A model generated the notes under the pieces. The model saw only the letters and a list, made by a program, of their open reading frames with translations. It ran no database searches and was not told the origin of the DNA. A DNA stretch of 64,000 nucleotides from positions 2,435,501 through 2,499,500 of the forward strand of contig NZ_CP007509.1 in the NCBI RefSeq assembly GCF_000661915.1. The letters are read 5' to 3'. This DNA comes from Stutzerimonas decontaminans (GTDB lineage: Bacteria; Pseudomonadota; Gammaproteobacteria; Pseudomonadales; Pseudomonadaceae). Position numbers and translations under genes: made by a program. This document shows, piece by piece, positions 1 through 64,000 of this stretch; position 1 is the first letter of the stretch; the number at the start of each line of letters is the position of its first letter.

Positions 1-2
1 TC

Positions 3-1205
3 CCGTTCTGCAAGAGCCTTTGCTACTACTGCGCCTGCAACAAGATCATCACCCACAAGACCGATCGCGCCGTCGAGTACCTTGAATACCTCAAGCGCGA
101 GATCGCCATGCAGGGCGAACTGTTCGATCGCTCGCGCAAGCTGACTCAGCTTCACCTGGGTGGCGGCACGCCAACCTACTTCACCAGCGAGCAGCTGGCC
201 GACCTGATGGCGAGCCTGCATCATGCGTTCAACATGGATGACAGCGACAACCACGAGTTCTCGCTGGAAGTCGACCCGCGCACCGTCACGCCCGAGCAGA
301 TCCATGGCCTGCGCAGGCTCGGCTTCAATCGCCTGAGCTTTGGCGTGCAGGATTTCGACGAGCAGGTGCAAATTGCCGTCAATCGCATCCAGACCGAGGA
401 GCAGACCCGCGAGCTGGTCCAGGCCGCCCGGGACGCGCAATTCAAGTCCATCAGCGTCGATCTGATCTACGGCCTGCCCCTGCAGACGGTGGCCAGCTTC
501 GACACCACGCTGGACAAGATCATCGACATCCGCCCCGATCGCATTGCGGCCTACAGCTACGCCCACCTGCCGGAGCTGGTGCGTGCGCAAAAGCTGATTC
601 GCCCCGAGGACATGCCGCCGCCAGAGCGCAAGCTCGAGCTGCTGGAGCTGACCATCCAGCGCCTTACCGCCGCCGGTTACGTCTATATCGGCATGGATCA
701 CTTCTCCCTGCCGGAAGACGAACTCGCCCTGGCTCGTGCCAATGGCACGCTGCAACGCAATTTCCAAGGCTATTCAACGCATGCCGACTGCGACCTGATC
801 GGGCTGGGCATCTCCTCCATCGGAAAGGTCGCCGACAGCTACAGCCAGAACGTGAAGGAGCTTTCGCAGTACTACGCCCGCCTCAACGAGGGCATGCTGC
901 CCGTGCATCGCGGCTACAAGCTGAGCGAAGACGACTGTCTGCGCCGCGACGTGATCGTGTCGCTGATGTGCCACAGCCGCGTCGACTACGCGCAGATCGA
1001 GCGCAAGCACGGCATCAACTTCCGCGAGTATTTCGCCGAGTCGCTGGCCAAGCTGGCTGAGCCGGTTGCTGACGGCCTGGTCGAGTTGCATGACGATGCG
1101 CTGGTCCTGTTGCCGCAAGGGCAGCTGATGATGCGCAACGTAGCGATGGCCTTCGACGCCTATCTCGGTGGCGAGCAACGCGGGCGCTTTTCCCGTACGG
1201 TCTGA
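3..1205 (+). CDS. hemN: Oxygen-independent coproporphyrinogen III oxidase (5' truncated by window edge)
   Basis: This radical SAM enzyme decarboxylates coproporphyrinogen III to protoporphyrinogen IX in anaerobic heme synthesis in the cytoplasm. The reading frame is open from the window edge. Its first visible residues, PFCKSLCYYCACNK, contain the CxxxCxxC cluster motif with the extra Cys typical of HemN. LHLGGGTPTY (SAM-binding GGGTP), SFGVQDFD and GIDHFS-like GMDHFSLP follow, all HemN signatures. About 400 residues are present of a usual ~460, so only the N-terminal ~55-60 are missing. The FNR/ANR-type promoter expected for this gene would lie outside the window. Confidence 0.95.
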   Translation, partial: PFCKSLCYYCACNKIITHKTDRAVEYLEYLKREIAMQGELFDRSRKLTQLHLGGGTPTYFTSEQLADLMASLHHAFNMDDSDNHEFSLEVDPRTVTPEQIHGLRRLGFNRLSFGVQDFDEQVQIAVNRIQTEEQTRELVQAARDAQFKSISVDLIYGLPLQTVASFDTTLDKIIDIRPDRIAAYSYAHLPELVRAQKLIRPEDMPPPERKLELLELTIQRLTAAGYVYIGMDHFSLPEDELALARANGTLQRNFQGYSTHADCDLIGLGISSIGKVADSYSQNVKELSQYYARLNEGMLPVHRGYKLSEDDCLRRDVIVSLMCHSRVDYAQIERKHGINFREYFAESLAKLAEPVADGLVELHDDALVLLPQGQLMMRNVAMAFDAYLGGEQRGRFSRTV

Positions 1206-1351
1206 TCCCGTATCCCTGGCGTGTGTGGGCGGCAATCGGGCCGCCCGTCCACCTTCCGCCGATCGCCTTAGAATTGCCAAAACCTGCTGAAGCTGTATAA
1301 ATAGCCAGTCTTTGAGCGGGCCGCCCACGCCCCAGCTTCAGCGGATGTGCA

Positions 1352-2989
1352 ATGCGTCAGGCCCTGGAAAATCCCTTCTACTATCTCAACAACTTTCAGC
1401 AAGTGCTGGCCTGGGTTAGCCGTCACCACAGCGATCTGCTGGACGAAGCCGAACGAGACTTCATCGACCGTTTCGCACTGTTGCCCCAAGCCTCCCAGGC
1501 GCTGCTGGTACGCATGGTGATGCGCAAGGGCACGCTGTTTCGCGCGGGCAAGCTGCGCTATCCCGAGATCGGCTGCCCACGCCACGCAGCTCTGCCGCTG
1601 ATCGAGCACGGCTGGATCGACGCGGAGCGTGCATTGACGCTGGAGCAGCTGTTCGCACTGATGACCAAAGGCGAGCTGTTGCAGGTGTTCGAAGCTGCGG
1701 CATCCGCCAACCTACGCAAAGCCGAGCTTTTGGAAAGCTTGCGGGCCGTCCATGACACGGCAAAGCCTTTTCAGGCGTGGTGCAGGCACATCGAAGATGC
1801 GGTTTTCGCGCTATGCATCGACGATCTCTGCGAGCGGCTGCGCCTGCTGTTCTTCGGCAATATTCATCAGGATTGGTCCGAGTTCGTTCTGGCCGATCTC
1901 GGAATCTATCGCTACGAGCAAGTCGCCTTTTCGCCTACCTCGCGCGCCTTCACCTGCCGCACCGATCTGGATGCCTATCTGCACCTGCATCGCTGCCGCG
2001 AGCGCTTCGACACCGGCGACTCCCTGCCGGATGTCCTGGCCGACATCCCGCTCACGCCCTATGCCAACGACTGGCTGGAAAGCCGCCGCGGCAAGCTGCT
2101 CCTGCGTATCGGCCAGCAGGCCGAACGGCTCGGGGAGCTGCCCGAGGCGCTGCGTCTGCACGCAGCCAACCCCTATCCGGGCGCACGCGAACGCGCGATT
2201 CGGGTGCTGGAACGCTGTGGCCAACCAGCGGCGGCGCTGGAGCTGCTGCTTCGGGCTCAGACAGCCCCGGAAAGTGAACATGAATTGCAGCAGTTGCAGC
2301 GCATCCTGCCGCGTCTCCAGCGCGGATTGGGCATCCCCACCGATCGCTCGCGCAGTCGCAAGCCGGAGCAGCTCGATCTGGTCCTCGCCAGCGCCGGCTG
2401 TAGCGTCGAGCATGCCGTGCGTGAGCATCTGTCGACACCCGAGGCTCCCGTCTATTACGTCGAGAACGCTTTGATCGGCTCCCTGTTCGGCCTGCTGTGC
2501 TGGGAGGCGATCTTCGCTCCGCTGCCTGGTGCGTTCTTTCATCCGTTTCACTGGGCGCCGGCCGATCTGAACCGCGCGGACTTTCATCAGCGACGAGCCG
2601 ATCTGTTCGCTGCCTGCCTGGCCTGTCTCGACAGCGATGATTACCGTGATTGCATCTGGCGCACCTTCCAGGCAAAGCTCGGTATCCACAATGCTTTCGT
2701 CGCCTGGGGGCTGATAGATGAGCAGCTGCTGGCGCTCGCTCTCGACTGCATTCCCGCCACCCATCTCAAGCTGATGTTCCAGCGCATTCTGGCGGATGTC
2801 AGTGGCAATCGCACCGGCCTGCCAGACCTTGTCCAGCTGTGGCCGAAGGAACGCCGCTATCGCATGATCGAGGTAAAGGGGCCGGGCGATCGCCTGCAGG
2901 ACAACCAGAAGCGTTGGATCGACTACGCCCACCAGCACGGCCTGCCTATCGCCGTGTGTCATGTGCAGTGGGCCGAGGCAACGTCGTGA
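1352..2989 (+). CDS. FAN1-type VRR-NUC structure-specific nuclease
   Basis: Bacterial homologue of FAN1, a flap endonuclease/5'-3' exonuclease that acts on branched DNA and interstrand crosslinks. The last ~60 of 545 residues form the VRR-NUC domain, with the PD...ExK active site: GLPDL (PD at 491-492), then IEVKGPGD (E507, K509) and a conserved Q/W helix (DNQKRW). The long helical N-terminal part matches the SAP/TPR-like arrangement of Pseudomonas FAN1. The start is ATG at 1352; no strong Shine-Dalgarno was seen. The stop overlaps the GTG start of the following helicase by 4 bp, so the two are probably translationally coupled and work together in DNA repair. Family assignment is firm; pathway partnership is inferred. 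Confidence 0.88.
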   Translation: MRQALENPFYYLNNFQQVLAWVSRHHSDLLDEAERDFIDRFALLPQASQALLVRMVMRKGTLFRAGKLRYPEIGCPRHAALPLIEHGWIDAERALTLEQLFALMTKGELLQVFEAAASANLRKAELLESLRAVHDTAKPFQAWCRHIEDAVFALCIDDLCERLRLLFFGNIHQDWSEFVLADLGIYRYEQVAFSPTSRAFTCRTDLDAYLHLHRCRERFDTGDSLPDVLADIPLTPYANDWLESRRGKLLLRIGQQAERLGELPEALRLHAANPYPGARERAIRVLERCGQPAAALELLLRAQTAPESEHELQQLQRILPRLQRGLGIPTDRSRSRKPEQLDLVLASAGCSVEHAVREHLSTPEAPVYYVENALIGSLFGLLCWEAIFAPLPGAFFHPFHWAPADLNRADFHQRRADLFAACLACLDSDDYRDCIWRTFQAKLGIHNAFVAWGLIDEQLLALALDCIPATHLKLMFQRILADVSGNRTGLPDLVQLWPKERRYRMIEVKGPGDRLQDNQKRWIDYAHQHGLPIAVCHVQWAEATS

Positions 2990-5265
2990 GCTATCGGGTC
3001 GCGGTGCGTGCGCTCTGCGAATTCACCGCCAAGGTCGGCGATCTGGACTTGCGTTTCACCCCCTCGCCGACTGCGCTGGAAGGTATCGCCGGTCATGCCC
3101 AGGTCACCGCACGGCGCGGTGAAGGCTACGAGCGCGAAGTCGCGCTGCAAGGCCAGTACGAGCGACTGAACGTGCGCGGACGCGCCGATGGCTACGATCC
3201 GGTGCGCAACCGGCTGGAAGAGATCAAGACCTTTCGCGGCGATCTTGAACGCCAGCCAGCCAATCATCGGCAGCTGCACTGGACGCAAGCGAAGATCTAC
3301 GGCTGGCTGCTCTGCCAGGCACGCGGACTTGATGAAGTCGAGCTGGCATTGGTCTATTTCGATATAGCCAGTCACAAGGAAACCCTGTTCATCGAGCGGT
3401 ACACCGCTGCGGACCTGCGCAGATTCTTCGAGGTGCAATGCCAGGCATTCATCGACTGGGCCGACCAGGAACTGGCCCACCGGGCCGCGCGCGATCAGGT
3501 TCTGACCGCATTGCGTTTCCCGTATGCAGACTTCCGCTCTGGGCAGCGGCAACTGGCCGAGGCGGTTTACAAGGCGGCCTGCACCGGCACTACGCTCATG
3601 GCGCAAGCGCCGACCGGCATAGGCAAGACCCTTGCCACGCTATTTCCGCAGCTCAAGGCATTTCCCGGTCAGCAGCTGGACAAGCTGTTCTTTCTCGCCG
3701 CGAAGACCTCCGGCCGACGTCTCGCGCTGGACGCTCTGCAAAGCCTGCAGCGCAGCGGCGCTGACTCATTGCGCACGCTGGAACTGGTCGCGCGCGACAA
3801 GGCCTGCGAGCACCCGGACAAGGCCTGTCACGGCGACTCCTGCCCATTGGCCAAGGGGTTCTATGACCGCCTGCCGGCAGCCCGTGTCGAAGCGCTTCAG
3901 CATTGCATGCTCGACCAGGCGACGCTGCGAGGCATTGCGCTCGAACATGAGGTCTGCCCGTATTACCTGAGCCAGGAACTGGCGCGCTGGGCTGACGTGG
4001 TGGTGGGTGACTATAACTACTACTTCGACATCAGCGCGCTGCTCCACGGCCTGACCCTGAGCAACGACTGGCGTGTCTGTGTGCTGGTAGACGAGGCGCA
4101 TAACCTACTCGAGCGGGCACGCGGTATGTACAGCGCGGAACTCGACCAGCGCACCTTCGCCGGCCTTGGCAGCAAGGCACCCGCCCCGCTGAAGCGACCG
4201 TTGAGTCGTGTTCAGCGCTGCTGGAACGAGCTGCATCGCGAGCAGACGACGACGTACCAGGTGCAAGCCGAGCTGCCGCTAAAACTGCTGGGTGCATTGC
4301 AGCAGGCCGTCAGCGCCATCACCGACTACCTTGGCGAGCAGCCCGCCGGCTTGGATGCCGAGCAGCAACGCGCCTATTTCGACGCCATGCACTTCTGCCG
4401 GATTGCCGAGCTGTTCGGCGAGCATTCGCTGTTCGATATCAGCCTGCTGCCGGCGGCGGGTCGTAGCACGGCCAAACGCTCATGCCTGTGTTTGCGCAAC
4501 GTGGTCCCCGCACCGTTTCTCGAGCCGCGGCTCACCCAGGCGCATTCCAGCGTGCTGTTCTCGGCTACGCTGAATCCGCGGCGGTTTTATGCCGACACCC
4601 TGGGCCTGCCAGAAACGAGCGCCTGGATAGAAGTCGATTCGCCGTTCCAAAGTCATCAGCTGCAGATCTGCCTGGCTGAACACATATCGACGCGTTACCA
4701 GCACCGAGAAGCCTCGCTGGACGCGGTGGTCGAGCTGATCGGCACGCAGTACCGCACGCGGCCAGGCAACTACCTGGCCTTCTTCAGCAGCTTCGATTAC
4801 CTGCAACAGGTGACCGCCCTACTGCGCGAGCAGTATCCGGATGTTCCGTTCTGGGAGCAGACCCGCGGCATGCGGGAAGCAGCGCGCAATGAGTTTCTCG
4901 GTCGATTCACCGAACGCAGCAAAGGGATAGGATTTGCCGTACTTGGCGGCGCCTTCGCTGAAGGCATCGACCTGCCGGGCCGGCGCCTGATCGGCGCATT
5001 TATCGCGACCCTCGGCCTGCCCCAGATCAATCCTGTTAACGAACAGTTCAAAAGGCGTTTCGATGAGATATTCGGACGCGGCCTCGGTTACGATTACACC
5101 TACCTCTATCCTGGCCTGCAGAAGGTCATCCAGGCTGCGGGCCGGGTCATCCGTACTCAGGATGACGAAGGTGTCGTGCACCTGATCGACGACCGTTTCG
5201 GCCGCCCACAGATCCGTCGGCTGCTGCCGCGCTGGTGGTCACTCTCGACCAGTGCGGGTGGCTGA
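2986..5265 (+). CDS. Fe-S XPD/DinG-family DNA helicase with N-terminal PD-(D/E)XK-like domain
   Basis: Superfamily 2 5'-3' helicase of 759 residues. The chosen start is GTG, overlapping the upstream nuclease stop by 4 bp; an in-frame ATG at 2839 lies deep inside that gene and is less likely. Residues ~75-150 read like a Cas4/RecB nuclease fold (GRADGYD, then EEIKTF, then a QxxxYGWLL helix). The helicase core follows: Walker A APTGIGKT, four cysteines spaced as in the XPD iron-sulfur domain (ACEH, ACHGDSC, EVCPYY), DEAH box VLVDEAHN, and C-terminal motifs SATLNP and QAAGRVIR. It probably unwinds branched or crosslinked DNA alongside the FAN1-type nuclease. The eukaryotic FANCJ/FAN1 analogy is inference. 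Confidence 0.9.
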   Translation: MSYRVAVRALCEFTAKVGDLDLRFTPSPTALEGIAGHAQVTARRGEGYEREVALQGQYERLNVRGRADGYDPVRNRLEEIKTFRGDLERQPANHRQLHWTQAKIYGWLLCQARGLDEVELALVYFDIASHKETLFIERYTAADLRRFFEVQCQAFIDWADQELAHRAARDQVLTALRFPYADFRSGQRQLAEAVYKAACTGTTLMAQAPTGIGKTLATLFPQLKAFPGQQLDKLFFLAAKTSGRRLALDALQSLQRSGADSLRTLELVARDKACEHPDKACHGDSCPLAKGFYDRLPAARVEALQHCMLDQATLRGIALEHEVCPYYLSQELARWADVVVGDYNYYFDISALLHGLTLSNDWRVCVLVDEAHNLLERARGMYSAELDQRTFAGLGSKAPAPLKRPLSRVQRCWNELHREQTTTYQVQAELPLKLLGALQQAVSAITDYLGEQPAGLDAEQQRAYFDAMHFCRIAELFGEHSLFDISLLPAAGRSTAKRSCLCLRNVVPAPFLEPRLTQAHSSVLFSATLNPRRFYADTLGLPETSAWIEVDSPFQSHQLQICLAEHISTRYQHREASLDAVVELIGTQYRTRPGNYLAFFSSFDYLQQVTALLREQYPDVPFWEQTRGMREAARNEFLGRFTERSKGIGFAVLGGAFAEGIDLPGRRLIGAFIATLGLPQINPVNEQFKRRFDEIFGRGLGYDYTYLYPGLQKVIQAAGRVIRTQDDEGVVHLIDDRFGRPQIRRLLPRWWSLSTSAGG

Positions 5266-5346
5266 GCGACCAGTCGTTGTGGTTGCGTGGGGCACGGAGG
5301 CTCGTTATAGTCCTGCGCCGCCGATTCTCCATCGGCGCACTGCGAC

Positions 5347-5433
5347 GCCCGGATGGCGAAATTGGTATACGCAAGAGACTTAAAATCTCTCATCCGAAAG
5401 GGTATGCGGGTTCGACCCCCGCTCCGGGCACCA
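5347..5433 (+). tRNA. tRNA-Leu (anticodon TAA)
   Basis: An 87-nt cloverleaf including the encoded CCA. Acceptor strands GCCCGGA and TCCGGGC pair fully. The anticodon arm GAGAC-TTAAAAT-CTC gives TAA. A class II variable arm (TCATCCGAAAGGGTA) and T-loop GGTTCGACC are present. The gene lies immediately before the toxin-antitoxin and arsenic block, so its 3' end is a plausible integration site, although no second copy of the 3' end was seen in the window. Confidence 0.97.
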
Positions 5434-5670
5434 CTTCGCTGGGCTCTCCCGCTCACTGCTGTTCAGTGATCTCCGCAACCTTCCAGGTTTTCTGCAGCTA
5501 GCGCTAACGGTTTCAAACAAAACCGCCAGCAACTGCGTTTGGATTCCATCTCAATTTCCAGAACCAGCACTCGCTTCGCCTAACTTCGTCGCTTCAATTC
5601 CCACTTCCACAGCACAATGCCTATGAAGATCGCTCGCGCCAAATTTCATCCATGGATACAAATAATGCTA

Positions 5671-5686
5671 ATCTGTATCTACAGAT
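5671..5686. promoter_or_regulatory. Perfect palindrome, candidate antitoxin operator
   Basis: ATCTGTA-TC-TACAGAT is a perfect 7-bp inverted repeat with a 2-bp centre. It lies 20 bp before the antitoxin start. Xre/ParS-type antitoxins repress their own promoters, so this is the likely binding site. The site is seen directly; the binding is inferred. Confidence 0.6.
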
Positions 5687-5705
5687 CAAACTGAGGCGAA
5701 CGCAT

Positions 5706-6113
5706 ATGAGCGCAACTCTTCAAGAGGCGGTCATTTTTACCAAGGATCAGTGCGCCACTGGCTTGCGGGCTGCGGTGAACATTCTTGATAAATGGCAGGC
5801 AACTACCGAACAGGCATGTCGGATATTGCGCATCTCTCGCAGCACCCATGCTCGCGCCAAGCTGCGCAATCCGGATTGGTCGGTCAGCCTGGACGCGGAT
5901 CAGATGCAGCGGGTGAGCCTCATCCTGAATATCCATGCTGCGCTGCGGTTGATCTTCGACAACCCGGAAAACACTTATGGCTTCGCGGCGATGCCCAACA
6001 ACAACGAGTTCTTCAATGGGCGATCGCCCCTGGAGGTCATGGCACAGGGCGACATGATTTCGCTGTACGAGTCGTTCCGGCGGATCGACAGCCTGAGGGG
6101 CGCGCAGTGGTAG
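5706..6113 (+). CDS. Xre/MbcA/ParS-family antitoxin (DUF2384)
   Basis: A 135-residue antitoxin of the RES-Xre toxin-antitoxin class. An N-terminal helix-turn-helix-like region (TEQACRILRISRSTHARAK) is followed by the DUF2384 toxin-binding half, with its characteristic ending NNNEFFNGRSPLEVMAQG. The start is ATG at 5706, preceded by GAGGCG. An in-frame ATG at 5652 is upstream of the palindrome and lacks a ribosome site. It should bind the RES toxin's active site and repress the operon. The toxin start lies inside the last codons of this gene, which is typical of coupled toxin-antitoxin translation. Confidence 0.87.
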   Translation: MSATLQEAVIFTKDQCATGLRAAVNILDKWQATTEQACRILRISRSTHARAKLRNPDWSVSLDADQMQRVSLILNIHAALRLIFDNPENTYGFAAMPNNNEFFNGRSPLEVMAQGDMISLYESFRRIDSLRGAQW

Positions 6114-6799
6114 TGCCGCAGCGCCTGCCAGTCCGGCCGGAAGGCAGGTTGCAGGCGTACCGGCTGGTCAACTCGAAATTCCCACCCATTGATCTGTTCG
6201 ATGATGTGGCCGATGCCGATGAGTTCGAAGTGCTCTATCAGCTGCAGGCTTTGACCAATCCCCGCCTGCACAACGAGACCGGTCGCCTCGAACTGATTCC
6301 CCGTTCGGAAATCCCCTTTGGCATCCCCGGCTGCTCCTACGCTACCGCCCCCTTTACCCACGTGAATCCCGCCGGCTCGCGCTTCAGCGATGGCAGCTAC
6401 GGCGTGCTCTACCTGGCCGACAGCATGGAAACCGCGCTCGCAGAGGTTCGTCACCATCAGGAGCTGTACTGGTCCAAGGTCGTGGGGCTCAACTTCGAAC
6501 GCTTCGTTTTCCGCGGACTGTCCTGCCATTTCAATGAGGCAGGGATGCTGGATGCCATCGCTGTTGCGATGACGGACCCAATCTACGATGCCGCGGATTA
6601 CTCTGCAGGTCGTCAGTTCGGTCGCCAGGTCAGGCAGGACGGTTTTCCAGGATTGCGCTACCACTCGGTGCGCAGGCCGGATCAGTGTTGCTGGGCCCTG
6701 ATGACCCCGCGCTGTGTGCTTTCCGTTATCCAGGCCGCCCACTACGAGATGATCTGGAACGCCGGCATTACCAGCGTCAGCGCAATCGGCGAGGTCTGA
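6107..6799 (+). CDS. RES-domain toxin
   Basis: A 230-residue protein with the RES fold: AYRLVNSKF near residue 15 (conserved Arg), the SDGSYGVLYLADSMETALAEV block (Tyr and Glu), and a downstream segment with SVRRPDQCCWAL. RES toxins either degrade NAD+ or ADP-ribosylate phosphoribosyl pyrophosphate synthetase; the sequence does not say which. The start is GTG at 6107, with GAGGGG six bases upstream, overlapping the antitoxin stop by 7 bp. A second GTG at 6113 is possible but badly spaced. The reading frame extends further upstream, but only as an overlap with the antitoxin gene. Confidence 0.85.
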   Translation: MVVPQRLPVRPEGRLQAYRLVNSKFPPIDLFDDVADADEFEVLYQLQALTNPRLHNETGRLELIPRSEIPFGIPGCSYATAPFTHVNPAGSRFSDGSYGVLYLADSMETALAEVRHHQELYWSKVVGLNFERFVFRGLSCHFNEAGMLDAIAVAMTDPIYDAADYSAGRQFGRQVRQDGFPGLRYHSVRRPDQCCWALMTPRCVLSVIQAAHYEMIWNAGITSVSAIGEV

Positions 6800-6934
6800 T
6801 CGCAGACGACTGCCACCGCTCATCAGCCGGAATGAGGCTGCCAAAGCGCTGTAACAAACGCCGCGCATTATCTGCTCATGGACTCCCCATGGCGCACGGA
6901 CGCTCCACCGAACTCACGAGATGAGGACGCGAAC

Positions 6935-7114
6935 ATGAGCAAGCGATCACTCGAAGAACTGGTCACTCGATCGGATATCAGCGCACTCCAGCCTATGGCG
7001 CACTGGCGCCGCGGGCGTCGTATCGGTCACGACAAGCCATGCCCGAACGCAGCTGCGCTGATTCAGCGCGCCGCACAGGATGTCGGCATGCTAAGAGCAG
7101 CTTTAAATAGCTAA
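6935..7114 (+). CDS. Small basic hypothetical protein
   Basis: A 59-residue reading frame starting MSKRSLEELVTRSD, preceded by GAGG at a usable distance. It is rich in Arg/Lys and has no recognised domain or membrane segment. It sits between the RES toxin and the end of the arsenic operon. It may be a real small gene of the accessory block or a chance frame; only the ribosome site and a reasonable amino-acid composition support it. Confidence 0.35.
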   Translation: MSKRSLEELVTRSDISALQPMAHWRRGRRIGHDKPCPNAAALIQRAAQDVGMLRAALNS

Positions 7115-7460
7115 GCGCACCTTATTGTTAGATGTTTGGATCCGATCGAAGATCGTTTGTCGCAGGCATTTTGCGTCCTGGCCGACGGTCAACGGCAACA
7201 ACGGCAGGCGCTCTACCCTACGCTCAGAAACAGCACACCCTCGTCGGAGTTCAAACCGTGCCGGGACCACGACTTCCGCGCCGGGCGCGGCAGCCCAGCG
7301 TACGGGGAGATCAACATCGGTTACTAGCCGTGCCGTCCCGCTGCCAAGGGTCTGGCAACGTCAACGACCAATCTATGGACACCGGCAAGCTCTGGGCGCA
7401 GCTGCAGCGCACCTACTGAGCGATGCAGGTCGCGCCGCCCCACCCGATCGACCTGCACGA
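7115..7460. other. Intergenic stretch with no confident gene
   Basis: About 350 bases between a small rightward frame and the 3' end of arsJ. A TTG-started 63-codon frame (7136-7327) ends with a compositionally plausible tail (SSEFKPCRDHDFRAGRG), but it has no ribosome site and no recognised family. It may be a remnant of a gene broken at the island edge. Confidence 0.3.
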
Positions 7461-8675
7461 CTAGTGCGCGTGACGAGGTAAACGCAGCGAAATCAGCGCG
7501 GCGAGCAGCACGAACAGTGAAGAAACCCACAAGCAGGCCTGCAGCCCATAGGCCTGGAATACCCAGCCAGATAGCAAGGTGCCGATCAGCCGGCCCATGG
7601 CGTTGGACATGTAGTAGAAGCCAACATCGAGCGAGACGCCGTCTTCCTTGGCGTAGCTGACAATCAGATAGCTGTGCAGCGAAGAGTTCACCGCGAACAA
7701 CGCACCGAACAGCAATAATCCACCGATCAGTACCCATTGAGGCGACGCATTGCCCGTCAGCCCGACGGCGATCGCCGCGGGCAGTGCCGCCAACAGCGCA
7801 GCCCAGATGAAGGCTGCGCGTCCGTCCGGCACCTTGCCGCTGCGCTTGCCAGTGATGGCCGGCGCGATCGACTGGACGATGCCGTAGCCGATAACCCAGC
7901 AGGCCAGAAAGCCGCCGACCATCCAGAAATTCCAGCCAAACACCGTACTCAGGTACACCGGCAACGCGATGACGAACCAGACATCGCGCGCGCCGAAGAG
8001 AAACAGCCGCGCCGCAGACAGCACGTTGATCGCCGGACTCTTGGAGAGGATGTCCTTGAATTTCGGCTTGGCCTTCGCCTTGCCAAGATCCTTTCTCAGC
8101 AGCACCAGGCTGCTCAACCAGATCACCGCCAGCACCGCAGCCATCGCCAGCACCGCGCCGGCGAATCCCAGTAGCGTGAGCAACAAGCCGCCAAGGAAGA
8201 ATCCGACGCCCTTGAGCGCATTCTTCGAGCCGGTGAGGATGGCCACCCATTTGTACAGCGTGCCCTGCTGACTGTCGGGCACCAGGAGCTTGATCGAGCT
8301 CTTGGCCGACATCTTGTTCAGGTCCTTGGCGATACCGGACAACGCTTGCGCGCCCATCACCCAGGCAACCGTCAGCCATGGCGCCGGCACGGTCAGCATC
8401 AGCAGAGCCACTACCTGCATCGCCAGGCCGAGGTTCATCGTCCGGTTCAGGCCGAGCCGCGCACCGAGGTAGCCACCGACCAGGTTGGTGATGACACCGA
8501 ACACCTCGTAGAACAGGAACAGCGCGGCGATCTGCAGCGGCGAGTAACCCAGCGCGTGGAAATGCAGCACCACCAGCATGCGCAGGGCACCGTCGGTGAG
8601 CGTGAAGGCCCAGTAATTACCGGTGACGATCAGATACTGGCGCACCTCGGGGGACAGTCGCGCAAGGGCTTGCAT
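7461..8675 (-). CDS. arsJ: Organoarsenical efflux MFS permease ArsJ
   Basis: A 404-residue major facilitator protein with ~12 hydrophobic segments. It resembles ArsJ: GNYWAFTLTDGALRMLVVLHFH at the N-terminus, the GALFAVNSSLHSYLIVSYAK segment and VGFYYMSNAMGRLIG. ArsJ exports 1-arseno-3-phosphoglycerate, the unstable product formed when glyceraldehyde-3-phosphate dehydrogenase uses arsenate. The GAPDH gene directly upstream in the same operon is the diagnostic neighbour. The start is ATG at 8675; the longer frame upstream crosses the intergenic region. It is the last gene of the eight-gene leftward arsenic operon. Confidence 0.92.
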   Translation of the reverse strand: MQALARLSPEVRQYLIVTGNYWAFTLTDGALRMLVVLHFHALGYSPLQIAALFLFYEVFGVITNLVGGYLGARLGLNRTMNLGLAMQVVALLMLTVPAPWLTVAWVMGAQALSGIAKDLNKMSAKSSIKLLVPDSQQGTLYKWVAILTGSKNALKGVGFFLGGLLLTLLGFAGAVLAMAAVLAVIWLSSLVLLRKDLGKAKAKPKFKDILSKSPAINVLSAARLFLFGARDVWFVIALPVYLSTVFGWNFWMVGGFLACWVIGYGIVQSIAPAITGKRSGKVPDGRAAFIWAALLAALPAAIAVGLTGNASPQWVLIGGLLLFGALFAVNSSLHSYLIVSYAKEDGVSLDVGFYYMSNAMGRLIGTLLSGWVFQAYGLQACLWVSSLFVLLAALISLRLPRHAH

Positions 8676-8811
8676 GGCGGGTTCCGGTTCGTTGGTCAAA
8701 TGGTCGTTACAGTGCAATAACGTGCAAAAGGCGGCCTGGGTGAGAACCAGCGGTGGGCTTTGCCCCACCAGCTATCTCCACCTTGAACCGCCCTCACCGC
8801 TCAAATGCGCT

Positions 8812-9816
8812 TCATCCCGCCAACCCCACCTTGCGCGCCAATTCAACGGTGCGGTTGGCATAGCCCCATTCGTTGTCGTACCAGGCGTAAATCTTCACTT
8901 GGGTGCCGTTGACCACCATGGTCGACAGCGCATCGATGATCGACGAGCGTGGGTCGGTGCGGTAATCGATGGAAACCAGCGGCCGCTCCTCATACCCGAG
9001 AATGCCCTTCAGCTCGCCTTCGGCCGCGGCCTTGAGCAGCTGATTTACCTCGACGGAATCGGTCGGGCGCTCCACCTCGAACACGCAATCGGTCAGCGAG
9101 GCATTGGCCAGCGGTACACGCACGGCATGGCCGTTGAGCTTGCCGCGCAGCTCCGGGAAGATTTCGGCGATCGCCGTGGCCGATCCGGTAGTCGTGGGAA
9201 TCAGGCTCATGCCCGAAGCCCGCGCGCGACGCAGATCCTTGTGCGGCTGATCGAGAATGCTCTGCGTATTGGTCAGGTCATGGATGGTGGTGATCGAGCC
9301 ATGACGGATGCCGAGCTGCTCGTGAATCACCTTGACCACCGGCGCCAAGCAGTTGGTGGTGCAGGACGCCGCGGTGACGATGCGATGCTGCGCCGGATCG
9401 AACAGACTATCGTTAACGCCCATGACGATGTTCAGTGCACCCGGTTCCTTCACCGGCGCGCTGACCACCACGCGCTTCACGCCCTGCTCCAGATACTGTT
9501 GCAGCACTGCCACGGTCTTCATCTTGCCGCTGGCCTCGATGACCAGATCACAGCCCGACCAGTCGGTGTCGGCGATCGCCTTGTTGGCGCTGACCTTGAC
9601 CCGCTGGCCGTCGATCACCAGCCAGTCGCCATCGGATCCCGCTTCGTGTTGCCAGCGGCCATGGATGGAATCGAAGTTCAGCAAATGTGCATGGGTGGCC
9701 GCGTCCCCTGCCGGATCGTTGATCTGCACGAAATCCAGCTCCGGCCAATCCCATGCCGCGCGCATTGCCAGACGTCCGATGCGGCCGAAGCCGTTGATGC
9801 CCACTTTGATGCTCAT
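8812..9816 (-). CDS. ArsJ-associated glyceraldehyde-3-phosphate dehydrogenase
   Basis: A 334-residue GAPDH. The Rossmann start is [19 protein letters not shown], the catalytic cysteine is in ASCTTNC, the catalytic histidine region is TIHDLTNTQ, and the C-terminal signature is [11 protein letters not shown]. With arsenate in place of phosphate it forms 1-arseno-3-phosphoglycerate, which ArsJ expels, giving net arsenate efflux. It is placed between ynfA and arsJ rather than with glycolytic genes. An ATG at 9816 is chosen because the protein begins [11 protein letters not shown]; the longer open frame upstream overlaps ynfA. Confidence 0.93.
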
Positions 9817-9841
9817 GGATGACTCGCTTTTGAAATGTGAT

Positions 9842-10168
9842 TCAGGAGGTTCGTGGTGCAAACATGATGATCGCCATGCCCAGCAATGCCACCGTGCAGC
9901 CGAGCAGATCCCACCAGGTCGGGCGAACGCCATCGACCAGCCACAGCCAGACCAGCGCCACGCCGACATACACACCGCCGTAAGCCGCATACACGCGCCC
10001 GGCAGCAGTGGGATGTAAAGACAGCAACCAGGCGAACAGCGCAAGAGAGACCGCCGCCGGCACCAACAACCAGATACTCTTGCCCTGTTTCAGCCAGAGG
10101 TACGGGAGGTAGCAGCCGACGATTTCTGCGACCGCTGTGATCACAAACAGGCCAAGCGTATTCAGCAT
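9842..10168 (-). CDS. YnfA-like UPF0060 small membrane protein
   Basis: A 108-residue protein with four predicted membrane segments. UPF0060 hallmarks: [37 protein letters not shown] and [15 protein letters not shown]. Relatives are small-multidrug-resistance-like proteins. Its placement between a phosphatase gene and the arsenate-using GAPDH, with short gaps on both sides, suggests an accessory transport role in arsenic resistance; no substrate can be read from the sequence. The start is ATG at 10168. Confidence 0.85.
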
Positions 10169-10178
10169 GAGAAGCCCG

Positions 10179-10676
10179 TCATGCGCCGAAGCGTTCGATC
10201 CAGCCGACATGCGCCGGATGCTGGATCGCCTTGGGCCGCAGCACCTGCACACTGGCGATGGCGGTTTCGCGCGGCACTTCCCGGTTTATGAGAATGCGCG
10301 CGGCGATCAGCCCGGTACGCCCAGAGCCACCCTTGCAGTGAATGGCGACGCGCTTGCCGGCATCCAGCAGTTCATTGATCCGAGCCGCAGACTGTTCCCA
10401 GGCCTGGTCGAAATCTTCTAGCGGCACCTGTTCGTCGGCCACTGGCAGATGGAACCACTCGAGTTCGCGCTCGGCGCACAGCTGCGGCAGCTGAGTCGCT
10501 TCGTTACGAGCCAGCTCTTCAGCAGGCATCAGCGTGATCAGCGCTTCGGCGCCAGCCGCTTGCAACGTGGCCAGCGCCTCATCGACGCTGGTGCCCTTGC
10601 TACCTGGGCACGGCGTGAAGATCAGCTGAGCGGCGCTGCCGGGAACATCAAGAATGTCATAGGGGTGATTGGACAC
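10179..10676 (-). CDS. CX5R protein-tyrosine/dual-specificity-type phosphatase in the ars operon
   Basis: A 165-residue protein of the CDKN3-like cysteine phosphatase fold. The P-loop is [10 protein letters not shown] (nucleophilic Cys, Arg five residues on) and a general-acid region ([10 protein letters not shown]) precedes it. GTG is the start, preceded by AGGAA. It lies 18 bp after arsH and 10 bp before ynfA, so it is co-transcribed with the arsenic genes. It is unrelated in fold to the two ArsC proteins. It could reduce arsenate or hydrolyse an arseno- or phospho-metabolite; the specific role is unknown. Confidence 0.82.
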
Positions 10677-10694
10677 GCGAGCGATTCCTGAAAG

Positions 10695-11408
10695 TCAGAT
10701 AGAGCGTTGATTGACGCGACGGGACAGCGCTTCGGCCGACTCCTTGCGTTCGGAGTAGCGATCGACCAGATAGTCGGCCCGACCACGCACCAGCAGAGTG
10801 AACTTGATCAGCTCCTCCATCACGTCGACCACGCGGTCGTAGTAGGCCGAAGGCTTCATCCGGCCGGCGTCGTCGAATTCGAGAAAGGCCTTGGCCACCG
10901 AGGACTGGTTGGGGATGGTGACCATGCGCATCCAGCGGCCCAGCACACGCATCTGGTTCAGGGCGTTGAATGATTGCGAGCCACCGCTGACCTGCATGAT
11001 CGCCAGCGTCTTGCCCTGGGTCGGGCGCACCGCCCCCATGGCCAGCGGCACCCAGTCGATCTGCGCCTTGAATACCGCGCTCATCGAGCCGTGACGCTCC
11101 GGCGAACACCACACCTGACCTTCCGACCACTGCATCAGCTCGCGCAGCTCCTGCACTTTCGGGTGGCTGTCCGGTGCATCGTCCGGCAGCGGCAATCCAG
11201 ACGGATTGAAGATGCGCGTCTCGGCTCCGAAACGCTCTAGCAGACGCGCAGCTTCCTGCACCAGCAGACGACTGTAGGACCGCTCCCGGTTGGAGCCATA
11301 GAGCAACAGAATGCGCGGTTTGTGAGCCTGCCCGGCCGGCAGGTCGAGCTTGTCGAGGTCGGGCAGATCAAGCAGATCGGGGTCGATATTGGGCAGATCG
11401 TCGTTCAT
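10695..11408 (-). CDS. arsH: ArsH NADPH-dependent FMN oxidoreductase
   Basis: A 237-residue flavodoxin-like protein. ArsH features: [14 protein letters not shown] (FMN phosphate loop), [20 protein letters not shown] and [16 protein letters not shown]. ArsH oxidises trivalent methylated and aromatic organoarsenicals to the less toxic pentavalent forms. The acidic Asp/Leu-rich N-terminal extension (residues 1-25) is usual in Pseudomonas ArsH. It lies 17 bp downstream of arsC1 in the leftward operon. Confidence 0.95.
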
Positions 11409-11425
11409 TAGGCATGTCCTGCAAA

Positions 11426-11896
11426 TTAAAGAGCGCCGATGCGAGCCAGCTCAGCTCTCAGCGTAGCGGCATCCAGCTGCGCAAGCGGCAGTGCGAGAAA
11501 CGCTTCGATACGCAGCCTTAGCCTGGCCAGCGTGGCATCGAACGCTGCCTCGACTTCCTCGGGGCTGCCGACGCTCTCGGAGGGGTCGGCAAGCCCCCAG
11601 TGCGCCTTGGTGGCCGGACCGAAGTACACCGGGCACGCCTCACCGGCGGCCTTGTCGCAGACGGTGATGACGAAGTCGGGATTCAGCGCCTGATGGGCGT
11701 CGCTGCTTTTGCTGTACAACCCAACCGCGGCAATTCCCGCTCGCCCCAGCGCTGCAAGTGTCAGCGGGTTGATCTCGCCTCTTGGTTCGCTGCCGGCACT
11801 GAACGCACGCATGCCGGCTGGTGCGAGATGGTTGAACAGTGCCTCGGCAAGAATGCTGCGACAGCTGTTGGCAGTGCAGAGAAAGAGAATCTTCAT
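11426..11896 (-). CDS. arsC: Arsenate reductase, thioredoxin-coupled LMW-phosphatase type (copy 1)
   Basis: A 156-residue cytoplasmic enzyme reducing arsenate to arsenite. The N-terminal P-loop is CTANSCRS (CX5R). The redox cysteine pair is in [11 protein letters not shown], and HWGLADP matches the HWGFDDP element of the pI258 ArsC family. A C-terminal ~20-residue helical extension is rich in Ala/Leu. The start is ATG at 11896; the open frame upstream overlaps arsR. It follows arsR by 14 bp. Confidence 0.93.
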
Positions 11897-11910
11897 GGTC
11901 GTCCTTTGAT

Positions 11911-12267
11911 TCAGGCACACGAGCTGGCCCGCTCGGGGCGGTTGCGCATGCTCTCGAGGCGCTGCACGTTGTCGCCGAGCCAATTCCTGTTGGCGGCCAG
12001 AATCGGCTGCAGCATGTCGGTCACCCAATCAGGCAGGTGCGGATGGAGCCGGTAATAGACCCACTGGCCCTGACGGCGGTCTTCCAGAATTCCGCATCCA
12101 CGCAGCAGCGCCAGATGGCGCGAGATTTTGGGCTGGCTTTCATCCAGCGCATAGGTCAGCTCACACACACACAGCTCGCCTTCGCGAGCGATGAGCAATG
12201 CGATCCGTACGCGAGTCTCGTCTGCGAGGCATTTGAATACAGCGGTGGGCGTCAGGTGCTCGACCAT
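11911..12267 (-). CDS. arsR: ArsR-family arsenite-responsive repressor
   Basis: A 118-residue winged-helix repressor. The metal site ELCVCEL, directly before the recognition helix (SQPKISRHLALLR), is the classic ArsR arsenite-binding CxC element. A short Cys-containing tail (SSCA) may supply a third ligand. It should repress both divergent arsenic operons from the 12.7-12.9 kb intergenic region and release upon As(III) binding. Unusually it is the second gene of its operon, after arsC2, rather than the first. Confidence 0.94.
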   Translation of the reverse strand: MVEHLTPTAVFKCLADETRVRIALLIAREGELCVCELTYALDESQPKISRHLALLRGCGILEDRRQGQWVYYRLHPHLPDWVTDMLQPILAANRNWLGDNVQRLESMRNRPERASSCA

Positions 12268-12279
12268 GGATATGCCTTC

Positions 12280-12693
12280 TCAACGCTTGTTCTTGACCAG
12301 CACGAACATCTTGATGCGCTCGTGTATCTCGTGAAGCGTGTGCCGGTAGGCATCCGGCTGGTTGCTGGTGGCGGGGTCTTCGAAGTTCCAGGCAATGTAC
12401 TCGCCAGCCCCAGGCAGCGCATGGCATTCCAGCGAGGACTTGTCACACAGTGTGATTACGAAATCGAACTGCTGCCCTTCCAATTCCACCAGTGCTTTGC
12501 TGCGCAAACCCTCTGTCGGAACGCCGAGCTGCTCGAGCGCTGCGAGCGCGCGCGAATCGACCTGTGTAGGGGCAGTGCCTGCACTGAAGGCCTCGAAGTG
12601 CGCCGAATCGGTATGCCGCAACAGCGCCTCGGCGAGCTGAGAGCGTGCCGAATTGGCAACGCAGACGAACAGGACACGAGCTTTGTAGGCCAT
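12280..12693 (-). CDS. arsC: Arsenate reductase, thioredoxin-coupled LMW-phosphatase type (copy 2)
   Basis: A 137-residue ArsC of the low-molecular-weight phosphatase fold. The P-loop is CVANSARS. LCDKSSLEC holds two cysteines six residues apart, as in pI258 ArsC. WNFEDPA corresponds to the WGFDDP element. It is the first gene of the leftward operon. It differs greatly from the second copy ~800 bp downstream (no extra P-loop Cys, shorter C-terminus), so the two are old paralogues, not a recent duplication. The start is ATG at 12693. Confidence 0.88.
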   Translation of the reverse strand: MAYKARVLFVCVANSARSQLAEALLRHTDSAHFEAFSAGTAPTQVDSRALAALEQLGVPTEGLRSKALVELEGQQFDFVITLCDKSSLECHALPGAGEYIAWNFEDPATSNQPDAYRHTLHEIHERIKMFVLVKNKR

Positions 12694-12730
12694 GAAGCCG
12701 ATCTCCAGAAGATGTGCTCGGGCGAATATA

Positions 12731-12850
12731 TTGCTTAACGTATATGCAAGTAAAGCACCCGGCATTTATTGCAGACATAAGGCTCGCATTTGGCTAAAGC
12801 CTATGTTTGTTCAGCCGGCGCAAGGGGCGTATATTCTGTTCCGCATATAT
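12731..12850. promoter_or_regulatory. Divergent arsenic promoter region with two AT-rich imperfect repeats
   Basis: The 195 bp between arsC2 and arsO drive both operons. TTGCTTAACGTATATGCAA (12731-12749) has TTGC/GCAA ends and a partly symmetric core. TATAT at 12830-12834 and ATATA at 12845-12849 form a second imperfect dyad near the arsO side. Both stand out by AT content and are the best candidates for ArsR operators; binding is inferred. Confidence 0.45.
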
Positions 12851-12888
12851 TTATGTAACGGATGACAGCTAATGACAGGAGCCGCTTG

Positions 12889-13974
12889 ATGACAGCGTCC
12901 AACGTTCTCGATGTGATCGTCATTGGCGCCGGACAGGCTGCCCTTACAACCGCGTACTTCCTGCGTCGCACATCGATGTCCTATCTGCTGCTTGACGAGC
13001 AATCCGGCCCCGGCGGTGCCTGGCTGCACGCCTGGGAGTCGCTGAGGCTGTTCTCACCTGCCGCCTGGAGTTCGATTGCAGGCTGGCCGATGCCCGCGCC
13101 AGCCGAACCGGGCAATCCGACGCGCGACGACGTTATCGATTATTTGCGACATTATGAAGACCGCTACCGGTTTCCGGTCCAGCGCCCGGTTCACGTCGAC
13201 GCGATCAGCCGCCTCGGCGACCTCTGGCGCGTGCGAGCCGGCAACCGGCAGTGGCTGGCGCGCGCGGTCATCAGTGCGACGGGCACCTGGGGCAAGCCAT
13301 TCGTTCCAGATTGGCAGGGCCGGGCGGATTTTCGGGGCCAACAGGTTCATTCAGCGCACTACCATGATCCGGCTCCCTTCGCAGGCAAACGGGTAATGGT
13401 GGTAGGTGGCGGCAACTCCGGCGCGCAGATCCTTGCCGAGGTATCCCAAGTCAGCGAGACACGCTGGATCGCCCAGGAGCCACCCGCGTTTCTACCCGAC
13501 GACGTCGACGGCCGCGTGCTGTTCGAGCGAGCCACCGAGCGCTGGAAGGCGCAGCAGGAAGGACGCAGCATCGACGAACCGGTAGGCGGCTTCGGCGACA
13601 TCGTCATGGTGCCACCGGTGCGCGAAGCCCGTGAGCGCGGTGTTCTGGTGGCCGAACGGCCCTTTGTACGCTTCACCGAAACGGGCGTCGAATGGGCTGA
13701 CGGGCGTCGCGAGGATCTTGATGCGGTGATCTGGTGCACCGGTTTCCGCCCGGCGCTGGATCACCTTGGTGAACTCGGCATCATCGAGGCAGATGGCAAG
13801 GTACAGGTAGAAGAAACCCGTGTCGTGAAGCAACCCAATCTCTGGCTGGTGGGCTACGGCGACTGGACCGGCATGGCTTCTGCCACACTGATCGGCGTCA
13901 CCCGCACGGCGCGAAGCACTGTCGACCAGGTCGCTCAGGCACTTGGTGCGACGCCCCAGCAGCGTCCGCAGTAA
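12889..13974 (+). CDS. arsO: ArsO-type flavin-dependent monooxygenase
   Basis: A 361-residue FAD/NADPH monooxygenase. The FAD motif is [18 protein letters not shown], the second Rossmann motif is [13 protein letters not shown], and the C-terminal motif is [19 protein letters not shown]. This type recurs in arsenic operons under the name arsO and is thought to oxidise trivalent arsenicals. The preferred start is ATG 12889, because AGGAG sits seven bases upstream; the in-frame ATG at 12862 has none. It is the first gene of the rightward arsenic operon. Confidence 0.85.
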
Positions 13975-14020
13975 CCATCCAATGCAATCCCGATCATCAT
14001 GCGAGAAGGTGAAATAAGCG

Positions 14021-15100
14021 ATGTCCAGTCAATGTGAAGTGGTCGGCAAGAAAGCCGCCGGCGCGCCGCTCGGATTCTTCGAGCGCTACCTGACGTTCTG
14101 GGTTTTCCTATGCATCATTGCCGGCACCCTCCTCGGCCTGGGCCTCCCCGCCGCAGCGCAAACGGTCGGCGCGCTGGAAATCGCCCATGTGAACATTCCG
14201 GTCGGCCTGCTGATCTGGGTGATGATCATCCCGATGCTGATGAAGATCGATTTCTCGGCCCTGCGGGAGGTCTATGCACAGCGGGCGAGCATGGGCGTCA
14301 CCCTGTTCGTCAACTGGGCGGTCAAGCCATTCACCATGGCCCTGCTGGGCTGGGTATTCATCAAGCACGTATTCGCTCCATGGCTACCGGCATCCGAGCT
14401 GGACAGCTACATGGCAGGCCTGATCCTGCTGGGCGCCGCCCCGTGCACCGCGATGGTCTTCGTCTGGAGCAATCTCTGCAACGGCAACGCCAACTTCACC
14501 TTGACTCAGGTCGCACTGAACGACGTGGTGATGGTGTTCGCCTTTGCGCCAATCGTCGCGCTGCTGCTCGGCGTATCATCGATCCCGGTGCCCTGGGACA
14601 CCCTGCTGCTCTCGGTGGTGATGTACATCGTCATTCCACTGGCCATCGCCCAATTCATTCGCGCTCGACTGATGCAGCGTGGCGAACGAGCTTTCCAGGC
14701 GGCACTGGCGAAGATCCAGCCGTTTTCCATCGTGGCATTGCTAGCGACCCTCGTCCTGCTGTTCTCCTTCCAGGGCGAAGCGATCGTAGCCCAGCCGTTG
14801 ATCATCGCCATGCTTGCGGTACCGATCCTGCTGCAAACACTGTTCATCGCTGGGCTGGGCTACTGGCTCAACCGTCGCTTTCTGGTTCGCCATGATGTTG
14901 CCGGCCCCTCCGCAATGATCGGCGCCTCGAACTTCTTCGAACTGGCCGTCGCCGTCGCCATCGTGCTCTATGGTTTCAATTCAGGTGCTGCCCTTGCGAC
15001 CGTGGTTGGCGTCTTGATCGAAGTGCCGGTCATGCTCTGGCTAGTGCGCAGCATCAACCGCAGTCGTGAGTGGTACAACCGCGCATTGCCGGCTGATTGA
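14021..15100 (+). CDS. acr3: Arsenite efflux transporter of the ACR3 family
   Basis: A 359-residue inner-membrane protein with ten predicted membrane segments that expels As(OH)3. The diagnostic element is LILLGAAPCTAMVFVWSNL, with the essential cysteine in segment IV. PSAMIGASNFFELAVAVAI near the end is also an ACR3 hallmark. The N-terminal KKAAGAPLGFFERYLTFWV is typical of the proteobacterial ACR3 branch. It is 46 bp after arsO and preceded by AAGGTGA. It is the main arsenite exit route paired with both ArsC enzymes. Confidence 0.95.
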   Translation: MSSQCEVVGKKAAGAPLGFFERYLTFWVFLCIIAGTLLGLGLPAAAQTVGALEIAHVNIPVGLLIWVMIIPMLMKIDFSALREVYAQRASMGVTLFVNWAVKPFTMALLGWVFIKHVFAPWLPASELDSYMAGLILLGAAPCTAMVFVWSNLCNGNANFTLTQVALNDVVMVFAFAPIVALLLGVSSIPVPWDTLLLSVVMYIVIPLAIAQFIRARLMQRGERAFQAALAKIQPFSIVALLATLVLLFSFQGEAIVAQPLIIAMLAVPILLQTLFIAGLGYWLNRRFLVRHDVAGPSAMIGASNFFELAVAVAIVLYGFNSGAALATVVGVLIEVPVMLWLVRSINRSREWYNRALPAD

Positions 15101-15189
15101 GCCAGACGCTAACCTGCGCTTGATCCTGATCAGCAGGGCGTTGCGCAGGCTGGCTACCATTGATGTAGACGCCTGACAGGAACATAGAA

Positions 15190-16566
15190 ATGGATAGCCC
15201 TGCGCAAGACCAACCAGCACCCGCCGCTCACACACCACCGTCTCTAAGGACGCACTTGGGCAGCTTCTGGCGAGACCACCCGACAGAGGCCAAGATACTG
15301 CTTGGCATGTGCGCAGCGTTCCTGCTGATCTTCTTCCTGCCGGTGGGCCAACCCCGTTTCGAGAACTCCGTACTGGAAGGCCTACGTCTGACGCAGTGGT
15401 ACGCCCGCGAGCATGTGATTCTTTGCCTGCTGCCGGCCTTCGTCATCGCGGGCGCTATGGCCGTCTATATCAGCCAGGGCGCAGTGATGAAGCACCTTGG
15501 CCCAGCTTCGCCGAAGCCGGTGGCGTTCGGTGTGGCGTCCATCGCTGGCACGCTGCTGGCCGTATGTTCGTGTACGGTGCTGCCACTGTTCGGCGGTATC
15601 TACAAACGTGGAGCCGGCCTAGGTGCGGCGATTGCCTTTCTCTATTCAGGGCCTGCGATCAATGTGATGGCCATCGTGGTGACCGCCAAGGTGCTGGGCG
15701 CCGAGCTCGGGATTGCCCGCGCCGCTGGTGCAATTCTGTTCGCACTGGTGATCGGCGCCATCATGCACCTGCTTTATCGGCACGAGGAGGCTGCACGCGC
15801 GGCCAAAAGTGCCCGCGGCTTCGCCGGTGACGACAGCGGGCATCCGCTCGGCGACATCGTCGCGTTGTTCAGCTTGATGATCGGCATTCTGGTATTCGCC
15901 AACTGGGCCAGTGCGGAGAATTCGGCCTGGATGGCGGTACATGCCTGGAAGTGGCCGATCACCGCAACGCTCGCCATCTTGCTGGCGACATTGCTGGTAC
16001 GTCGCTGGAATTGGTCGGTGCAACCACTGCTGATGATCGGCGCGCTGGTGACTGCGAGCGCTCTGCTTGCGCCACAATGGCCGGAGCTTGCCATGGTCAT
16101 AGGCATCGCGGGGTTGATGCTACAGGCCAGTCGCGAGAATGCAGCAGGCCAGGAGTGGGTCGGTCAGAGCTGGGACTTCACCAAACAGATCATGCCGTTA
16201 CTGCTTGGCGGGGTGCTGATCGCCGGCATGCTGCTCGGACGCCCCGGCCACGAAGGGCTGATTCCTAGCGAGTGGGTAGTCTGGGCTGTGGGCGACAACA
16301 GCTTCACCTCCACCCTCCTCGCCTCGGTCCTCGGCGCCTTCATGTACTTTTCTACCCTGACCGAAGTGCCCATTGTCGAGGGTCTGCTAGGAGCTGGGAT
16401 GGGCAAGGGCCCGGCGCTGGCAATCCTGCTGGCGGGACCTGCGTTGTCGTTACCGAACATGCTGGTGATTCGTACCGTGCTCGGCACGCAGAAAACGATC
16501 GTGTACTGCTCGCTGGTAGTGGTTATGGCCACGCTCAGCGGCTATATCTATGGCCAACTGATGTGA
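15190..16566 (+). CDS. DUF318/ArsP_1-type permease
   Basis: A 458-residue membrane protein with ~10 membrane segments. PF03773 permease features: AVCSCTVLPLFGGIYKRGAG, AFLYSGPAINVMAIV, YFSTLTEVPIVEGLLGAGMG and LLAGPALSLPNMLVI. The CSC motif in the first half probably lies in the transport path. Family members include ArsP, which exports trivalent organoarsenicals. This longer version usually occurs with the small thioredoxin-like protein found 8 bp downstream. Substrate is inferred from location. Confidence 0.85.
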   Translation: MDSPAQDQPAPAAHTPPSLRTHLGSFWRDHPTEAKILLGMCAAFLLIFFLPVGQPRFENSVLEGLRLTQWYAREHVILCLLPAFVIAGAMAVYISQGAVMKHLGPASPKPVAFGVASIAGTLLAVCSCTVLPLFGGIYKRGAGLGAAIAFLYSGPAINVMAIVVTAKVLGAELGIARAAGAILFALVIGAIMHLLYRHEEAARAAKSARGFAGDDSGHPLGDIVALFSLMIGILVFANWASAENSAWMAVHAWKWPITATLAILLATLLVRRWNWSVQPLLMIGALVTASALLAPQWPELAMVIGIAGLMLQASRENAAGQEWVGQSWDFTKQIMPLLLGGVLIAGMLLGRPGHEGLIPSEWVVWAVGDNSFTSTLLASVLGAFMYFSTLTEVPIVEGLLGAGMGKGPALAILLAGPALSLPNMLVIRTVLGTQKTIVYCSLVVVMATLSGYIYGQLM

Positions 16567-16574
16567 GAACGACG

Positions 16575-16805
16575 ATGAAAATGACTGTTTATGGGTCCGG
16601 ATGCGCCAAGTGCCAACAACTCACCAGCAATGCAGAAGCTGCCGCAAAGCGACTCGGGCTGGAGTACGAGGTCGAGAAAGTCACCGACGTCAACGCCATC
16701 ATCGAAGCGGGAGTCATGCGCACCCCAGCGCTGGCGGTGGACGACGAAATCCTCGTGGAAGGCAAGGTACCCAGAAGCGATGAGCTCCAGCAACTCCTTG
16801 GCTAA
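16575..16805 (+). CDS. Small thioredoxin-like CxxC protein
   Basis: A 76-residue glutaredoxin/thioredoxin-fold protein (redox-active disulfide protein type). The active site is GSGCAKC, the cis-Pro segment is VMRTPALAVDD and the C-terminal element is LVEGKVPRSDEL. ATG at 16575 follows the permease stop by 8 bp, so the pair is co-expressed. The protein probably handles thiol-bound substrate or reduces the permease's cysteines; no direct evidence is visible. Confidence 0.85.
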   Translation: MKMTVYGSGCAKCQQLTSNAEAAAKRLGLEYEVEKVTDVNAIIEAGVMRTPALAVDDEILVEGKVPRSDELQQLLG

Positions 16806-16917
16806 GTGAGGCCGTGACAGCGCCGTGCTGCATTATGCGGCGCGACTTTGTTCCATCGAACGGAACCGTCCTGCGCAGTTCAAGGCCTCATAAGTGAACC
16901 TGCCAGGAGAGTGAGAA

Positions 16918-17112
16918 GTGTCCGATTCGATGACGTACTTGGCCATTGCGGCTGCCGTGGGACTGATAGCGCTTAATCTGCTGGCAATCATCAGCGTATT
17001 CAAAAGCAACCGAACCGTAGGCGCAAAGGCCCTCTGGGCGATTGGTGTCGCCATTTTCCCAGTGCTGGGCCTGCTGTTCTGGCTATTGGCAGGACTACGC
17101 CGAGCACATTGA
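16918..17112 (+). CDS. Small two-TM protein resembling PLDc_N
   Basis: A 64-residue protein with two hydrophobic helices. The second, FPVLGLLFWLLAGLRRAH, resembles the phospholipase D-nuclease N-terminal (PLDc_N) element, which often occurs alone in small membrane proteins. The GTG start has AGGAGA seven bases upstream; ATG at 16930 is an alternative. It lies 112 bp after the thioredoxin-like gene and may be outside the arsenic transcript. Function unknown. Confidence 0.65.
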   Translation: MSDSMTYLAIAAAVGLIALNLLAIISVFKSNRTVGAKALWAIGVAIFPVLGLLFWLLAGLRRAH

Positions 17113-17358
17113 TCAGGGCTTCAGACCCAGCAGATACAGCGCCCGGCCGAGCACTCTTACCGAGTCGGCATGCTTGCCGGCCTGGTGCAACTGCTCGCCC
17201 TCGGCGCGCAATTCACGAACCTGCTGCAGGGTGGCAGCGTCCTTTGGCGGATTGGTCTTGAGCTGCTCGTCTATCTTGGCCATGTCCATGGGACAGTGCA
17301 TCGCCAGCAGCGGCGAACTGAACAGGACGGCAAACGCATAAGCTGTGAGGCGTCGCAT
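17113..17358 (-). CDS. Small exported hypothetical protein
   Basis: An 81-residue protein with a signal peptide (MRRLTAYAFAVLFSSPLLA, cleavage near residue 19-20) and a short helical mature part beginning MHCPMDMAKIDEQL. The mature region contains a TPR-like pair of helices (ELRAEGEQLHQAGKHADSV). The start is ATG at 17358, with GGGAGAA upstream. It converges with the small membrane gene, one base apart. It is conserved-looking, but no family name can be assigned. Confidence 0.65.
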   Translation of the reverse strand: MRRLTAYAFAVLFSSPLLAMHCPMDMAKIDEQLKTNPPKDAATLQQVRELRAEGEQLHQAGKHADSVRVLGRALYLLGLKP

Positions 17359-17470
17359 GGCTAATTCTCCCGCGTGAGAGGTGCTCACGAAGTATAGATA
17401 GCCTTTGCAGAGTCGCTCCGCCGGAAAAAGGATGGCCCGAAGTGCCCCGACATTCTGTCGAGTAAAAGAA

Positions 17471-17502
17471 AAAGCCCCAAGCAACGAGTTGCTTGGGGCT
17501 TT
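17471..17502 (-). terminator. Terminator after the pgsA-tRNA transcript
   Basis: AAAGCCCCAAGCAA and TTGCTTGGGGCTTT form a perfect 14-bp stem around CGAG. On the minus strand it is followed by a T-rich tract. It lies just beyond the 3' end of tRNA-Cys. Confidence 0.85.
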
Positions 17503-17507
17503 CAATA

Positions 17508-17581
17508 TGGAGGCCGATGTCGGAATCGAACCGGCGTACACGGATTTGCAATCCGCTGCATAACCACTCTGCCAACCGGCC
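17508..17581 (-). tRNA. tRNA-Cys (anticodon GCA)
   Basis: A 74-nt cloverleaf including CCA. The acceptor GGCCGGT pairs with ATCGGCC (one G-U), the anticodon arm is GGATTGCAAATCC, and the discriminator is U. It is the last gene of the gacA-uvrC-pgsA-tRNA-Gly-tRNA-Cys run. Confidence 0.96.
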
Positions 17582-17591
17582 TCAAAACGAA

Positions 17592-17616
17592 CGCGCCGCA
17601 TTATGACTGCGGCGCG
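17592..17616 (-). other. GC-rich hairpin between tRNA-Gly and tRNA-Cys
   Basis: CGCGCCGCA and TGCGGCGCG pair perfectly around a 7-base loop. No T-run follows, so it is more likely a processing or stability element within the tRNA precursor than a terminator. Confidence 0.5.
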
Positions 17617-17627
17617 ATCTTACAAAC

Positions 17628-17703
<76 letters not shown>

Positions 17704-17772
17704 GTTGTCTTGGTGACGGGCGCCATTCTATACGATCGGATGCTGCCGTCAACCCCTTGATTAAAAAAGTTT

Positions 17773-18330
17773 TTATTTCTTTTCGGTGGGGCTCAGGTGC
17801 GGCCATGCAGCCATCAGGTAATTGATCATCGACCACAACGTCAGAGCCGCCGCCACGATCAACAACGCATAACCTAGGCCAACCCAGATCGTGGGTTGTG
17901 ACGGATTCGCCAGCAAGATAACCAGCGCGACCATCTGCGCGGCCGTCTTCCATTTGCCCAAGTTCGATACTGCCACCTGCGCACGCGCGCCCAACTCTGC
18001 CATCCATTCGCGCAGCGCCGAGACAACGATCTCCCGGCCGATAATGATCGCTGCCGGCAAGGTCAGCCAGAGGTTTGCATGTTCTTCGACCAGCAACACC
18101 AGCGCTACGGCCACCATCAGCTTGTCGGCGACCGGATCGAGAAAGGCCCCGAACGGCGTGCTCTGCCCCAGCCGCCTGGCAAGGTAGCCGTCGAGCCAAT
18201 CGGTCAGCGCTGCCACAGTGAATACGGCGCTCGCAGCCAAGTAGCTCCAGTAGAACGGCAGATAAAAAAGCAAAATAAAAACAGGTATCAGCAGCACGCG
18301 TAGAACGGTGAGCAGGTTAGGGATATTCAT
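17773..18330 (-). CDS. pgsA: CDP-diacylglycerol-glycerol-3-phosphate 3-phosphatidyltransferase
   Basis: A 185-residue inner-membrane enzyme making phosphatidylglycerophosphate, the first step to phosphatidylglycerol and cardiolipin. The CDP-alcohol phosphotransferase motif [27 protein letters not shown] (DGx2ARx8Gx3Dx3D) is intact. About five membrane segments are present. The start is ATG at 18330 ([11 protein letters not shown]). It follows uvrC by 34 bp and belongs to the conserved gacA-uvrC-pgsA operon. Confidence 0.97.
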
Positions 18331-18364
18331 CGGTACCACTGATCGGCGGAATTCGAAGGACAGT

Positions 18365-20188
18365 TTACTCACTGTGCAGAGCGGCATAAATCGACTCGGC
18401 GAGCTTTTTACTGATACCGGGAGCCTTGGCGATCTCGTCGAGGCTCGCTCTGCACAGTTCCTGAAGACCACCAAAATGCGTAAGCAGTTCGCGGCGGCGC
18501 TTCGGGCCAATGCCCGGAACCTCTTCCAGAGTCGACGTCCGCCGTGCTTTTCCGCGTCTAGCACGGTGGCCGGTAATGGCGAAGCGGTGCGCCTCGTCGC
18601 GCACCTGCTGGATCAGGTGCAGCGCCGGGGAGTCAGCCGGGAGCGTGAATTCGTGGGCCGCGTCGTTGAGGTAAAGAGTCTCCAATCCGGGCTTGCGGGT
18701 CACGCCCTTGGCCACCCCGAGCAGGATCAGTTCCGGTACGGCCAGCTCTTCGAGTACCTCGCGAGCCATGTTGAGCTGCCCCTTGCCGCCATCGACCAGC
18801 AGAATGTCCGGCAGCTTGCCCTCCCCCTCTGCGGCCTTGCGGAAGCGCCGGGACAGCGCCTGATGCATCGCCGCATAGTCGTCGCCTGCGGTGACGCCTT
18901 CAATGTTGTAGCGGCGATAGTCCGACTTCAGAGGGCCTTCCGGGCCGAACACCACACAGGAGGCTACCGTTGCTTCGCCGCTGGAATGGCTGATATCGAA
19001 GCATTCCAGGCGCTGCGGTGATTCGTCGAGTTCCAGCGCCTCGGCCAATGCTTCGAAGCGAGCCGACAGGTGCTGACGGTTGGCCAGGCGCGCACCCATC
19101 GCCTGCTCGGCATTGGTCAACGCCAGCTGCTGCCAGCGCGCTCGCGTGCCACGCACGCGATGAGTGATGGTGAGTTCGACGCTGCGCAGCTCGGCGATCG
19201 CACTGATCAGCGTGGGGAAATCTTCGTGCACTGCGTTGACGATCAGCTCCCCGGGCAAGTCGCGCTCGGAGGCACCCAGGTAGTACTGCTCAAGAAACGC
19301 CTGCAGCACTTCGCTGACACTTTCTTCAATCGCAACCTGCGGGAAAAAATTTTTGCTCCCCAGCACGCGGCCGCCGCGCACGCTGATCAAGTGAACGCAG
19401 GCGCCGCCTGGGCTGACCACCGCTGCGACGATATCCACGTCGCCATTGCCGCCTTCCATGCTCTGCTGGTCCTGCACGCGGCGCAGGATGCCGATCTGGT
19501 CGCGGATTTCGGCCGCGCGCTCGAAGTCGAGGTTCATCGCTGCCTTTTCCATGTTACGTGACAGCTCTTCGGCCAGTGCGTTGCTACGGCCTTCTAGGAA
19601 CATCACCGAATGACGCACGTCCTCGGCGTACTCGTCTGCGTCCACCAGATTCACGCAAGGCGCCTTGCAGCGCTTGATCTGGTACTGCAGACAAGGCCGT
19701 GTGCGGTTTCGGTAGTAACTGTCTTCGCACTGGCGCACGAAGAAGGCCTTCTGCAGCAGACTCAGGCTTTCGCGGATCGCCCCGGCGCTCGGATAGGGTC
19801 CGAAGTAACGCCCTGGCGCCTTCTTCGCCCCACGATGAATGCTCAACCGTGGAAATTCGCCGGCCGAGAGAAATACATATGGATAGGACTTATCGTCACG
19901 CAGCAGGATGTTGTACGGCGGCCGCCACTGCTTGATCAGGGTCTGCTCGAGCAGCAGCGCCTCGGTCTCGTTCGCAGTGATGGTGGTTTCCACCTGCGCG
20001 ATCTTGGCTACCAGAGCAGCGGTTTTCGGCGCCTGCCCGGTCTTGCGGAAATAGCTGGCCAGGCGCTTCTTGAGGTTCTTGGCCTTGCCGACATAAAGCA
20101 GCTTGGCCTGCGCATCGAACATGCGATAAACGCCTGGACGGCCGCTGCAAGCTGCCAGGAATGCAGATGAGTCGAAGGCTTCTGTCAT
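18365..20188 (-). CDS. uvrC: Excinuclease ABC subunit C
   Basis: A 607-residue nucleotide-excision-repair nuclease that makes both incisions around a UvrAB-bound lesion. Domains in order: GIY-YIG-type domain ([25 protein letters not shown], residues ~19-43), a Cys-rich segment ([13 protein letters not shown]), the UvrB-binding UVR motif (~200-235, [11 protein letters not shown]), the RNase H-like nuclease domain ([24 protein letters not shown]), and C-terminal HhH motifs ([13 protein letters not shown]). Its start overlaps the gacA stop by one base. Confidence 0.98.
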
Positions 20189-20832
20189 CAGTTGACGGTG
20201 TCGACCATCCCGTGGCGAACGGCCAGCAGGGCAAGCTCGACATCACTGGTAATCGACAGCTTTTCGAAGATGCGATAGCGGTAGGTGTTGACCGTTTTTG
20301 GCGAGAGACAGAGCTTGTCGGAGATGCTCTGTACTTTCTGGCAGTTGGCGATCATCAGTGCGATCTGGATTTCCCGCTCCGAAAGCAGATCGAACGGCGA
20401 TTCGCTGAGCTGCGGCTGGAACGACTTCAGCGCCAGTTGCTGGGCAATTTGCGGGCTGATGTAACGCTGACCACCGAACACCATGCGGATGGCCTGCACC
20501 ATTTCTTCCAGTGCTGCCCCCTTAGTCAGGTACCCCGCCGCACCGGCCTGCAGAAGGCGCGTCGGGAACGGGTCTTCTTCGCAGATAGTTACAGCGATGA
20601 CCTTCAGATCTGGGTAGCTGCGTAGCAGCTTGCGGGTCGCCTCGAGACCACCGATGCCGGGCATCTTGACGTCCATCAGGACGACGTCGGGCTTGAGTTC
20701 CCGCGCCTTGCGGATCGCGTCTTCGCCGGAATCCGCCTGGCCTATCACCTGAAGACCAGAGATGTCCGCCAGCATGCGGCTGATGCCTGTGCGAACCAAG
20801 TCGTGGTCATCGACCACCAGCACCCTAATCAA
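20188..20832 (-). CDS. gacA: Response regulator GacA
   Basis: A 214-residue NarL/FixJ-type regulator. The receiver domain has acidic pocket DD8-9, phospho-acceptor D54 ([10 protein letters not shown]) and switch Lys. The C-terminal LuxR-type HTH contains [19 protein letters not shown] and [19 protein letters not shown]. With the GacS kinase it activates small RNAs that titrate RsmA, controlling secondary metabolism and lifestyle. The uvrC overlap is the classic arrangement. Confidence 0.97.
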
Positions 20833-21039
20833 GCAGACACCTCATTGACCGTACTAAAAGCTGGCTGGCTGCTCGCTTTTTCAGGAGCGAACTCTATCAA
20901 AAAAATCATCGACCTGGCCGATCACGATGCAGGTAACTGATCGAGATCATGACTCTGCGGCGCCAGCCGACGAACTGCATGCTGAACGCCGATGGACGGC
21001 CAAAGTCACAAACCTGATGATCATTTCCGTGGATTTCCC

Positions 21040-21756
21040 ATGCTCACCCTGATCGCCGCGCTGGTCCTGACAGCCACCCACATGCTGGCCGGAAGGCTGA
21101 GCAAACTGCACCAGCTGCCGCGCAGCCGTTGGCTATCTGCTGCTGGCGGCGTCGCCGTCGCGTATGTATTCGTGCACCTACTGCCTGAGCTGGCCGACGG
21201 ACAAGAGGTGATGGAAGATAGCGGGCTCCACCCGTTGCGCTATCTGGAACACCACGCCTATCTGCTGGCATTGCTTGGCCTGGTCTGCTTCTACGGGCTA
21301 GAACGGCTGATCAAGCAGCACCGGGACGAGCGGCCTGAAGGTGCACCTTCCCACGCCGGCGTTTTCTGGCTGCACATAAGTGCATTCGCCGGCTACAACG
21401 CACTGATTGGCCATATCCTCGCCAACCGAGACCCAGGTCAGGCGCTGGAGTTGGTCTGGTACACCGTGGCCATGTCGCTGCACTTCATGGTCAACGATGT
21501 AGCGCTGCAACACGACCACCAGGACCTGTTCGCTCGGCGCGGCCGATGGATCCTGGTGGGATCGACGCTGATCGGCTGGGCGTTTGGCTCGGCAGTTCAG
21601 CTCTCCGAGCTGGGTATATCGGCGGTTACGGCGTTCATCGCCGGCGCGATCATCCTCAACGTCCTGAAGGAGGAGCTGCCGACGGAAAGGAACAGCCGAT
21701 TCGGAGCGTTCCTGCTCGGCTCGCTCGGCTATTCGTTCCTGCTATTGCTGATGTAG
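21040..21756 (+). CDS. ZIP-like integral membrane protein
   Basis: A 238-residue protein with about eight membrane segments. GGVAVAYVFVHLLPEL and the C-terminal AFIAGAIILNVLKEELP resemble the first and seventh helices of ZIP metal transporters. The usual metal-site motifs of helices IV and V are altered: YNALIGHIL and LHFMVNDVAL take the place of HNxPEG/HExPEG. It may be a distant ZIP relative with different chemistry. The start is ATG at 21040, with a weak ribosome site; it stands alone. Confidence 0.6.
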   Translation: MLTLIAALVLTATHMLAGRLSKLHQLPRSRWLSAAGGVAVAYVFVHLLPELADGQEVMEDSGLHPLRYLEHHAYLLALLGLVCFYGLERLIKQHRDERPEGAPSHAGVFWLHISAFAGYNALIGHILANRDPGQALELVWYTVAMSLHFMVNDVALQHDHQDLFARRGRWILVGSTLIGWAFGSAVQLSELGISAVTAFIAGAIILNVLKEELPTERNSRFGAFLLGSLGYSFLLLLM

Positions 21757-22060
21757 CCGACGCAACCGTGCCTGTGCTTCATCATCTCGGTCTAGCATCA
21801 CGCAGTGGGATGTGCAGGAAATAACTCGGAGTAATGTACTGCGAGTTGCGGCAGCGAGACGGAGAGATGCGGCTGCGCTACGCCGACCAGCAAGATCTCC
21901 ATGTCGCTTCGCATTTGGCAAGGTTCCGTCTCTCAGTTCGAGCGCAGCAATGCCGGTCACAAGGCAGGCTGATCAGCACGACAGGTCGCAGACGCGGATA
22001 GGCTTTCATGGCGAGGAATCGGGTCGAGCTCGCACCCGGGAGAGCCTGATCCAGATCGTG
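21757..22060. other. Convergent intergenic region, nothing recognised
   Basis: 304 bases between the ends of the ZIP-like gene and the hybrid kinase gene. No RNA gene, repeat or convincing coding frame was seen; a 72-codon minus-strand frame lacks family resemblance. Confidence 0.4.
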
Positions 22061-23758
22061 TCAGCCAGAATCCTGTCCGCCATTGCCGTTGGCGGCGAGC
22101 AGATGACTGAGCACCGAGCGCATCTTGCCTGGCTTGACCGGTTTGTTCAGCACCGGCACACCGCAGCCCTGCAATTGCTGGCGGCATTGGTCACTGCGAT
22201 CGGCGGTAATCATCACCACCGGCAGCGTTTCGCTGAAGCAGTTCCGCACCGCGAGCACGACGTCCCAACCGGTCAGCCCGTGATCCAGATGGTAATCGGC
22301 GAGGATCGCATCCGGCGCGACGCCAGCCAGCGCTGCCACTGCGCTTTGCTCGTCGGTGGCAGTCACCACCGTGCAGCCCCACTGTTCGAGCAACGCAGTC
22401 ATGCTTAGCAGGATGCTCTCTTCGTTGTCGATCACCAGCAGGCGCCGCCCAGGCAGCGGATCGCCCAGCTGCGGCACGACCGGTGGAGCCGCAACCCGCT
22501 CGTGGGGCATCGCTTCGGCCAGCGGCACATCGATACTGAACACCGAACCACGCCCCGGTTTCGAACGCACCAGTACCTGATAGCCGAGCATGCTGGCGAT
22601 ACGGTCGACGATGGCCAGCCCCAGCCCGACTCCACTGCGTTTCGCGGATCGACCGACCCCGAGCTGATTGAATTCGAGAAAGATCGAACCCAGCTCCTCC
22701 TCAGGGATGCCCCGGCCGGTATCCCAGACCTCGATACGCAGCGCCCCGGCACGCCTGCGAGCACCCACCAGCACCGCACCCTGATCGGTATAACGGCAGG
22801 CATTGCTGAGAAAGTTGCGCAGGATTCGCGTCAGCAGACGGAAGTCGGTCTTGATGGCGAATCGCGGAATGTAGTGCTCCAACTGCAGCCCCGCAGCAGC
22901 AGCAACCGACTGAAATTCGGACACCAGCGGCAGCAGGACATCGTCCAGCGAATAGATATCGATATCCGGTTTGATCGCGGCCTGATCGAGCTTGGAAATG
23001 TCCAGCAGATCGGTCAGCAGGTCTTCGGCGCCTTCCAGCGCCTGATGCGCCCGTTCGACCAGATGCAGCTCGTTCTGCGGCAATTGGCGTTCGCGCAACG
23101 TCGAGATCAGCAGGCGCGCGGCATTGAGTGGCTGCAGCAGGTCGTGGCTGGCCGCGGCAAGGTACTTGTCCTTGCTCAGGTTCGCGGCCTCGGCTGCATC
23201 GCGGGCTTCGCGCAGTTCGCAGGTGCGCTCGGCGACACGCTGCTCCAGTTCTTCGTTGAGCTGCAACAGACGCAACTGCGCCAGTTTGCGCTCGGTAACG
23301 TCGGCGACGAAACCCTCTACCAAGCCATCCTCATCCGGCTTGAGCAGCAGGTTCATGATCACGTAGATGGCGCTGCCGTCCTTGCGGCGCAGGCGCGTCT
23401 CATAGCCGAACAAGCCATGCTGCTGGCTCAGGGTATGGCGGATCTGCCGCAGCTCCTCCTCACCGCCAATGAAAAGGTGATGAGACAGATCGGTCAGTGC
23501 CCACAGCGCCTCTTCCGGGGTCTCGTAATTGAGCATGCGTGCCAAGGCAGGATTGGCGGCACGAATACCTTCGTGGAGGCTGGCCTGGAAGATGCCGTGC
23601 ACCGCATGCTCGAACAACCATTTGTAGCGGTTGCGCTCGTTTTCCAGCTCTTCCAGACGTGCCACCAGCTCTGGGTAGTGACTCTTGCGCGCGGAATGGC
23701 TGCCAAAGCCGAGCAGTTGCGTCAGGGCCTGATGCTGATCATCAGAGCGCTTCGGCAT
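22061..23758 (-). CDS. PAS-containing hybrid histidine kinase, ErcS'-like
   Basis: A 565-residue soluble kinase: coiled coil (~25-48), PAS domain (~50-160), second coiled coil, HisKA with H205 (AAASHDLLQPLNAARLL), HATPase (RNFLSNACRYT, DTGRGIP, GVGLGLAIV), and a C-terminal receiver domain (LLVIDNEES, ILADYHLDHG). No membrane segment is seen. In P. aeruginosa the orphan kinases ErcS/ErcS' next to ercA belong to the cascade switching on PQQ-dependent ethanol oxidation, and the placement here matches. Its start overlaps the end of ercA by 17 bp. Assignment as ErcS' is by context. Confidence 0.85.
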   Translation of the reverse strand: MPKRSDDQHQALTQLLGFGSHSARKSHYPELVARLEELENERNRYKWLFEHAVHGIFQASLHEGIRAANPALARMLNYETPEEALWALTDLSHHLFIGGEEELRQIRHTLSQQHGLFGYETRLRRKDGSAIYVIMNLLLKPDEDGLVEGFVADVTERKLAQLRLLQLNEELEQRVAERTCELREARDAAEAANLSKDKYLAAASHDLLQPLNAARLLISTLRERQLPQNELHLVERAHQALEGAEDLLTDLLDISKLDQAAIKPDIDIYSLDDVLLPLVSEFQSVAAAAGLQLEHYIPRFAIKTDFRLLTRILRNFLSNACRYTDQGAVLVGARRRAGALRIEVWDTGRGIPEEELGSIFLEFNQLGVGRSAKRSGVGLGLAIVDRIASMLGYQVLVRSKPGRGSVFSIDVPLAEAMPHERVAAPPVVPQLGDPLPGRRLLVIDNEESILLSMTALLEQWGCTVVTATDEQSAVAALAGVAPDAILADYHLDHGLTGWDVVLAVRNCFSETLPVVMITADRSDQCRQQLQGCGVPVLNKPVKPGKMRSVLSHLLAANGNGGQDSG

Positions 23759-24905
23759 AGACGACCTCGACGTCCCGCTGCGTCGACGAGCGTGGATTGG
23801 TCAGGATGCAGGGGTCCTGCATCGCATGTTGCGAAAGGAACGGAATATCGGAGAGGTTCACGCCGTGCAGGCTGAGCGTTTCCCTGAAGCCAATCTGCTG
23901 CTTCAGGTCGATCAAATGCTGCACCAGACGTTCGCGCACCTGCCGGTGATTCAGCCCGCGCGAATCGATGCCAAGGGTTTCGGCGACCTTGCGGTAGCGG
24001 TCCGGCGAGGCGTCGTAATTGAAGGCGACGACATGTTCGACCAGCACGGCATTACAGACGCCATGCGGTAGATCCAAGTAGCCGCCGAGACTGTGGGACA
24101 TGGCATGCACGGCGCCGAGAATCGCGTTGGAGAACGCCAGCCCGGCCTGCATGCTGCCAAGCATGATTTGCTCGCGCAGGGCAATATCCGCTGGATTGGC
24201 GATCATTTGCGCAAGATTGCCGTTGATCAGTCGCATGGCCTCCAGCGCGTGCGGGTCGGTCAGCGGACCATGGCCGGTCGATACGAATGCCTCGATGGCG
24301 TGCACCAGCGCATCGATGCCGGTGCAGGCGGAGAGAAACGGGTCCATGCTGAGCGTGGTTTCCGGGTCGATCAGCGAGACATCCGGCACGGCTGCCTTGC
24401 TGACGATGGAGAACTTCATCCGCTCTTGCTGGTTGGAAATGATCACGAACTGTGAAACATCTGCCGAGGTCCCGGCAGTCGTTGGAATAAGAATCAGCGG
24501 TGGGCTGGGCACGCGCAGCGTATCCACCCCTTCGAATTCATAGATATGGCGCCCATGCGCCGCGACGATGCCGATACCCTTCGCGCAATCCATGGGGCTA
24601 CCACCGCCGACTGCGACAATCACGTTGCAGCCTTCGCTGCGATACAGCTCGGCGCCGAGCATTACCTCTTCGCAGCGGGGGTTGGGCGAAACATCAGTGA
24701 ACAGGCTGTGTTCGATGTGATGCCGGTCTAGACTGGCCTGCACGTCAGCCACCCAGCCCGCCTTCACGACGCCGGGGTCGGATACCACCAGCACCTTTCG
24801 CGCACCGAAGTTGGCCGCACAGGTGCCAACACTATGGCGACAGCCGGCACCAAAGATGATTTCTGGAGAGACGAACTTGCGCTGGAGGCTGATATTCGGG
24901 CTCAT
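23742..24905 (-). CDS. ercA: Iron-containing alcohol dehydrogenase ErcA
   Basis: A 387-residue group III Fe-dependent alcohol dehydrogenase. NAD-binding GGGSPMDCAKGI; metal ligands in the D...H segment (GIDALVHAIEAF), AMSHSLGGYLDLPHGVCNAVL and the nearby His. ErcA is needed for normal ethanol oxidation in P. aeruginosa and is thought to act in signalling rather than bulk catalysis. It is coupled to the downstream kinase by a 17-bp overlap. Confidence 0.88.
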   Translation of the reverse strand: MSPNISLQRKFVSPEIIFGAGCRHSVGTCAANFGARKVLVVSDPGVVKAGWVADVQASLDRHHIEHSLFTDVSPNPRCEEVMLGAELYRSEGCNVIVAVGGGSPMDCAKGIGIVAAHGRHIYEFEGVDTLRVPSPPLILIPTTAGTSADVSQFVIISNQQERMKFSIVSKAAVPDVSLIDPETTLSMDPFLSACTGIDALVHAIEAFVSTGHGPLTDPHALEAMRLINGNLAQMIANPADIALREQIMLGSMQAGLAFSNAILGAVHAMSHSLGGYLDLPHGVCNAVLVEHVVAFNYDASPDRYRKVAETLGIDSRGLNHRQVRERLVQHLIDLKQQIGFRETLSLHGVNLSDIPFLSQHAMQDPCILTNPRSSTQRDVEVVYAEAL

Positions 24906-25014
24906 GACTGCGGCCTTTTTTATTTTTTGTAACTAACTGGCGCAAGCCTACTGCAATGCTCACGTAAAGCAATGCGCCAAATGGCTGGCCATGCCACCCG
25001 CCTGGCGGAATGCC

Positions 25015-26955
25015 TCAGAGCAGCTGCTGGTAGAAGCGCAGTTCCCGTTGCAGCGCATCCGCGAGGTTGGCTGCCTGTCGAAACCCGTGGCGCTCCTCGG
25101 GGTACAGGCGGTACTCCACCGCGATACCACGATCACGCAAAGCCTCAACCATCGCCTCGGTCTGCTCCGGCAGCACCACCGCATCCTGTCCGCCCTGCAG
25201 GAAGATTACGGGTGCAGCAATACGGTCGGCGTTATGCAGCGGGGCGCGCTCACGGAAGCGCTCCGGCACCTGCTGCGGATGGCCGATCAGCCAGTCCAGG
25301 TAGTCGCCCTCGAACTTGTGCGTCACCCGCCGCAGGGCCAGCGGATCACTGACGCCATACAGGCTGGCGCCGCCGCGAAACAGCGCTGTCGCGACCAGCG
25401 CACTCAACGCCGTGAAGCCACCGGCGCTGGACCCACGGATGAACAAGCGCTGCGGATCGACCGCGCCCTGCTCCACCAATGCCCGTGCGGCCTGGCAGGC
25501 GTCTTCCACGTCGACAATGCCCCACTGCTCGCGCAATCGCTGTCGATAGGCCCGCCCGAAGCCACTGCTGCCGCGATAGTTCACGTCGACCACGGCGAAA
25601 CCGCGCTGAGTCCAGTACTGGATGCGTGGATCGAATACCGGATAGCTCGCCGAAGTCGGCCCGCCATGAGCGAATACCACCAGAGGTGGCAAGGCCCCCG
25701 GCTCGCCGCGGCAGTTCGCATTGGCGGGTGGGTAAAAGAAAGCATGTGCGACCTCGCCATCACCGGTCGGAAAGCACATGGATTGCGGGCGCGACAATTG
25801 ACTGGCCGACAGCGGCTGCGCTCCGCCGGCGAGAATCTGCACCGCTCCACTGGCCCTTTCGATGGCGAGTACCGCGGGTGCTCGCTCCGGAGCGCCAGCG
25901 ATACAGAACACGTGGGTCTGGTTGGCGGCCAATTGGCGGCACCGGGTGAAGTCCGCTGCCAGTTGGCGCCGGCTGCCATCGGCAGCGTGCTCGAACAGCC
26001 AGCCATAACCATCGACCATATGCGTCAACAACAGGCCGCCACCAGCCAGTGGCAGGTAGCTGATGGTGCCCAGCTGCCAGGGCGCCGGTGCGCAGTCGAA
26101 GTCCTGTGCCTCGTCCGCCTCTCCGGATGCCGTCAGCGAATGCCGATGCAGCTGGCCGTCTGCCTCATAGAAAGGCTGCCAGAAACCCAAACGGTCGCTG
26201 AGGCAGAACAGCCGGCCGTCGGAGGCGAAGCGTGGCTGTTGCAAGGACTCGCCTCCATCCGTGCCTGCCAGGCATTGCCTGTTGCCCCAACGCTCGTTAG
26301 GCAGGCGTTCAGCTGCGCACAGGCGCGACGAGGCCCAGGGCTGTTCGGGACGATCCCATTCGATCCAAGCCAGCCGTGCACCGTCCGGACTGAGCACCGC
26401 AGCGGCATAGAAGTCGGCGCCCTCCACAACAACACGACGCGCACCATCGACCATGGAGATACTCACCAGACGATGCACGACGCCAACGGCCTCATGGGAT
26501 TCCTCCAGCGCCAGAATCGCATCACTGACGGGGTCATGCTGCAGATCGCCATAACGGCGTTCAGGCGCCGCCGTCAGCGCGATTGGCGGCGGCGCGGTCT
26601 CGGCCTCATCGGTCAGCTGCAGGTAGATCTGCTGATCCGCTTCGTTGACGAAGGCGATGCCCTGCCCGGCCAGACAGAACGCACCGCCGCCGTATTCATA
26701 AACGCGACTGCGTACCGAGAAGTCGTCCGGGGTCAGGCGGCGTGCGCGGCCGGCCTGCCAGAACCACAGCGTGCAGCGCCCCTGAGCGGGGTCGTACTCG
26801 ATCCAGAACAGCCCGCCGTGCCCGGCCCGCAACTCAGCATAATCCCGACTCGTGGCCGCTGCGGCCTCGGCGCTCCAGGCGCTGGGCCAGAAGCCATAGG
26901 GCAGCGCCTCGGCGGATTGGTGGGGCATGGACGAATCGTTGCGGGGCGATTTCAT
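25015..26955 (-). CDS. pqqH: S9 family prolyl oligopeptidase-type peptidase (PqqH-like)
   Basis: A 646-residue peptidase. An N-terminal beta-propeller (~50-370) is followed by an alpha/beta-hydrolase domain. The catalytic Ser lies in [12 protein letters not shown], Asp in the [13 protein letters not shown] loop and His in PEERHGFR. Its ATG overlaps the pqqE stop (ATGA), so it belongs to the pqq operon, as in P. aeruginosa. It may take part in cutting PqqA after cross-linking, but that role is not established. The start is ATG at 26955. Confidence 0.85.
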
Positions 26956-28106
26956 ACCTTGAGGATGAGCTTGGAGGTCTTCTCATTACGGTGCTGCAGC
27001 TGATCGAGCCCCAGTGCGCCGTGGTCTGCCTGCTCGCGAGCCGCAAGGATCTTGCCGTGGTGTGCCGACTTGCTGCACACGGGGTCGGCATTGGTGGCGT
27101 CGCCGGTGAGCATGAAGGCCTGGCAACGGCAGCCACCGAAATCACGTTCCTTCTCGTCGCAGCTGCGGCAGGGTTCGGGCATCCAGTCGTAGCCGCGAAA
27201 CTTGTTGAAGCCGAAGGAGTGTCGCCAGATGTGCTCGATGCTGTGCTCGCGCACGTTGGGGAACTCCACCGGCAGCTGTCGCGCGCTGTGGCAAGGCAGC
27301 GCCGTGCCGTCCGGAGTGATATCAAGGAACAGGTTGCCCCAGCCGTTCATGCAGGCCTTCGGCCGTTCTTCGTAGTAATCGGGCGTCACGAAGATCAGCT
27401 TGCAGGGATGGTTTTGGGCGGCGAGCTTGTCGCGCCACTCGTTGGTGATGCGCTCGGCACGTACCAGCTGCTCCTTGCTCGGCAATAATCCGGCACGGTT
27501 CAGTTCGGCCCAGCCGTAGAACTGGCAGGTGGCGAGCTCGACGAAATCGGCTTCGAGCTCGATGCACAGACGAATGATCTGGTCGATGTTGTCAATGTTG
27601 TGCCGATGCGTGACGAAGTTGAGCACCATCGGATAGCCGTGCTTCTTCACCGCACGGGCCATTTCCAGCTTGTGCGCGAAGGCCTTCTTCGAACCGGCAA
27701 GCAGGTTGTTCACCTCCTCGTCGGCCGCCTGAAAGCTGATCTGAATATGGTCCAGCCCGGCCTCGGCGAAACTGGCGATCTTCTCTTCAGTGAGGCCGAT
27801 GCCAGAAGTGATCAGGTTGGTGTAATAGCCGAGTCCGCGTGCCGCTTCGATCAGCTCTACCAGGTCCTGGCGCACCAGCGGCTCACCGCCTGAGAAGCCA
27901 AGCTGGGCCGCGCCCATCTCGCGTGCCTGGCGGAATACTTCGATCCACTCGGCGGTGCTCAGCTCGTCGTGGCTGCGGGCGAAGTCCAGCGGATTGGAGC
28001 AGTACGGACACTGCAGAGGGCAACGATAGGTCAGCTCCGCCAGCAGCCAGAGCGGCGGGCCAGGCTCGTAGCCAGGTTTAGCGAAGCTCGATCCAGAACC
28101 GTTCAA
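26952..28106 (-). CDS. pqqE: PqqE radical SAM Glu-Tyr cross-linking enzyme (PQQ pathway)
   Basis: A 384-residue radical SAM/SPASM enzyme that forms the C-C bond between Glu and Tyr of PqqA. SAM cluster cysteines C29, C33, C36 ([11 protein letters not shown]); [17 protein letters not shown] cysteines at [30 protein letters not shown] and VCSKS. The start was set to TTG at 28106: GGAGG lies six bases upstream, at the same place as in the second pqqE of this window, and no ATG exists nearby. This gives a 29-bp overlap with pqqD. The longer open frame (to 28208) overlaps pqqD without a ribosome site. Confidence 0.95.
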
Positions 28107-28356
28107 CGGCGACCTCCAGAAACGCGACGATATCTTCTTGAATTCCTTCGGCCTCGGGATAGCGGACCTGCAGGTCGGCAACGATTGCGCCGACGCTGCG
28201 GGTTCCATCCACCTCGGTCAGCACTGCCGCGGCGCTCTCGTTGAGTTTGATCATGCCTTCCGGATAGAGCAGTACGTGGCAGTTCTGCGCCGGCTCCCAC
28301 TGGAAGCGGTAGCCTCGGCGAAAGGCTGGAATCTGGGTCAGTTGGATATTGCTCAT
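28078..28356 (-). CDS. pqqD: PqqD peptide chaperone
   Basis: A 92-residue RiPP recognition element that binds PqqA and delivers it to PqqE. Signature region: [23 protein letters not shown], with VKLNESA-like [11 protein letters not shown], followed by the helical part [16 protein letters not shown]. It overlaps pqqE and follows pqqC by 93 bp. Confidence 0.95.
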
Positions 28357-28449
28357 GGTCGTTGTCTCGCCAGTAGGCAGGCGGGCAGCCCGGCCAAATC
28401 AATTGTGCTCGTTGGCGGTGGGCTGAAGCCCACCCGTGGACGCACGCTC

Positions 28450-29202
28450 CTAGAAGCTGATGCCCTTGTGCCAGATCCGTTCACGCGTCACGGTGTGGTA
28501 CGGCGGGCGATCCAGCTCGTAGGCCATGCTCATGGCGTCGAGCATGCTCCACAGCACGTCGAGCTTGAACTGCAGGATTTCCAGCATACGCTCCTGCGCC
28601 TCGCGGGTGCGGTAGTGCTCCAGGGTGATGCGCAGGCCGTGCTCGACGTCGCGGCGCGCCTCCTTCAGTCGCTTGCGGAAGTAGTCGTAGCCGGAGGCAT
28701 CGATCCAGGGATAGTGCTGCGGCCAGCTGTCCAGCCGCGACTGGTGGATGGTCGGGGCGAAGAGTTCGGTCAGCGAGCTGCTGGCGGCTTCCTGCCAGCT
28801 GGCGCGGCGAGCGAAGTTGACGTAGGCATCCACCGCGAAACGCACACCGGGAAGCACCAGTTCCTGCGACAGCACCTGCTCGCGATCCAGCCCGACGGCT
28901 TCGGCCAGCCGCAGCCACGCCTCGATGCCGCCCTCTTCGCCTGGCGCGCCGTCATGGTCGATGATGCGCTGAATCCACTCCCGGCGGGTATCACGATCCG
29001 GGCAGTTGGCCATGATCGCCGCGTCCTTCACCGGAATGCAGACTTGATAGTAGAAGCGGTTGGCGACCCAGCCCTGAATCTGCTCGCGCGTCGCCTGGCC
29101 GGCATACATGGCCCGGTGAAACGGGTGATGGATGTGGTAGTACTCGCCCTTGGCGCGCAGCGCCTGTTCGAATTCGGCGGGACTCATGGTTGGCAGGTTC
29201 AT
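28450..29202 (-). CDS. pqqC: Pyrroloquinoline-quinone synthase PqqC
   Basis: A 250-residue helical oxidase performing the final ring closure and eight-electron oxidation to PQQ. Conserved features include [41 protein letters not shown] and FYRKR-like [12 protein letters not shown]. No second copy accompanies the second pqq-like operon at 33.8 kb. Confidence 0.97.
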
Positions 29203-29287
29203 GACGGTGTCGTTCCTTTTCTTTTCGTTCCGTTGTTCTTTACTCGAGCTGCCTCACGGTCTGTAGCCGCGTCTTAGCAGCGCGTCG

Positions 29288-30199
29288 CTACAGCTCGATG
29301 TTCATGCCGTCGAAGGCGACTTCGATTCCGTGCTCGCCGAGGATTTCGCGTTCAACGGAGTCTTCATCGAGGATCGGATTGGTGTTGTTGATGTGGATGA
29401 GAATCTTGCGAACCGCGGGCATGCCGTCGAGCACCTCGATCATGCCGCCCGGGCCGCTCTGCTGCAGGTGTCCCATCTCGCTGCCGAGCTTGGTGCCAAC
29501 CTCGCGCACGAGCATTTCGTCGTCACGCCAAAGGGTGCCGTCGACCAGGAGGCAATCGGCCTGGCGCATGGTTTCGAGCAAGTCATCGCTGACCTTGCCC
29601 AGGCCCGGCGCATAGAACAGCGTGCCACCGCTTTTGCGATCCTCGATCAGCAGGCCGATGTTGTCGCCGGGATGTGGATCGTTGCGATGCGGTGAATACG
29701 GCGGCGCCGAGCTGCGCAGCGGGATCGGCGTGATATGCAGGTTCGGGCAGCAGGGAATGGTGAAGCTGCCGGCCAGGGCGATGGGGTTCCATTTCAAGCC
29801 GCCGTTCCAGTGTTCGAGCATGTTGAACAGCGGGAACCCGGTGGTCAGATCCTGATGGACCATCTCGGTGCACCAGACCTCATGCGGGCAACCTTCACGC
29901 AGGGTCAGCAGGCCGGTGGTGTGATCGATCTGGCTGTCCAGCAGAACGATGGCACCGATGGCGGTATCGCGTGGCGCACGGGCCGGCTGCAGCGTCGGGA
30001 ACGACTCCAGCTGAGCGCGGATGTCCGGCGAGGCATTACATAGAATCCAGTCGACACCGTTATCACTGATGGCGATCGACGACTGGGTACGCGCCTTTGC
30101 ATTGAGCGTGCCGGCGCGCAGGCCGGCGCAGTTGGCGCAATTGCAGTTCCACTGCGGAAAACCGCCGCCCGCAGCGGAACCAAGAATACGGATGAACAT
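29288..30199 (-). CDS. pqqB: PqqB metallo-beta-lactamase-fold hydroxylase
   Basis: A 303-residue protein that hydroxylates the cross-linked Glu-Tyr intermediate. The N-terminal [16 protein letters not shown], the Cys-rich NCANCAGLR and the [16 protein letters not shown] region are characteristic. The start is ATG at 30199 ([12 protein letters not shown]). It is separated from pqqA by a strong hairpin. Confidence 0.97.
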
Positions 30200-30218
30200 G
30201 GACAGCCCCCAAAAGCGA

Positions 30219-30240
30219 AGCCCCGGCCGGAGCCGGGGCT
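30219..30240 (-). terminator. Attenuator-like hairpin between pqqA and pqqB
   Basis: AGCCCCGGC and GCCGGGGCT pair perfectly around CGGA. On the minus strand the 3' side continues TCGCTTTTGG, a weak T tract. Partial termination here would give much more pqqA message than pqqB-E message, as described in other pqq operons. Confidence 0.65.
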
Positions 30241-30246
30241 GATCGA

Positions 30247-30318
30247 TCAACGGTTTGCGAAGTACATGGTGACTTCGAAACCAATACGCATGTCGGTGAA
30301 GGCGGGTTTAGTCCACAT
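30247..30318 (-). CDS. pqqA: PQQ precursor peptide PqqA
   Basis: A 23-residue ribosomal peptide. It begins [13 protein letters not shown] and contains the cross-linked core FEVTMY, whose Glu and Tyr become PQQ. It is too short for ordinary gene calling and was read by hand on the minus strand. It is the first gene of pqqABCDEH. Confidence 0.97.
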
Positions 30319-30496
30319 AGGTCGGTCCTCTTTTTATGGTGCCGGAAGATTCCGACAGCCCAATTAAGCCCCCTGTTCTGCCTAAAGCAGAATGGTACTT
30401 TGGAAGGAGACAGCGCCGTGCCTTGGTAGTGCCCGACAGACGGCCGTCCGTTGTTACACCGTTTCTCATTCAGCTAACGCCTGCGGCGAGAGGCTG

Positions 30497-31615
30497 TCAA
30501 CTTGAACCCAGCGCCGGCCGATCATTGGCGTTTCGCCAGGCCAGTTCGTTGGTAATGGTCGCCATGGGGACGAACATCGTGCCGTCGAACTTGCTGAGCT
30601 CCAATCCCTGCTGAATACGCTGCGGCCAGTCGTTATTGGCCAGCGCAGCCTTGCCTATCGCGACCAGATCCATATCACCATCGACGAGTAAGCCTTCAGC
30701 CTGCTCGCCCGTGACGATGCCGCCGTTCCCAATCACCGGGATCGTGACGCAGCTCTTGGCGATCGCAGCAAAGCTCGGCCCTTCGCCGAACGCCGGTGCG
30801 GCCGCATCCGGCTCGGTGACGTGCAGATAATCGAGACCGGCATCGACCAGCGCGCGAAAACGCTGCCCGGCTTCGTCCACTCCACCTTCCCATTTCAGCT
30901 TGCTATCGCAAACCATGCTTTGGGACAGACGCATTCCAACCACGAAGTCATAACCCACCTCGGCGCGTACGGCGCGGATCACCGCCAGAGGCATATTCAG
31001 GCGCTGCAGGTAGTCGCCGCCCCACTGATCAAGTCGCTGGTTGAATTCGGCGCTGATGAATTCGTGCAACAGGTAACCATTGGCACCATGCAGCTCGACG
31101 CCGTCGAAACCGGCCTCGCGCGCGTGACGCGCAGCCTGGGCGAATCCCTGGATGGCCTCCTGGATCTCCTGTTCGCTCATTTCGGCCGGGGTCGCGTAAG
31201 GACCCTCGCCGCCGTAGAACGTCAGCTGAAACCCGCTGGGCTGCACCGCCGACGGCGCGATATGGCGGGCATGATGGATGTTGCCCTGAGTCTGGGCGCC
31301 CCCATGCATGAGCTGAGCGACGAAAGCGGCGCCCGCGTCATGAACGGCTTCGACTACCAGTCGCCAGCTATCGCGATGCGCCTCGGTGGCCAGCCCCGGT
31401 TGATTGAAGTAGCCCTGGCTGAAGGCCGTATCGGTATAGATGCCTTCGCTGATGATCAGGCCGAAACCGCCCTTGGCGAACGACGCATAGTAGTCCCGCA
31501 TCAGTTCGTTGGCGGCACCCTCGGCTTCGGCGCTGACACGGGTCATGGGCGCGACGACCGCACGGTTGCGCAGGCGCATATGTTTCAGCGTATAGGGCTC
31601 GAACAGTTGCGACAT
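30497..31615 (-). CDS. Old Yellow Enzyme family NADH:flavin oxidoreductase
   Basis: A 372-residue FMN TIM-barrel ene-reductase. N-terminal NRAVVAPMTR, active-site HGANGYLLHEFIS with the substrate-binding His, VAQLMHGGAQTQ, and the FMN phosphate segment VIGNGGIVTGEQAEGLL. It reduces activated C=C bonds; the substrate is not evident. ATG at 31615 is preceded by GAGGAAA. It lies between pqqA and exaC, separated from exaC by a terminator, so it is probably its own transcript. Confidence 0.9.
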   Translation of the reverse strand: MSQLFEPYTLKHMRLRNRAVVAPMTRVSAEAEGAANELMRDYYASFAKGGFGLIISEGIYTDTAFSQGYFNQPGLATEAHRDSWRLVVEAVHDAGAAFVAQLMHGGAQTQGNIHHARHIAPSAVQPSGFQLTFYGGEGPYATPAEMSEQEIQEAIQGFAQAARHAREAGFDGVELHGANGYLLHEFISAEFNQRLDQWGGDYLQRLNMPLAVIRAVRAEVGYDFVVGMRLSQSMVCDSKLKWEGGVDEAGQRFRALVDAGLDYLHVTEPDAAAPAFGEGPSFAAIAKSCVTIPVIGNGGIVTGEQAEGLLVDGDMDLVAIGKAALANNDWPQRIQQGLELSKFDGTMFVPMATITNELAWRNANDRPALGSS

Positions 31616-31719
31616 GGTGTTTTCCTCATCCATCCGATTAGGGGGCATGTTGATGGGAGGCGCATCAGCGGCGGGGAGTTCGATGTACGCGATGGCTGGT
31701 TCACCACCGGGCAAAAAAA

Positions 31720-31739
31720 AACGCGGCCGGGGCCGCGTT
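31720..31739 (-). terminator. Terminator downstream of exaC
   Basis: AACGCGGCC and GGCCGCGTT flank a 2-base centre; on the minus strand the stem is followed by nine T's. It ends the exaC transcript before the Old Yellow Enzyme gene. Confidence 0.88.
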
Positions 31740-31858
31740 GCGATAGGAACCTTGCGCTCGGTTCCAGGGGGATTACAGCAGAAGCGGCGCAGGTTCCTGC
31801 ACATGACGTGCATAGCAAAGTAAGCCGGCGCGCTGGAGCTAACGCGCCGGGGCCCTCA

Positions 31859-33379
<1,521 letters not shown>

Positions 33380-33789
33380 GATGGGCCTCTCTTCTTCTGC
33401 TTGTCGGAGCCTGTGCCGGAAAGTGCACAGGACATGGACCGATCTTAGGCAGCGGGGTCTTCGCTCCGGTATGCACCCATGGCAGCGGAGGACTCCTCAT
33501 TTGGTAGTAGATGGCAAGGCGCAGAGGCAGAGCTGGTGGCGGTTTGCGATTGATACGACCAGCCTGGATCGGGAGAAAAAGCCGAGCAGGATAGACCCTG
33601 GATCGCACTCTAAAAATGACGTTGAACAAGGGTGTCTGCCCAGAGCGCAAATTCTTCTGTAACGCAAGAAAAGCGCGACCAAAAGGCGGCAAAACCAACC
33701 CCAAAGTCTTATTAGCCCACCTGCCAAAGCGCCTTAGCTTCGGGGTGCGACATCGCTTTTCCCCACAACACCCAATGAGGAGATATGCC
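33380..33789. promoter_or_regulatory. Divergent control region between exaC and the second pqqA
   Basis: 410 bases without a gene. An inverted repeat CCTGTGC (33410-33416)/GCACAGG (33425-33431), 8 bases apart, lies ~30 bp before the exaC start and could be an operator or leader hairpin. GAGGAGA at 33777-33783 is the ribosome site of pqqA2. The rest shows no recognised element; both operons presumably draw promoters from here. Confidence 0.5.
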
Positions 33790-33864
33790 ATGCAGTGGAT
33801 CGATCCGGACTTCTGCGACCTGCGTCTGGGCTTCGAAGTCACCGCGTACGTCTACGTACGCTGA
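33790..33864 (+). CDS. Second PqqA-like precursor peptide
   Basis: A 24-residue peptide starting MQWIDPDFCDLRLG, with core FEVTAY and tail VYVR. The spacing Trp-x-x-Pro-x-Phe-x-Asp-x-Arg-x-Gly-Phe-Glu-Val-Thr-x-Tyr matches the canonical peptide at 30.3 kb, so the Glu and Tyr joined by PqqE are both kept. Differences are a Cys at residue 9, acidic residues near the start, and a second Tyr two residues after the core Tyr. GAGGAGA lies six bases before the ATG. It heads a rightward operon with its own PqqD and PqqE but no PqqB or PqqC. Confidence 0.9.
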   Translation: MQWIDPDFCDLRLGFEVTAYVYVR

Positions 33865-33920
33865 GCCCCTGACCGGCGTGATCGAACATCGCTTCACGCC
33901 GGTCGAGCGAGGATATGGAC

Positions 33921-34217
33921 ATGACGACAACAACAATGATTTCACCAGCCTGCCGTTACGAGATCCGCCCGCCCTTCCTCTTTCGCTGGGAAGACTCGCA
34001 GCAAGCCCACGTGCTGCTCTACCCAGAGGGCATCGTCAAGCTCAACGCCACCGGCGGCGAGATTCTGCGGCGCTGCGACGGCACGACCAGCGTCGCCGAG
34101 CTGATCGATCAGCTCGCGCTTAGCTACAACGCATCCGACGTCGACGCGATTCGCAACGGCGTCCTGAATTTCCTGGAGGTATCCCATGGCAAGGGCTGGA
34201 TCCGAGCTAAGGCTTGA
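33921..34217 (+). CDS. PqqD-like peptide chaperone, second copy
   Basis: A 98-residue RiPP recognition element, clearly paralogous to the PqqD at 28.1 kb: [34 protein letters not shown] and the helical tail. ATG 33921 is preferred because GAGGA is seven bases upstream; ATG 33915 is almost inside that site. It presumably binds the second PqqA and hands it to the second PqqE. It overlaps that gene by 32 bp. Confidence 0.92.
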   Translation: MTTTTMISPACRYEIRPPFLFRWEDSQQAHVLLYPEGIVKLNATGGEILRRCDGTTSVAELIDQLALSYNASDVDAIRNGVLNFLEVSHGKGWIRAKA

Positions 34218-35331
34218 TGGCAGCGGCAACCCGGTCTGGCTGCTGCTGGAGCTGACCTACCAGTGCCCGCTGCAGTGCGTGTTCTGCAGCAACCCGCGCA
34301 ACTTCGCCGATTACCGCCAGGACGAATTGAGCACCGCCGAGTGGATCGATGTAATGGCCCAGGCCCGTGCCATGGGCGCGATGCAGATCGGCTTCTCGGG
34401 CGGCGAGCCCACGCTGCGCAAGGATCTCGAAACGCTGGTCGCCGAGGCTGACCGCATGGGCTACTACACCAACCTGATCACCTCCGGTATTGGCCTGACC
34501 GAAGCGCGCCTGCGTGCCCTGAAGGATGCCGGGCTGCGCCACATCCAGCTCGGTTTTCAATCAACCGACCGTGAAGTGGCTCGTCAGCTGGCCGGCGTCG
34601 ATGCCCTGGAGCGCAAACTGCGCATGGCGCGGCTGATCAAGTCCATTGACTTTCCCATGGTGCTCAACGTACCGATCACTCGGCAGAACATCGCTCAGGT
34701 GCCGGAGATCATCGCGTTCGCCGTCGAGTTGGGAGTCGAGTATCTCGAACTGGCGAACGTGCAGTACTACAACTGGGCACTGCTCAACCGCGATGCGCTG
34801 ATGCCGACCCATGCCGAACTGCAGAGAGCCGAAGACGAGGTACATAACGCACGCGAGCGTTTCGGTGATCGACTGACCATCTTCTTCGTCATCCCAGACT
34901 ATTACGAAGGCCGTCCAAAGGCCTGCATGAACGGCTGGGGCACGATTCACGTCACCATCGCGCCAAACGGCAACGTGCTGCCCTGCTCCCAGGCCAGCAA
35001 CTTCAAGGACCTGACCTTCCCAAACGTGCGTCAGCAACGGCTAGAGCAGATCTGGTACGACTCGCCGGTATTCAACCTCTACCGTGGCGACGCCTGGATG
35101 CCCGAACCCTGCCGCAGCTGTGAGGATAAGGAAAAAGATTTCGGCGGCTGCCGCTGCCAGGCCCTGCTGCTGACCGGCAATGGTGCCAACACCGATCCGG
35201 CCTGCAGTAAATCTCCACATCATCAGCTGATTCGCCAGGCCGTGGCGCTGGCGCAGGAAGCTACGCGCCCGCAGGGCACGCTGATCACCCGACAGGCCAG
35301 TCAGGGGGTGGAACTTGAAACTGCCCCATGA
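34186..35331 (+). CDS. PqqE-like radical SAM/SPASM enzyme, second copy
   Basis: A 381-residue paralogue of PqqE. SAM-cluster cysteines C27, C31, C34 (TYQCPLQCVFC), FSGGEPTLRKDL, and SPASM cysteines at KACMNGW, LPCSQA, EPCRSCEDKE, FGGCRCQ and ACSKS are all retained, so it should be active and able to cross-link Glu and Tyr. Divergence from the first copy is spread through the middle (FQSTDREVARQLAG for [14 protein letters not shown]), and a 40-residue C-terminal tail differs. GGAGG is six bases before ATG. The stop region overlaps a small TTG-started gene by 17 bp. Confidence 0.93.
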   Translation: MARAGSELRLDGSGNPVWLLLELTYQCPLQCVFCSNPRNFADYRQDELSTAEWIDVMAQARAMGAMQIGFSGGEPTLRKDLETLVAEADRMGYYTNLITSGIGLTEARLRALKDAGLRHIQLGFQSTDREVARQLAGVDALERKLRMARLIKSIDFPMVLNVPITRQNIAQVPEIIAFAVELGVEYLELANVQYYNWALLNRDALMPTHAELQRAEDEVHNARERFGDRLTIFFVIPDYYEGRPKACMNGWGTIHVTIAPNGNVLPCSQASNFKDLTFPNVRQQRLEQIWYDSPVFNLYRGDAWMPEPCRSCEDKEKDFGGCRCQALLLTGNGANTDPACSKSPHHQLIRQAVALAQEATRPQGTLITRQASQGVELETAP

Positions 35332-35413
35332 CTCGTTCGGCGGCACCGTTGGCGCGGGCCTCGCGCTAACGCTTGGTTGTTACCTGCTACTGCGTTACTG
35401 GTTAGTGGGTTGA
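35315..35413 (+). CDS. 32-residue single-TM peptide in the second pqq-like operon
   Basis: Frame TTG-started, with AGGGGG six bases upstream, ending three bases before the next ATG. It encodes LKLPHDSFGGTVGAG, then a hydrophobic helix (LALTLGCYLLLRYWLVG). It overlaps the end of pqqE2 and exactly fills the gap to the membrane-protein gene, which is what an overlooked small gene looks like. It may be a small subunit of the membrane protein that follows. It could be chance, but position, ribosome site and hydrophobic profile agree. Confidence 0.6.
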   Translation: MKLPHDSFGGTVGAGLALTLGCYLLLRYWLVG

Positions 35414-35416
35414 GCC

Positions 35417-35920
35417 ATGCAGCTACCCGTTCTCGACCTGCTGGCCCGCTACGCGCACCTGCTGTTCGCGTTGGTCTGGGTCGGTCATAACTACGCCAAC
35501 TTCATCCAGAACCCGCGCTTCGTGCCACTGCAGAACGGTATCGATACCGCCACGTTGAACCGCGATCTGGAAGTGCGGATGAAACGTGAGCACGGCATCT
35601 TCCGCTACGCCTCCGTGGTCGTCTGGGTATCCGGCATGTTCATGCTCTGGCAACGCGGCTGGCTGGCTGATGCATTGCTGCTACAAGGCCCGCTGGCAGT
35701 GATCGGCCTGGGCGCCTGGATTGGCACGCTGATGCTGCTCAATCTCTGGCTGGTGCTGTGGCCGCATCAGAAAAAGCTGCTCGGCTTCGTTCCGGCGACT
35801 TTGGAAGAGCGGGTACGCTGCTCGCGGATTACCTTCCTCTCCTCGCGCAGCAACACCATTCTGTCCTTTCCCCTGCTGTTCCTGATGGCGAGTGGCGGTC
35901 ATGGCCTGCACTTCTTCTGA
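35417..35920 (+). CDS. PuuD-like (urate hydroxylase N-terminal type) membrane protein
   Basis: A 167-residue protein with four predicted membrane helices. ARYAHLLFALVWVGHNYANF with its conserved Trp and His, EHGIFRYASVVVWVSG, and LWPHQKKLLG resemble the membrane domain of the PuuD urate hydroxylase family. The cytochrome c tail of full PuuD is absent. Conserved histidines could bind heme and pass electrons to or from the membrane. It is coupled to its neighbours on both sides, so it should serve the same pathway as pqqADE2. Confidence 0.75.
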   Translation: MQLPVLDLLARYAHLLFALVWVGHNYANFIQNPRFVPLQNGIDTATLNRDLEVRMKREHGIFRYASVVVWVSGMFMLWQRGWLADALLLQGPLAVIGLGAWIGTLMLLNLWLVLWPHQKKLLGFVPATLEERVRCSRITFLSSRSNTILSFPLLFLMASGGHGLHFF

Positions 35921-37001
35921 GCGCGCCGAACGCTACAACTTCGCCTCCGGTCCGGCGATGTTGCCCAAGGAGGTGCTGGAACAGATTCGCGAGGAGCTGC
36001 CGAACTGGCGCAATACCGGCTCCTCCGTGCTTGAGCAGCCCTTCACCAGCACCGCCTTCAAGCAGCTGATGGTCGAGACCGAAGCCGACTTGCGTACATT
36101 ACTGACGATCCCCGACAACTATCGCGTGCTCTTCATGCAAGGAGGTGCCTCGGCGCAGTTCGGCCTTTTGCCGCTCAATCTACTGCGGTCAGGACAGAGT
36201 GCGGACTACTTGGAGAGCGGCCACTGGGCACGCAAGGCAATCTCCGAGGCCCGCCGTCATTCGCCAGTCAATGTCATCGCTAGTGGTACAGAACAGGCCT
36301 TCACCGCCCTGCCCCCACTGGATCATTGGCAGCTCGATCCGGCTGCCGGCTATTGCCATGTGACCAGCAACGAAACCGGTAATGGGCTGCAGCTGCAGGA
36401 GTTTCCGGAACTGTCGGTACCACTGGTGGCGGATATGACCTCCGACTTTCTCACCCGGCCGCTTCCGCTCGAACGCTTCGGCCTGATCTATGCCAGCGCG
36501 CAAAAGAATCTCGGCGTCGCCGGGCTGTGCATAGTGATAATCCGCAACGATCTTCTGCGAGCGCCCCCTCCCGGTCTGCCGACCGCGTTCAGTTATGCGG
36601 CGCAGGCCGAGCAGCAGAGCCGCTTCAACACGCCACCCACCTTCGCCCTCTACGTGACCGGGCTGATGCTGCGCTGGATGGGACGTAACGGCGGCGTTCC
36701 AGCCATGGCTGCCGCAGCTCAGCAAAGAAGTCGCCTCCTATATCGCTGCGTTGAAAACAGCGACTTCTACCTGTGTCCGCAACGCCCCGCAGACCGTTCA
36801 CCGATCAATGTCTGCTTCCAACTGACCAAGCCCGGACTGACCGAAACCTTTCTGACCGAGGCCGAGCGTAACGGCCTGGCCAATCTGCGCGGCCACGCAG
36901 CGATCGGCGGCATACGAGCCAGCCTCTACAACCCGATGCCACTGAGCGGAGTGGCGCGCCTGGTGGAATTCATGACTGATTTCGAGCGTAAGCATGGATA
37001 G
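35901..37001 (+). CDS. SerC-like PLP aminotransferase with altered substrate pocket
   Basis: A 366-residue fold-type I aminotransferase closely resembling phosphoserine aminotransferase along its whole length: YNFASGPAMLP, TSNETGNG, PLP lysine in SAQKNLG, FNTPPTFALYV and GGIRASLYN. Residues that hold the phosphate in E. coli SerC are missing: the SHR motif reads PFT (LEQPFTST), the GGGRGQF Arg is Ser (GGASAQF), and Arg after the GH pair is Ala (RGHAAIGG). The carboxylate Arg (GIRAS) remains. It should therefore transaminate a different, non-phosphorylated substrate. ATG 35901 overlaps the previous gene by 20 bp; GTG 35892 is an alternative. Confidence 0.88.
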   Translation: MACTSSERAERYNFASGPAMLPKEVLEQIREELPNWRNTGSSVLEQPFTSTAFKQLMVETEADLRTLLTIPDNYRVLFMQGGASAQFGLLPLNLLRSGQSADYLESGHWARKAISEARRHSPVNVIASGTEQAFTALPPLDHWQLDPAAGYCHVTSNETGNGLQLQEFPELSVPLVADMTSDFLTRPLPLERFGLIYASAQKNLGVAGLCIVIIRNDLLRAPPPGLPTAFSYAAQAEQQSRFNTPPTFALYVTGLMLRWMGRNGGVPAMAAAAQQRSRLLYRCVENSDFYLCPQRPADRSPINVCFQLTKPGLTETFLTEAERNGLANLRGHAAIGGIRASLYNPMPLSGVARLVEFMTDFERKHG

Positions 37002-37839
37002 AAGGCACGGCCTGCACGCTTTACGCCGCTCACTGGCACAGCAACTGTCACTGACTCTGGTCGACGTCGCCTGTCGTCTGCCGCACGCCATACCGGGTCG
37101 ACCTCTTACCGTGATGGGCCTAAACTTTCCGTCGCCGCTAGGTATCGCCGCCGGCTTTGATCGCAATGGGCGTCTTGCCCGGCGGGTGGCGGCGCTGGGA
37201 TTCGGTTTCAACGAGATCGGTAGTCTGACTGCGGATGGACTGGCGCAACTGGAGCCGATGTCACGTGGCGAGGCGCGCCTTGGAATAAACCTGACCCTGG
37301 ATGCGGGAAGCTCGGTGGCGGAGAGCTGCGCGCTGCTGCGCAACGCATGGTCCGAGGCCGACTACCTGGTACTGAACCTGATCGGCCCGGCCAGCGCACC
37401 TCTGCTCTCAAATGCCGTGCGCCTGCGCAACCTCCTGACCGCTCTCCGTGAGGAGCATCAGCAGCTGAACCTGGAGGGCAAGCGCCAGGTACCGCTGGTA
37501 GCGAAGCTACGCTGCCTGCCAAAGCAGGTTCCCTTCTTGCTAGCCAGCATGCTGCTCGACCTCAAGTTCGACGGGCTATTAGCCGCCCACGACCCAGGAC
37601 CGCCAGCTGCGCGCGAGCGCTACCGTGCCTGGCAGGACCCACAACAACAGGCACTGGCTTGTGAACAAATCGAGGGCTTGCGGCGCTTTTGCGGCCAGGG
37701 CATGGCATTGATCTCGGTGGGTGGCATCCAGACGGCGAGCCACTTGCAAGCGCGTATGGATGCCGGCGCCGAGCTGGTGCAGGTTCACACAGCACTGCTG
37801 CATCAGGGGCCGTGGCTGGCAAGCCACCTGCTCCGCTGA
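36994..37839 (+). CDS. Dihydroorotate-dehydrogenase-like flavoprotein lacking orotate-site residues
   Basis: A 281-residue FMN barrel related to class 2 PyrD: VMGLNFPSPLGIAAGFDRNG, ALGFGFNEIGSLT, and the FMN phosphate segment ISVGGIQTASHLQARMDAGAELVQVHTALL. The stretch containing the MGFNN orotate contact is missing, the NISSPNT active-site loop reads NLIGPAS (catalytic Ser to Gly, Asn to Ala), and the later ATNTT reads AAHDP. It is ~55 residues shorter than E. coli PyrD. It is thus a flavin oxidoreductase for another substrate, and not the housekeeping PyrD. It overlaps the SerC-like gene by 8 bp and is the last gene of the operon. Confidence 0.85.
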   Translation: MDRRHGLHALRRSLAQQLSLTLVDVACRLPHAIPGRPLTVMGLNFPSPLGIAAGFDRNGRLARRVAALGFGFNEIGSLTADGLAQLEPMSRGEARLGINLTLDAGSSVAESCALLRNAWSEADYLVLNLIGPASAPLLSNAVRLRNLLTALREEHQQLNLEGKRQVPLVAKLRCLPKQVPFLLASMLLDLKFDGLLAAHDPGPPAARERYRAWQDPQQQALACEQIEGLRRFCGQGMALISVGGIQTASHLQARMDAGAELVQVHTALLHQGPWLASHLLR

Positions 37840-37860
37840 GCAACGATCTGCAGCAATAAC

Positions 37861-37891
37861 GACAACGCCCCGGACCAGCCGGGGCGTTGTC
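37861..37891. terminator. Bidirectional terminator between the second pqq-like operon and ppiD
   Basis: GACAACGCCCCGG and CCGGGGCGTTGTC form a 13-bp stem around ACCAG. It lies between two convergent gene ends; flanking T tracts are weak on both strands. Confidence 0.75.
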
Positions 37892-37940
37892 AAAATGATC
37901 GACCGAGAAAACCAGCCGATCATTGCTCATCAAGTCGCGA

Positions 37941-39797
37941 TCAGAACTTTTCGATTTTCGCCTCGGCCTGCAGCTTCTGGCGAAACGCTGCAAAGTCCTG
38001 CTGGCCAACACGCGAGGCCAGGAAGCGACGGAAATTCAGCTTCTCCTCATCGGATAGCGCAGCCTCGGGCTCGTTGACGCCGTTCAGGCGCACCACGACG
38101 TAGTCCCCATTGCTCAAGGCAACACCGGAATAGTTCGGCTTGTCCTGCTGCTCCGGGCGGGGCATGCGGAACACAGCCTGCAGCAGCGCCGGCGCAACAC
38201 CTTCCTGACTCCGCGTGGCGGCTTCCACCGACTGCCATTGGCCATCCGGCTGCTGCCCCTGACGCAGATCCGCCAGCAGTTGCTCGCCTTGAGTACGAGC
38301 CGTCTCGGCTGCCAGACTGCGCTGAAGCTGCTGAACGATATCGTCACGTACATCCGCCAGCGCGATGGGGGCCGGCTTCAGGTGCTCCTTGACGCGTAGT
38401 GCGATGGAAGTATCAGGATCGAGCTCGATGACGCTGCTATTGGCACCATCTACCAGCACCTCTTCGCTGAAAGCAGCCTGGATAACCTGGCGATTGGCAG
38501 TGATGCCTTCGCCGCCGTCACGGCCGAACGCTTCGGTGGTCTGTACCATCAGACCAAGATCCTGCGCCGGCTGCGTCAGGTCGGACGCCTCGAATGCAGC
38601 GTCTTCCAGTTGCTTGCTGGTTTCCACGAACCGCTGCTCGACCTGCTGCGCCTTGAGTTCGCGAACCAGCTCGGGCTTCATGCTTTCGAAAGACGGCACC
38701 TCAGGTGACTGGACGCCCAATAGCTTGATGATGTGCCAGCCGAACTCGGACTGCACCGGTGCCGAGACTTCCCCTTCGCTCAACGCATAAAGTGCATCTT
38801 CGAACGCGGGGTCATAGACGCCGGGTCCGGCGAAGCCCAGATCACCGCCTTCATTGGCAGAGCCCGGGTCCTGCGAGGTTTCCTTGGCGACGATGGCAAA
38901 ATCTTCACCGCCCTTAACCCGCGCGGCTATTTCTTCAATTTTCGCCTTGGCCTGCTCATCGCTGAGCTCACCGCCGGTTTCGATGAGAATGTGCGCAGCA
39001 CGGCGCTGCTCGGCGAGATTGGCGATCTGCTTCTGATAAAGCTCTTGAAGCTCCTCATCGGACGCCTCGACCTGATCGAAGAAGGACTCCTTCTTCAACT
39101 CGACATACTCGATGACCACCTGCTCAGGTGTACGGAAACGATCGGCATTGGCCTCGTAATAATCTTTGATCTGCTCGTCGCTCACCTCGATCGACTCGCG
39201 CTGCGCGGGCACGGTAAGCGTTGCGAAATCCCGGGTTTGCATCTCGAGACGAGCAAAGCTCTCGACCTGCTGATCGGTCACGAAGCCGGTACCGGAAATG
39301 CCGGCACGCAGCTGCCCAATCAGCATCTCCTGCTCGAGCAACTGGCGGAACTGCAGACGGGAATAGCCCATCTGCTGGATGACCTGGTCGAAACGTGCAG
39401 GGCTGAAGGCGCCTTCCACCTGAAATTCGGGAGTCTGCAAAATCAATTGGTCGAGCGCTTCGCGGGAGAAAGCGAAGTTCGCACTCTTGGCACTTTGCAA
39501 AAGCAGCATGCGGTCGATCAACGAACCGAGCGCAGCATCACGCAGCAAGCGATCATCGATCAGTGAGGCGTCGAAGTCTTGCCCCAGTTGCTGGGCCAGT
39601 TGACGCCGCTGCATGTTCATCGCCTGGTCCAGGTCGTAGCGGGAAATCTCCTCGCCATTGACCTCGGCTGCATTCTGGCTGTTGCTGGTAGCGTTGAAGA
39701 TGGCTTCGAAGCCCGTCAACGCCAACAGAACGACAATGATGCCGATGATGGTTTTGGCTATCCAGCCTTGTGAATTGTCCCTGATGTTCTGAAGCAT
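37941..39797 (-). CDS. ppiD: Periplasmic folding chaperone PpiD
   Basis: A 618-residue protein anchored by one N-terminal membrane helix (IIGIIVVLLALTGFEAIF, ~18-36), with SurA-like helical regions and a parvulin domain (~265-360: RAAHILIETGG, GGDLGFAGPGVYDPAFEDAL, SEFGWHIIKLL). It works at the SecYEG exit, aiding folding of newly exported proteins. It follows hupB in the conserved lon-hupB-ppiD order. Confidence 0.96.
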   Translation of the reverse strand: MLQNIRDNSQGWIAKTIIGIIVVLLALTGFEAIFNATSNSQNAAEVNGEEISRYDLDQAMNMQRRQLAQQLGQDFDASLIDDRLLRDAALGSLIDRMLLLQSAKSANFAFSREALDQLILQTPEFQVEGAFSPARFDQVIQQMGYSRLQFRQLLEQEMLIGQLRAGISGTGFVTDQQVESFARLEMQTRDFATLTVPAQRESIEVSDEQIKDYYEANADRFRTPEQVVIEYVELKKESFFDQVEASDEELQELYQKQIANLAEQRRAAHILIETGGELSDEQAKAKIEEIAARVKGGEDFAIVAKETSQDPGSANEGGDLGFAGPGVYDPAFEDALYALSEGEVSAPVQSEFGWHIIKLLGVQSPEVPSFESMKPELVRELKAQQVEQRFVETSKQLEDAAFEASDLTQPAQDLGLMVQTTEAFGRDGGEGITANRQVIQAAFSEEVLVDGANSSVIELDPDTSIALRVKEHLKPAPIALADVRDDIVQQLQRSLAAETARTQGEQLLADLRQGQQPDGQWQSVEAATRSQEGVAPALLQAVFRMPRPEQQDKPNYSGVALSNGDYVVVRLNGVNEPEAALSDEEKLNFRRFLASRVGQQDFAAFRQKLQAEAKIEKF

Positions 39798-39859
39798 GCG
39801 ACCCCCAGGAGTCTGCGGCGCGGTGGCTTGCGCAACGCGGGTTGTAACCGGATAAAAGA

Positions 39860-39883
39860 AAGGCGCATCCAGGGATGCGCCTT
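39860..39883 (-). terminator. Terminator between hupB and ppiD
   Basis: AAGGCGCATC and GATGCGCCTT pair around CAGG, followed on the minus strand by CTTTTATC. Confidence 0.8.
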
Positions 39884-40001
39884 CTCGGAGCTTTTGGAGC
39901 GGTTGGGCTTATTCCCCCAAGCCTGAATGCAGCAGGCCAGGCCTGCTCTACAACCGCCCCGAGCCAGCGCAGCTACTGCTGACTGGCCGGGTGAAAAGCG
40001 C

Positions 40002-40274
40002 TTAGTTGACAGCGTCTTTCAGAGCCTTGCCAGCTTTGAAGCCCGGGATCTTGGCAGCGGCGATGTTGATCGGCTTGCCAGTCTGCGGGTTGCGACCGGT
40101 GCGCGCAGCGCGCTCCTTGACAGCGAAAGTACCGAAACCAACCAGTACAACGGAGTCACCAGCCTTCAGGGCACCGGTGACGGATTCGATCACTGCATCC
40201 AGCGCGCGGCCAGCAACAGCTTTTGGGATATCAGCAGATGCAGCGATAGCATCGATCAGTTCCGACTTGTTCAC
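40002..40274 (-). CDS. hupB: DNA-binding protein HU-beta
   Basis: A 90-residue nucleoid protein starting [11 protein letters not shown], with the HU signature [21 protein letters not shown] and the DNA-arm Pro in [14 protein letters not shown]. It bends DNA non-specifically. It is followed by a terminator, giving a short strong transcript. Confidence 0.98.
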
Positions 40275-40404
40275 TCTAAGTCCCCTTATTTCTGTTGAGT
40301 CGTATCTTTAATTTTCGGGTGTAAGCAAAGCGGTGCTAGATGGCAATGACACAAGAGGCCGATTAAACAAGGGCACCTGAAGTGTGTCAACGTGGCCGTC
40401 CAGA

Positions 40405-42801
40405 CTAATGCGTGCTGATTCGCTCCTTGGAATCAGGCTCGCGCTTGTCGTCCTTTGCAACAATCTCGGGAGCCGCATCGGGCAAGGGCTCCGGCGCGTA
40501 TTGCAGCGCAATTTGCAGGACCTCGTCAATCCACTTCACCGGTTTAATCTGCAGGTCCTGCTTAATATTTTCAGGAATCTCTTTCAGATCACGCTGATTC
40601 TCTTCCGGAATGATCACCGTCTTGATCCCACCACGATGAGCGGCGAGAAGTTTTTCCTTCAATCCGCCAATTGCAAGCACCTGCCCACGCAAAGTTATTT
40701 CGCCGGTCATTGCGACATCTGCGCGCACCGGAATCTGAGTCAGCGCAGAAACCAGCGCGGTGCACATACCGACACCGGCGCTTGGCCCATCTTTCGGCGT
40801 CGCGCCTTCGGGAACGTGGATATGAATATCCTGCTTTTCGTGAAAGTCGGCGGCTATACCAAGACTGGTCGCACGGCTGCGGACCACCGTCAGCGCTGCC
40901 GTGATCGATTCGCCCATGACCTCGCCCAGCGAGCCGGTCTTGGTTAAGCGCCCCTTGCCGGGCACCACCGCGGCCTCGATAGTGAGCAGCTCACCACCGA
41001 CCTGGGTCCACGCCAGACCCGTCACCTGCCCTACTTGGTCCTGCTGCTCAGCAAGGCCATAGCGGAACTTGCGCACGCCCAAGAAGTGCTCCAGCGAGTC
41101 CGCATCCACCACAACGTGGAAACGCTTCTCCGCAGCATGTTCCTTGACGACCTTGCGGCACACCTTGGCCAGCTGCCGTTCGAGACTGCGAACGCCCGCC
41201 TCGCGGGTGTAGTAGCGGATGATGTCGCGAATTGCCGCTTCCTGAAACTCCAGCTCGGTTTTCTTCAGGCCATTGGCCTCGATCTGCTTGGGCGCCAGGT
41301 AGCGGGTGGCAATATTGACCTTTTCATCCTCTGTGTAGCCGGGCAACCGGATGACTTCCATGCGGTCAAGCAACGGCGCAGGAATGTTCATGGAGTTGGC
41401 AGTGCAGAGAAACATCACGTCCGAGAGGTCATAGTCGACCTCGAGGTAGTGATCGTTGAAGTTATGATTCTGCTCCGGGTCCAGCACCTCGAGCAGCGCA
41501 GACGCCGGGTCACCGCGCATGTCGCTGCCCATCTTGTCGATCTCATCGAGCAGGAACAACGGGTTGCGGACACCGACCTTGGTCATCTTCTGGATCAACC
41601 GGCCGGGCATGGAGCCAATGTAGGTACGACGGTGACCACGAATCTCGGCTTCGTCACGCACCCCGCCAAGCGCCATGCGGACGAACTTGCGATTGGTCGA
41701 GCGTGCGATGGACTCGGCTAGCGAGGTTTTACCAACGCCTGGAGGGCCAACCAGGCAAAGTACGGGACCCTTGAGCTTCTTCACGCGCTTCTGCACGGCA
41801 AGATACTCAAGTATCCGGTCCTTGACCTCTTCCAGACCATAGTGGTCCGCGTCGAGCACCTCTTCAGCCTTCGCCAGATCCAAGCGCACCTTGCTGGCAG
41901 CCTTCCAAGGCACGTTCACCAGCCAATCGATATAGGTTCGGACCACGGTCGCTTCGGCAGACATCGGCGACATCTGCTTGAGCTTGTTCAGCTCGGCCTG
42001 AGCCTTGGCGTAGGCGTCTTTGCTGAGGCCAGCATTCTCGATGCGCTTCTTCAGCTCGTCGACTTCGTTGTGGCCTTCATCGATGTCGCCGAGTTCCTTC
42101 TGAATGGCTTTCATCTGCTCATTCAGATAGTACTCGCGCTGGCTGCGTTCCATCTGCTTCTTCACGCGACCGCGAATGCGCTTTTCTACCTGAAGCAGGT
42201 CAATCTCGGCGTCGAGCAGTGCCAGCACGTGTTCGACCCGCGCAGGGAGATCGGTAATTTCGAGAATCTGCTGCTTCTGCTCGATCTTCAGCGCCATGTG
42301 CGCAGCCATCGTATCGACCAAGCGCGCCGGCTCATCGATGCTACTCAGCGAGGACAAGACCTCCGCCGGAACCTTCTTGCCGAGCTGGACATACTGCTCG
42401 AACTGACTGAGCAGGCTGCGGGTAAAGACTTCGGATTCGCGTGCGTCGACCTCGGCCTCCTCGATCAACGAGACCTCGGCGCGGCAGTGATCGTCGACCT
42501 CGACGAAGCGCTCGATAACGCCTCTCTGCTCGCCCTCAACGAGCACCTTGACCGTGCCGTCAGGCAGCTTGAGAAGCTGCAGCACGGTCGCCACCGTACC
42601 GACTCGGTACAACGCGTCCTCAGCCGGATCGTCATCAGCGGGATTCTTCTGCGCCAGCAAGAGGATCTGCTTATCGCCGGCCATGGCGGATTCGAGCGCT
42701 TCGATGGATTTTTCACGGCCAACGAAAAGCGGGATCACCATGTGCGGGTAAACCACCACATCGCGCAGCGGCAAAAGGGGCAATTCGATGGTTGTCTTCA
42801 T
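40405..42801 (-). CDS. lon: ATP-dependent protease Lon
   Basis: A 798-residue hexameric AAA+ protease. N-terminal substrate domain (~8-200), coiled coil (~200-270), Walker [10 protein letters not shown], Walker [10 protein letters not shown], and the C-terminal Ser-Lys dyad (catalytic Ser in PKDGPSAGV, Lys in the following helix [18 protein letters not shown] region). It degrades misfolded and regulatory proteins. The C-terminal tail past residue ~775 is charged and Pro-rich. It is followed by hupB, as in most pseudomonads. Confidence 0.98.
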
Positions 42802-42903
42802 AATTCAGCTCTACGACGGCCATTCGGCGGTAAACGGATGGGCAATGCCCTGACAGCAAAGATGGGGGCATGCTCCGCAAAAAACAAGGCAGCGGACCAA
42901 ATG

Positions 42904-42927
42904 CAAAGGGGCCCGCAGGCCCCTTTG
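42904..42927 (-). terminator. Terminator after clpX
   Basis: CAAAGGGGCC and GGCCCCTTTG form a 10-bp stem around CGCA between the clpX stop and lon start. Confidence 0.75.
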
Positions 42928-42932
42928 TTCGA

Positions 42933-44213
42933 TTACGCCTCAGGCGCCGCCTTGGCTGGCGGCTCGGTGTTCTCGTAAATCAACAAAGGCTGGGATGTGC
43001 CTTCGATCACGCTTTCATCGATGACAACCTTGCTGACCTCCTTCTGTGAGGGAATCTCGTACATGGTGTCCAGCAGCACGCCTTCCAGAATCGAACGCAG
43101 ACCGCGCGCGCCAGTCTTGCGCTCAAGTGCTCGAGAAGCGACCGCTTTCAGCGCGTCCGGACGGAACTCCAGGTCCACGCCTTCGAGTTCGAACAACTTG
43201 GCATATTGCTTAGTAAGCGCGTTTTTTGGCTCGGTGAGTATCTGGATCAGCGCCGCCTCGTCGAGCTCGTCAAGTGTGGCGATCACCGGTAGGCGACCAA
43301 CGAACTCGGGGATGAGACCGAATTTGACCAGGTCGTCCGGCTCAACGGCCCGTAGTGCCTCGCCGATCTTCTTGCCCGGGTCCTTGCTGCGCACCTCGGC
43401 GTTGAAACCGATGCCGCCCTGTGTAGACCTGCCCTGAATGACCTTCTCCAGACCGGCGAACGCACCACCGCAGATGAACAGGATATTGCGAGTATCCACC
43501 TGCAGGAATTCCTGCTGCGGGTGCTTGCGACCGCCCTGCGGCGGAACGGAAGCGACAGTACCTTCGATCAACTTGAGCAGCGCCTGCTGGACGCCTTCTC
43601 CCGATACATCGCGAGTGATCGACGGGTTATCGGACTTGCGGGAAATCTTGTCGATTTCGTCGATGTAGACAATGCCCATCTGGGCCTTCTCTACGTCGTA
43701 ATCGCACTTCTGCAATAGCTTCTGGATGATGTTCTCAACGTCTTCGCCCACATAGCCCGCTTCGGTGAGCGTGGTTGCATCGGCGATGGTGAACGGTACA
43801 TTGAGCAGGCGTGCCAAGGTTTCGGCCAGCAGCGTCTTGCCGGAGCCGGTAGGGCCGATCAGCAGAATATTGCTCTTGCCCAGCTCGACTTCTTCTTTCT
43901 TATCGCGCTGGTTCAGCCGTTTGTAGTGGTTGTAAACGGCCACTGCGAGGATCTTCTTCGCGCGTTCCTGACCAATGACGTACTGGTCGAGAATGCCGCT
44001 GATCTCCTTGGGCGCAGGCAGTTTGTGCGCGTTGCTCTCAGCCTGCGCTTCCTGCACCTCCTCGCGGATGATGTCATTGCACAGGTCGACGCACTCGTCG
44101 CAGATGAAAACGGAGGGCCCGGCGATCAACTTGCGTACTTCATGCTGGCTTTTGCCGCAAAAAGAGCAATAGAGCAGTTTGCCGGAGTCCTCGCCGTTGC
44201 GGGTGTCAGTCAT
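42933..44213 (-). CDS. clpX: ATP-dependent unfoldase ClpX
   Basis: A 426-residue AAA+ protein feeding substrates to ClpP. Zinc-binding domain with four cysteines (CSFCGKSQ...ICDECVDLC, ~14-45), Walker [19 protein letters not shown], Walker [10 protein letters not shown], pore loop GYVGEDVEN, and the ClpP-docking loop QARGL-type region (GFNAEVRSK precedes it; the IGF loop reads GIGFNAE). The start is ATG at 44213 ([12 protein letters not shown]); the open frame upstream runs into the clpP-clpX gap. Confidence 0.98.
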
Positions 44214-44310
44214 TCGATCGATCCAATCGGGAAGGCTTGAAACACAAGATGAAGGCAATCGTGGGCTTTTTCAAGCCCACGGCACAGCCACATATCGCAG
44301 GCTGCGGAGA

Positions 44311-44949
44311 TCAAACGGCCAGTTGACGCTGGGTCAGAACCTGGTCAATCAATCCGTACTTGACGGCATCGTCACCGCTCATGAAGTTGTCGCGGTCGGT
44401 GTCGCGGGCAATCACATCCATCGGCTGGCCGGTATGGTGAGCCAGGACTTTATTCAGGCGCTCGCGGATGGTCAGGATCTCACGTGCGTGAATCTCGATA
44501 TCCGAAGCCTGACCTTGGAAGCCGCCCAATGGCTGATGAATCATCATCCGCGAATGCGGCAAGCAGTAACGCTTGCCAGCGGTTCCACCTGTCAAAAGCA
44601 GCGCACCCATGGAACAGGCTTGACCGATACAGATGGTCGACACGTCCGGCTTGATGAACTGCATGGTGTCGTAAATCGACATACCGGCAGTCACCGAGCC
44701 ACCTGGGGAGTTGATATACAGGTGAATGTCCTTCTCGGGATTTTCGGCCTCGAGGAAGAGCATCTGCGCGACGATCAGGTTGGCCATATAGTCTTCGACC
44801 TGGCCTACCATGAAGATCACCCGCTCCTTGAGGAGGCGGGAATAGATGTCATAGGCGCGCTCACCGCGTGCGGATTGCTCGATCACCATCGGGACCAGGC
44901 CGCCGGCGGCCTGAATGTCCGGAGCTTGCATAAAAGGATTGCGGGACAT
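44311..44949 (-). CDS. clpP: ATP-dependent Clp protease proteolytic subunit
   Basis: A 212-residue serine protease forming the tetradecameric chamber used by ClpX and ClpA. Catalytic Ser113 in [10 protein letters not shown] and His138 in MMIHQPLGG; the acid follows in the [10 protein letters not shown] region. The short N-terminal propeptide ends before LVPMVIEQ. It lies 97 bp upstream of clpX. Confidence 0.98.
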
Positions 44950-44984
44950 GTTCCAACGATACTCCCTATGTCATGCCTTAAAAG

Positions 44985-45013
44985 ACATAAGCCAGCACGA
45001 GGCTGGCTTATGT
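44985..45013. terminator. Terminator between tig and clpP
   Basis: ACATAAGCCAGC and GCTGGCTTATGT pair perfectly around ACGAG; on the minus strand TCTTTT follows. It probably gives partial termination after tig. Confidence 0.8.
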
Positions 45014-45035
45014 TTGTGCACTCGAATGTAAGAAA

Positions 45036-46346
45036 TCAGGCAGCTTGCGGGGCTTCCGCAGGCTTGACAGCTTCTTCGTAGGAGACCGACTTGTCAGTCA
45101 CCTTGGCTTGCTGCAGAACAGTATCTACAACTTGCTCTTCGAGCACAACCGAACGGACTTCGTTCAATTGCTCGGCGTTCTTGTAGTACCAGGCGACAAC
45201 CTGCTCGGGCTCCTGATAGGCAGATGCCATTTCTTCGATCAGCTCACGCACACGGGCTTCATCAGGCTTCAGTTCTTTCTGCTTCACCACTTCAGCAACG
45301 ATCAGACCGAGGACGACGCGGCGCTTGGCCTGCTCCTGGAAGAGCTCAGCGGGCAGCTGATCAGGCTTGATGTTGCCACCGAACTGCTGAACAGCCTGGA
45401 CACGCAGACGGTTCACTTCGTTGTCGATCAGCGCCTTCGGCACCTCGATCGGATTGCCAGCTACCAGCCCTTCCATGACCTGGTTCTTCACCTTGGTCTT
45501 GATGGCCTGACGCAGCTCGCGCTCCATGTTCTTCTTCACCTCGGCGCGGAAGCCTTCGACACCACCTTCCTGCACGCCGAACTGGGCGAAGAACTCGTCA
45601 TTCAGCTCGGGCAGCTGCGGAGCGGCAACGGCGTTCACGGTGACGGTGAACTCGGCAGTTTTGCCGGCCAGATCGAGGTTTTGGTAATCCTCAGGGAAGG
45701 TCGGATTGATCACGCGCTCTTCACCCGCCTTGGCGCCGACCAGTGCATCTTCGAAGCCCGGGATCATGCGGCCCGAGCCCAGCACCAGCTGAGTGCCCTT
45801 GGCCGATCCGCCGGCGAAGGCTTCACCGTCGATCTTGCCGACGAAGTCGATGGTCAGCTGGTCGCCATTCTCGGCAGCACGCTCGACGTTTTCGAAACGG
45901 GTGTTCTGCTTGCGCAGGATTTCCAGCATGTTGTCGACGTCGGCATCGGCCACTTCAGCTTGCAGACGCTCGATCTCGATGGCTTCGAAACCAGCCACTT
46001 CGAACTCGGGGAACACCTCGAAGGTGGCGACGTATTCCAGGTCCTTGCCCTTTTCGAACACTTTCGGCTCGACGGACGGCGCGCCGGCCGGGTTCAGCTT
46101 CTCTGCAACGACGGCTTCATAGAAAGTCGACTGGATCAGGTCGCCCAGCGCTTCCTGACGGGCGGCTTCTTCGTAACGCTGGCGAATCACGCTCATCGGC
46201 ACTTTGCCGGGACGGAAACCAGGAATCTTGGCACGGCTGGCGGTCTGTTGCAGACGCTTGTTGACTTCGGTCTCGATGCGCTCGACCGGCACGCCGATGG
46301 TCATGCGGCGCTCAAGAGCGGAGGTGCTTTCAACAGAAACTTGCAT
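45036..46346 (-). CDS. tig: Trigger factor
   Basis: A 436-residue ribosome-associated chaperone and prolyl isomerase. Ribosome-binding loop [17 protein letters not shown] (~45-60), FKBP-type domain (~155-245: [36 protein letters not shown]) and the helical C-terminal arms. ATG 46346 ([14 protein letters not shown]) is the conserved start; an upstream in-frame ATG at 46370 adds eight residues. Confidence 0.98.
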
Positions 46347-46474
46347 GGATTTTCCTCGTTGCACAGACATAAGCCGGGCGTTCCGGCCCCAGAATGGGCA
46401 AGCATTCTAGTGGCTCGGTTGACATAAGTCACCCTGCCTGTCACGCCGAACCGAATGGCGGCTAGGCAAGCCAT

Positions 46475-49400
46475 TCAGCGAAAGTCACGACTGCGTATGT
46501 CTAGGCCGCTCAGCAACATGCTCAGATCGGTCAGGCGCCCGGCTATCAGATGTCTGACCCCGTCCTGGCTTTCCAGCTTGCCTTCGACCTGCAGCAGTTG
46601 TGAGCCGACGAGCGCCCGCCGCTGCCGCTCGGCCAATTCATGCCACACCACGACGTTGACCATGCCGAATTCGTCCTCCAGCGTCACGAAGATCACGCCG
46701 CTGGCTGTTTGCGGTTTCTGCCGTCCAGTCACCAGCCCTGCCACACGCACCTGACGTCCGCTGTCAACGCCGGCCAGATCCCTTGAAGCCAGGCAGCGCC
46801 GTGCTCGCAAGGTCCCACGCAACAACTGCAGTGGATGCGGGCCCAGCGTGGTGCCCAGCAGCTCGTAATCGCTCTGCATATCTTCAGCCACGCTCGGCAG
46901 CGGCAGCGTCACCACGGACTCTTGCGCCACCAGTCCGGCGAACAGAGGCAGCTGTTCCTCGACGCCGGCAATGGCCCAGCGGGCTCGGTGGCGATGGCCC
47001 GCAAGGCCACGCAATGCGCCGGCATCAGCCAGCAACTCGCGCGACCGACGATCCAGCGCCGCGCGTCGACAGACGTCCTCAACATCCGCAAACGCTGCCT
47101 GCTGACGACTCCGCACCAAGCGTAGAGCGTCTTCGTCCTTGAACCCGCGCACCAGACACAAGCCCAGTCGGATGGCCGCGTGCCCCTGCTCGCCCCTCTC
47201 CAACGAACACTCCCAGTCACTGAAACGAATATCGACCGGACGGATTTCGATGCCGTGACGGCGCGCATCCTGAAGAATCTGGTCAGGACTGTAGAACCCC
47301 ATCGGCCAGCTGTTGATCAGGGCGCAGGCAAAGGCCGCCGACTCATGACACTTCAACCAGCTACTGGCATAGGTCAGCAAGGCGAAGCTGGCTGCGTGGG
47401 ATTCGGGGAAGCCATAGCTGCCAAAGCCTTTGATCTGCTCGAACAGACGCGCGGCGAATTCAGCCTGGTAACCATTGGCAAGCATCCGCTCGGTCAGCCG
47501 CTGCCGGTGCGGCTCGAGCCCACCGTGACGCTTCCATGCCGCCATGGAGCGACGCAGCTGGTCTGCCTCGCCTGGCGTGTAGTCGGCCGCGACGATGGCC
47601 AGCTCCATGACCTGCTCCTGAAACAGCGGAACACCCAGCGTTCGTTCGAGCACGGTACGAAGCTCCTCGGACGCATAGGTTTCCGGCTCCTCACCGTTAC
47701 GCCTACGCAAATAGGGATGCACCATATCGCCCTGGATCGGCCCTGGCCGCACGATGGCCACCTGAATGACCAGGTCATAGAAGGTCTGCGGACGAAGCCT
47801 GGGCAGCATGGCCATCTGCGCACGGGACTCGATCTGGAACACGCCGACGGTATCGGCGCGCGAGATCATGGCGTAGGTCGCCGGGTCCTCCTGTGGCAGG
47901 CTGGCCAGCGTCCAGCGCTGGCCTCGATATCGCTCGACTAGATCGAAGCAGCGACGCAGCGCGCTGAGCATGCCCAGCGCCAGAACGTCGACCTTGAGCA
48001 GCCCCATCAGGTCCAGATCATCCTTGTCCCACTGAATGATGGTGCGTTCTGCCATCGCGGCATTTTCAACCGGCACCAGCGTCTGCAGCGGCCGCTCGGA
48101 AATGACGAAACCGCCTGGATGCTGCGACAGATGACGGGGAAAGCCCACCAGCTGGCCGGTCAGCACCAGCACACGGCGCAGCAACGGATTCTCCGGGTCG
48201 AAACCCGCCTCGCGAAGGCGCTCGGGCGCTGGCGGCGCGCTGCTATAGTGACCGCAGCAATCAGCCAGTGCACTGACCTGATCGGGCGGCAAACCCAGCG
48301 CCTTAGCCACGTCTCGCACAGCTCCAGCTCCCCGATAGCTGCTGACCACCGCGGTCAATGCCGCACGTTCGCGACCATAGCGACGGAAGATGTACTGAAT
48401 GACTTCCTCGCGCCGCTCATGCTCGAAATCGACATCTATATCCGGCGGCTCGTTACGCTCCTTCGATAGAAAACGGGCGAACAACATGTGCCGCTGCGAC
48501 GGATCCAGCTCGGTGATGCCAAGTGCGTAACAGACGGTGGAATTGGCAGCAGACCCGCGTCCCTGACAGAGAATGCCGCGTTCGCGCGCAAAGCGGACGA
48601 TGTCGTGCACGGTCAGAAAGTAGCTTTCGTAACCCAACTCGGCGATCAGCTGGAGTTCGCTTTCGATCCGCTCACGGGCGACCGCGGGAGCGCCTCCGGG
48701 CCAGCGAGAAAGCGCACCCTGCTCTGTCAGCTGGCGCAGCCAGTGGGTAGCGGTCTGCCCAGGCGGTACCAGCTCGTGGGGATACTCATAGCGCAGCTGG
48801 CCAAGGTCGAATCGGCAGCGCTCGGCAATTCTCAGCGTTTCATCGAGCAGCGCGGCTGGGTACAGCTCGGCCAGTTGATGCCGTGAACGAAGGTGACGTT
48901 CGCCATTTGGGAAAAGTCGCTGCCCGGCTTCGGCAACGCTGCAATGATGGCGGATGGCTGTCAGGCAATCCTGCAGCGCACGCCGCCCGCGGGCGTGCAT
49001 GTGAACATCGCCGGCTGCCACCAAGGCGATGCCAAGCGATTGAGCCAAAGCCTGGCAATGTGCGAGGCGCCGTGCGTCATCACTACCGTAGTGCAGTTCG
49101 ACCGCCAGCCAGAGGCGATCGGCAAAGCGCTCACTGAGCCAATGACCATGAACTTCGTTGTCATCGAGTGACGGCAGCCAGAGCGCTAGAAGCCCCTGCG
49201 CCGACTGATCGATATCCTCACGCAGCAAACGGTACTGCCCTTTTTGCGCACGCCGACGTGCCAGGGTGATGAGGCGACACAGATTCTGGTAGCCCTCGAT
49301 GTTCTCCACCAACAGCACCAGTTTTGGGCCGTCCTCGACCTTTACCTCGCTGCCGACGATCAAGGGAACGCCCGTCTCTCTGGCGGCCTGCCACGCACGC

Positions 49401-49552
49401 ACGATCCCCGCCAGCGAGCACTCATCCGTGATGGCCAGCGCCTTGTAGCCATGCTGCCGAGCACGTTCGAACAACTCCAGTGCGCTGGAAGCACCGCGCT
49501 GAAAACTGAAGTTGGACAGGCAATGCAGCTCCGCGTAATCGGGCAGGTTCAT
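46475..49552 (-). CDS. dnaE2: Error-prone DNA polymerase DnaE2/ImuC
   Basis: A 1025-residue C-family polymerase, shorter than replicative DnaE. PHP domain at the N-terminus ([18 protein letters not shown]), catalytic aspartates in the [16 protein letters not shown] region, [20 protein letters not shown] thumb/fingers and a C-terminal OB fold ([18 protein letters not shown]). It inserts bases opposite lesions in SOS mutagenesis with ImuA and ImuB. Its ATG overlaps the imuB stop by 4 bp. ATG 49552 is chosen over 49609 because of that coupling and the conserved start MNLPDYAEL. Confidence 0.95.
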
Positions 49553-50961
49553 GCAAACCACCCTTGCAGCATCAGAGGGCCTGCCTCCCCGAACGCTCGA
49601 TAGGCCCAACCCAGCTGCCCAGTGCGAGTTTCGATCAGGAAGTAGTCACGTCGAATATCGTCCGCATCCCACCAGCCGGACTCGATGCGCTCTGGACCGC
49701 CCAGAATGCGGACCTCATTTTCCTTCAGCTGCTTCGCCTGTGGCAGCAACCATCCGGGGCGCTTATCCGCAGACCCATGACTGCCCGAGCCATCCTCGGT
49801 AGCCAATCGCCAGGCATGTTCCGGACGATGATCGTCCCGCGCATGCACTGCCAGAACCGCCCCCTCACCAAGGCGAGCTCGCAATCGCTCCCGCAGTTGC
49901 AGCCAGACCAGGCTACGTTGCGGGCGATCATCGAACAGCTCACGGCGCTCAGGCACGAACACGGGCAGGTCTTCGGCCACCAGCCGTAGCGCCTGCGTTG
50001 CCGTCGACAGTTGCAAACGCTCCAGACGTCCACGCGCCAGTTCGAAAAGCCGCTCGCTCTCGCGCTCCGGGCTCAGCAACCCCACGTCGAGCCGAGTGTC
50101 CGCAGCTGAACGATGCTCCATGTGCAACGCGAAGCGCTCCACACCACAATCACGGCCGTGCAGGAAAGCCGCCAAATCCGCGCACAACCGTCGCAACGGA
50201 AACAGCAATGCCTGATGCGACTCGACATCGAAATTAAACTCCAGGCGCTGCTCGAAACGCTCAGGCGGCAGGAAATAATCCAGTGCTATAGGTTGTTGCC
50301 CCAGCAGGCGATCAAGTTGCAGCAGTACTTCTGCAGGGAAACGCTTCGCCAGCCCCGAGCGAGGCAGAGCAAGCAACTGGCGCAACGTGCGTATCCCCAT
50401 GCGCTGGCAGCTTCGGGCCGAATCGCGCGGTAAACCGAGTCGCTCCAGCGAAAGCGGCATGAGCGTCTCGAGCAGGCCCTGCTCATCGACCACCAGTCCA
50501 TCGTGAACATTTGCCAGCACACGTGCCGCAACGGGGTTTGGTGCCACCACGATGCGGTGGCGGAAGCCCAGATCGGTGAGTTCCTGACGCAATCTGGCCT
50601 CGAATCGCGGCCAGGGACCGAAGAGTGCGAGGCTGGATTCCACCTCCAGCAGCAGGGTGCGCGGATAGAACAGGCTGACATGCGAACTGAAGCGATAGGC
50701 CCAGGCAGCCAGCAAGCGCTCCGAGCGCTCTATTTCTAGAGTGTCGTATTCAACCCGGATGAAGTCTCGCACCAGGGCCTGTGCCGCCGTCAGCGTCATG
50801 CCTGGACGTAGCCCAAGCTGGCGTGCCGGTGCGTTGACTGCCTGCAAAAACCGTCGTTGCGCCCCCCCGGTGATCATGGCCAGCGGCGCATCGCCAACTT
50901 CTTGCGCACGCAGCACGCCGTCGAGTGCCAGTTGCGGCAGAATAATGCAGGCCCAGCGCAT
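49549..50961 (-). CDS. imuB: ImuB, Y-family-like polymerase accessory protein
   Basis: A 470-residue protein of the Y-family polymerase fold, starting [15 protein letters not shown]. The catalytic acidic residues of true Y-family enzymes are not in the expected positions, as is normal for ImuB, which acts as a bridge: it binds the beta clamp, ImuA and DnaE2. The long C-terminal region, ending [29 protein letters not shown] in content, is the ImuA/ImuC interaction part. It lies 5 bp after imuA. Confidence 0.93.
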
Positions 50962-50966
50962 TGCCG

Positions 50967-51584
50967 TCAGGCTCCCTCAGCCAGGGCAAACGAGGTCTGC
51001 GGCACCACACCGCCTCGACATTTGAGTAGCCGCACCGATCCGGGCGGCGTATCCAGCACTAGGCGCAATGCCGCTGGTGACGGATTGACTGCCTCGCCGG
51101 CATCACGAAGAGCAAAACCCAAACTATCACCGCTTTCGGCCGCCACCTGCAGGCGGCGCATGCCGCGGTCATCCGCACGCTGCGGCCAGCACAGCACGGC
51201 TGCACAACATCCGGAACGCAGGCATTGCTCCGCGGCCCACAACACTTCCTTGCCGGTCGCCTGGATGATCACCAGGTATTGCAAGACGACACCGGCTGCC
51301 AGCCATGCTGCCGGATAGGGAATGAAGGGTGGCGCCACCAGCACGACGCGCTGGCCAGCAGCGGTAAGACGGGCGATCGTTGGCCATAGCAAACGCAGCT
51401 CTCCTATCCCGGCAGCGGGCATCAGGATCTCGGTCAGCGCAGATTGCGGCCAGCCGCCCGTAGGCAGGCGCCTATCCAATGGAGCATGGCCTGTCGGTTG
51501 CGCCCCGGCAGCGGGCGCGACTGGCTGGCCCCGCCATACGCGACGCTGGTCGAGCAGGACTTCAAGCGCTGCGACCGTTCCCAT
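50967..51584 (-). CDS. imuA: ImuA, RecA/SulA-like mutagenesis protein
   Basis: A 205-residue RecA-fold protein without a clear Walker A. Typical ImuA elements: VWRGQPV near residue 17, LDRRLPTGGWPQSALTEIL, ELRLLWPTIARL and VVLVAPPFIPYPAAW. It is the first gene of the SOS cassette imuA-imuB-dnaE2; a perfect LexA site lies 90 bp upstream. Confidence 0.9.
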   Translation of the reverse strand: MGTVAALEVLLDQRRVWRGQPVAPAAGAQPTGHAPLDRRLPTGGWPQSALTEILMPAAGIGELRLLWPTIARLTAAGQRVVLVAPPFIPYPAAWLAAGVVLQYLVIIQATGKEVLWAAEQCLRSGCCAAVLCWPQRADDRGMRRLQVAAESGDSLGFALRDAGEAVNPSPAALRLVLDTPPGSVRLLKCRGGVVPQTSFALAEGA

Positions 51585-51673
51585 CAGGCGAACCTCGCTA
51601 TCAGCGTTCGGCCAGGAAATGCCTTATTAAGGAAAGAAATGAATGCACTGCTCACGGAGCTCACCTCTGAATA

Positions 51674-51689
51674 CTGTCTATTTATACAG
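51674..51689 (-). promoter_or_regulatory. LexA box controlling imuA-imuB-dnaE2
   Basis: CTGTCTATTTATACAG is a perfect match to the CTGT-N8-ACAG SOS consensus. It overlaps an AT-rich, promoter-like stretch oriented toward imuA. Confidence 0.9.
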
Positions 51690-51715
51690 TATTCATACAG
51701 GCGATTCCATGTCGC

Positions 51716-52111
51716 TCATCGACGGTTCGAAATAGCCGCTACCCCTGCATCAGCCGCTTCATCCAGCCGAGCAACACCGTAGGCGGCAAGTCTGGACGGA
51801 GTGGCAGCGCGTAGCGGGTCGCGCCGAATAATCCGTGGCAGGCAGGCGCTGGCCTGCAGGCACAACGGCAATATTCGCTGCAGGACCGCTTTCAGAACCG
51901 CCTGGTGCGGTTCCTCGATTCCGTAGCGGCCTTCGTAGCCATCGTTGTCATCGGACAGCACCAGCCGAAGGGCTGCCGGCTGGTGCATCAGGCTAGCATG
52001 ATGGGTATCCGCGTCGCAGCGGGGGGGCTCCGGCTCCAGGGAGGCTATGCGTAGCACTACGCCCCGCCCGCAAGCCGTAGGGTGGATGCACCCATCGCTT
52101 AAAAATAGCAA
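51716..52111 (-). pseudogene. Possible truncated enolase-superfamily (mandelate racemase-like) remnant
   Basis: An open frame of 131 codons with no good ATG; GTG at about residue 19 (VLRIASLEPEPPR) is a plausible start. LRLVLSDDNDGYEGRYGIEEP followed by VLQRILPLCLQ resembles the capping domain of mandelate racemase/muconate lactonizing enzymes, whose full length is ~370-400 residues; the catalytic barrel is absent. The neighbouring TSUP exporter and FadR-type regulator are usual company for such sugar-acid enzymes. It looks like a gene worn down to its N-terminal part. Family call is tentative. Confidence 0.35.
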
Positions 52112-52182
52112 TTCTCATCAAACTCAAGCGAACGCAGCGATTGGCGAGAAGGAGAAGTCGGCCCTGACAGAGAAAACCGGTA

Positions 52183-52944
52183 TCAGGCGCGGAAAAAAAG
52201 CACCGTCATCACAACACCGGTAACAATCACAACCGCGCGTACAAAGCTCGAAGGCAGCCGTCGGCCGACACGAGCCATGACATAGCCGCCGACGGTCGCC
52301 GCCAACATCATGATCAGCGCCTCACGCCAAAGGATCGCACCGCCGAATGCGTATACAGACACTGCGATCGCGGTTAGTACGGAGGAAACCAGATTCTTGA
52401 GCCCCTGCATCGAGTTGATGTCTCGATGGCCAAGCAAACTGAATGCAGCGAGTAGCACGATGCCCAGACCGCCATTGAAATAGCCCCCATAGATGCTGAC
52501 AACGGCCAGGGTGAAACCCTGCACCATTGCATTCGCCTCATCCTCGCCCGAATCGCGTTTGAACCTGCGCAGCAACCAAGGCCCGAAGGCGAACAGCAAC
52601 GTCGCGACAAGCAGTAGCCAGGGAACGATTGCACGGAACACATCATCGGGCGTGGTCAGCAGCAGCGCCGCCCCTGCGGCACCGCCGCCCAGGCTTATGG
52701 CTACGAGCGCACCCATAGATAGCGTTGCGGGCGGACGCAGGTCCTCTCGATAGCCCCAGGTGCTTGCAAAATAGCCAGGCAGAAGTGCGAGAGTCCCTGA
52801 AGCATTCGCCGCCACGGCAGGCACGCCGGCATAAACCAGTGCCGGAAACGTGAAAAAACTGCCGCCACCGGCAATGGCGTTCAATCCGCCACCAAGAAAA
52901 GCGGCAACCAGCAAGATTGCCCACGTCGCGATCGAATGATCCAT
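52183..52944 (-). CDS. TSUP (TauE/SafE) family exporter
   Basis: A 253-residue protein with about eight membrane segments. TSUP features: GGGLNAIAGGGSFFTFPALV, ANASGTLALLPGYFAS, VSIYGGYFNGGLGIVLLAAF and GLKNLVSSVLTAIAV. Relatives move sulfite, sulfonates or organic anions. It starts 7 bp after the regulator gene, so the two form an operon. The ATG at 52944 is preferred; the longer frame overlaps the regulator. Confidence 0.9.
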   Translation of the reverse strand: MDHSIATWAILLVAAFLGGGLNAIAGGGSFFTFPALVYAGVPAVAANASGTLALLPGYFASTWGYREDLRPPATLSMGALVAISLGGGAAGAALLLTTPDDVFRAIVPWLLLVATLLFAFGPWLLRRFKRDSGEDEANAMVQGFTLAVVSIYGGYFNGGLGIVLLAAFSLLGHRDINSMQGLKNLVSSVLTAIAVSVYAFGGAILWREALIMMLAATVGGYVMARVGRRLPSSFVRAVVIVTGVVMTVLFFRA

Positions 52945-52951
52945 GAAGGTT

Positions 52952-53668
52952 CTACTCCCTTGTGTCCGTGTTTCGAGAATCAATTTCCAGCGTGCTGGCC
53001 AGCGTTTCTAGCGCCGGCGTCAATAGCTCGCTGGCCGCTATGGCAGCCTGCTCGGGGCAACCCCGAGCTATGGCGTCATAGACGGCCGCATGTGCTGCAT
53101 AGGTAGGCTCCGGGAGCTGTTGTTCACCTTCCGTCTTGGCAATGGTGTTTTGCAGGCCCTCCCAGAAGAACTGATACATCTCAAGCAGCGTGACGTTATG
53201 GCTGGCGCGAACGATGCTCAGATGAAAATCGGCATCTCGTTCGACGAACGCCTCGAGTGAGGCCTGATCGCTCCAAGCCCCCCGCGCTCCGAGAGCATCA
53301 CGTATCGCTCGCAGGTCCTCATCCGTGCGCCGCGACGCTGCCAGGCGCGCGGCTTCGACCTCCAGCGCACGTCGAACTTCGAGCTGATCATGCAGCGCGG
53401 CGTGATCGAGGCGCTGGAGCAATCCAGACGGGTCTCGGCTGGAGAGCACGAACGTCCCGGCCCCCTGGCGAACCTCCAACACCCCGGTATGGACCAGCGC
53501 CCGCACCGCCTCTCGGACTGTATTTCTACCGACACCAAGGGAGTTGCTGAGCTGGCTTTCAGTAGGTATTCGCATACCCGGCGACCATTCGCCGGCATTG
53601 ATCTGCGATCGCATCTGCTCGATTACCCGCTCTACAAGCGAAGATCGAACGGTGTGCTGCAAGGACAT
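52952..53668 (-). CDS. FadR-subfamily GntR transcriptional regulator
   Basis: A 238-residue regulator. N-terminal winged helix (GMRIPTESQLSNSLGVGRNTVREAVRALVHTGVLEVRQGAGTFV, ~31-75) and a C-terminal FCD ligand domain with metal-binding Asp/His residues (ERDADFHLSIVRASHN, YAAHAAVYDAI). It should repress its own operon with the TSUP exporter until a small carboxylate or sugar acid binds. A long palindrome lies directly upstream. Confidence 0.93.
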   Translation of the reverse strand: MSLQHTVRSSLVERVIEQMRSQINAGEWSPGMRIPTESQLSNSLGVGRNTVREAVRALVHTGVLEVRQGAGTFVLSSRDPSGLLQRLDHAALHDQLEVRRALEVEAARLAASRRTDEDLRAIRDALGARGAWSDQASLEAFVERDADFHLSIVRASHNVTLLEMYQFFWEGLQNTIAKTEGEQQLPEPTYAAHAAVYDAIARGCPEQAAIAASELLTPALETLASTLEIDSRNTDTRE

Positions 53669-53682
53669 TACCCATCACCCTC

Positions 53683-53717
53683 AAATTCATCCCATGTTTC
53701 AATCATAGGATGAATTT
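53683..53717. promoter_or_regulatory. Long palindrome, likely operator of the GntR regulator
   Basis: AAATTCATCC and GGATGAATTT are perfect 10-bp arms separated by 15 bases, ending 15 bp before the regulator's start. The position implies autoregulation. Confidence 0.65.
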
Positions 53718-54060
53718 ACAGCAACCTACAACCAGGCGTTGAAACGGGCGGTTTTTGAGCGCCAGGTTCAGCAATTACTGCTGTGAGCTGTGGCAGTTGC
53801 GAGGTATTAACAGAACCAGGAGTACTGAACGCAGCAAGTCACGGCGGGCCTGCCCAACCTTCAGAAATGCCACCAACAAATTGCACCGCGCTCCTGCATT
53901 CCAACGTGTGCAGCCGGGGGGATCATCTACGAATGCGGCTAATGCAGCTGCACGAAAAAGCCGACACGGCATTCACGCTCAAGCAGAAGCCCCACTAGCC
54001 TGGCGAACCCGCTAGCGAAGCTTGGTATTCTCACCGCGTCCTACTGTCATTGGGGGTTTC
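53718..54060. other. Intergenic region, no gene recognised
   Basis: About 340 bases between the palindrome and the GTG start of the next gene. Short frames on both strands have no ribosome site or family resemblance. Confidence 0.4.
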
Positions 54061-55488
54061 GTGTTCTCACTCAAGCGCAAAGGCGATTTCCGCCTGCAGC
54101 TGACCCGCACGCTGAAGCAACCTGGACGGCATAAGATCGAGCTGTATCTGTTCACCCCGCACGAGAGCAACCTGTCGGCCTGGACCCTGTCGGAGGAGCA
54201 GTTTTTCTTTACCACCCTGACGCACAGTTACGGGCTGCTTGGCATGCCATCGAAGGACCGCATCAGCAAGGCTGACCAATCCTTCGTACTGCTCTCGCCG
54301 CACTACGAAATCATGTACGGATCCTGGTTCTTCCAGTACCAGGCCTCAATGGAACGGTTGCGCCAGCAGATGCTCACCTCCGAGGCTGTGGCAGAGCCTG
54401 TGGCGCGTGCACTGCGGCTCAGCCAAAACTTCGCGCAACGCCTGCGCAGGTCCAACCCGAAGCAGAGCAACCAGCAGCGCTACTTCCGCCAGATGGATAT
54501 CTATTTTTCGTGGCATGCCGAGCAATTCCTACTGGAAAGCATGACGCTCGCGGGCTATGCGACCCTCGACGAAGAGCTCAAGCAAGCGGTATCGGAGTTC
54601 CTGCGCCAGGAACTCCGATACCGCAAGGAGCGCGAGTACCTGAGCGACTTCCACGGAACCCCGACACGCATATGGAACCGCATGGCGCTGTATCACCGGC
54701 TGCTGGAGTACCCGGTACTGTTGCGTTCGAAGGTTACGCAGTTGGGCGCGGGCACCTATAAGCTGGTCAAGGCGGCGTCGACGATGCTGATCATGTCGCT
54801 CTTCACCTACTTTCTGTTCAATGCGCGTGACGCCAGCGAGAAACTCTCGCTCACCCTTTTGCTAGGGATAGCGCTGGTCTACGCCGTCCGTGATCTGCTG
54901 CGCGACGACATGATCACCGCCATCACTCGCAGACTGCGCAAAGGCAAGCCGCGCTGGAAGATTCGCCTGTTGATGCCGTACACCCGCAAGCTGCTCGCAC
55001 AGCAACGGGTCTGGCTCGACTACCGCAAGCTGCCCGATCTACCGCCAGTGGTTCGGGAACACTCTGGCAAATGGGCCACCAACGAGGAGCGGCAGATCAT
55101 CTGCTATCGCGTGCTGCTGACTCTGGACAAGGCCGCACTGGAGCACGACGAGATTCGGGAGCGGCTCACGCTGGATTGTGAACAGCTTTGCGCGATGATT
55201 CAGGCGAGCCACAACAAGCTGTTTGTCCAGGCCGAAAACGATGATTCCGCTAGCGATGGCAGCAAAGCTTCAGTCCAGGCCCACCCCATCGAGAAGCAGC
55301 ACGACTATAACCTGCTGCTGTTGCATACCAATCCCGACGAGCACTTTCCATCGGCCCAGCGCTGGCGCCTGAGGCTAGGCACCAAGGGTATCGTGCAATG
55401 CGAAAGCAAGAAGGCCCACTGGCCCGAACCACCGGAGCTGCAACGCTCCGCATGGCATCGACTGAGCCGCCTGTGGAAGCGAGGATGA
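54061..55488 (+). CDS. Conserved-looking protein of unknown function with a central membrane hairpin
   Basis: A 475-residue protein I do not recognise. The N-terminal ~235 residues look soluble and aromatic-rich (HYEIMYGSWFFQYQ). Two adjacent membrane helices follow (~240-258 and ~265-285: MLIMSLFTYFLF and LTLLLGIALVYAV), then a basic cytoplasmic segment (RRLRKGKPRWKIRLLMPYTRKLL) and a C-terminal domain. Start GTG at 54061 has GGGGG a few bases upstream; no ATG is well placed. Base composition resembles the surrounding core genes. It stands alone before the tRNA cluster. Confidence 0.8.
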   Translation: MFSLKRKGDFRLQLTRTLKQPGRHKIELYLFTPHESNLSAWTLSEEQFFFTTLTHSYGLLGMPSKDRISKADQSFVLLSPHYEIMYGSWFFQYQASMERLRQQMLTSEAVAEPVARALRLSQNFAQRLRRSNPKQSNQQRYFRQMDIYFSWHAEQFLLESMTLAGYATLDEELKQAVSEFLRQELRYRKEREYLSDFHGTPTRIWNRMALYHRLLEYPVLLRSKVTQLGAGTYKLVKAASTMLIMSLFTYFLFNARDASEKLSLTLLLGIALVYAVRDLLRDDMITAITRRLRKGKPRWKIRLLMPYTRKLLAQQRVWLDYRKLPDLPPVVREHSGKWATNEERQIICYRVLLTLDKAALEHDEIRERLTLDCEQLCAMIQASHNKLFVQAENDDSASDGSKASVQAHPIEKQHDYNLLLLHTNPDEHFPSAQRWRLRLGTKGIVQCESKKAHWPEPPELQRSAWHRLSRLWKRG

Positions 55489-55575
55489 ACCCATGCCACC
55501 CTACTGACTCTGCCAATGAGCACGCAGACGACGGCGGGATAGGTAGTTTCACGCATCAAAACAGCAGACACAAAA

Positions 55576-55595
55576 AAGCCCCTATCACGGGGCTT
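55576..55595 (-). terminator. Terminator of the tRNA-Arg-His-Leu transcript
   Basis: AAGCCCC and GGGGCTT pair around TATCAC; on the minus strand a run of six T's completes it. Confidence 0.88.
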
Positions 55596-55639
55596 TCAGC
55601 GATTTTCGATTCTTCTTACAGAGTCTCGAAATCATGTGA

Positions 55640-55724
55640 TGGTGCGGACGGAGAGACTCGAACTCTCACACCTTACGGCGCCAGAACCTAAATCTGGTGT
55701 GTCTACCAATTTCACCACGTCCGC
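55640..55724 (-). tRNA. tRNA-Leu (anticodon TAG)
   Basis: An 85-nt class II tRNA including CCA, acceptor GCGGACG/CGTCCGC, anticodon arm CCAGATTTAGGTTCTGG, and variable arm GCGCCGTAAGGTGT. It is the last gene of a three-tRNA operon. Confidence 0.96.
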
Positions 55725-55740
55725 CAAGCAGGGCTTAAAC

Positions 55741-55769
55741 GAAAACGCCAGGCAGCGCCTGGCGTTTTC
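55741..55769 (-). other. Hairpin between tRNA-His and tRNA-Leu
   Basis: GAAAACGCCAGGC and GCCTGGCGTTTTC are perfect 13-bp arms around AGC. The T's lie within the stem, so it could act as a processing site or as a partial terminator. Confidence 0.6.
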
Positions 55770-55776
55770 GGGAATA

Positions 55777-55853
55777 TGGGGTGGACGAAGGGGATCGAAC
55801 CCTCGACACCAGGAGCCACAATCCTGTGCTCTACCAACTGAGCTACGCCCACC
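55777..55853 (-). tRNA. tRNA-His (anticodon GTG)
   Basis: A 77-nt tRNA including CCA and the encoded extra 5' G (G-1) facing C73, unique to tRNA-His. Anticodon arm AGGATTGTGGCTCCT. Confidence 0.97.
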
Positions 55854-55884
55854 ATATTGCATTTGCTTGTGCCAGAGTCCGTAA

Positions 55885-55961
55885 TGGCGCACCCGGCAGG
55901 ACTCGAACCTGCGACCATCCGCTTAGAAGGCGGATGCTCTATCCAGCTGAGCTACGGGCGC
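55885..55961 (-). tRNA. tRNA-Arg (anticodon TCT)
   Basis: A 77-nt tRNA including CCA; acceptor GCGCCCG/CGGGTGC with one G-U, anticodon arm CCGCCTTCTAAGCGG. It is the first gene of the leftward tRNA operon; its promoter lies in the gap before folD. Confidence 0.97.
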
Positions 55962-56234
55962 TTTATCTGCATTCTGTTCGGAGCGCAGACTTGAAGCTCC
56001 GGCTATTGAAGAAATCACCTTCTTCGAAAGCCATCTTACCCAGCAGCAGGCTGTGCTCGACAAGCGGGGCGAATGTTATAGAGGCTCCAAACAGTCGTCA
56101 ACAGCAAATTTAAAAAAATTTCAGTTAGATAAAGGAGTTACAGGTGCTGGTAGCTGCTTCGCCTTTGCCACATCGCCGCGACATGCGAGAATACGCGCCC
56201 TTTCCAAGTCCTCTCCTATGGTTAACCAAGCGTC

Positions 56235-57089
56235 ATGACCGCAAAACTGATCGACGGTAAAACGATTGCTGCCAACATTCGCCAACAGATCTCCGGTCGT
56301 GTTGCCGAACGACGCGCCCAAGGGCTCCGCGCTCCCGGCCTAGCGGTAATTCTGGTGGGGAGCGACCCGGCCTCCCAGGTTTACGTGGCGCACAAGCGCA
56401 AGGATTGCGAGGAGGTAGGCTTCAACTCGGTCGCTCATGACCTGCCGAGCGATACCCGCCAGGAAGATTTGCTGGCGTTGATCGATCAGCTCAACGCCGA
56501 CGCGTCCATCGACGGCATCCTGGTACAGCTGCCCCTTCCAAAGCACCTCGACGCCTCTCAGCTGCTCGAACGCATCCGCCCCGACAAGGACGTGGATGGA
56601 TTCCACCCCTACAACGTCGGCCGCCTGGCCCAACGCATGCCGCTGCTGCGTCCTTGCACCCCGAAGGGGATCATGACGCTGCTGGAAAGCACAGGGTTCG
56701 ACCTGCACGGCCTGGATGCCGTAGTCGTGGGCGCCTCCAATATCGTCGGCCGACCGATGGCACTGGAGCTCCTGCTCGCCGGTTGCACCACGACCGTGAC
56801 TCATCGTTTTACCCGCAACCTGGCCGAGCACGTCCAGCGTGCCGACCTAGTCGTGGTCGCCACCGGCATCACCGGGCTGGTCAAGGGCGAATGGATCAAG
56901 CCCGGCGCGATCGTCATCGATGTAGGCATCAACCGCCAGGCCGATGGGCGCCTGCTGGGTGATGTGGAGTTCGGGCCGGCCAGCGAACGCGCCGCCTGGA
57001 TCACCCCTGTCCCGGGTGGCGTGGGTCCGATGACCCGCGCCTGCCTACTCGAAAATACGTTGCATGCAGCCGAACACCTGCACGGCTGA
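56235..57089 (+). CDS. folD: Bifunctional methylenetetrahydrofolate dehydrogenase/cyclohydrolase
   Basis: A 284-residue enzyme of one-carbon metabolism. Active-site Lys in [30 protein letters not shown]-binding [15 protein letters not shown], and the C-terminal signature [19 protein letters not shown]. It starts at ATG 56235 and is followed by a clear terminator shared with the convergent cysS. Confidence 0.98.
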
Positions 57090-57108
57090 TACCCAGAGCT
57101 GAAACAAG

Positions 57109-57130
57109 AACGGCACCTTTCGGTGCCGTT
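57109..57130. terminator. Terminator between folD and cysS
   Basis: AACGGCACC and GGTGCCGTT pair around TTTC, followed by TTT on the plus strand. It ends folD. Confidence 0.88.
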
Positions 57131-57147
57131 TTTGATTACGTCGCTCC

Positions 57148-58533
57148 TTATTCAGCCAGACGCCAGGTCGTACCGCCCTTTCCATCCTCCAGCACCACAC
57201 CCATCGCGGTGAGCTGGTCGCGGATGCGATCGGATTCGGCCCAGTTCTTTTCAGCTCGAGCCGTGAGGCGCGCAGCGATCAGTGCTTCGACTTCAGCTGC
57301 ATCGACCTTCGCCGCCGCACCAGCTTGCAGGAAGGCTTCAGCCTCGAGCTGCAGCACGCCCAATACGCTAGCCAATTCCTTGAGGCGCGCAGCTAGCTGC
57401 GCAGCTGCGGCCGGATCAGACTCACGCAGGCGATTGACCTCACGGATCATATCGAACAGCACTGCGCAGGCTTCAGGCGAGTTGAAGTCATCATCCATCG
57501 CCGTAGCGAAGCGAGCAACGAACTCGTCACCACCCGCAGGCGCTACATTCGGCAAGCCCTTGAGGCCGTTGTAGAAGCGTTCCAGCGCGCTCTTCGCTTC
57601 GCGCAGACTGTCTTCCGAGTAGTTGATCGGGCTGCGGTAGTGACTGGACACCAGCAGATAGCGCACCACCTCCGGATGGTACTTTTCCAGCACTTGGCGA
57701 ATGGTGAAGAAGTTGCCCAGGCTCTTGGACATCTTCTCGCCGTCGACGCGCACCGCACCGGCGTGCATCCAGGTATTGGCGTACTGCTTGCCGGTGGCCG
57801 CTTCGCTCTGCGCGATCTCATTTTCGTGGTGCGGGAACACCAGATCCGGACCGCCACCATGAATGTCGAACGTCTCGCCCAGGCAGCAGGTGGACATCAC
57901 CGAGCACTCGATATGCCAGCCCGGACGCCCTGCGCCCCATGGCGAATCCCAGCTAGGCTCGCCCGGTTTGGCGCCCTTCCACAGCACGAAATCCAGCGGA
58001 TCTTCCTTGGCCTCATCGACCTCGATGCGCGCACCGATCTTCAGGTCCTCGATCTTGCGCCGCGACAGCTTCCCATAACCGACGAACTTGCCGACCCGGT
58101 AATAGACATCACCATTGCCCGGCGCATAGGCGAAGCCCTTGTCGATCAGCGCCTGGATCATCGTGTGCATGCCGGCGATATGGTCAGTCGCACGCGGTTC
58201 GATATCCGGACGCAGTACGTTGAGGCGAGTTTCGTCCTCGTGCATGGCAGCGATCATACGCTCGACCAGCGCCTGGAACGGCTCGCCGTTCTCGCTGGCA
58301 CGGCGAATGATCTTGTCGTCGATGTCGGTGATATTACGCACGTAGGTCACGTCGTAGCCGCGATGGCGCAGCCAACGGGTGACCACGTCGAACGCGACCA
58401 TTACCCGGGCATGGCCGATGTGACAGAAGTCATAGACCGTCATGCCACAGACGTACATGCGCACCTTGTTGCCTTCCAGCGGGCGGAACGCTTCCTTGGT
58501 CTTGCTCAGGGTGTTGTAGATCGCCAGCACCAT
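57148..58533 (-). CDS. cysS: Cysteinyl-tRNA synthetase
   Basis: A 461-residue class I synthetase. HIGH-type motif CHIGHARV, zinc-binding residues in the CGMTVYD and [11 protein letters not shown] regions with HHENE, and KMSKS ([11 protein letters not shown]). Start chosen at ATG 58533, the second of two adjacent ATGs, better spaced from GGGG; ATG 58536 and GTG 58530 are close alternatives. It overlaps the end of glnS. Confidence 0.97.
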
Positions 58534-60200
58534 CATTGACCCCAGGAGTCACGTAGCGTGACGGTGCGGTTGAACACGGGAGCACCCGGCTTGCTGTCCT
58601 TCAGGTCGGCGCAGAAATAGCCTTCGCGCTCGAACTGGAACCGCTCTTCAGGTTCGGCATTGGCCAGCGACGGCTCGGCACGGCACCCCCTGAGCACAAC
58701 CAGCGACTCCGGATTGATGTTGTCGAGGAAGCTACCGCCCTCCTCGTCCTTTTCCGGATTGGCGGAGCGGAACAGGCGGTCGTACAGGCGCACCTCACAT
58801 TCGACGCTATCGGCTGCCGGAACCCAATGGATCACACCCTTGACCTTGCGGCCTTCCGGGTTTTTTCCCAGGGTGTTTTCGTCATAGCTGCAGCGCAGCT
58901 CGGTGACATTGCCAGCCTCGTCCTTGATCGCCTCATCGGCACGAATCACGTAGCTACCGCGTAGACGCACTTCGCCGCCCGGAATCAGCCGTTTGAACCC
59001 GGCCGGCGGGACCTCTTCAAAGTCGCTCGCATCGATGTAGATCTCACGACTAAATGGCAGCACCCGCACGCCCATATCCTGCTTGGGATGGCACGGCAGT
59101 TCGAGGTTCTCGACCTGGCCCTCCGGGTAGTTGGTGATCACCACCTTGAGCGGCTTGAGCACGCACATCGCACGCGCTGCGTTGGCGTCCAGGTCCTCAC
59201 GAATCGCGAACTCCAGCATGCCGATGTCGACCACACCACCAGCACGGTTCACGCCGATCATGTCGCAGAAGTTACGGATCGACGCCGGGGTGTAGCCGCG
59301 GCGCCGGAATCCGGAGAGCGTCGACATCCGCGGGTCGTCCCAACCACTCACATGCTTCTCATCGACCAGCTGCTTGAGCTTGCGCTTGCTGGTGATGGTG
59401 TAATTCAGATTGAGACGAGCGAATTCGTACTGACGCGGCTGCGCCGGCACCGGCAGGTTGGCCAGGAACCACTCGTAAAGCGGACGGTGATCCTCGAACT
59501 CCAGTGTGCAGATCGAATGCGTGATGCCTTCGATGGCATCCGACTGACCATGGGTGAAGTCATAGCTGGGGTAGATGCACCACTTGTCGCCGGTCTGGTG
59601 ATGATGAGCGTGACGAATGCGATAGAGGATCGGATCACGCAGGTTCATGTTCGGCGAAGCCATATCGATCTTCGCCCGCAAAGCCCGGGCACCATCCGGG
59701 AACTCGCCGGCCTTCATGCGCGCGAACAGATCTAGGTTTTCCTCTACCGAACGCTCGCGGAACGGGCTGTTCTTGCCGGGCTCGGTCAGGCTGCCACGGT
59801 ATTCGCGTGCCTGCTCGGGCGTCAGGTCGCAGACATAGGCCTTGCCAGCCTTGATCAGGTGGATGGCCCACTCGTGCAACTGATCGAAATAGTTGGAGGC
59901 GTAGCGCTCTTCGCCCGCCCACTGAAAGCCCAGCCACTCGACGTCACTCTTGATGGCGTCGATGTATTCCTGGTCTTCCTTGGCTGGGTTGGTGTCATCA
60001 AAGCGCAGGTTGCACTCGCCACCGAACTCCTTCGCCAGGCCAAAGTTCAGGCAGATCGACTTGGCATGCCCGATATGCAGGTAACCATTGGGCTCCGGCG
60101 GAAAGCGGGTGACGATCTTGGCGTGCTTGCCGGCGTCCAGATCAGCCTGAACGATCGGGCGGAGAAAGTTGCTTGCGGCGGGAGTCTCGGGCTTGCTCAT
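58533..60200 (-). CDS. glnS: Glutaminyl-tRNA synthetase
   Basis: A 555-residue class I synthetase. HIGH motif in [36 protein letters not shown]-equivalent VMSKR-type segment ([12 protein letters not shown]), and the two C-terminal beta barrels for anticodon binding. The start is ATG 60200 ([13 protein letters not shown]); the open frame upstream has no support. It lies upstream of cysS with overlapping ends. Confidence 0.97.
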
Positions 60201-60392
60201 GATGTCCTTAACGATCAGCGAGTGCGGCTCAGGGTAGGCCGGCCAAATCAAAGCGCCTATCATAGCGGACCCGTCAACCCCCTGACAGAGCAATGCGCCC
60301 AGGCGGCACTGCCATCAGCGGATGACGACAGTCGGTAACGACGACCCTTGCAGCGGTCTGCCCCGCCCCATCAAAAACGGAATCTCATCCCG

Positions 60393-60887
60393 ATGATCAA
60401 ACTGCACACCAACTACGGCGTCATCACCGTCAATCTATTCGAAGACAAAGCTCCGGAAACCACTGCCAACTTCAAGGAATACGTGAAGAGCGGCCACTAC
60501 GACGGCACCATCTTCCATCGCGTAATCAGCAACTTCATGATCCAGGGTGGCGGTTTCGAATCTGGCATGAAGCAGAAGCCCACCCGTGCACCGATCAAGA
60601 ACGAGGCCAACAACGGCCTATCGAACAAGACCGGCACCCTGGCCATGGCCCGCACCATGGAGCCGCACTCCGCTTCCGCGCAGTTCTTCATCAACGTGAA
60701 GGACAACGACTTCCTCGACCATAGCGCGCCGACCGTTCAGGGCTGGGGTTATGCCGTATTCGGTGAAGTAACCGACGGCATGGACGTGGTCGAGAAGATC
60801 AAAGCCGTTGCGACCACCATGAAGTCCGGCCATCAGGACGTCCCGGTGGAAGACGTGGTGATCGAGAAGGCTGAGATCGTCGAGTAA
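60393..60887 (+). CDS. ppiB: Cytoplasmic peptidyl-prolyl cis-trans isomerase B (cyclophilin)
   Basis: A 164-residue cyclophilin without a signal peptide. Active-site Arg in [16 protein letters not shown], plus [18 protein letters not shown] and [14 protein letters not shown]. The start is ATG 60393 (MIKLHTNYG). It is followed 6 bp later by lpxH. Confidence 0.97.
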
Positions 60888-60893
60888 TCGCGA

Positions 60894-61616
60894 GTGATCC
60901 TGCTGATCTCGGATCTGCATCTGGAAGAGGAACGCCCGGACATTACCCGGGCGTTTCTGCATTTTCTAGAAACACGCGCGGGCCAGGCCGAAGCGCTGTA
61001 CATCCTCGGCGACTTTTTCGAGGTCTGGATCGGCGACGACGCAATGACGCCGTTCCAGCGCTCGATCGCCGACTCCCTACACGCCTTGAGCGAGCGCGGC
61101 ACGCGCATCTACCTGATGCATGGCAATCGTGACTTCATGCTGGGCAAAGGCTTCTGCCGCGCAGCAGGCTGCACGTTGCTGGGCGACCCGAGCGTGGTCG
61201 AGCTCTGTGGTGAGCGCGTCCTACTGATGCATGGCGACAGCCTGTGCACGCGCGACGAAGGCTACATGCGGCTACGACGCTTGCTACGCAATCCGCTCAG
61301 CCTGTTCATCCTGCGCAATCTACCGCTGTCCACTCGCCGAAAACTGGCGCGCAAGCTGCGCAATGAAAGTCGCACCCAGACGCGCATGAAGGCTTCGGAC
61401 ATCATCGATGTCACCCCGGAACTTATCCCTCGCGTACTCGCCGAGCATGGCGTGCAGACGCTGATTCACGGGCATACCCATCGCCCGGCGATGCATGAGC
61501 TGGAAGTGAACGGCCAGCCGGCGCGGCGCATCGTGCTCGGCGATTGGGACCGCCAAGGCTGGGCGTTACAAGTCGACGAGAAAGGCTTTCAGCAAGCCCC
61601 GTTCGATCTAAGCTAA
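60894..61616 (+). CDS. lpxH: UDP-2,3-diacylglucosamine diphosphatase
   Basis: A 240-residue peripheral membrane metallophosphatase that makes lipid X in lipid A synthesis. Metal-ligand motifs [43 protein letters not shown] and [10 protein letters not shown]. The start is GTG at 60894. The stop overlaps the end of the convergent miaE. Confidence 0.97.
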
Positions 61617-62218
61617 GCCGCTAGCGGCACACCACTGTGAAAGCGAAACTCGGCGTCCGGGCTTTCGATGAGCTCGCGCTCACGCTCACGTACCCGGATG
61701 ATCGTGGCATCAACATCGGCAGCGTCGCCGTACTCGTACGCCAGCTTCAGATAGTCCTGAAAGTGCCGCGCCTCGGATTTGAGCAGACCGTGATAGAACT
61801 TACCCAGCTCTTCATCCAGGTACGGGACCAGCATGGCGAAGCGTTCGCAGGAGCGCGCCTCGATAAAGGCACCGATCACTAGCGTATCGGTCAGTCGATA
61901 CGGCTCATGATTGCGCACGAGCTCGCGCAGACCGGCCGCATAGCGCGAGGAGCCGACATTGCGCAGCGGAATTTCACGTCGACGGACTATTGCCAGCACC
62001 TGTTCGAAATGACGCAACTCTTCGCGCGCCAGCCGCGACATCTTGTTCTGCAGGTCGGGTTTGTCGACATAGCGGAACATCAGCTGGAACGCCGCGCCCG
62101 CCGCCTTCTTCTCACAGTTGCCATGATCAATCAGCATCACATCCTGATTCTGCAAAGCTGCGTCCACCCAAGCAGCGGGCGTGGCACAACCGAGGAAATC
62201 ATTCAGATCAGGAAGCAT
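61613..62218 (-). CDS. miaE: tRNA 2-methylthio-N6-isopentenyladenosine hydroxylase
   Basis: A 201-residue ferritin-like diiron enzyme hydroxylating ms2i6A37 in tRNA. Metal ligands: Glu in [19 protein letters not shown], Glu in [12 protein letters not shown] and SEARHFQDY. Its stop codon overlaps lpxH's by convergent transcription. Confidence 0.95.
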
Positions 62219-62395
62219 GTCGAACCCTGCATATTCAGGAACAAAATAAGCGGGTGGTGACGTGGCACCGCCGCGCGTCGGGCGGGCATTATACGAATGC
62301 CGCGCGGAGCATCCAGCCTTGCTTGACGTACATCACGGCTGACATCCCAGGCTTGTCTATAGTTGACCAACCCGCATCTGGAAATGGAGCCGATC

Positions 62396-63256
62396 ATGCA
62401 AGCCATACGCTGCATCCTCGTGGTAATTGACCCGAACCAGCCACAAGAGCTGGCATTGAAACGCGCACGCCTGATCTCGAGCGTCAGCCAGTCCCACCTG
62501 CATCTGCTGACGTGTGATGCGAAGCATGATCACAGCTCACACCTGGCAGCGCTGCGCGAACAACTCGAAAGTGAGGGCCACCAGGTAAGCACGCAACAAG
62601 CCTGGCACGACAGTCTTCACCAAACGATCATCACGGTGCAGCAGGCAGAAGGCTGCGGACTGGTCGTCAAACAGCACGTACCGGATAACCCGCTCAAGCG
62701 TGCGCTGCTGACCCCCGAGGACTGGAAGCTGCTGCGCTACTGCCCGTGCCCGGTACTCATGGTGAAAACCGCGAATCCGTGGACGGGAGGCAACATTCTG
62801 GCCGCGGTGGACGTCGGCAATTCCGATCTGGAACACCGCACCCTGCATGCAACGATCATCAATCATGGCTATGAGATCGCCAGCCTTGCCGATGGCAAGT
62901 TGCACGTTATCAGTGCGCATCCCTCAGCCATGCTCTCTGCTGCAGATCCGGCATTCCAGCTCAAGGAAACGATCGAGGCGCGCTACCGTGAGGCCTGCAA
63001 GCGATTCCAGGAAGAGTTCGATATCCCGGACGCTCAACTACATGTCGAGGAAGGCCCAGCCGATGCCCTTATCCCAAGGGTTTGCCATCAGCTCAAGGCC
63101 GTGGTGACGGTCATAGGCACCGTGGCGCGAACCGGCTTCTCAGGCGCGCTGATGGGCAATACCGCTGAAGTGGTGCTCGACACGCTGGAAAGCGACGTGT
63201 TGGTGCTAAAACCCGACGACATCATCGACCATCTCGAGGATCTGGTCCGCCATTGA
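62396..63256 (+). CDS. Tandem-domain universal stress protein
   Basis: A 286-residue UspE-type protein with two Usp domains (~1-130 and ~135-286). The second has GTVARTGFSGALMGNTAEVVLDTLESDVLVLKP, including the Gx2Gx9GS/T-like nucleotide loop (GxMGNTAE). The start is ATG 62396, with GGAG upstream. These proteins help survive stress and starvation; the ligand is unspecified. Confidence 0.92.
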   Translation: MQAIRCILVVIDPNQPQELALKRARLISSVSQSHLHLLTCDAKHDHSSHLAALREQLESEGHQVSTQQAWHDSLHQTIITVQQAEGCGLVVKQHVPDNPLKRALLTPEDWKLLRYCPCPVLMVKTANPWTGGNILAAVDVGNSDLEHRTLHATIINHGYEIASLADGKLHVISAHPSAMLSAADPAFQLKETIEARYREACKRFQEEFDIPDAQLHVEEGPADALIPRVCHQLKAVVTVIGTVARTGFSGALMGNTAEVVLDTLESDVLVLKPDDIIDHLEDLVRH

Positions 63257-63289
63257 CCCCATGAGCGAAAGTCCCGCCGGGCTTTCGCT

Positions 63290-63766
63290 TCAAACTCTGA
63301 CATCCAGGCCTTCGAGAAGAAAGCGCGGCGCGATGTACCGCTCGTAATGGGCCTCGGAAAGCAGGAAGAACTCCTGATCGATGGCATCGCGCAGCTCTGG
63401 AAGCGGTCGATCGCGAAACTCGGGCAATAATGCAACCCCATACGCCTCAAGCTGCTGGATGACTCGCGCTCCGCGAGCGATCAACTGGTAGGCCCAGCAA
63501 TACGGCGACTGCTCCACCACGAAGCGCACCTGTCTGCTCTCAAGCTGCTGGCGCAATAGTTGGGCGTCGAACACCTCAAGCTTGGCAGTCATGACCTGCG
63601 CCAACAGAATTTCCAGACGCCGCCATACCGCTCGCTTTTCCTCTTCATCGTAGGTGTTCCAGTTGACCACCTCGTGATGAAAGCGCTTGCACCCGCGGCA
63701 GACGATATCGCCGTAAACCGTAGAACATAGGCCGATGCAGGGGGTTTTGATGCGCTGTATGGACAT
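63290..63766 (-). CDS. DUF1289 Cys-rich protein
   Basis: A 158-residue protein whose N-terminal segment (PCIGLCSTVYGDIVCRGCKRF) has the four Cys of DUF1289, probably binding metal or a cluster. The segment beyond residue ~60 is helical and Pseudomonas-specific. Convergent with the stress protein gene. Function unknown. Confidence 0.88.
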   Translation of the reverse strand: MSIQRIKTPCIGLCSTVYGDIVCRGCKRFHHEVVNWNTYDEEEKRAVWRRLEILLAQVMTAKLEVFDAQLLRQQLESRQVRFVVEQSPYCWAYQLIARGARVIQQLEAYGVALLPEFRDRPLPELRDAIDQEFFLLSEAHYERYIAPRFLLEGLDVRV

Positions 63767-63845
63767 GAGCGAAGCAGGTTGGTGACGGGCCGAGCATCTT
63801 AGACTTTTGTCCTAGCATGGTCACCCACGTTAGAACTGCGGACAC

Positions 63846-64000
63846 TCAACACATCGCTACAAGCCCAGCCCAGACGGGCCGTGGCCTTGCGCACCAGGTG
63901 CGCCAGCCAAGGCTCCAGCGCTGCGCGTTACCGGTGGTCGACTTAACTTTCAGGCCTGTTTCCAGTAGTATTGGCCCGCCGTTTTTGGCGCCACATTCCA
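63846..64000 (-). CDS. Unassigned reading frame running off the right edge
   Basis: On the minus strand a frame is open from the window edge to a TGA at 63846, beginning ECGAKNGGPILLETGLK. The CG...K start recalls a zinc ribbon, but no family is recognised, and the later part (RPRPVWAGL) is unconvincing. A GC-rich stem (GCGCACC/GGTGCGC, 63889-63903) lies in it. It may be the end of a gene or noncoding. Confidence 0.25.
   Translation of the reverse strand, partial: ECGAKNGGPILLETGLKVKSTTGNAQRWSLGWRTWCARPRPVWAGLVAMC

Follow-up and report, generated by a model that had tools for sequence, protein, structure and literature searches.

The gene set studied here, which we call the block, has a close described counterpart in the cluster pqqAED-puuD-serC-pyrD of Hyphomicrobium denitrificans (Hden_0548-0553), reported by Li et al. 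(2025; PMC12423496). In the portion of that paper available to us, the carriers named are Stutzerimonas stutzeri, Halomonas sulfidovorans, Methylophaga nitratireducenticrescens, Azoarcus sp. DN11, and Hyphomicrobium, and regulator mutants show lowered transcription of Hden_0551-0553 along with denitrification and ubiXDTUV genes. The same portion states that Klebsiella and P. aeruginosa, with canonical genes only, make no anaerobic PQQ and that denitrifying methylotrophs depend on PQQ methanol dehydrogenase; O2-independent PQQ synthesis by the cluster is offered there as speculation. It also cites the O2-independent ubiquinone pathway of UbiT, UbiU, and UbiV, a precedent for a low-oxygen substitute of O2-dependent hydroxylations. 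These Ubi proteins are unrelated to those of the block, which itself lacks a U32 protein. The block brings together the same pqqA, pqqD, pqqE, puuD-like, serC-like, and pyrD-like genes as the Hyphomicrobium cluster, so the cluster and the oxygen-independent idea are already published, the latter as speculation, and the genome evidence is what is new. Relative to the available text of Li et al. (PMC12423496), we add a 32-residue peptide, genomes with PqqA2 and PqqE2 as sole copies, FNR boxes, the loss of SerC and PyrD substrate residues, and M48 and creatininase-family neighbours.

The canonical pqqABCDE(F/H) system, which makes the bacterial enzyme cofactor PQQ, shares with the block a PqqA with Glu-x3-Tyr, a PqqD, and a PqqE, all over curated cut-offs. 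It has PqqB and PqqC in its operon, whereas the block instead encodes a small membrane peptide along with PuuD-, SerC-, and PyrD-like proteins, and PqqE2 lies apart from canonical PqqE on one side of a branch of the PqqE tree (support 94/91, present in 95% of bootstrap trees). Mycofactocin biosynthesis (mftABCDEF) is similar in its ribosomal peptide, PqqD-like chaperone, radical SAM enzyme, flavoprotein, and creatininase-family peptidase. A mycofactocin-like system was rejected, as PqqE2 scores 100.5 against a cut-off of 265 for TIGR03962 (MftC) and the creatininase-family neighbour found in other genomes scores 91.7 against an MftE cut-off of 172.

Gene content and layout of the block

The window, the whole 64,000-nucleotide stretch of Stutzerimonas decontaminans DNA analysed, contains the block at 33790-37839 on the + strand, where the open reading frames read pqqA2-pqqD2-pqqE2-(32-residue membrane peptide)-PuuD-like-SerC-like-PyrD-like. 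The original prediction of a seven-gene PQQ-like set is borne out by seven ORFs at these coordinates and on this strand. The features are as follows.

33616..33629, + strand: degenerate match to the FNR/ANR consensus, ATGACGTTGAACAA, deviating at 3 of its 10 positions, from aligned upstream regions; by itself not significant
33679..33715, + strand: conserved promoter-like element, (A)CCAA...AAAGTCTTATTAG, from 29 aligned Pseudomonadaceae upstream regions
33790..33864, + strand: pqqA2, precursor peptide MQWIDPDFCDLRLGFEVTAYVYVR with Glu-x3-Tyr; PF08042 and TIGR02107 matches
33921..34217, + strand: pqqD2, PqqD-family peptide chaperone; TIGR03859 match
34186..35331, + strand: pqqE2, radical SAM/SPASM PqqE paralogue, 55% to PqqE1; TIGR02109 match
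35315..35413, + strand: 32-residue single-TM peptide with a TTG start and an LPH(D/E) motif
35417..35920, + strand: PuuD-like membrane protein of four helices, covering half of Urate_ox_N, cytochrome c domain absent
35901..37001 (alternative GTG start 35892), + strand: SerC-like PLP aminotransferase, phosphate site absent
36994..37839, + strand: PyrD-like FMN-type protein, dihydroorotate-site motifs absent
37861..37891, no strand: 13-bp hairpin where the PyrD-like and PpiD-like genes converge

PqqA2 scores 40.1 bits against PF08042 (cut-off 21.1) and 32.1 against TIGR02107 (cut-off 20), PqqD2 84.1 against TIGR03859 (cut-off 46), and PqqE2 510.5 against TIGR02109 (cut-off 381.35). The SerC-like ORF matches the Aminotran_5 and SerC profiles and the PyrD-like ORF the DHO_dh profile; a profile search returned no family for the 32-residue peptide. 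For the SerC-like protein, the ATG at 35901 is the more likely start over the GTG at 35892 because a MAC(T) start is common among relatives. As had been anticipated, pqqB and pqqC copies are absent (0/7 ORFs match), and we rejected a copy of the pqqBC chemistry on this ground. The canonical pqq operon adjoins the block on the - strand; PqqA1 and PqqD were read there, and PqqB, PqqC, and PqqE1 score over their cut-offs. A 646-residue ORF previously called PqqH gave no NCBIfam match at E 1e-20.

From pqqD2 on, the junctions are as tight as predicted: pqqD2/pqqE2, pqqE2/peptide, PuuD/SerC, and SerC/PyrD overlap, and the gap between the peptide and PuuD-like genes is 3 bp. The hairpin proposed to close the operon is real (-28.9 kcal/mol, z -4.84 on folding), but it makes a weak terminator here, with no T-run on the + strand, a terminator-scan score on the - strand only, and 3 terminator-like sites found against 3.2 expected from shuffles.

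The SerC-like, PyrD-like, and membrane proteins

We take the phosphate-binding His-Arg pair and second Arg of E. coli SerC to map to H42, R43, and R328 of the genome's own SerC. Across 71 SerC-like homologues, H42 is replaced by Phe in 71/71 and R43 by Thr, Ser, Gly, or Ala in 71/71; none has Arg at the R328 position (2 have Lys), and the PLP Lys, the Asp, and the carboxylate Arg are kept in 71/71. The protein scores 420 bits against TIGR01364, below the cut-off of 443.6, and 451.5 against NF003764, above the cut-off of 253. A true phosphoserine aminotransferase SerC is ruled out by the lost phosphate-site residues. In the PyrD that the genome also encodes, the motifs of the orotate/FMN site are the RMGFNN lid, the catalytic Ser174, Asn176, and NTT. 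Among 70 PyrD-like homologues, the lid (R111-N115) aligns to gaps in 69-70, Ser174 is retained in 17, N245 is not Asn among the residues listed, and the FMN-site Lys216 is retained in all 70. NCBIfam scores fall under their cut-offs (e.g., 112.4 against 457), and the lost substrate-site residues rule out a true class 2 dihydroorotate dehydrogenase PyrD. Judging from these residues, both proteins have lost the substrate sites of their namesakes and kept the cofactor sites.

The PuuD-like protein is homologous to a section of the N-terminal membrane domain of the cytochrome c urate oxidase PuuD, which the portion of PMC4562309 available to us describes as an eight-helix domain plus cytochrome c; the block protein corresponds to about half of that domain and lacks the cytochrome c. 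It has 167 residues, scores 42.6 against Urate_ox_N PF06181 (cut-off 26.9) over profile positions 148-242 of 295 only, and shows no match to cytochrome c in a profile search at E<=1. PuuD urate oxidase itself is ruled out by this length, the partial profile, and the absent cytochrome c domain. An AlphaFold2 model of the protein has five long helices or fewer. Its profile found nothing at E<=10 among the sequences of solved structures, and the fold-search matches were common helical bundles, uninformative about a heme-binding four-helix fold of the b-type cytochrome kind. The LPH(D/E) motif of the small peptide occurs between pqqE2 and puuD at 66 of 71 loci, compared to 0 of 71 reversed controls.

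Conservation and genomic context

The block recurs in Gamma- and Alphaproteobacteria. It is carried by 34 of 36 neighbourhoods (the window plus 35), the other two being remnants, and pqqD2-pqqE2-puuD-serC-pyrD stand in order at 62 of 68 loci, 60 of them with the PqqA2 motif too. In these two sets, the motif is present in 33/36 and 62/68. The expectation that the block co-occurs as a unit with its own precursor therefore held, and a check for the aminotransferase and flavoprotein mostly away from pqqADE2 found both tied to it. The PyrD-like gene is missing in some Alphaproteobacteria; none was found at loci L138 and L205-L209, and L204 has a 49-residue stretch only. The Alphaproteobacterial draw gave a PuuD-family match at 1e-25 in 158 of 385 genomes, of which 8 were taken as block type (E<1e-69, the next being 1e-36); the block context of the 6 new ones among these was read. 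Genomes entered twice were reconciled: G443 is the same assembly as G014 and was counted inside the genus, and G404, G405, and G418 are G058, G074, and G108. A comparison of the flanks of 36 loci placed no family beside the block at more than 6 of them and so gave no sign of a dedicated new enzyme partner. M48 and creatininase-family peptidase genes adjoin the block in other genomes (the latter in 6 of 72 records, a raw count), and an S9-type ORF lies beside pqqE1 here.

Of 39 block genomes, 38 have a PQQ dehydrogenase, which scores over the cut-off in 35; among 14 control genomes the numbers are 1 and 0. A single PqqE match (E<=1e-60) occurs in 11 of 38 block genomes; with G412 (pqqC copies at contig ends) and the incomplete MAG G415 set aside, nine genomes (five without a MAG label) have the block's PqqA2 and PqqE2 as the only PqqA and PqqE found, the PqqA pattern giving one PqqA each after RpsL matches were discarded. 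All nine keep PQQ-dependent alcohol dehydrogenases (TIGR03075 over cut-off), and therefore PqqA2 most simply feeds PQQ itself and is probably a PQQ precursor. In one, Billgrantia campisalis (G410), pqqB-pqqC-ercA lies mid-contig and pqqA, pqqD, and pqqE are lost there. Terasakiella brassicae is another carrier with PqqA2 and PqqE2 as sole copies. The original prediction also looked to strains lacking pqqBC, which is not what we found: pqqC accompanies the block in 30/31 genomes of the genus, the one without it being 73% complete, and in 41/46 outside the genus, so that the block seldom stands alone.

An exact TTGATN4ATCAA box lies in 22 of 67 pqqA2 upstream regions, regions identical over the last 60 bases being counted once; outside the genus the figure is 22/43, with 0.03 expected. 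Before canonical pqq operons it was absent from all 38 upstream regions (0/18 and 0/20). Within the genus, 0 of 24 pqqA2 upstream regions have it, and six further Alphaproteobacterial loci gave no FNR box at <=1 mismatch. In aligned upstream regions of other Pseudomonas, the exact box sits at the equivalent of 33616..33629. The promoter-element pattern, derived from the same alignment, matches once in the window and in 0 of 100 shuffles; what recurs at exaA, pqqA1, and exaC is limited to a short (C)TACCAA, and no full shared motif was found. Outside the genus, nosZ accompanies the block in 39 of 52 genomes compared to 5 of 27 controls (p 2.5e-6), the controls being block-less Pseudomonadaceae not matched for PQQ possession; within the genus, the difference (29/31 carriers versus 18/25 others) is not significant (p 0.063). 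Near the block, ubiU/V/T occur in 12 of 72 records, a raw count. FNR boxes, nosZ, and ubiUVT point to a low-oxygen route.

Candidate functions of the block

The reading we favour, with a probability of about 0.58, is that in nitrate-respiring bacteria the block serves as a second arm of the PQQ pathway for use at low oxygen. PqqD2 would pass PqqA2 to PqqE2, which would form the usual Glu-Tyr cross-link, and a peptidase would release the cross-linked diamino acid; candidates are the S9-type ORF here and the M48 or creatininase-family proteins elsewhere. PqqB and PqqC require O2. The PuuD-type membrane protein and its 32-residue partner would substitute for them, oxidizing the phenol ring with oxygen from water, and the PuuD-type protein would deliver the electrons to the respiratory chain. 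The glutamate-derived ring may lose hydrogen to the PyrD-like flavoprotein, as in the conversion of dihydroorotate to orotate, and the SerC-like PLP enzyme may work on one amino-acid end of the intermediate. Under this scheme pqqBC would be retained for aerobic growth and the block used during nitrate or N2O respiration. What the genomes show directly is the gene content, its conservation as a unit, the sole-copy PqqA2 and PqqE2 of some carriers, the FNR boxes of many relatives, and the residues lost and kept; the product, each reaction, and anoxic expression in this organism we infer. Several points count against a low-oxygen PQQ arm. PQQ retains both amino nitrogens, which leaves no evident call for an aminotransferase. 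Nearly all carriers have pqqC, and the block genomes without it are MAGs of unstated completeness, the fragmented draft G436, or the 73%-complete genome. The PyrD-like gene was not found at L138 and L205-L209, and within the genus the FNR site of the window is degenerate, exact boxes are absent, and the nosZ difference is not significant.

A rival reading is a pathway to a PQQ-related but different cofactor, in which the SerC-like enzyme would transaminate the cross-linked Glu-Tyr, the flavoprotein and membrane protein would oxidize it, and the congener would serve a quinoprotein or the membrane protein itself. The kept PLP and carboxylate residues (71/71) with loss of the phosphate site suggest an alpha-amino-acid substrate of its own, we know of no aminotransferase in the canonical PQQ pathway, and pqqBC are still present in nearly every carrier. 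Against this, the nine genomes with sole PqqA2 and PqqE2 keep PQQ dehydrogenases, so the same precursor must serve PQQ there too, and the flanks offer no dedicated partner. The separate, distinct product originally proposed is thus not supported, and we regard it as unlikely, though conceivable because transamination would take away a nitrogen present in PQQ. We are similarly doubtful of a version in which a deaminated or otherwise altered congener would be made without O2, its ring oxygens derived from water by the PuuD-type protein and 32-residue partner and its skeleton changed by the SerC-like enzyme, for quinoprotein dehydrogenases in nitrate respiration.

The prevalence of pqqC (30/31 and 41/46), and pqqB-pqqC directly adjoining the block at five loci (L104, L120, L124, L130, and L138), would also fit an extra, oxygen-regulated supply of cross-linked precursor, with PqqB and PqqC completing PQQ micro-oxically and the PuuD-, SerC-, and PyrD-like proteins as accessories for electron disposal or by-product salvage. 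This does not account for the shared occurrence of pqqADE with a membrane pair and two repurposed enzymes in different classes, and two MAGs (G423 and G433) have a PQQ dehydrogenase with pqqC not found; we think it decidedly improbable. A decaying paralogue with no function of its own could be suggested by damaged copies: G029 and G038 have remnants, the pyrD-like gene is split in G043, and in L044 pqqD2 and pqqE2 are fused into one frame. We rejected this on conservation as very improbable, as the block is intact and ordered in 34/36 and 62/68 neighbourhoods, PqqA2 is nearly invariant between classes, and the PuuD-like protein keeps at least 48% identity to that of the window over 33 diverse sequences.

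If the low-oxygen reading is true, genes able to complete PQQ, or a congener, while passing electrons to respiration would answer how PQQ arises without O2. They would give roles to a membrane microprotein and two repurposed enzyme families, and would provide a route to a quinone cofactor that needs no oxygen. Genomes in which PqqA2 and PqqE2 are the sole copies, such as that of Billgrantia campisalis, make the question directly testable.

Composition and distribution of the block

The seven open reading frames lie where the original prediction placed them (window 33790-37839, + strand), as confirmed by reading the frames, and family matches bear out their names: pqqA2, pqqD2, pqqE2, a 32-residue membrane peptide, and PuuD-like, SerC-like and PyrD-like proteins. 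The canonical operon does stand beside them on the opposite strand, but the name PqqH for its 646-residue frame finds no NCBIfam support (E 1e-20). The predicted closing hairpin is stable; no T-run follows it on the + strand. The genome encodes one other PqqE, 55% identical to PqqE2, four radical SAM relatives weaker than that second copy, its own SerC (46% identical to the SerC-like protein) and its own PyrD. An old-yellow-enzyme family flavoprotein gene lies between exaC and pqqA1 (window 30497-31813) and, by tblastn, is present in many, not all, relatives' loci.

Within Stutzerimonas, the PyrD-like gene is near full length in 31 of 56 genomes, split into two pieces in one of these (G043). 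The block occupies 34 of 36 neighbourhoods (the window and 35 others), PqqA2 being recognised in 33, and in genome G017 pqqD2 and pqqE2 form a single shortened frame of 356 residues (L044 7884-8951). The two other neighbourhoods, from G029 and G038, hold only remnants:

L064 6016-6213 (G029): pyrD-like remnant, rest of the block gone
L065 7838-8330 (G038): pyrD-like and serC-like remnants, rest of the block gone

A draw across the family gave matches in 35 of 398 genomes, in 3 of 19 genera. A wider scan of 84,980 species, one genome each, with the PuuD-like alignment by way of two short patterns, returned 68 loci. The order pqqD2-pqqE2-puuD-serC-pyrD is kept in 62, with PqqA2 in 60; of the remaining six, L138 is without pyrD-like and five have genes absent where the contig or locus ends. 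Hosts include Stutzerimonas, Pseudomonas, Billgrantia/Halomonas, Marinobacter, Motiliproteus, Sedimenticola, Methylophaga, Terasakiella and Hyphomicrobium, and two plasmids also bear the block:

L144 10340-14417: block on a 45.8-kb plasmid, typed mobilizable, of Acidibrevibacterium fodinaquatile
L143 10397-14341: block on a 278-kb plasmid of Methylovirgula sp. HY1

On the Methylovirgula plasmid, a Crp/Fnr-family gene is immediately upstream of the block, and a second radical SAM peptide system (annotated cbpA/cbpB, L143 6980-8559) lies 3 kb upstream.

In most carriers the 32-residue peptide makes up a seventh conserved gene. Of 71 loci having both pqqE2 and puuD, 66 have between the two a short transmembrane peptide with LP(H)(D/E), a motif derived from the same peptides as those counted (0/71 in reversed controls); none was found in L109, L127, L133, L140 or L143. 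A 58-row PqqE tree separates PqqE2 from the other sequences by one branch, which has 94/91 support and recurs in 95% of bootstrap trees. We conclude that the block is a real finding, open to testing.

Enzymes and oxygen in the proposed route

Sequence comparison indicates that the SerC-like and PyrD-like enzymes are repurposed. With positions taken from the genome's own SerC, all 71 SerC-like proteins have lost the phosphate-binding His-Arg and a second Arg, and all retain two PLP residues (lysine and aspartate), the arginine for the carboxylate, and a tryptophan. All 70 PyrD-like proteins keep the lysine of the FMN site, and 17 keep the catalytic serine; the substrate lid motif is deleted and the NTT motif replaced. 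The residue roles we take to be those of the known enzymes. The PuuD-like protein covers roughly half of the membrane domain of PuuD, lacks the cytochrome c part, and has conserved histidines H14, H24, H59 and H162; AlphaFold2 confidently models it as a helical bundle (pLDDT 88), whose structural matches include cytochrome b561 and are non-diagnostic. A draw of Alphaproteobacteria gave PuuD-family matches at E<=1e-25 in 158 of 385 genomes, 150 of them at 1e-36 or weaker; these 150 seem to belong to another, widespread group of Urate_ox_N proteins.

Of 72 records, 9 have an M48-family gene directly 3' of the block and 6 have a creatininase-family gene there, names resting on one representative scanned per family. 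In L204-L208, where PyrD-like is missing, the frame after serC reads as M48-like by its HExxH motif. Such peptidases could release the cross-linked dipeptide.

Of 67 distinct regions upstream of pqqA2, 22 contain an exact FNR box (TTGATN4ATCAA), where shuffles predict 0.03. All 22 fall among the 43 regions outside Stutzerimonas, and within a lineage their distance hardly varies: it is -173 to -178 for Pseudomonas and -217 to -219 for the Marinobacter group. Stutzerimonas has a degenerate site in that position, so FNR control of the window's operon is no more than a possibility. Upstream of canonical pqq, no box was found in 18 Pseudomonadaceae regions at <=2 mismatches, nor an exact one in 20 from other lineages (one mismatch, 1/20). 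Outside the genus, nosZ accompanies the block in 39 of 52 genomes; among Pseudomonadaceae without the block, 5 of 27 have it (p 2.5e-6). Within the genus, 29 of 31 carriers and 18 of 25 non-carriers have nosZ (p 0.063). In 12 of 72 records a gene for UbiU, UbiV or UbiT, named over cut-off from one scanned representative of each, is found close to the block.

Li et al. 2025 (PMC12423496) report this cluster from Hyphomicrobium, Halomonas, Stutzerimonas, Methylophaga and Azoarcus, with transcription of Hden_0551-0553 lower in their regulator mutants along with that of denitrification genes, and speculate that it encodes the last steps of O2-free PQQ synthesis. The core idea is already published, as speculation; a literature search on the theme, mostly judged from listings, found no other paper on the cluster. 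We favour the block as an O2-independent arm of PQQ synthesis (probability about 0.6), its individual steps being ones that we infer. That it yields a relative of PQQ rather than PQQ itself, as originally predicted, seems unlikely, and stays alive because the aminotransferase is the weak point of the O2-independent route.

Genomes with a sole PqqE and the place of pqqBC

A single PqqE match is found in 11 of 38 block genomes outside Stutzerimonas. Setting aside G412 (pqqC copies at contig ends) and G415 (a small MAG) leaves nine: five records without a MAG label (G409 Motiliproteus, G410 Billgrantia campisalis, G420 and G425 Sedimenticola hydrogenitrophicus, G429 Terasakiella brassicae) and four MAGs (G423, G433, G435, G442). 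By DNA pattern each has one PqqA, extra matches being ribosomal protein S12, and all nine encode a PQQ-alcohol dehydrogenase over cut-off. One has a reduced canonical locus:

L233 6967-10125 (G410, Billgrantia campisalis): pqqB-pqqC-ercA, with A/D/E gone, mid-contig

A NosR-like membrane protein, named by reading its sequence, is encoded 0.9 kb from this locus. Given one PqqE, one PqqA, a kept PQQ-alcohol dehydrogenase and the canonical A/D/E loss in G410, gene content suggests that PqqA2 and PqqE2 most likely supply PQQ in these nine, which may instead take it up from outside.

G423 and G433 are without pqqC and retain a PQQ dehydrogenase. Outside the genus, 41 of 46 block genomes have pqqC (G443 being counted within the genus), as do five of the six additional Alphaproteobacteria. 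Inside the genus it occurs in 30 of 31 carriers and also in 21 of 25 non-carriers. Since nearly all carriers have pqqC, the block normally accompanies pqqBC rather than replacing it.
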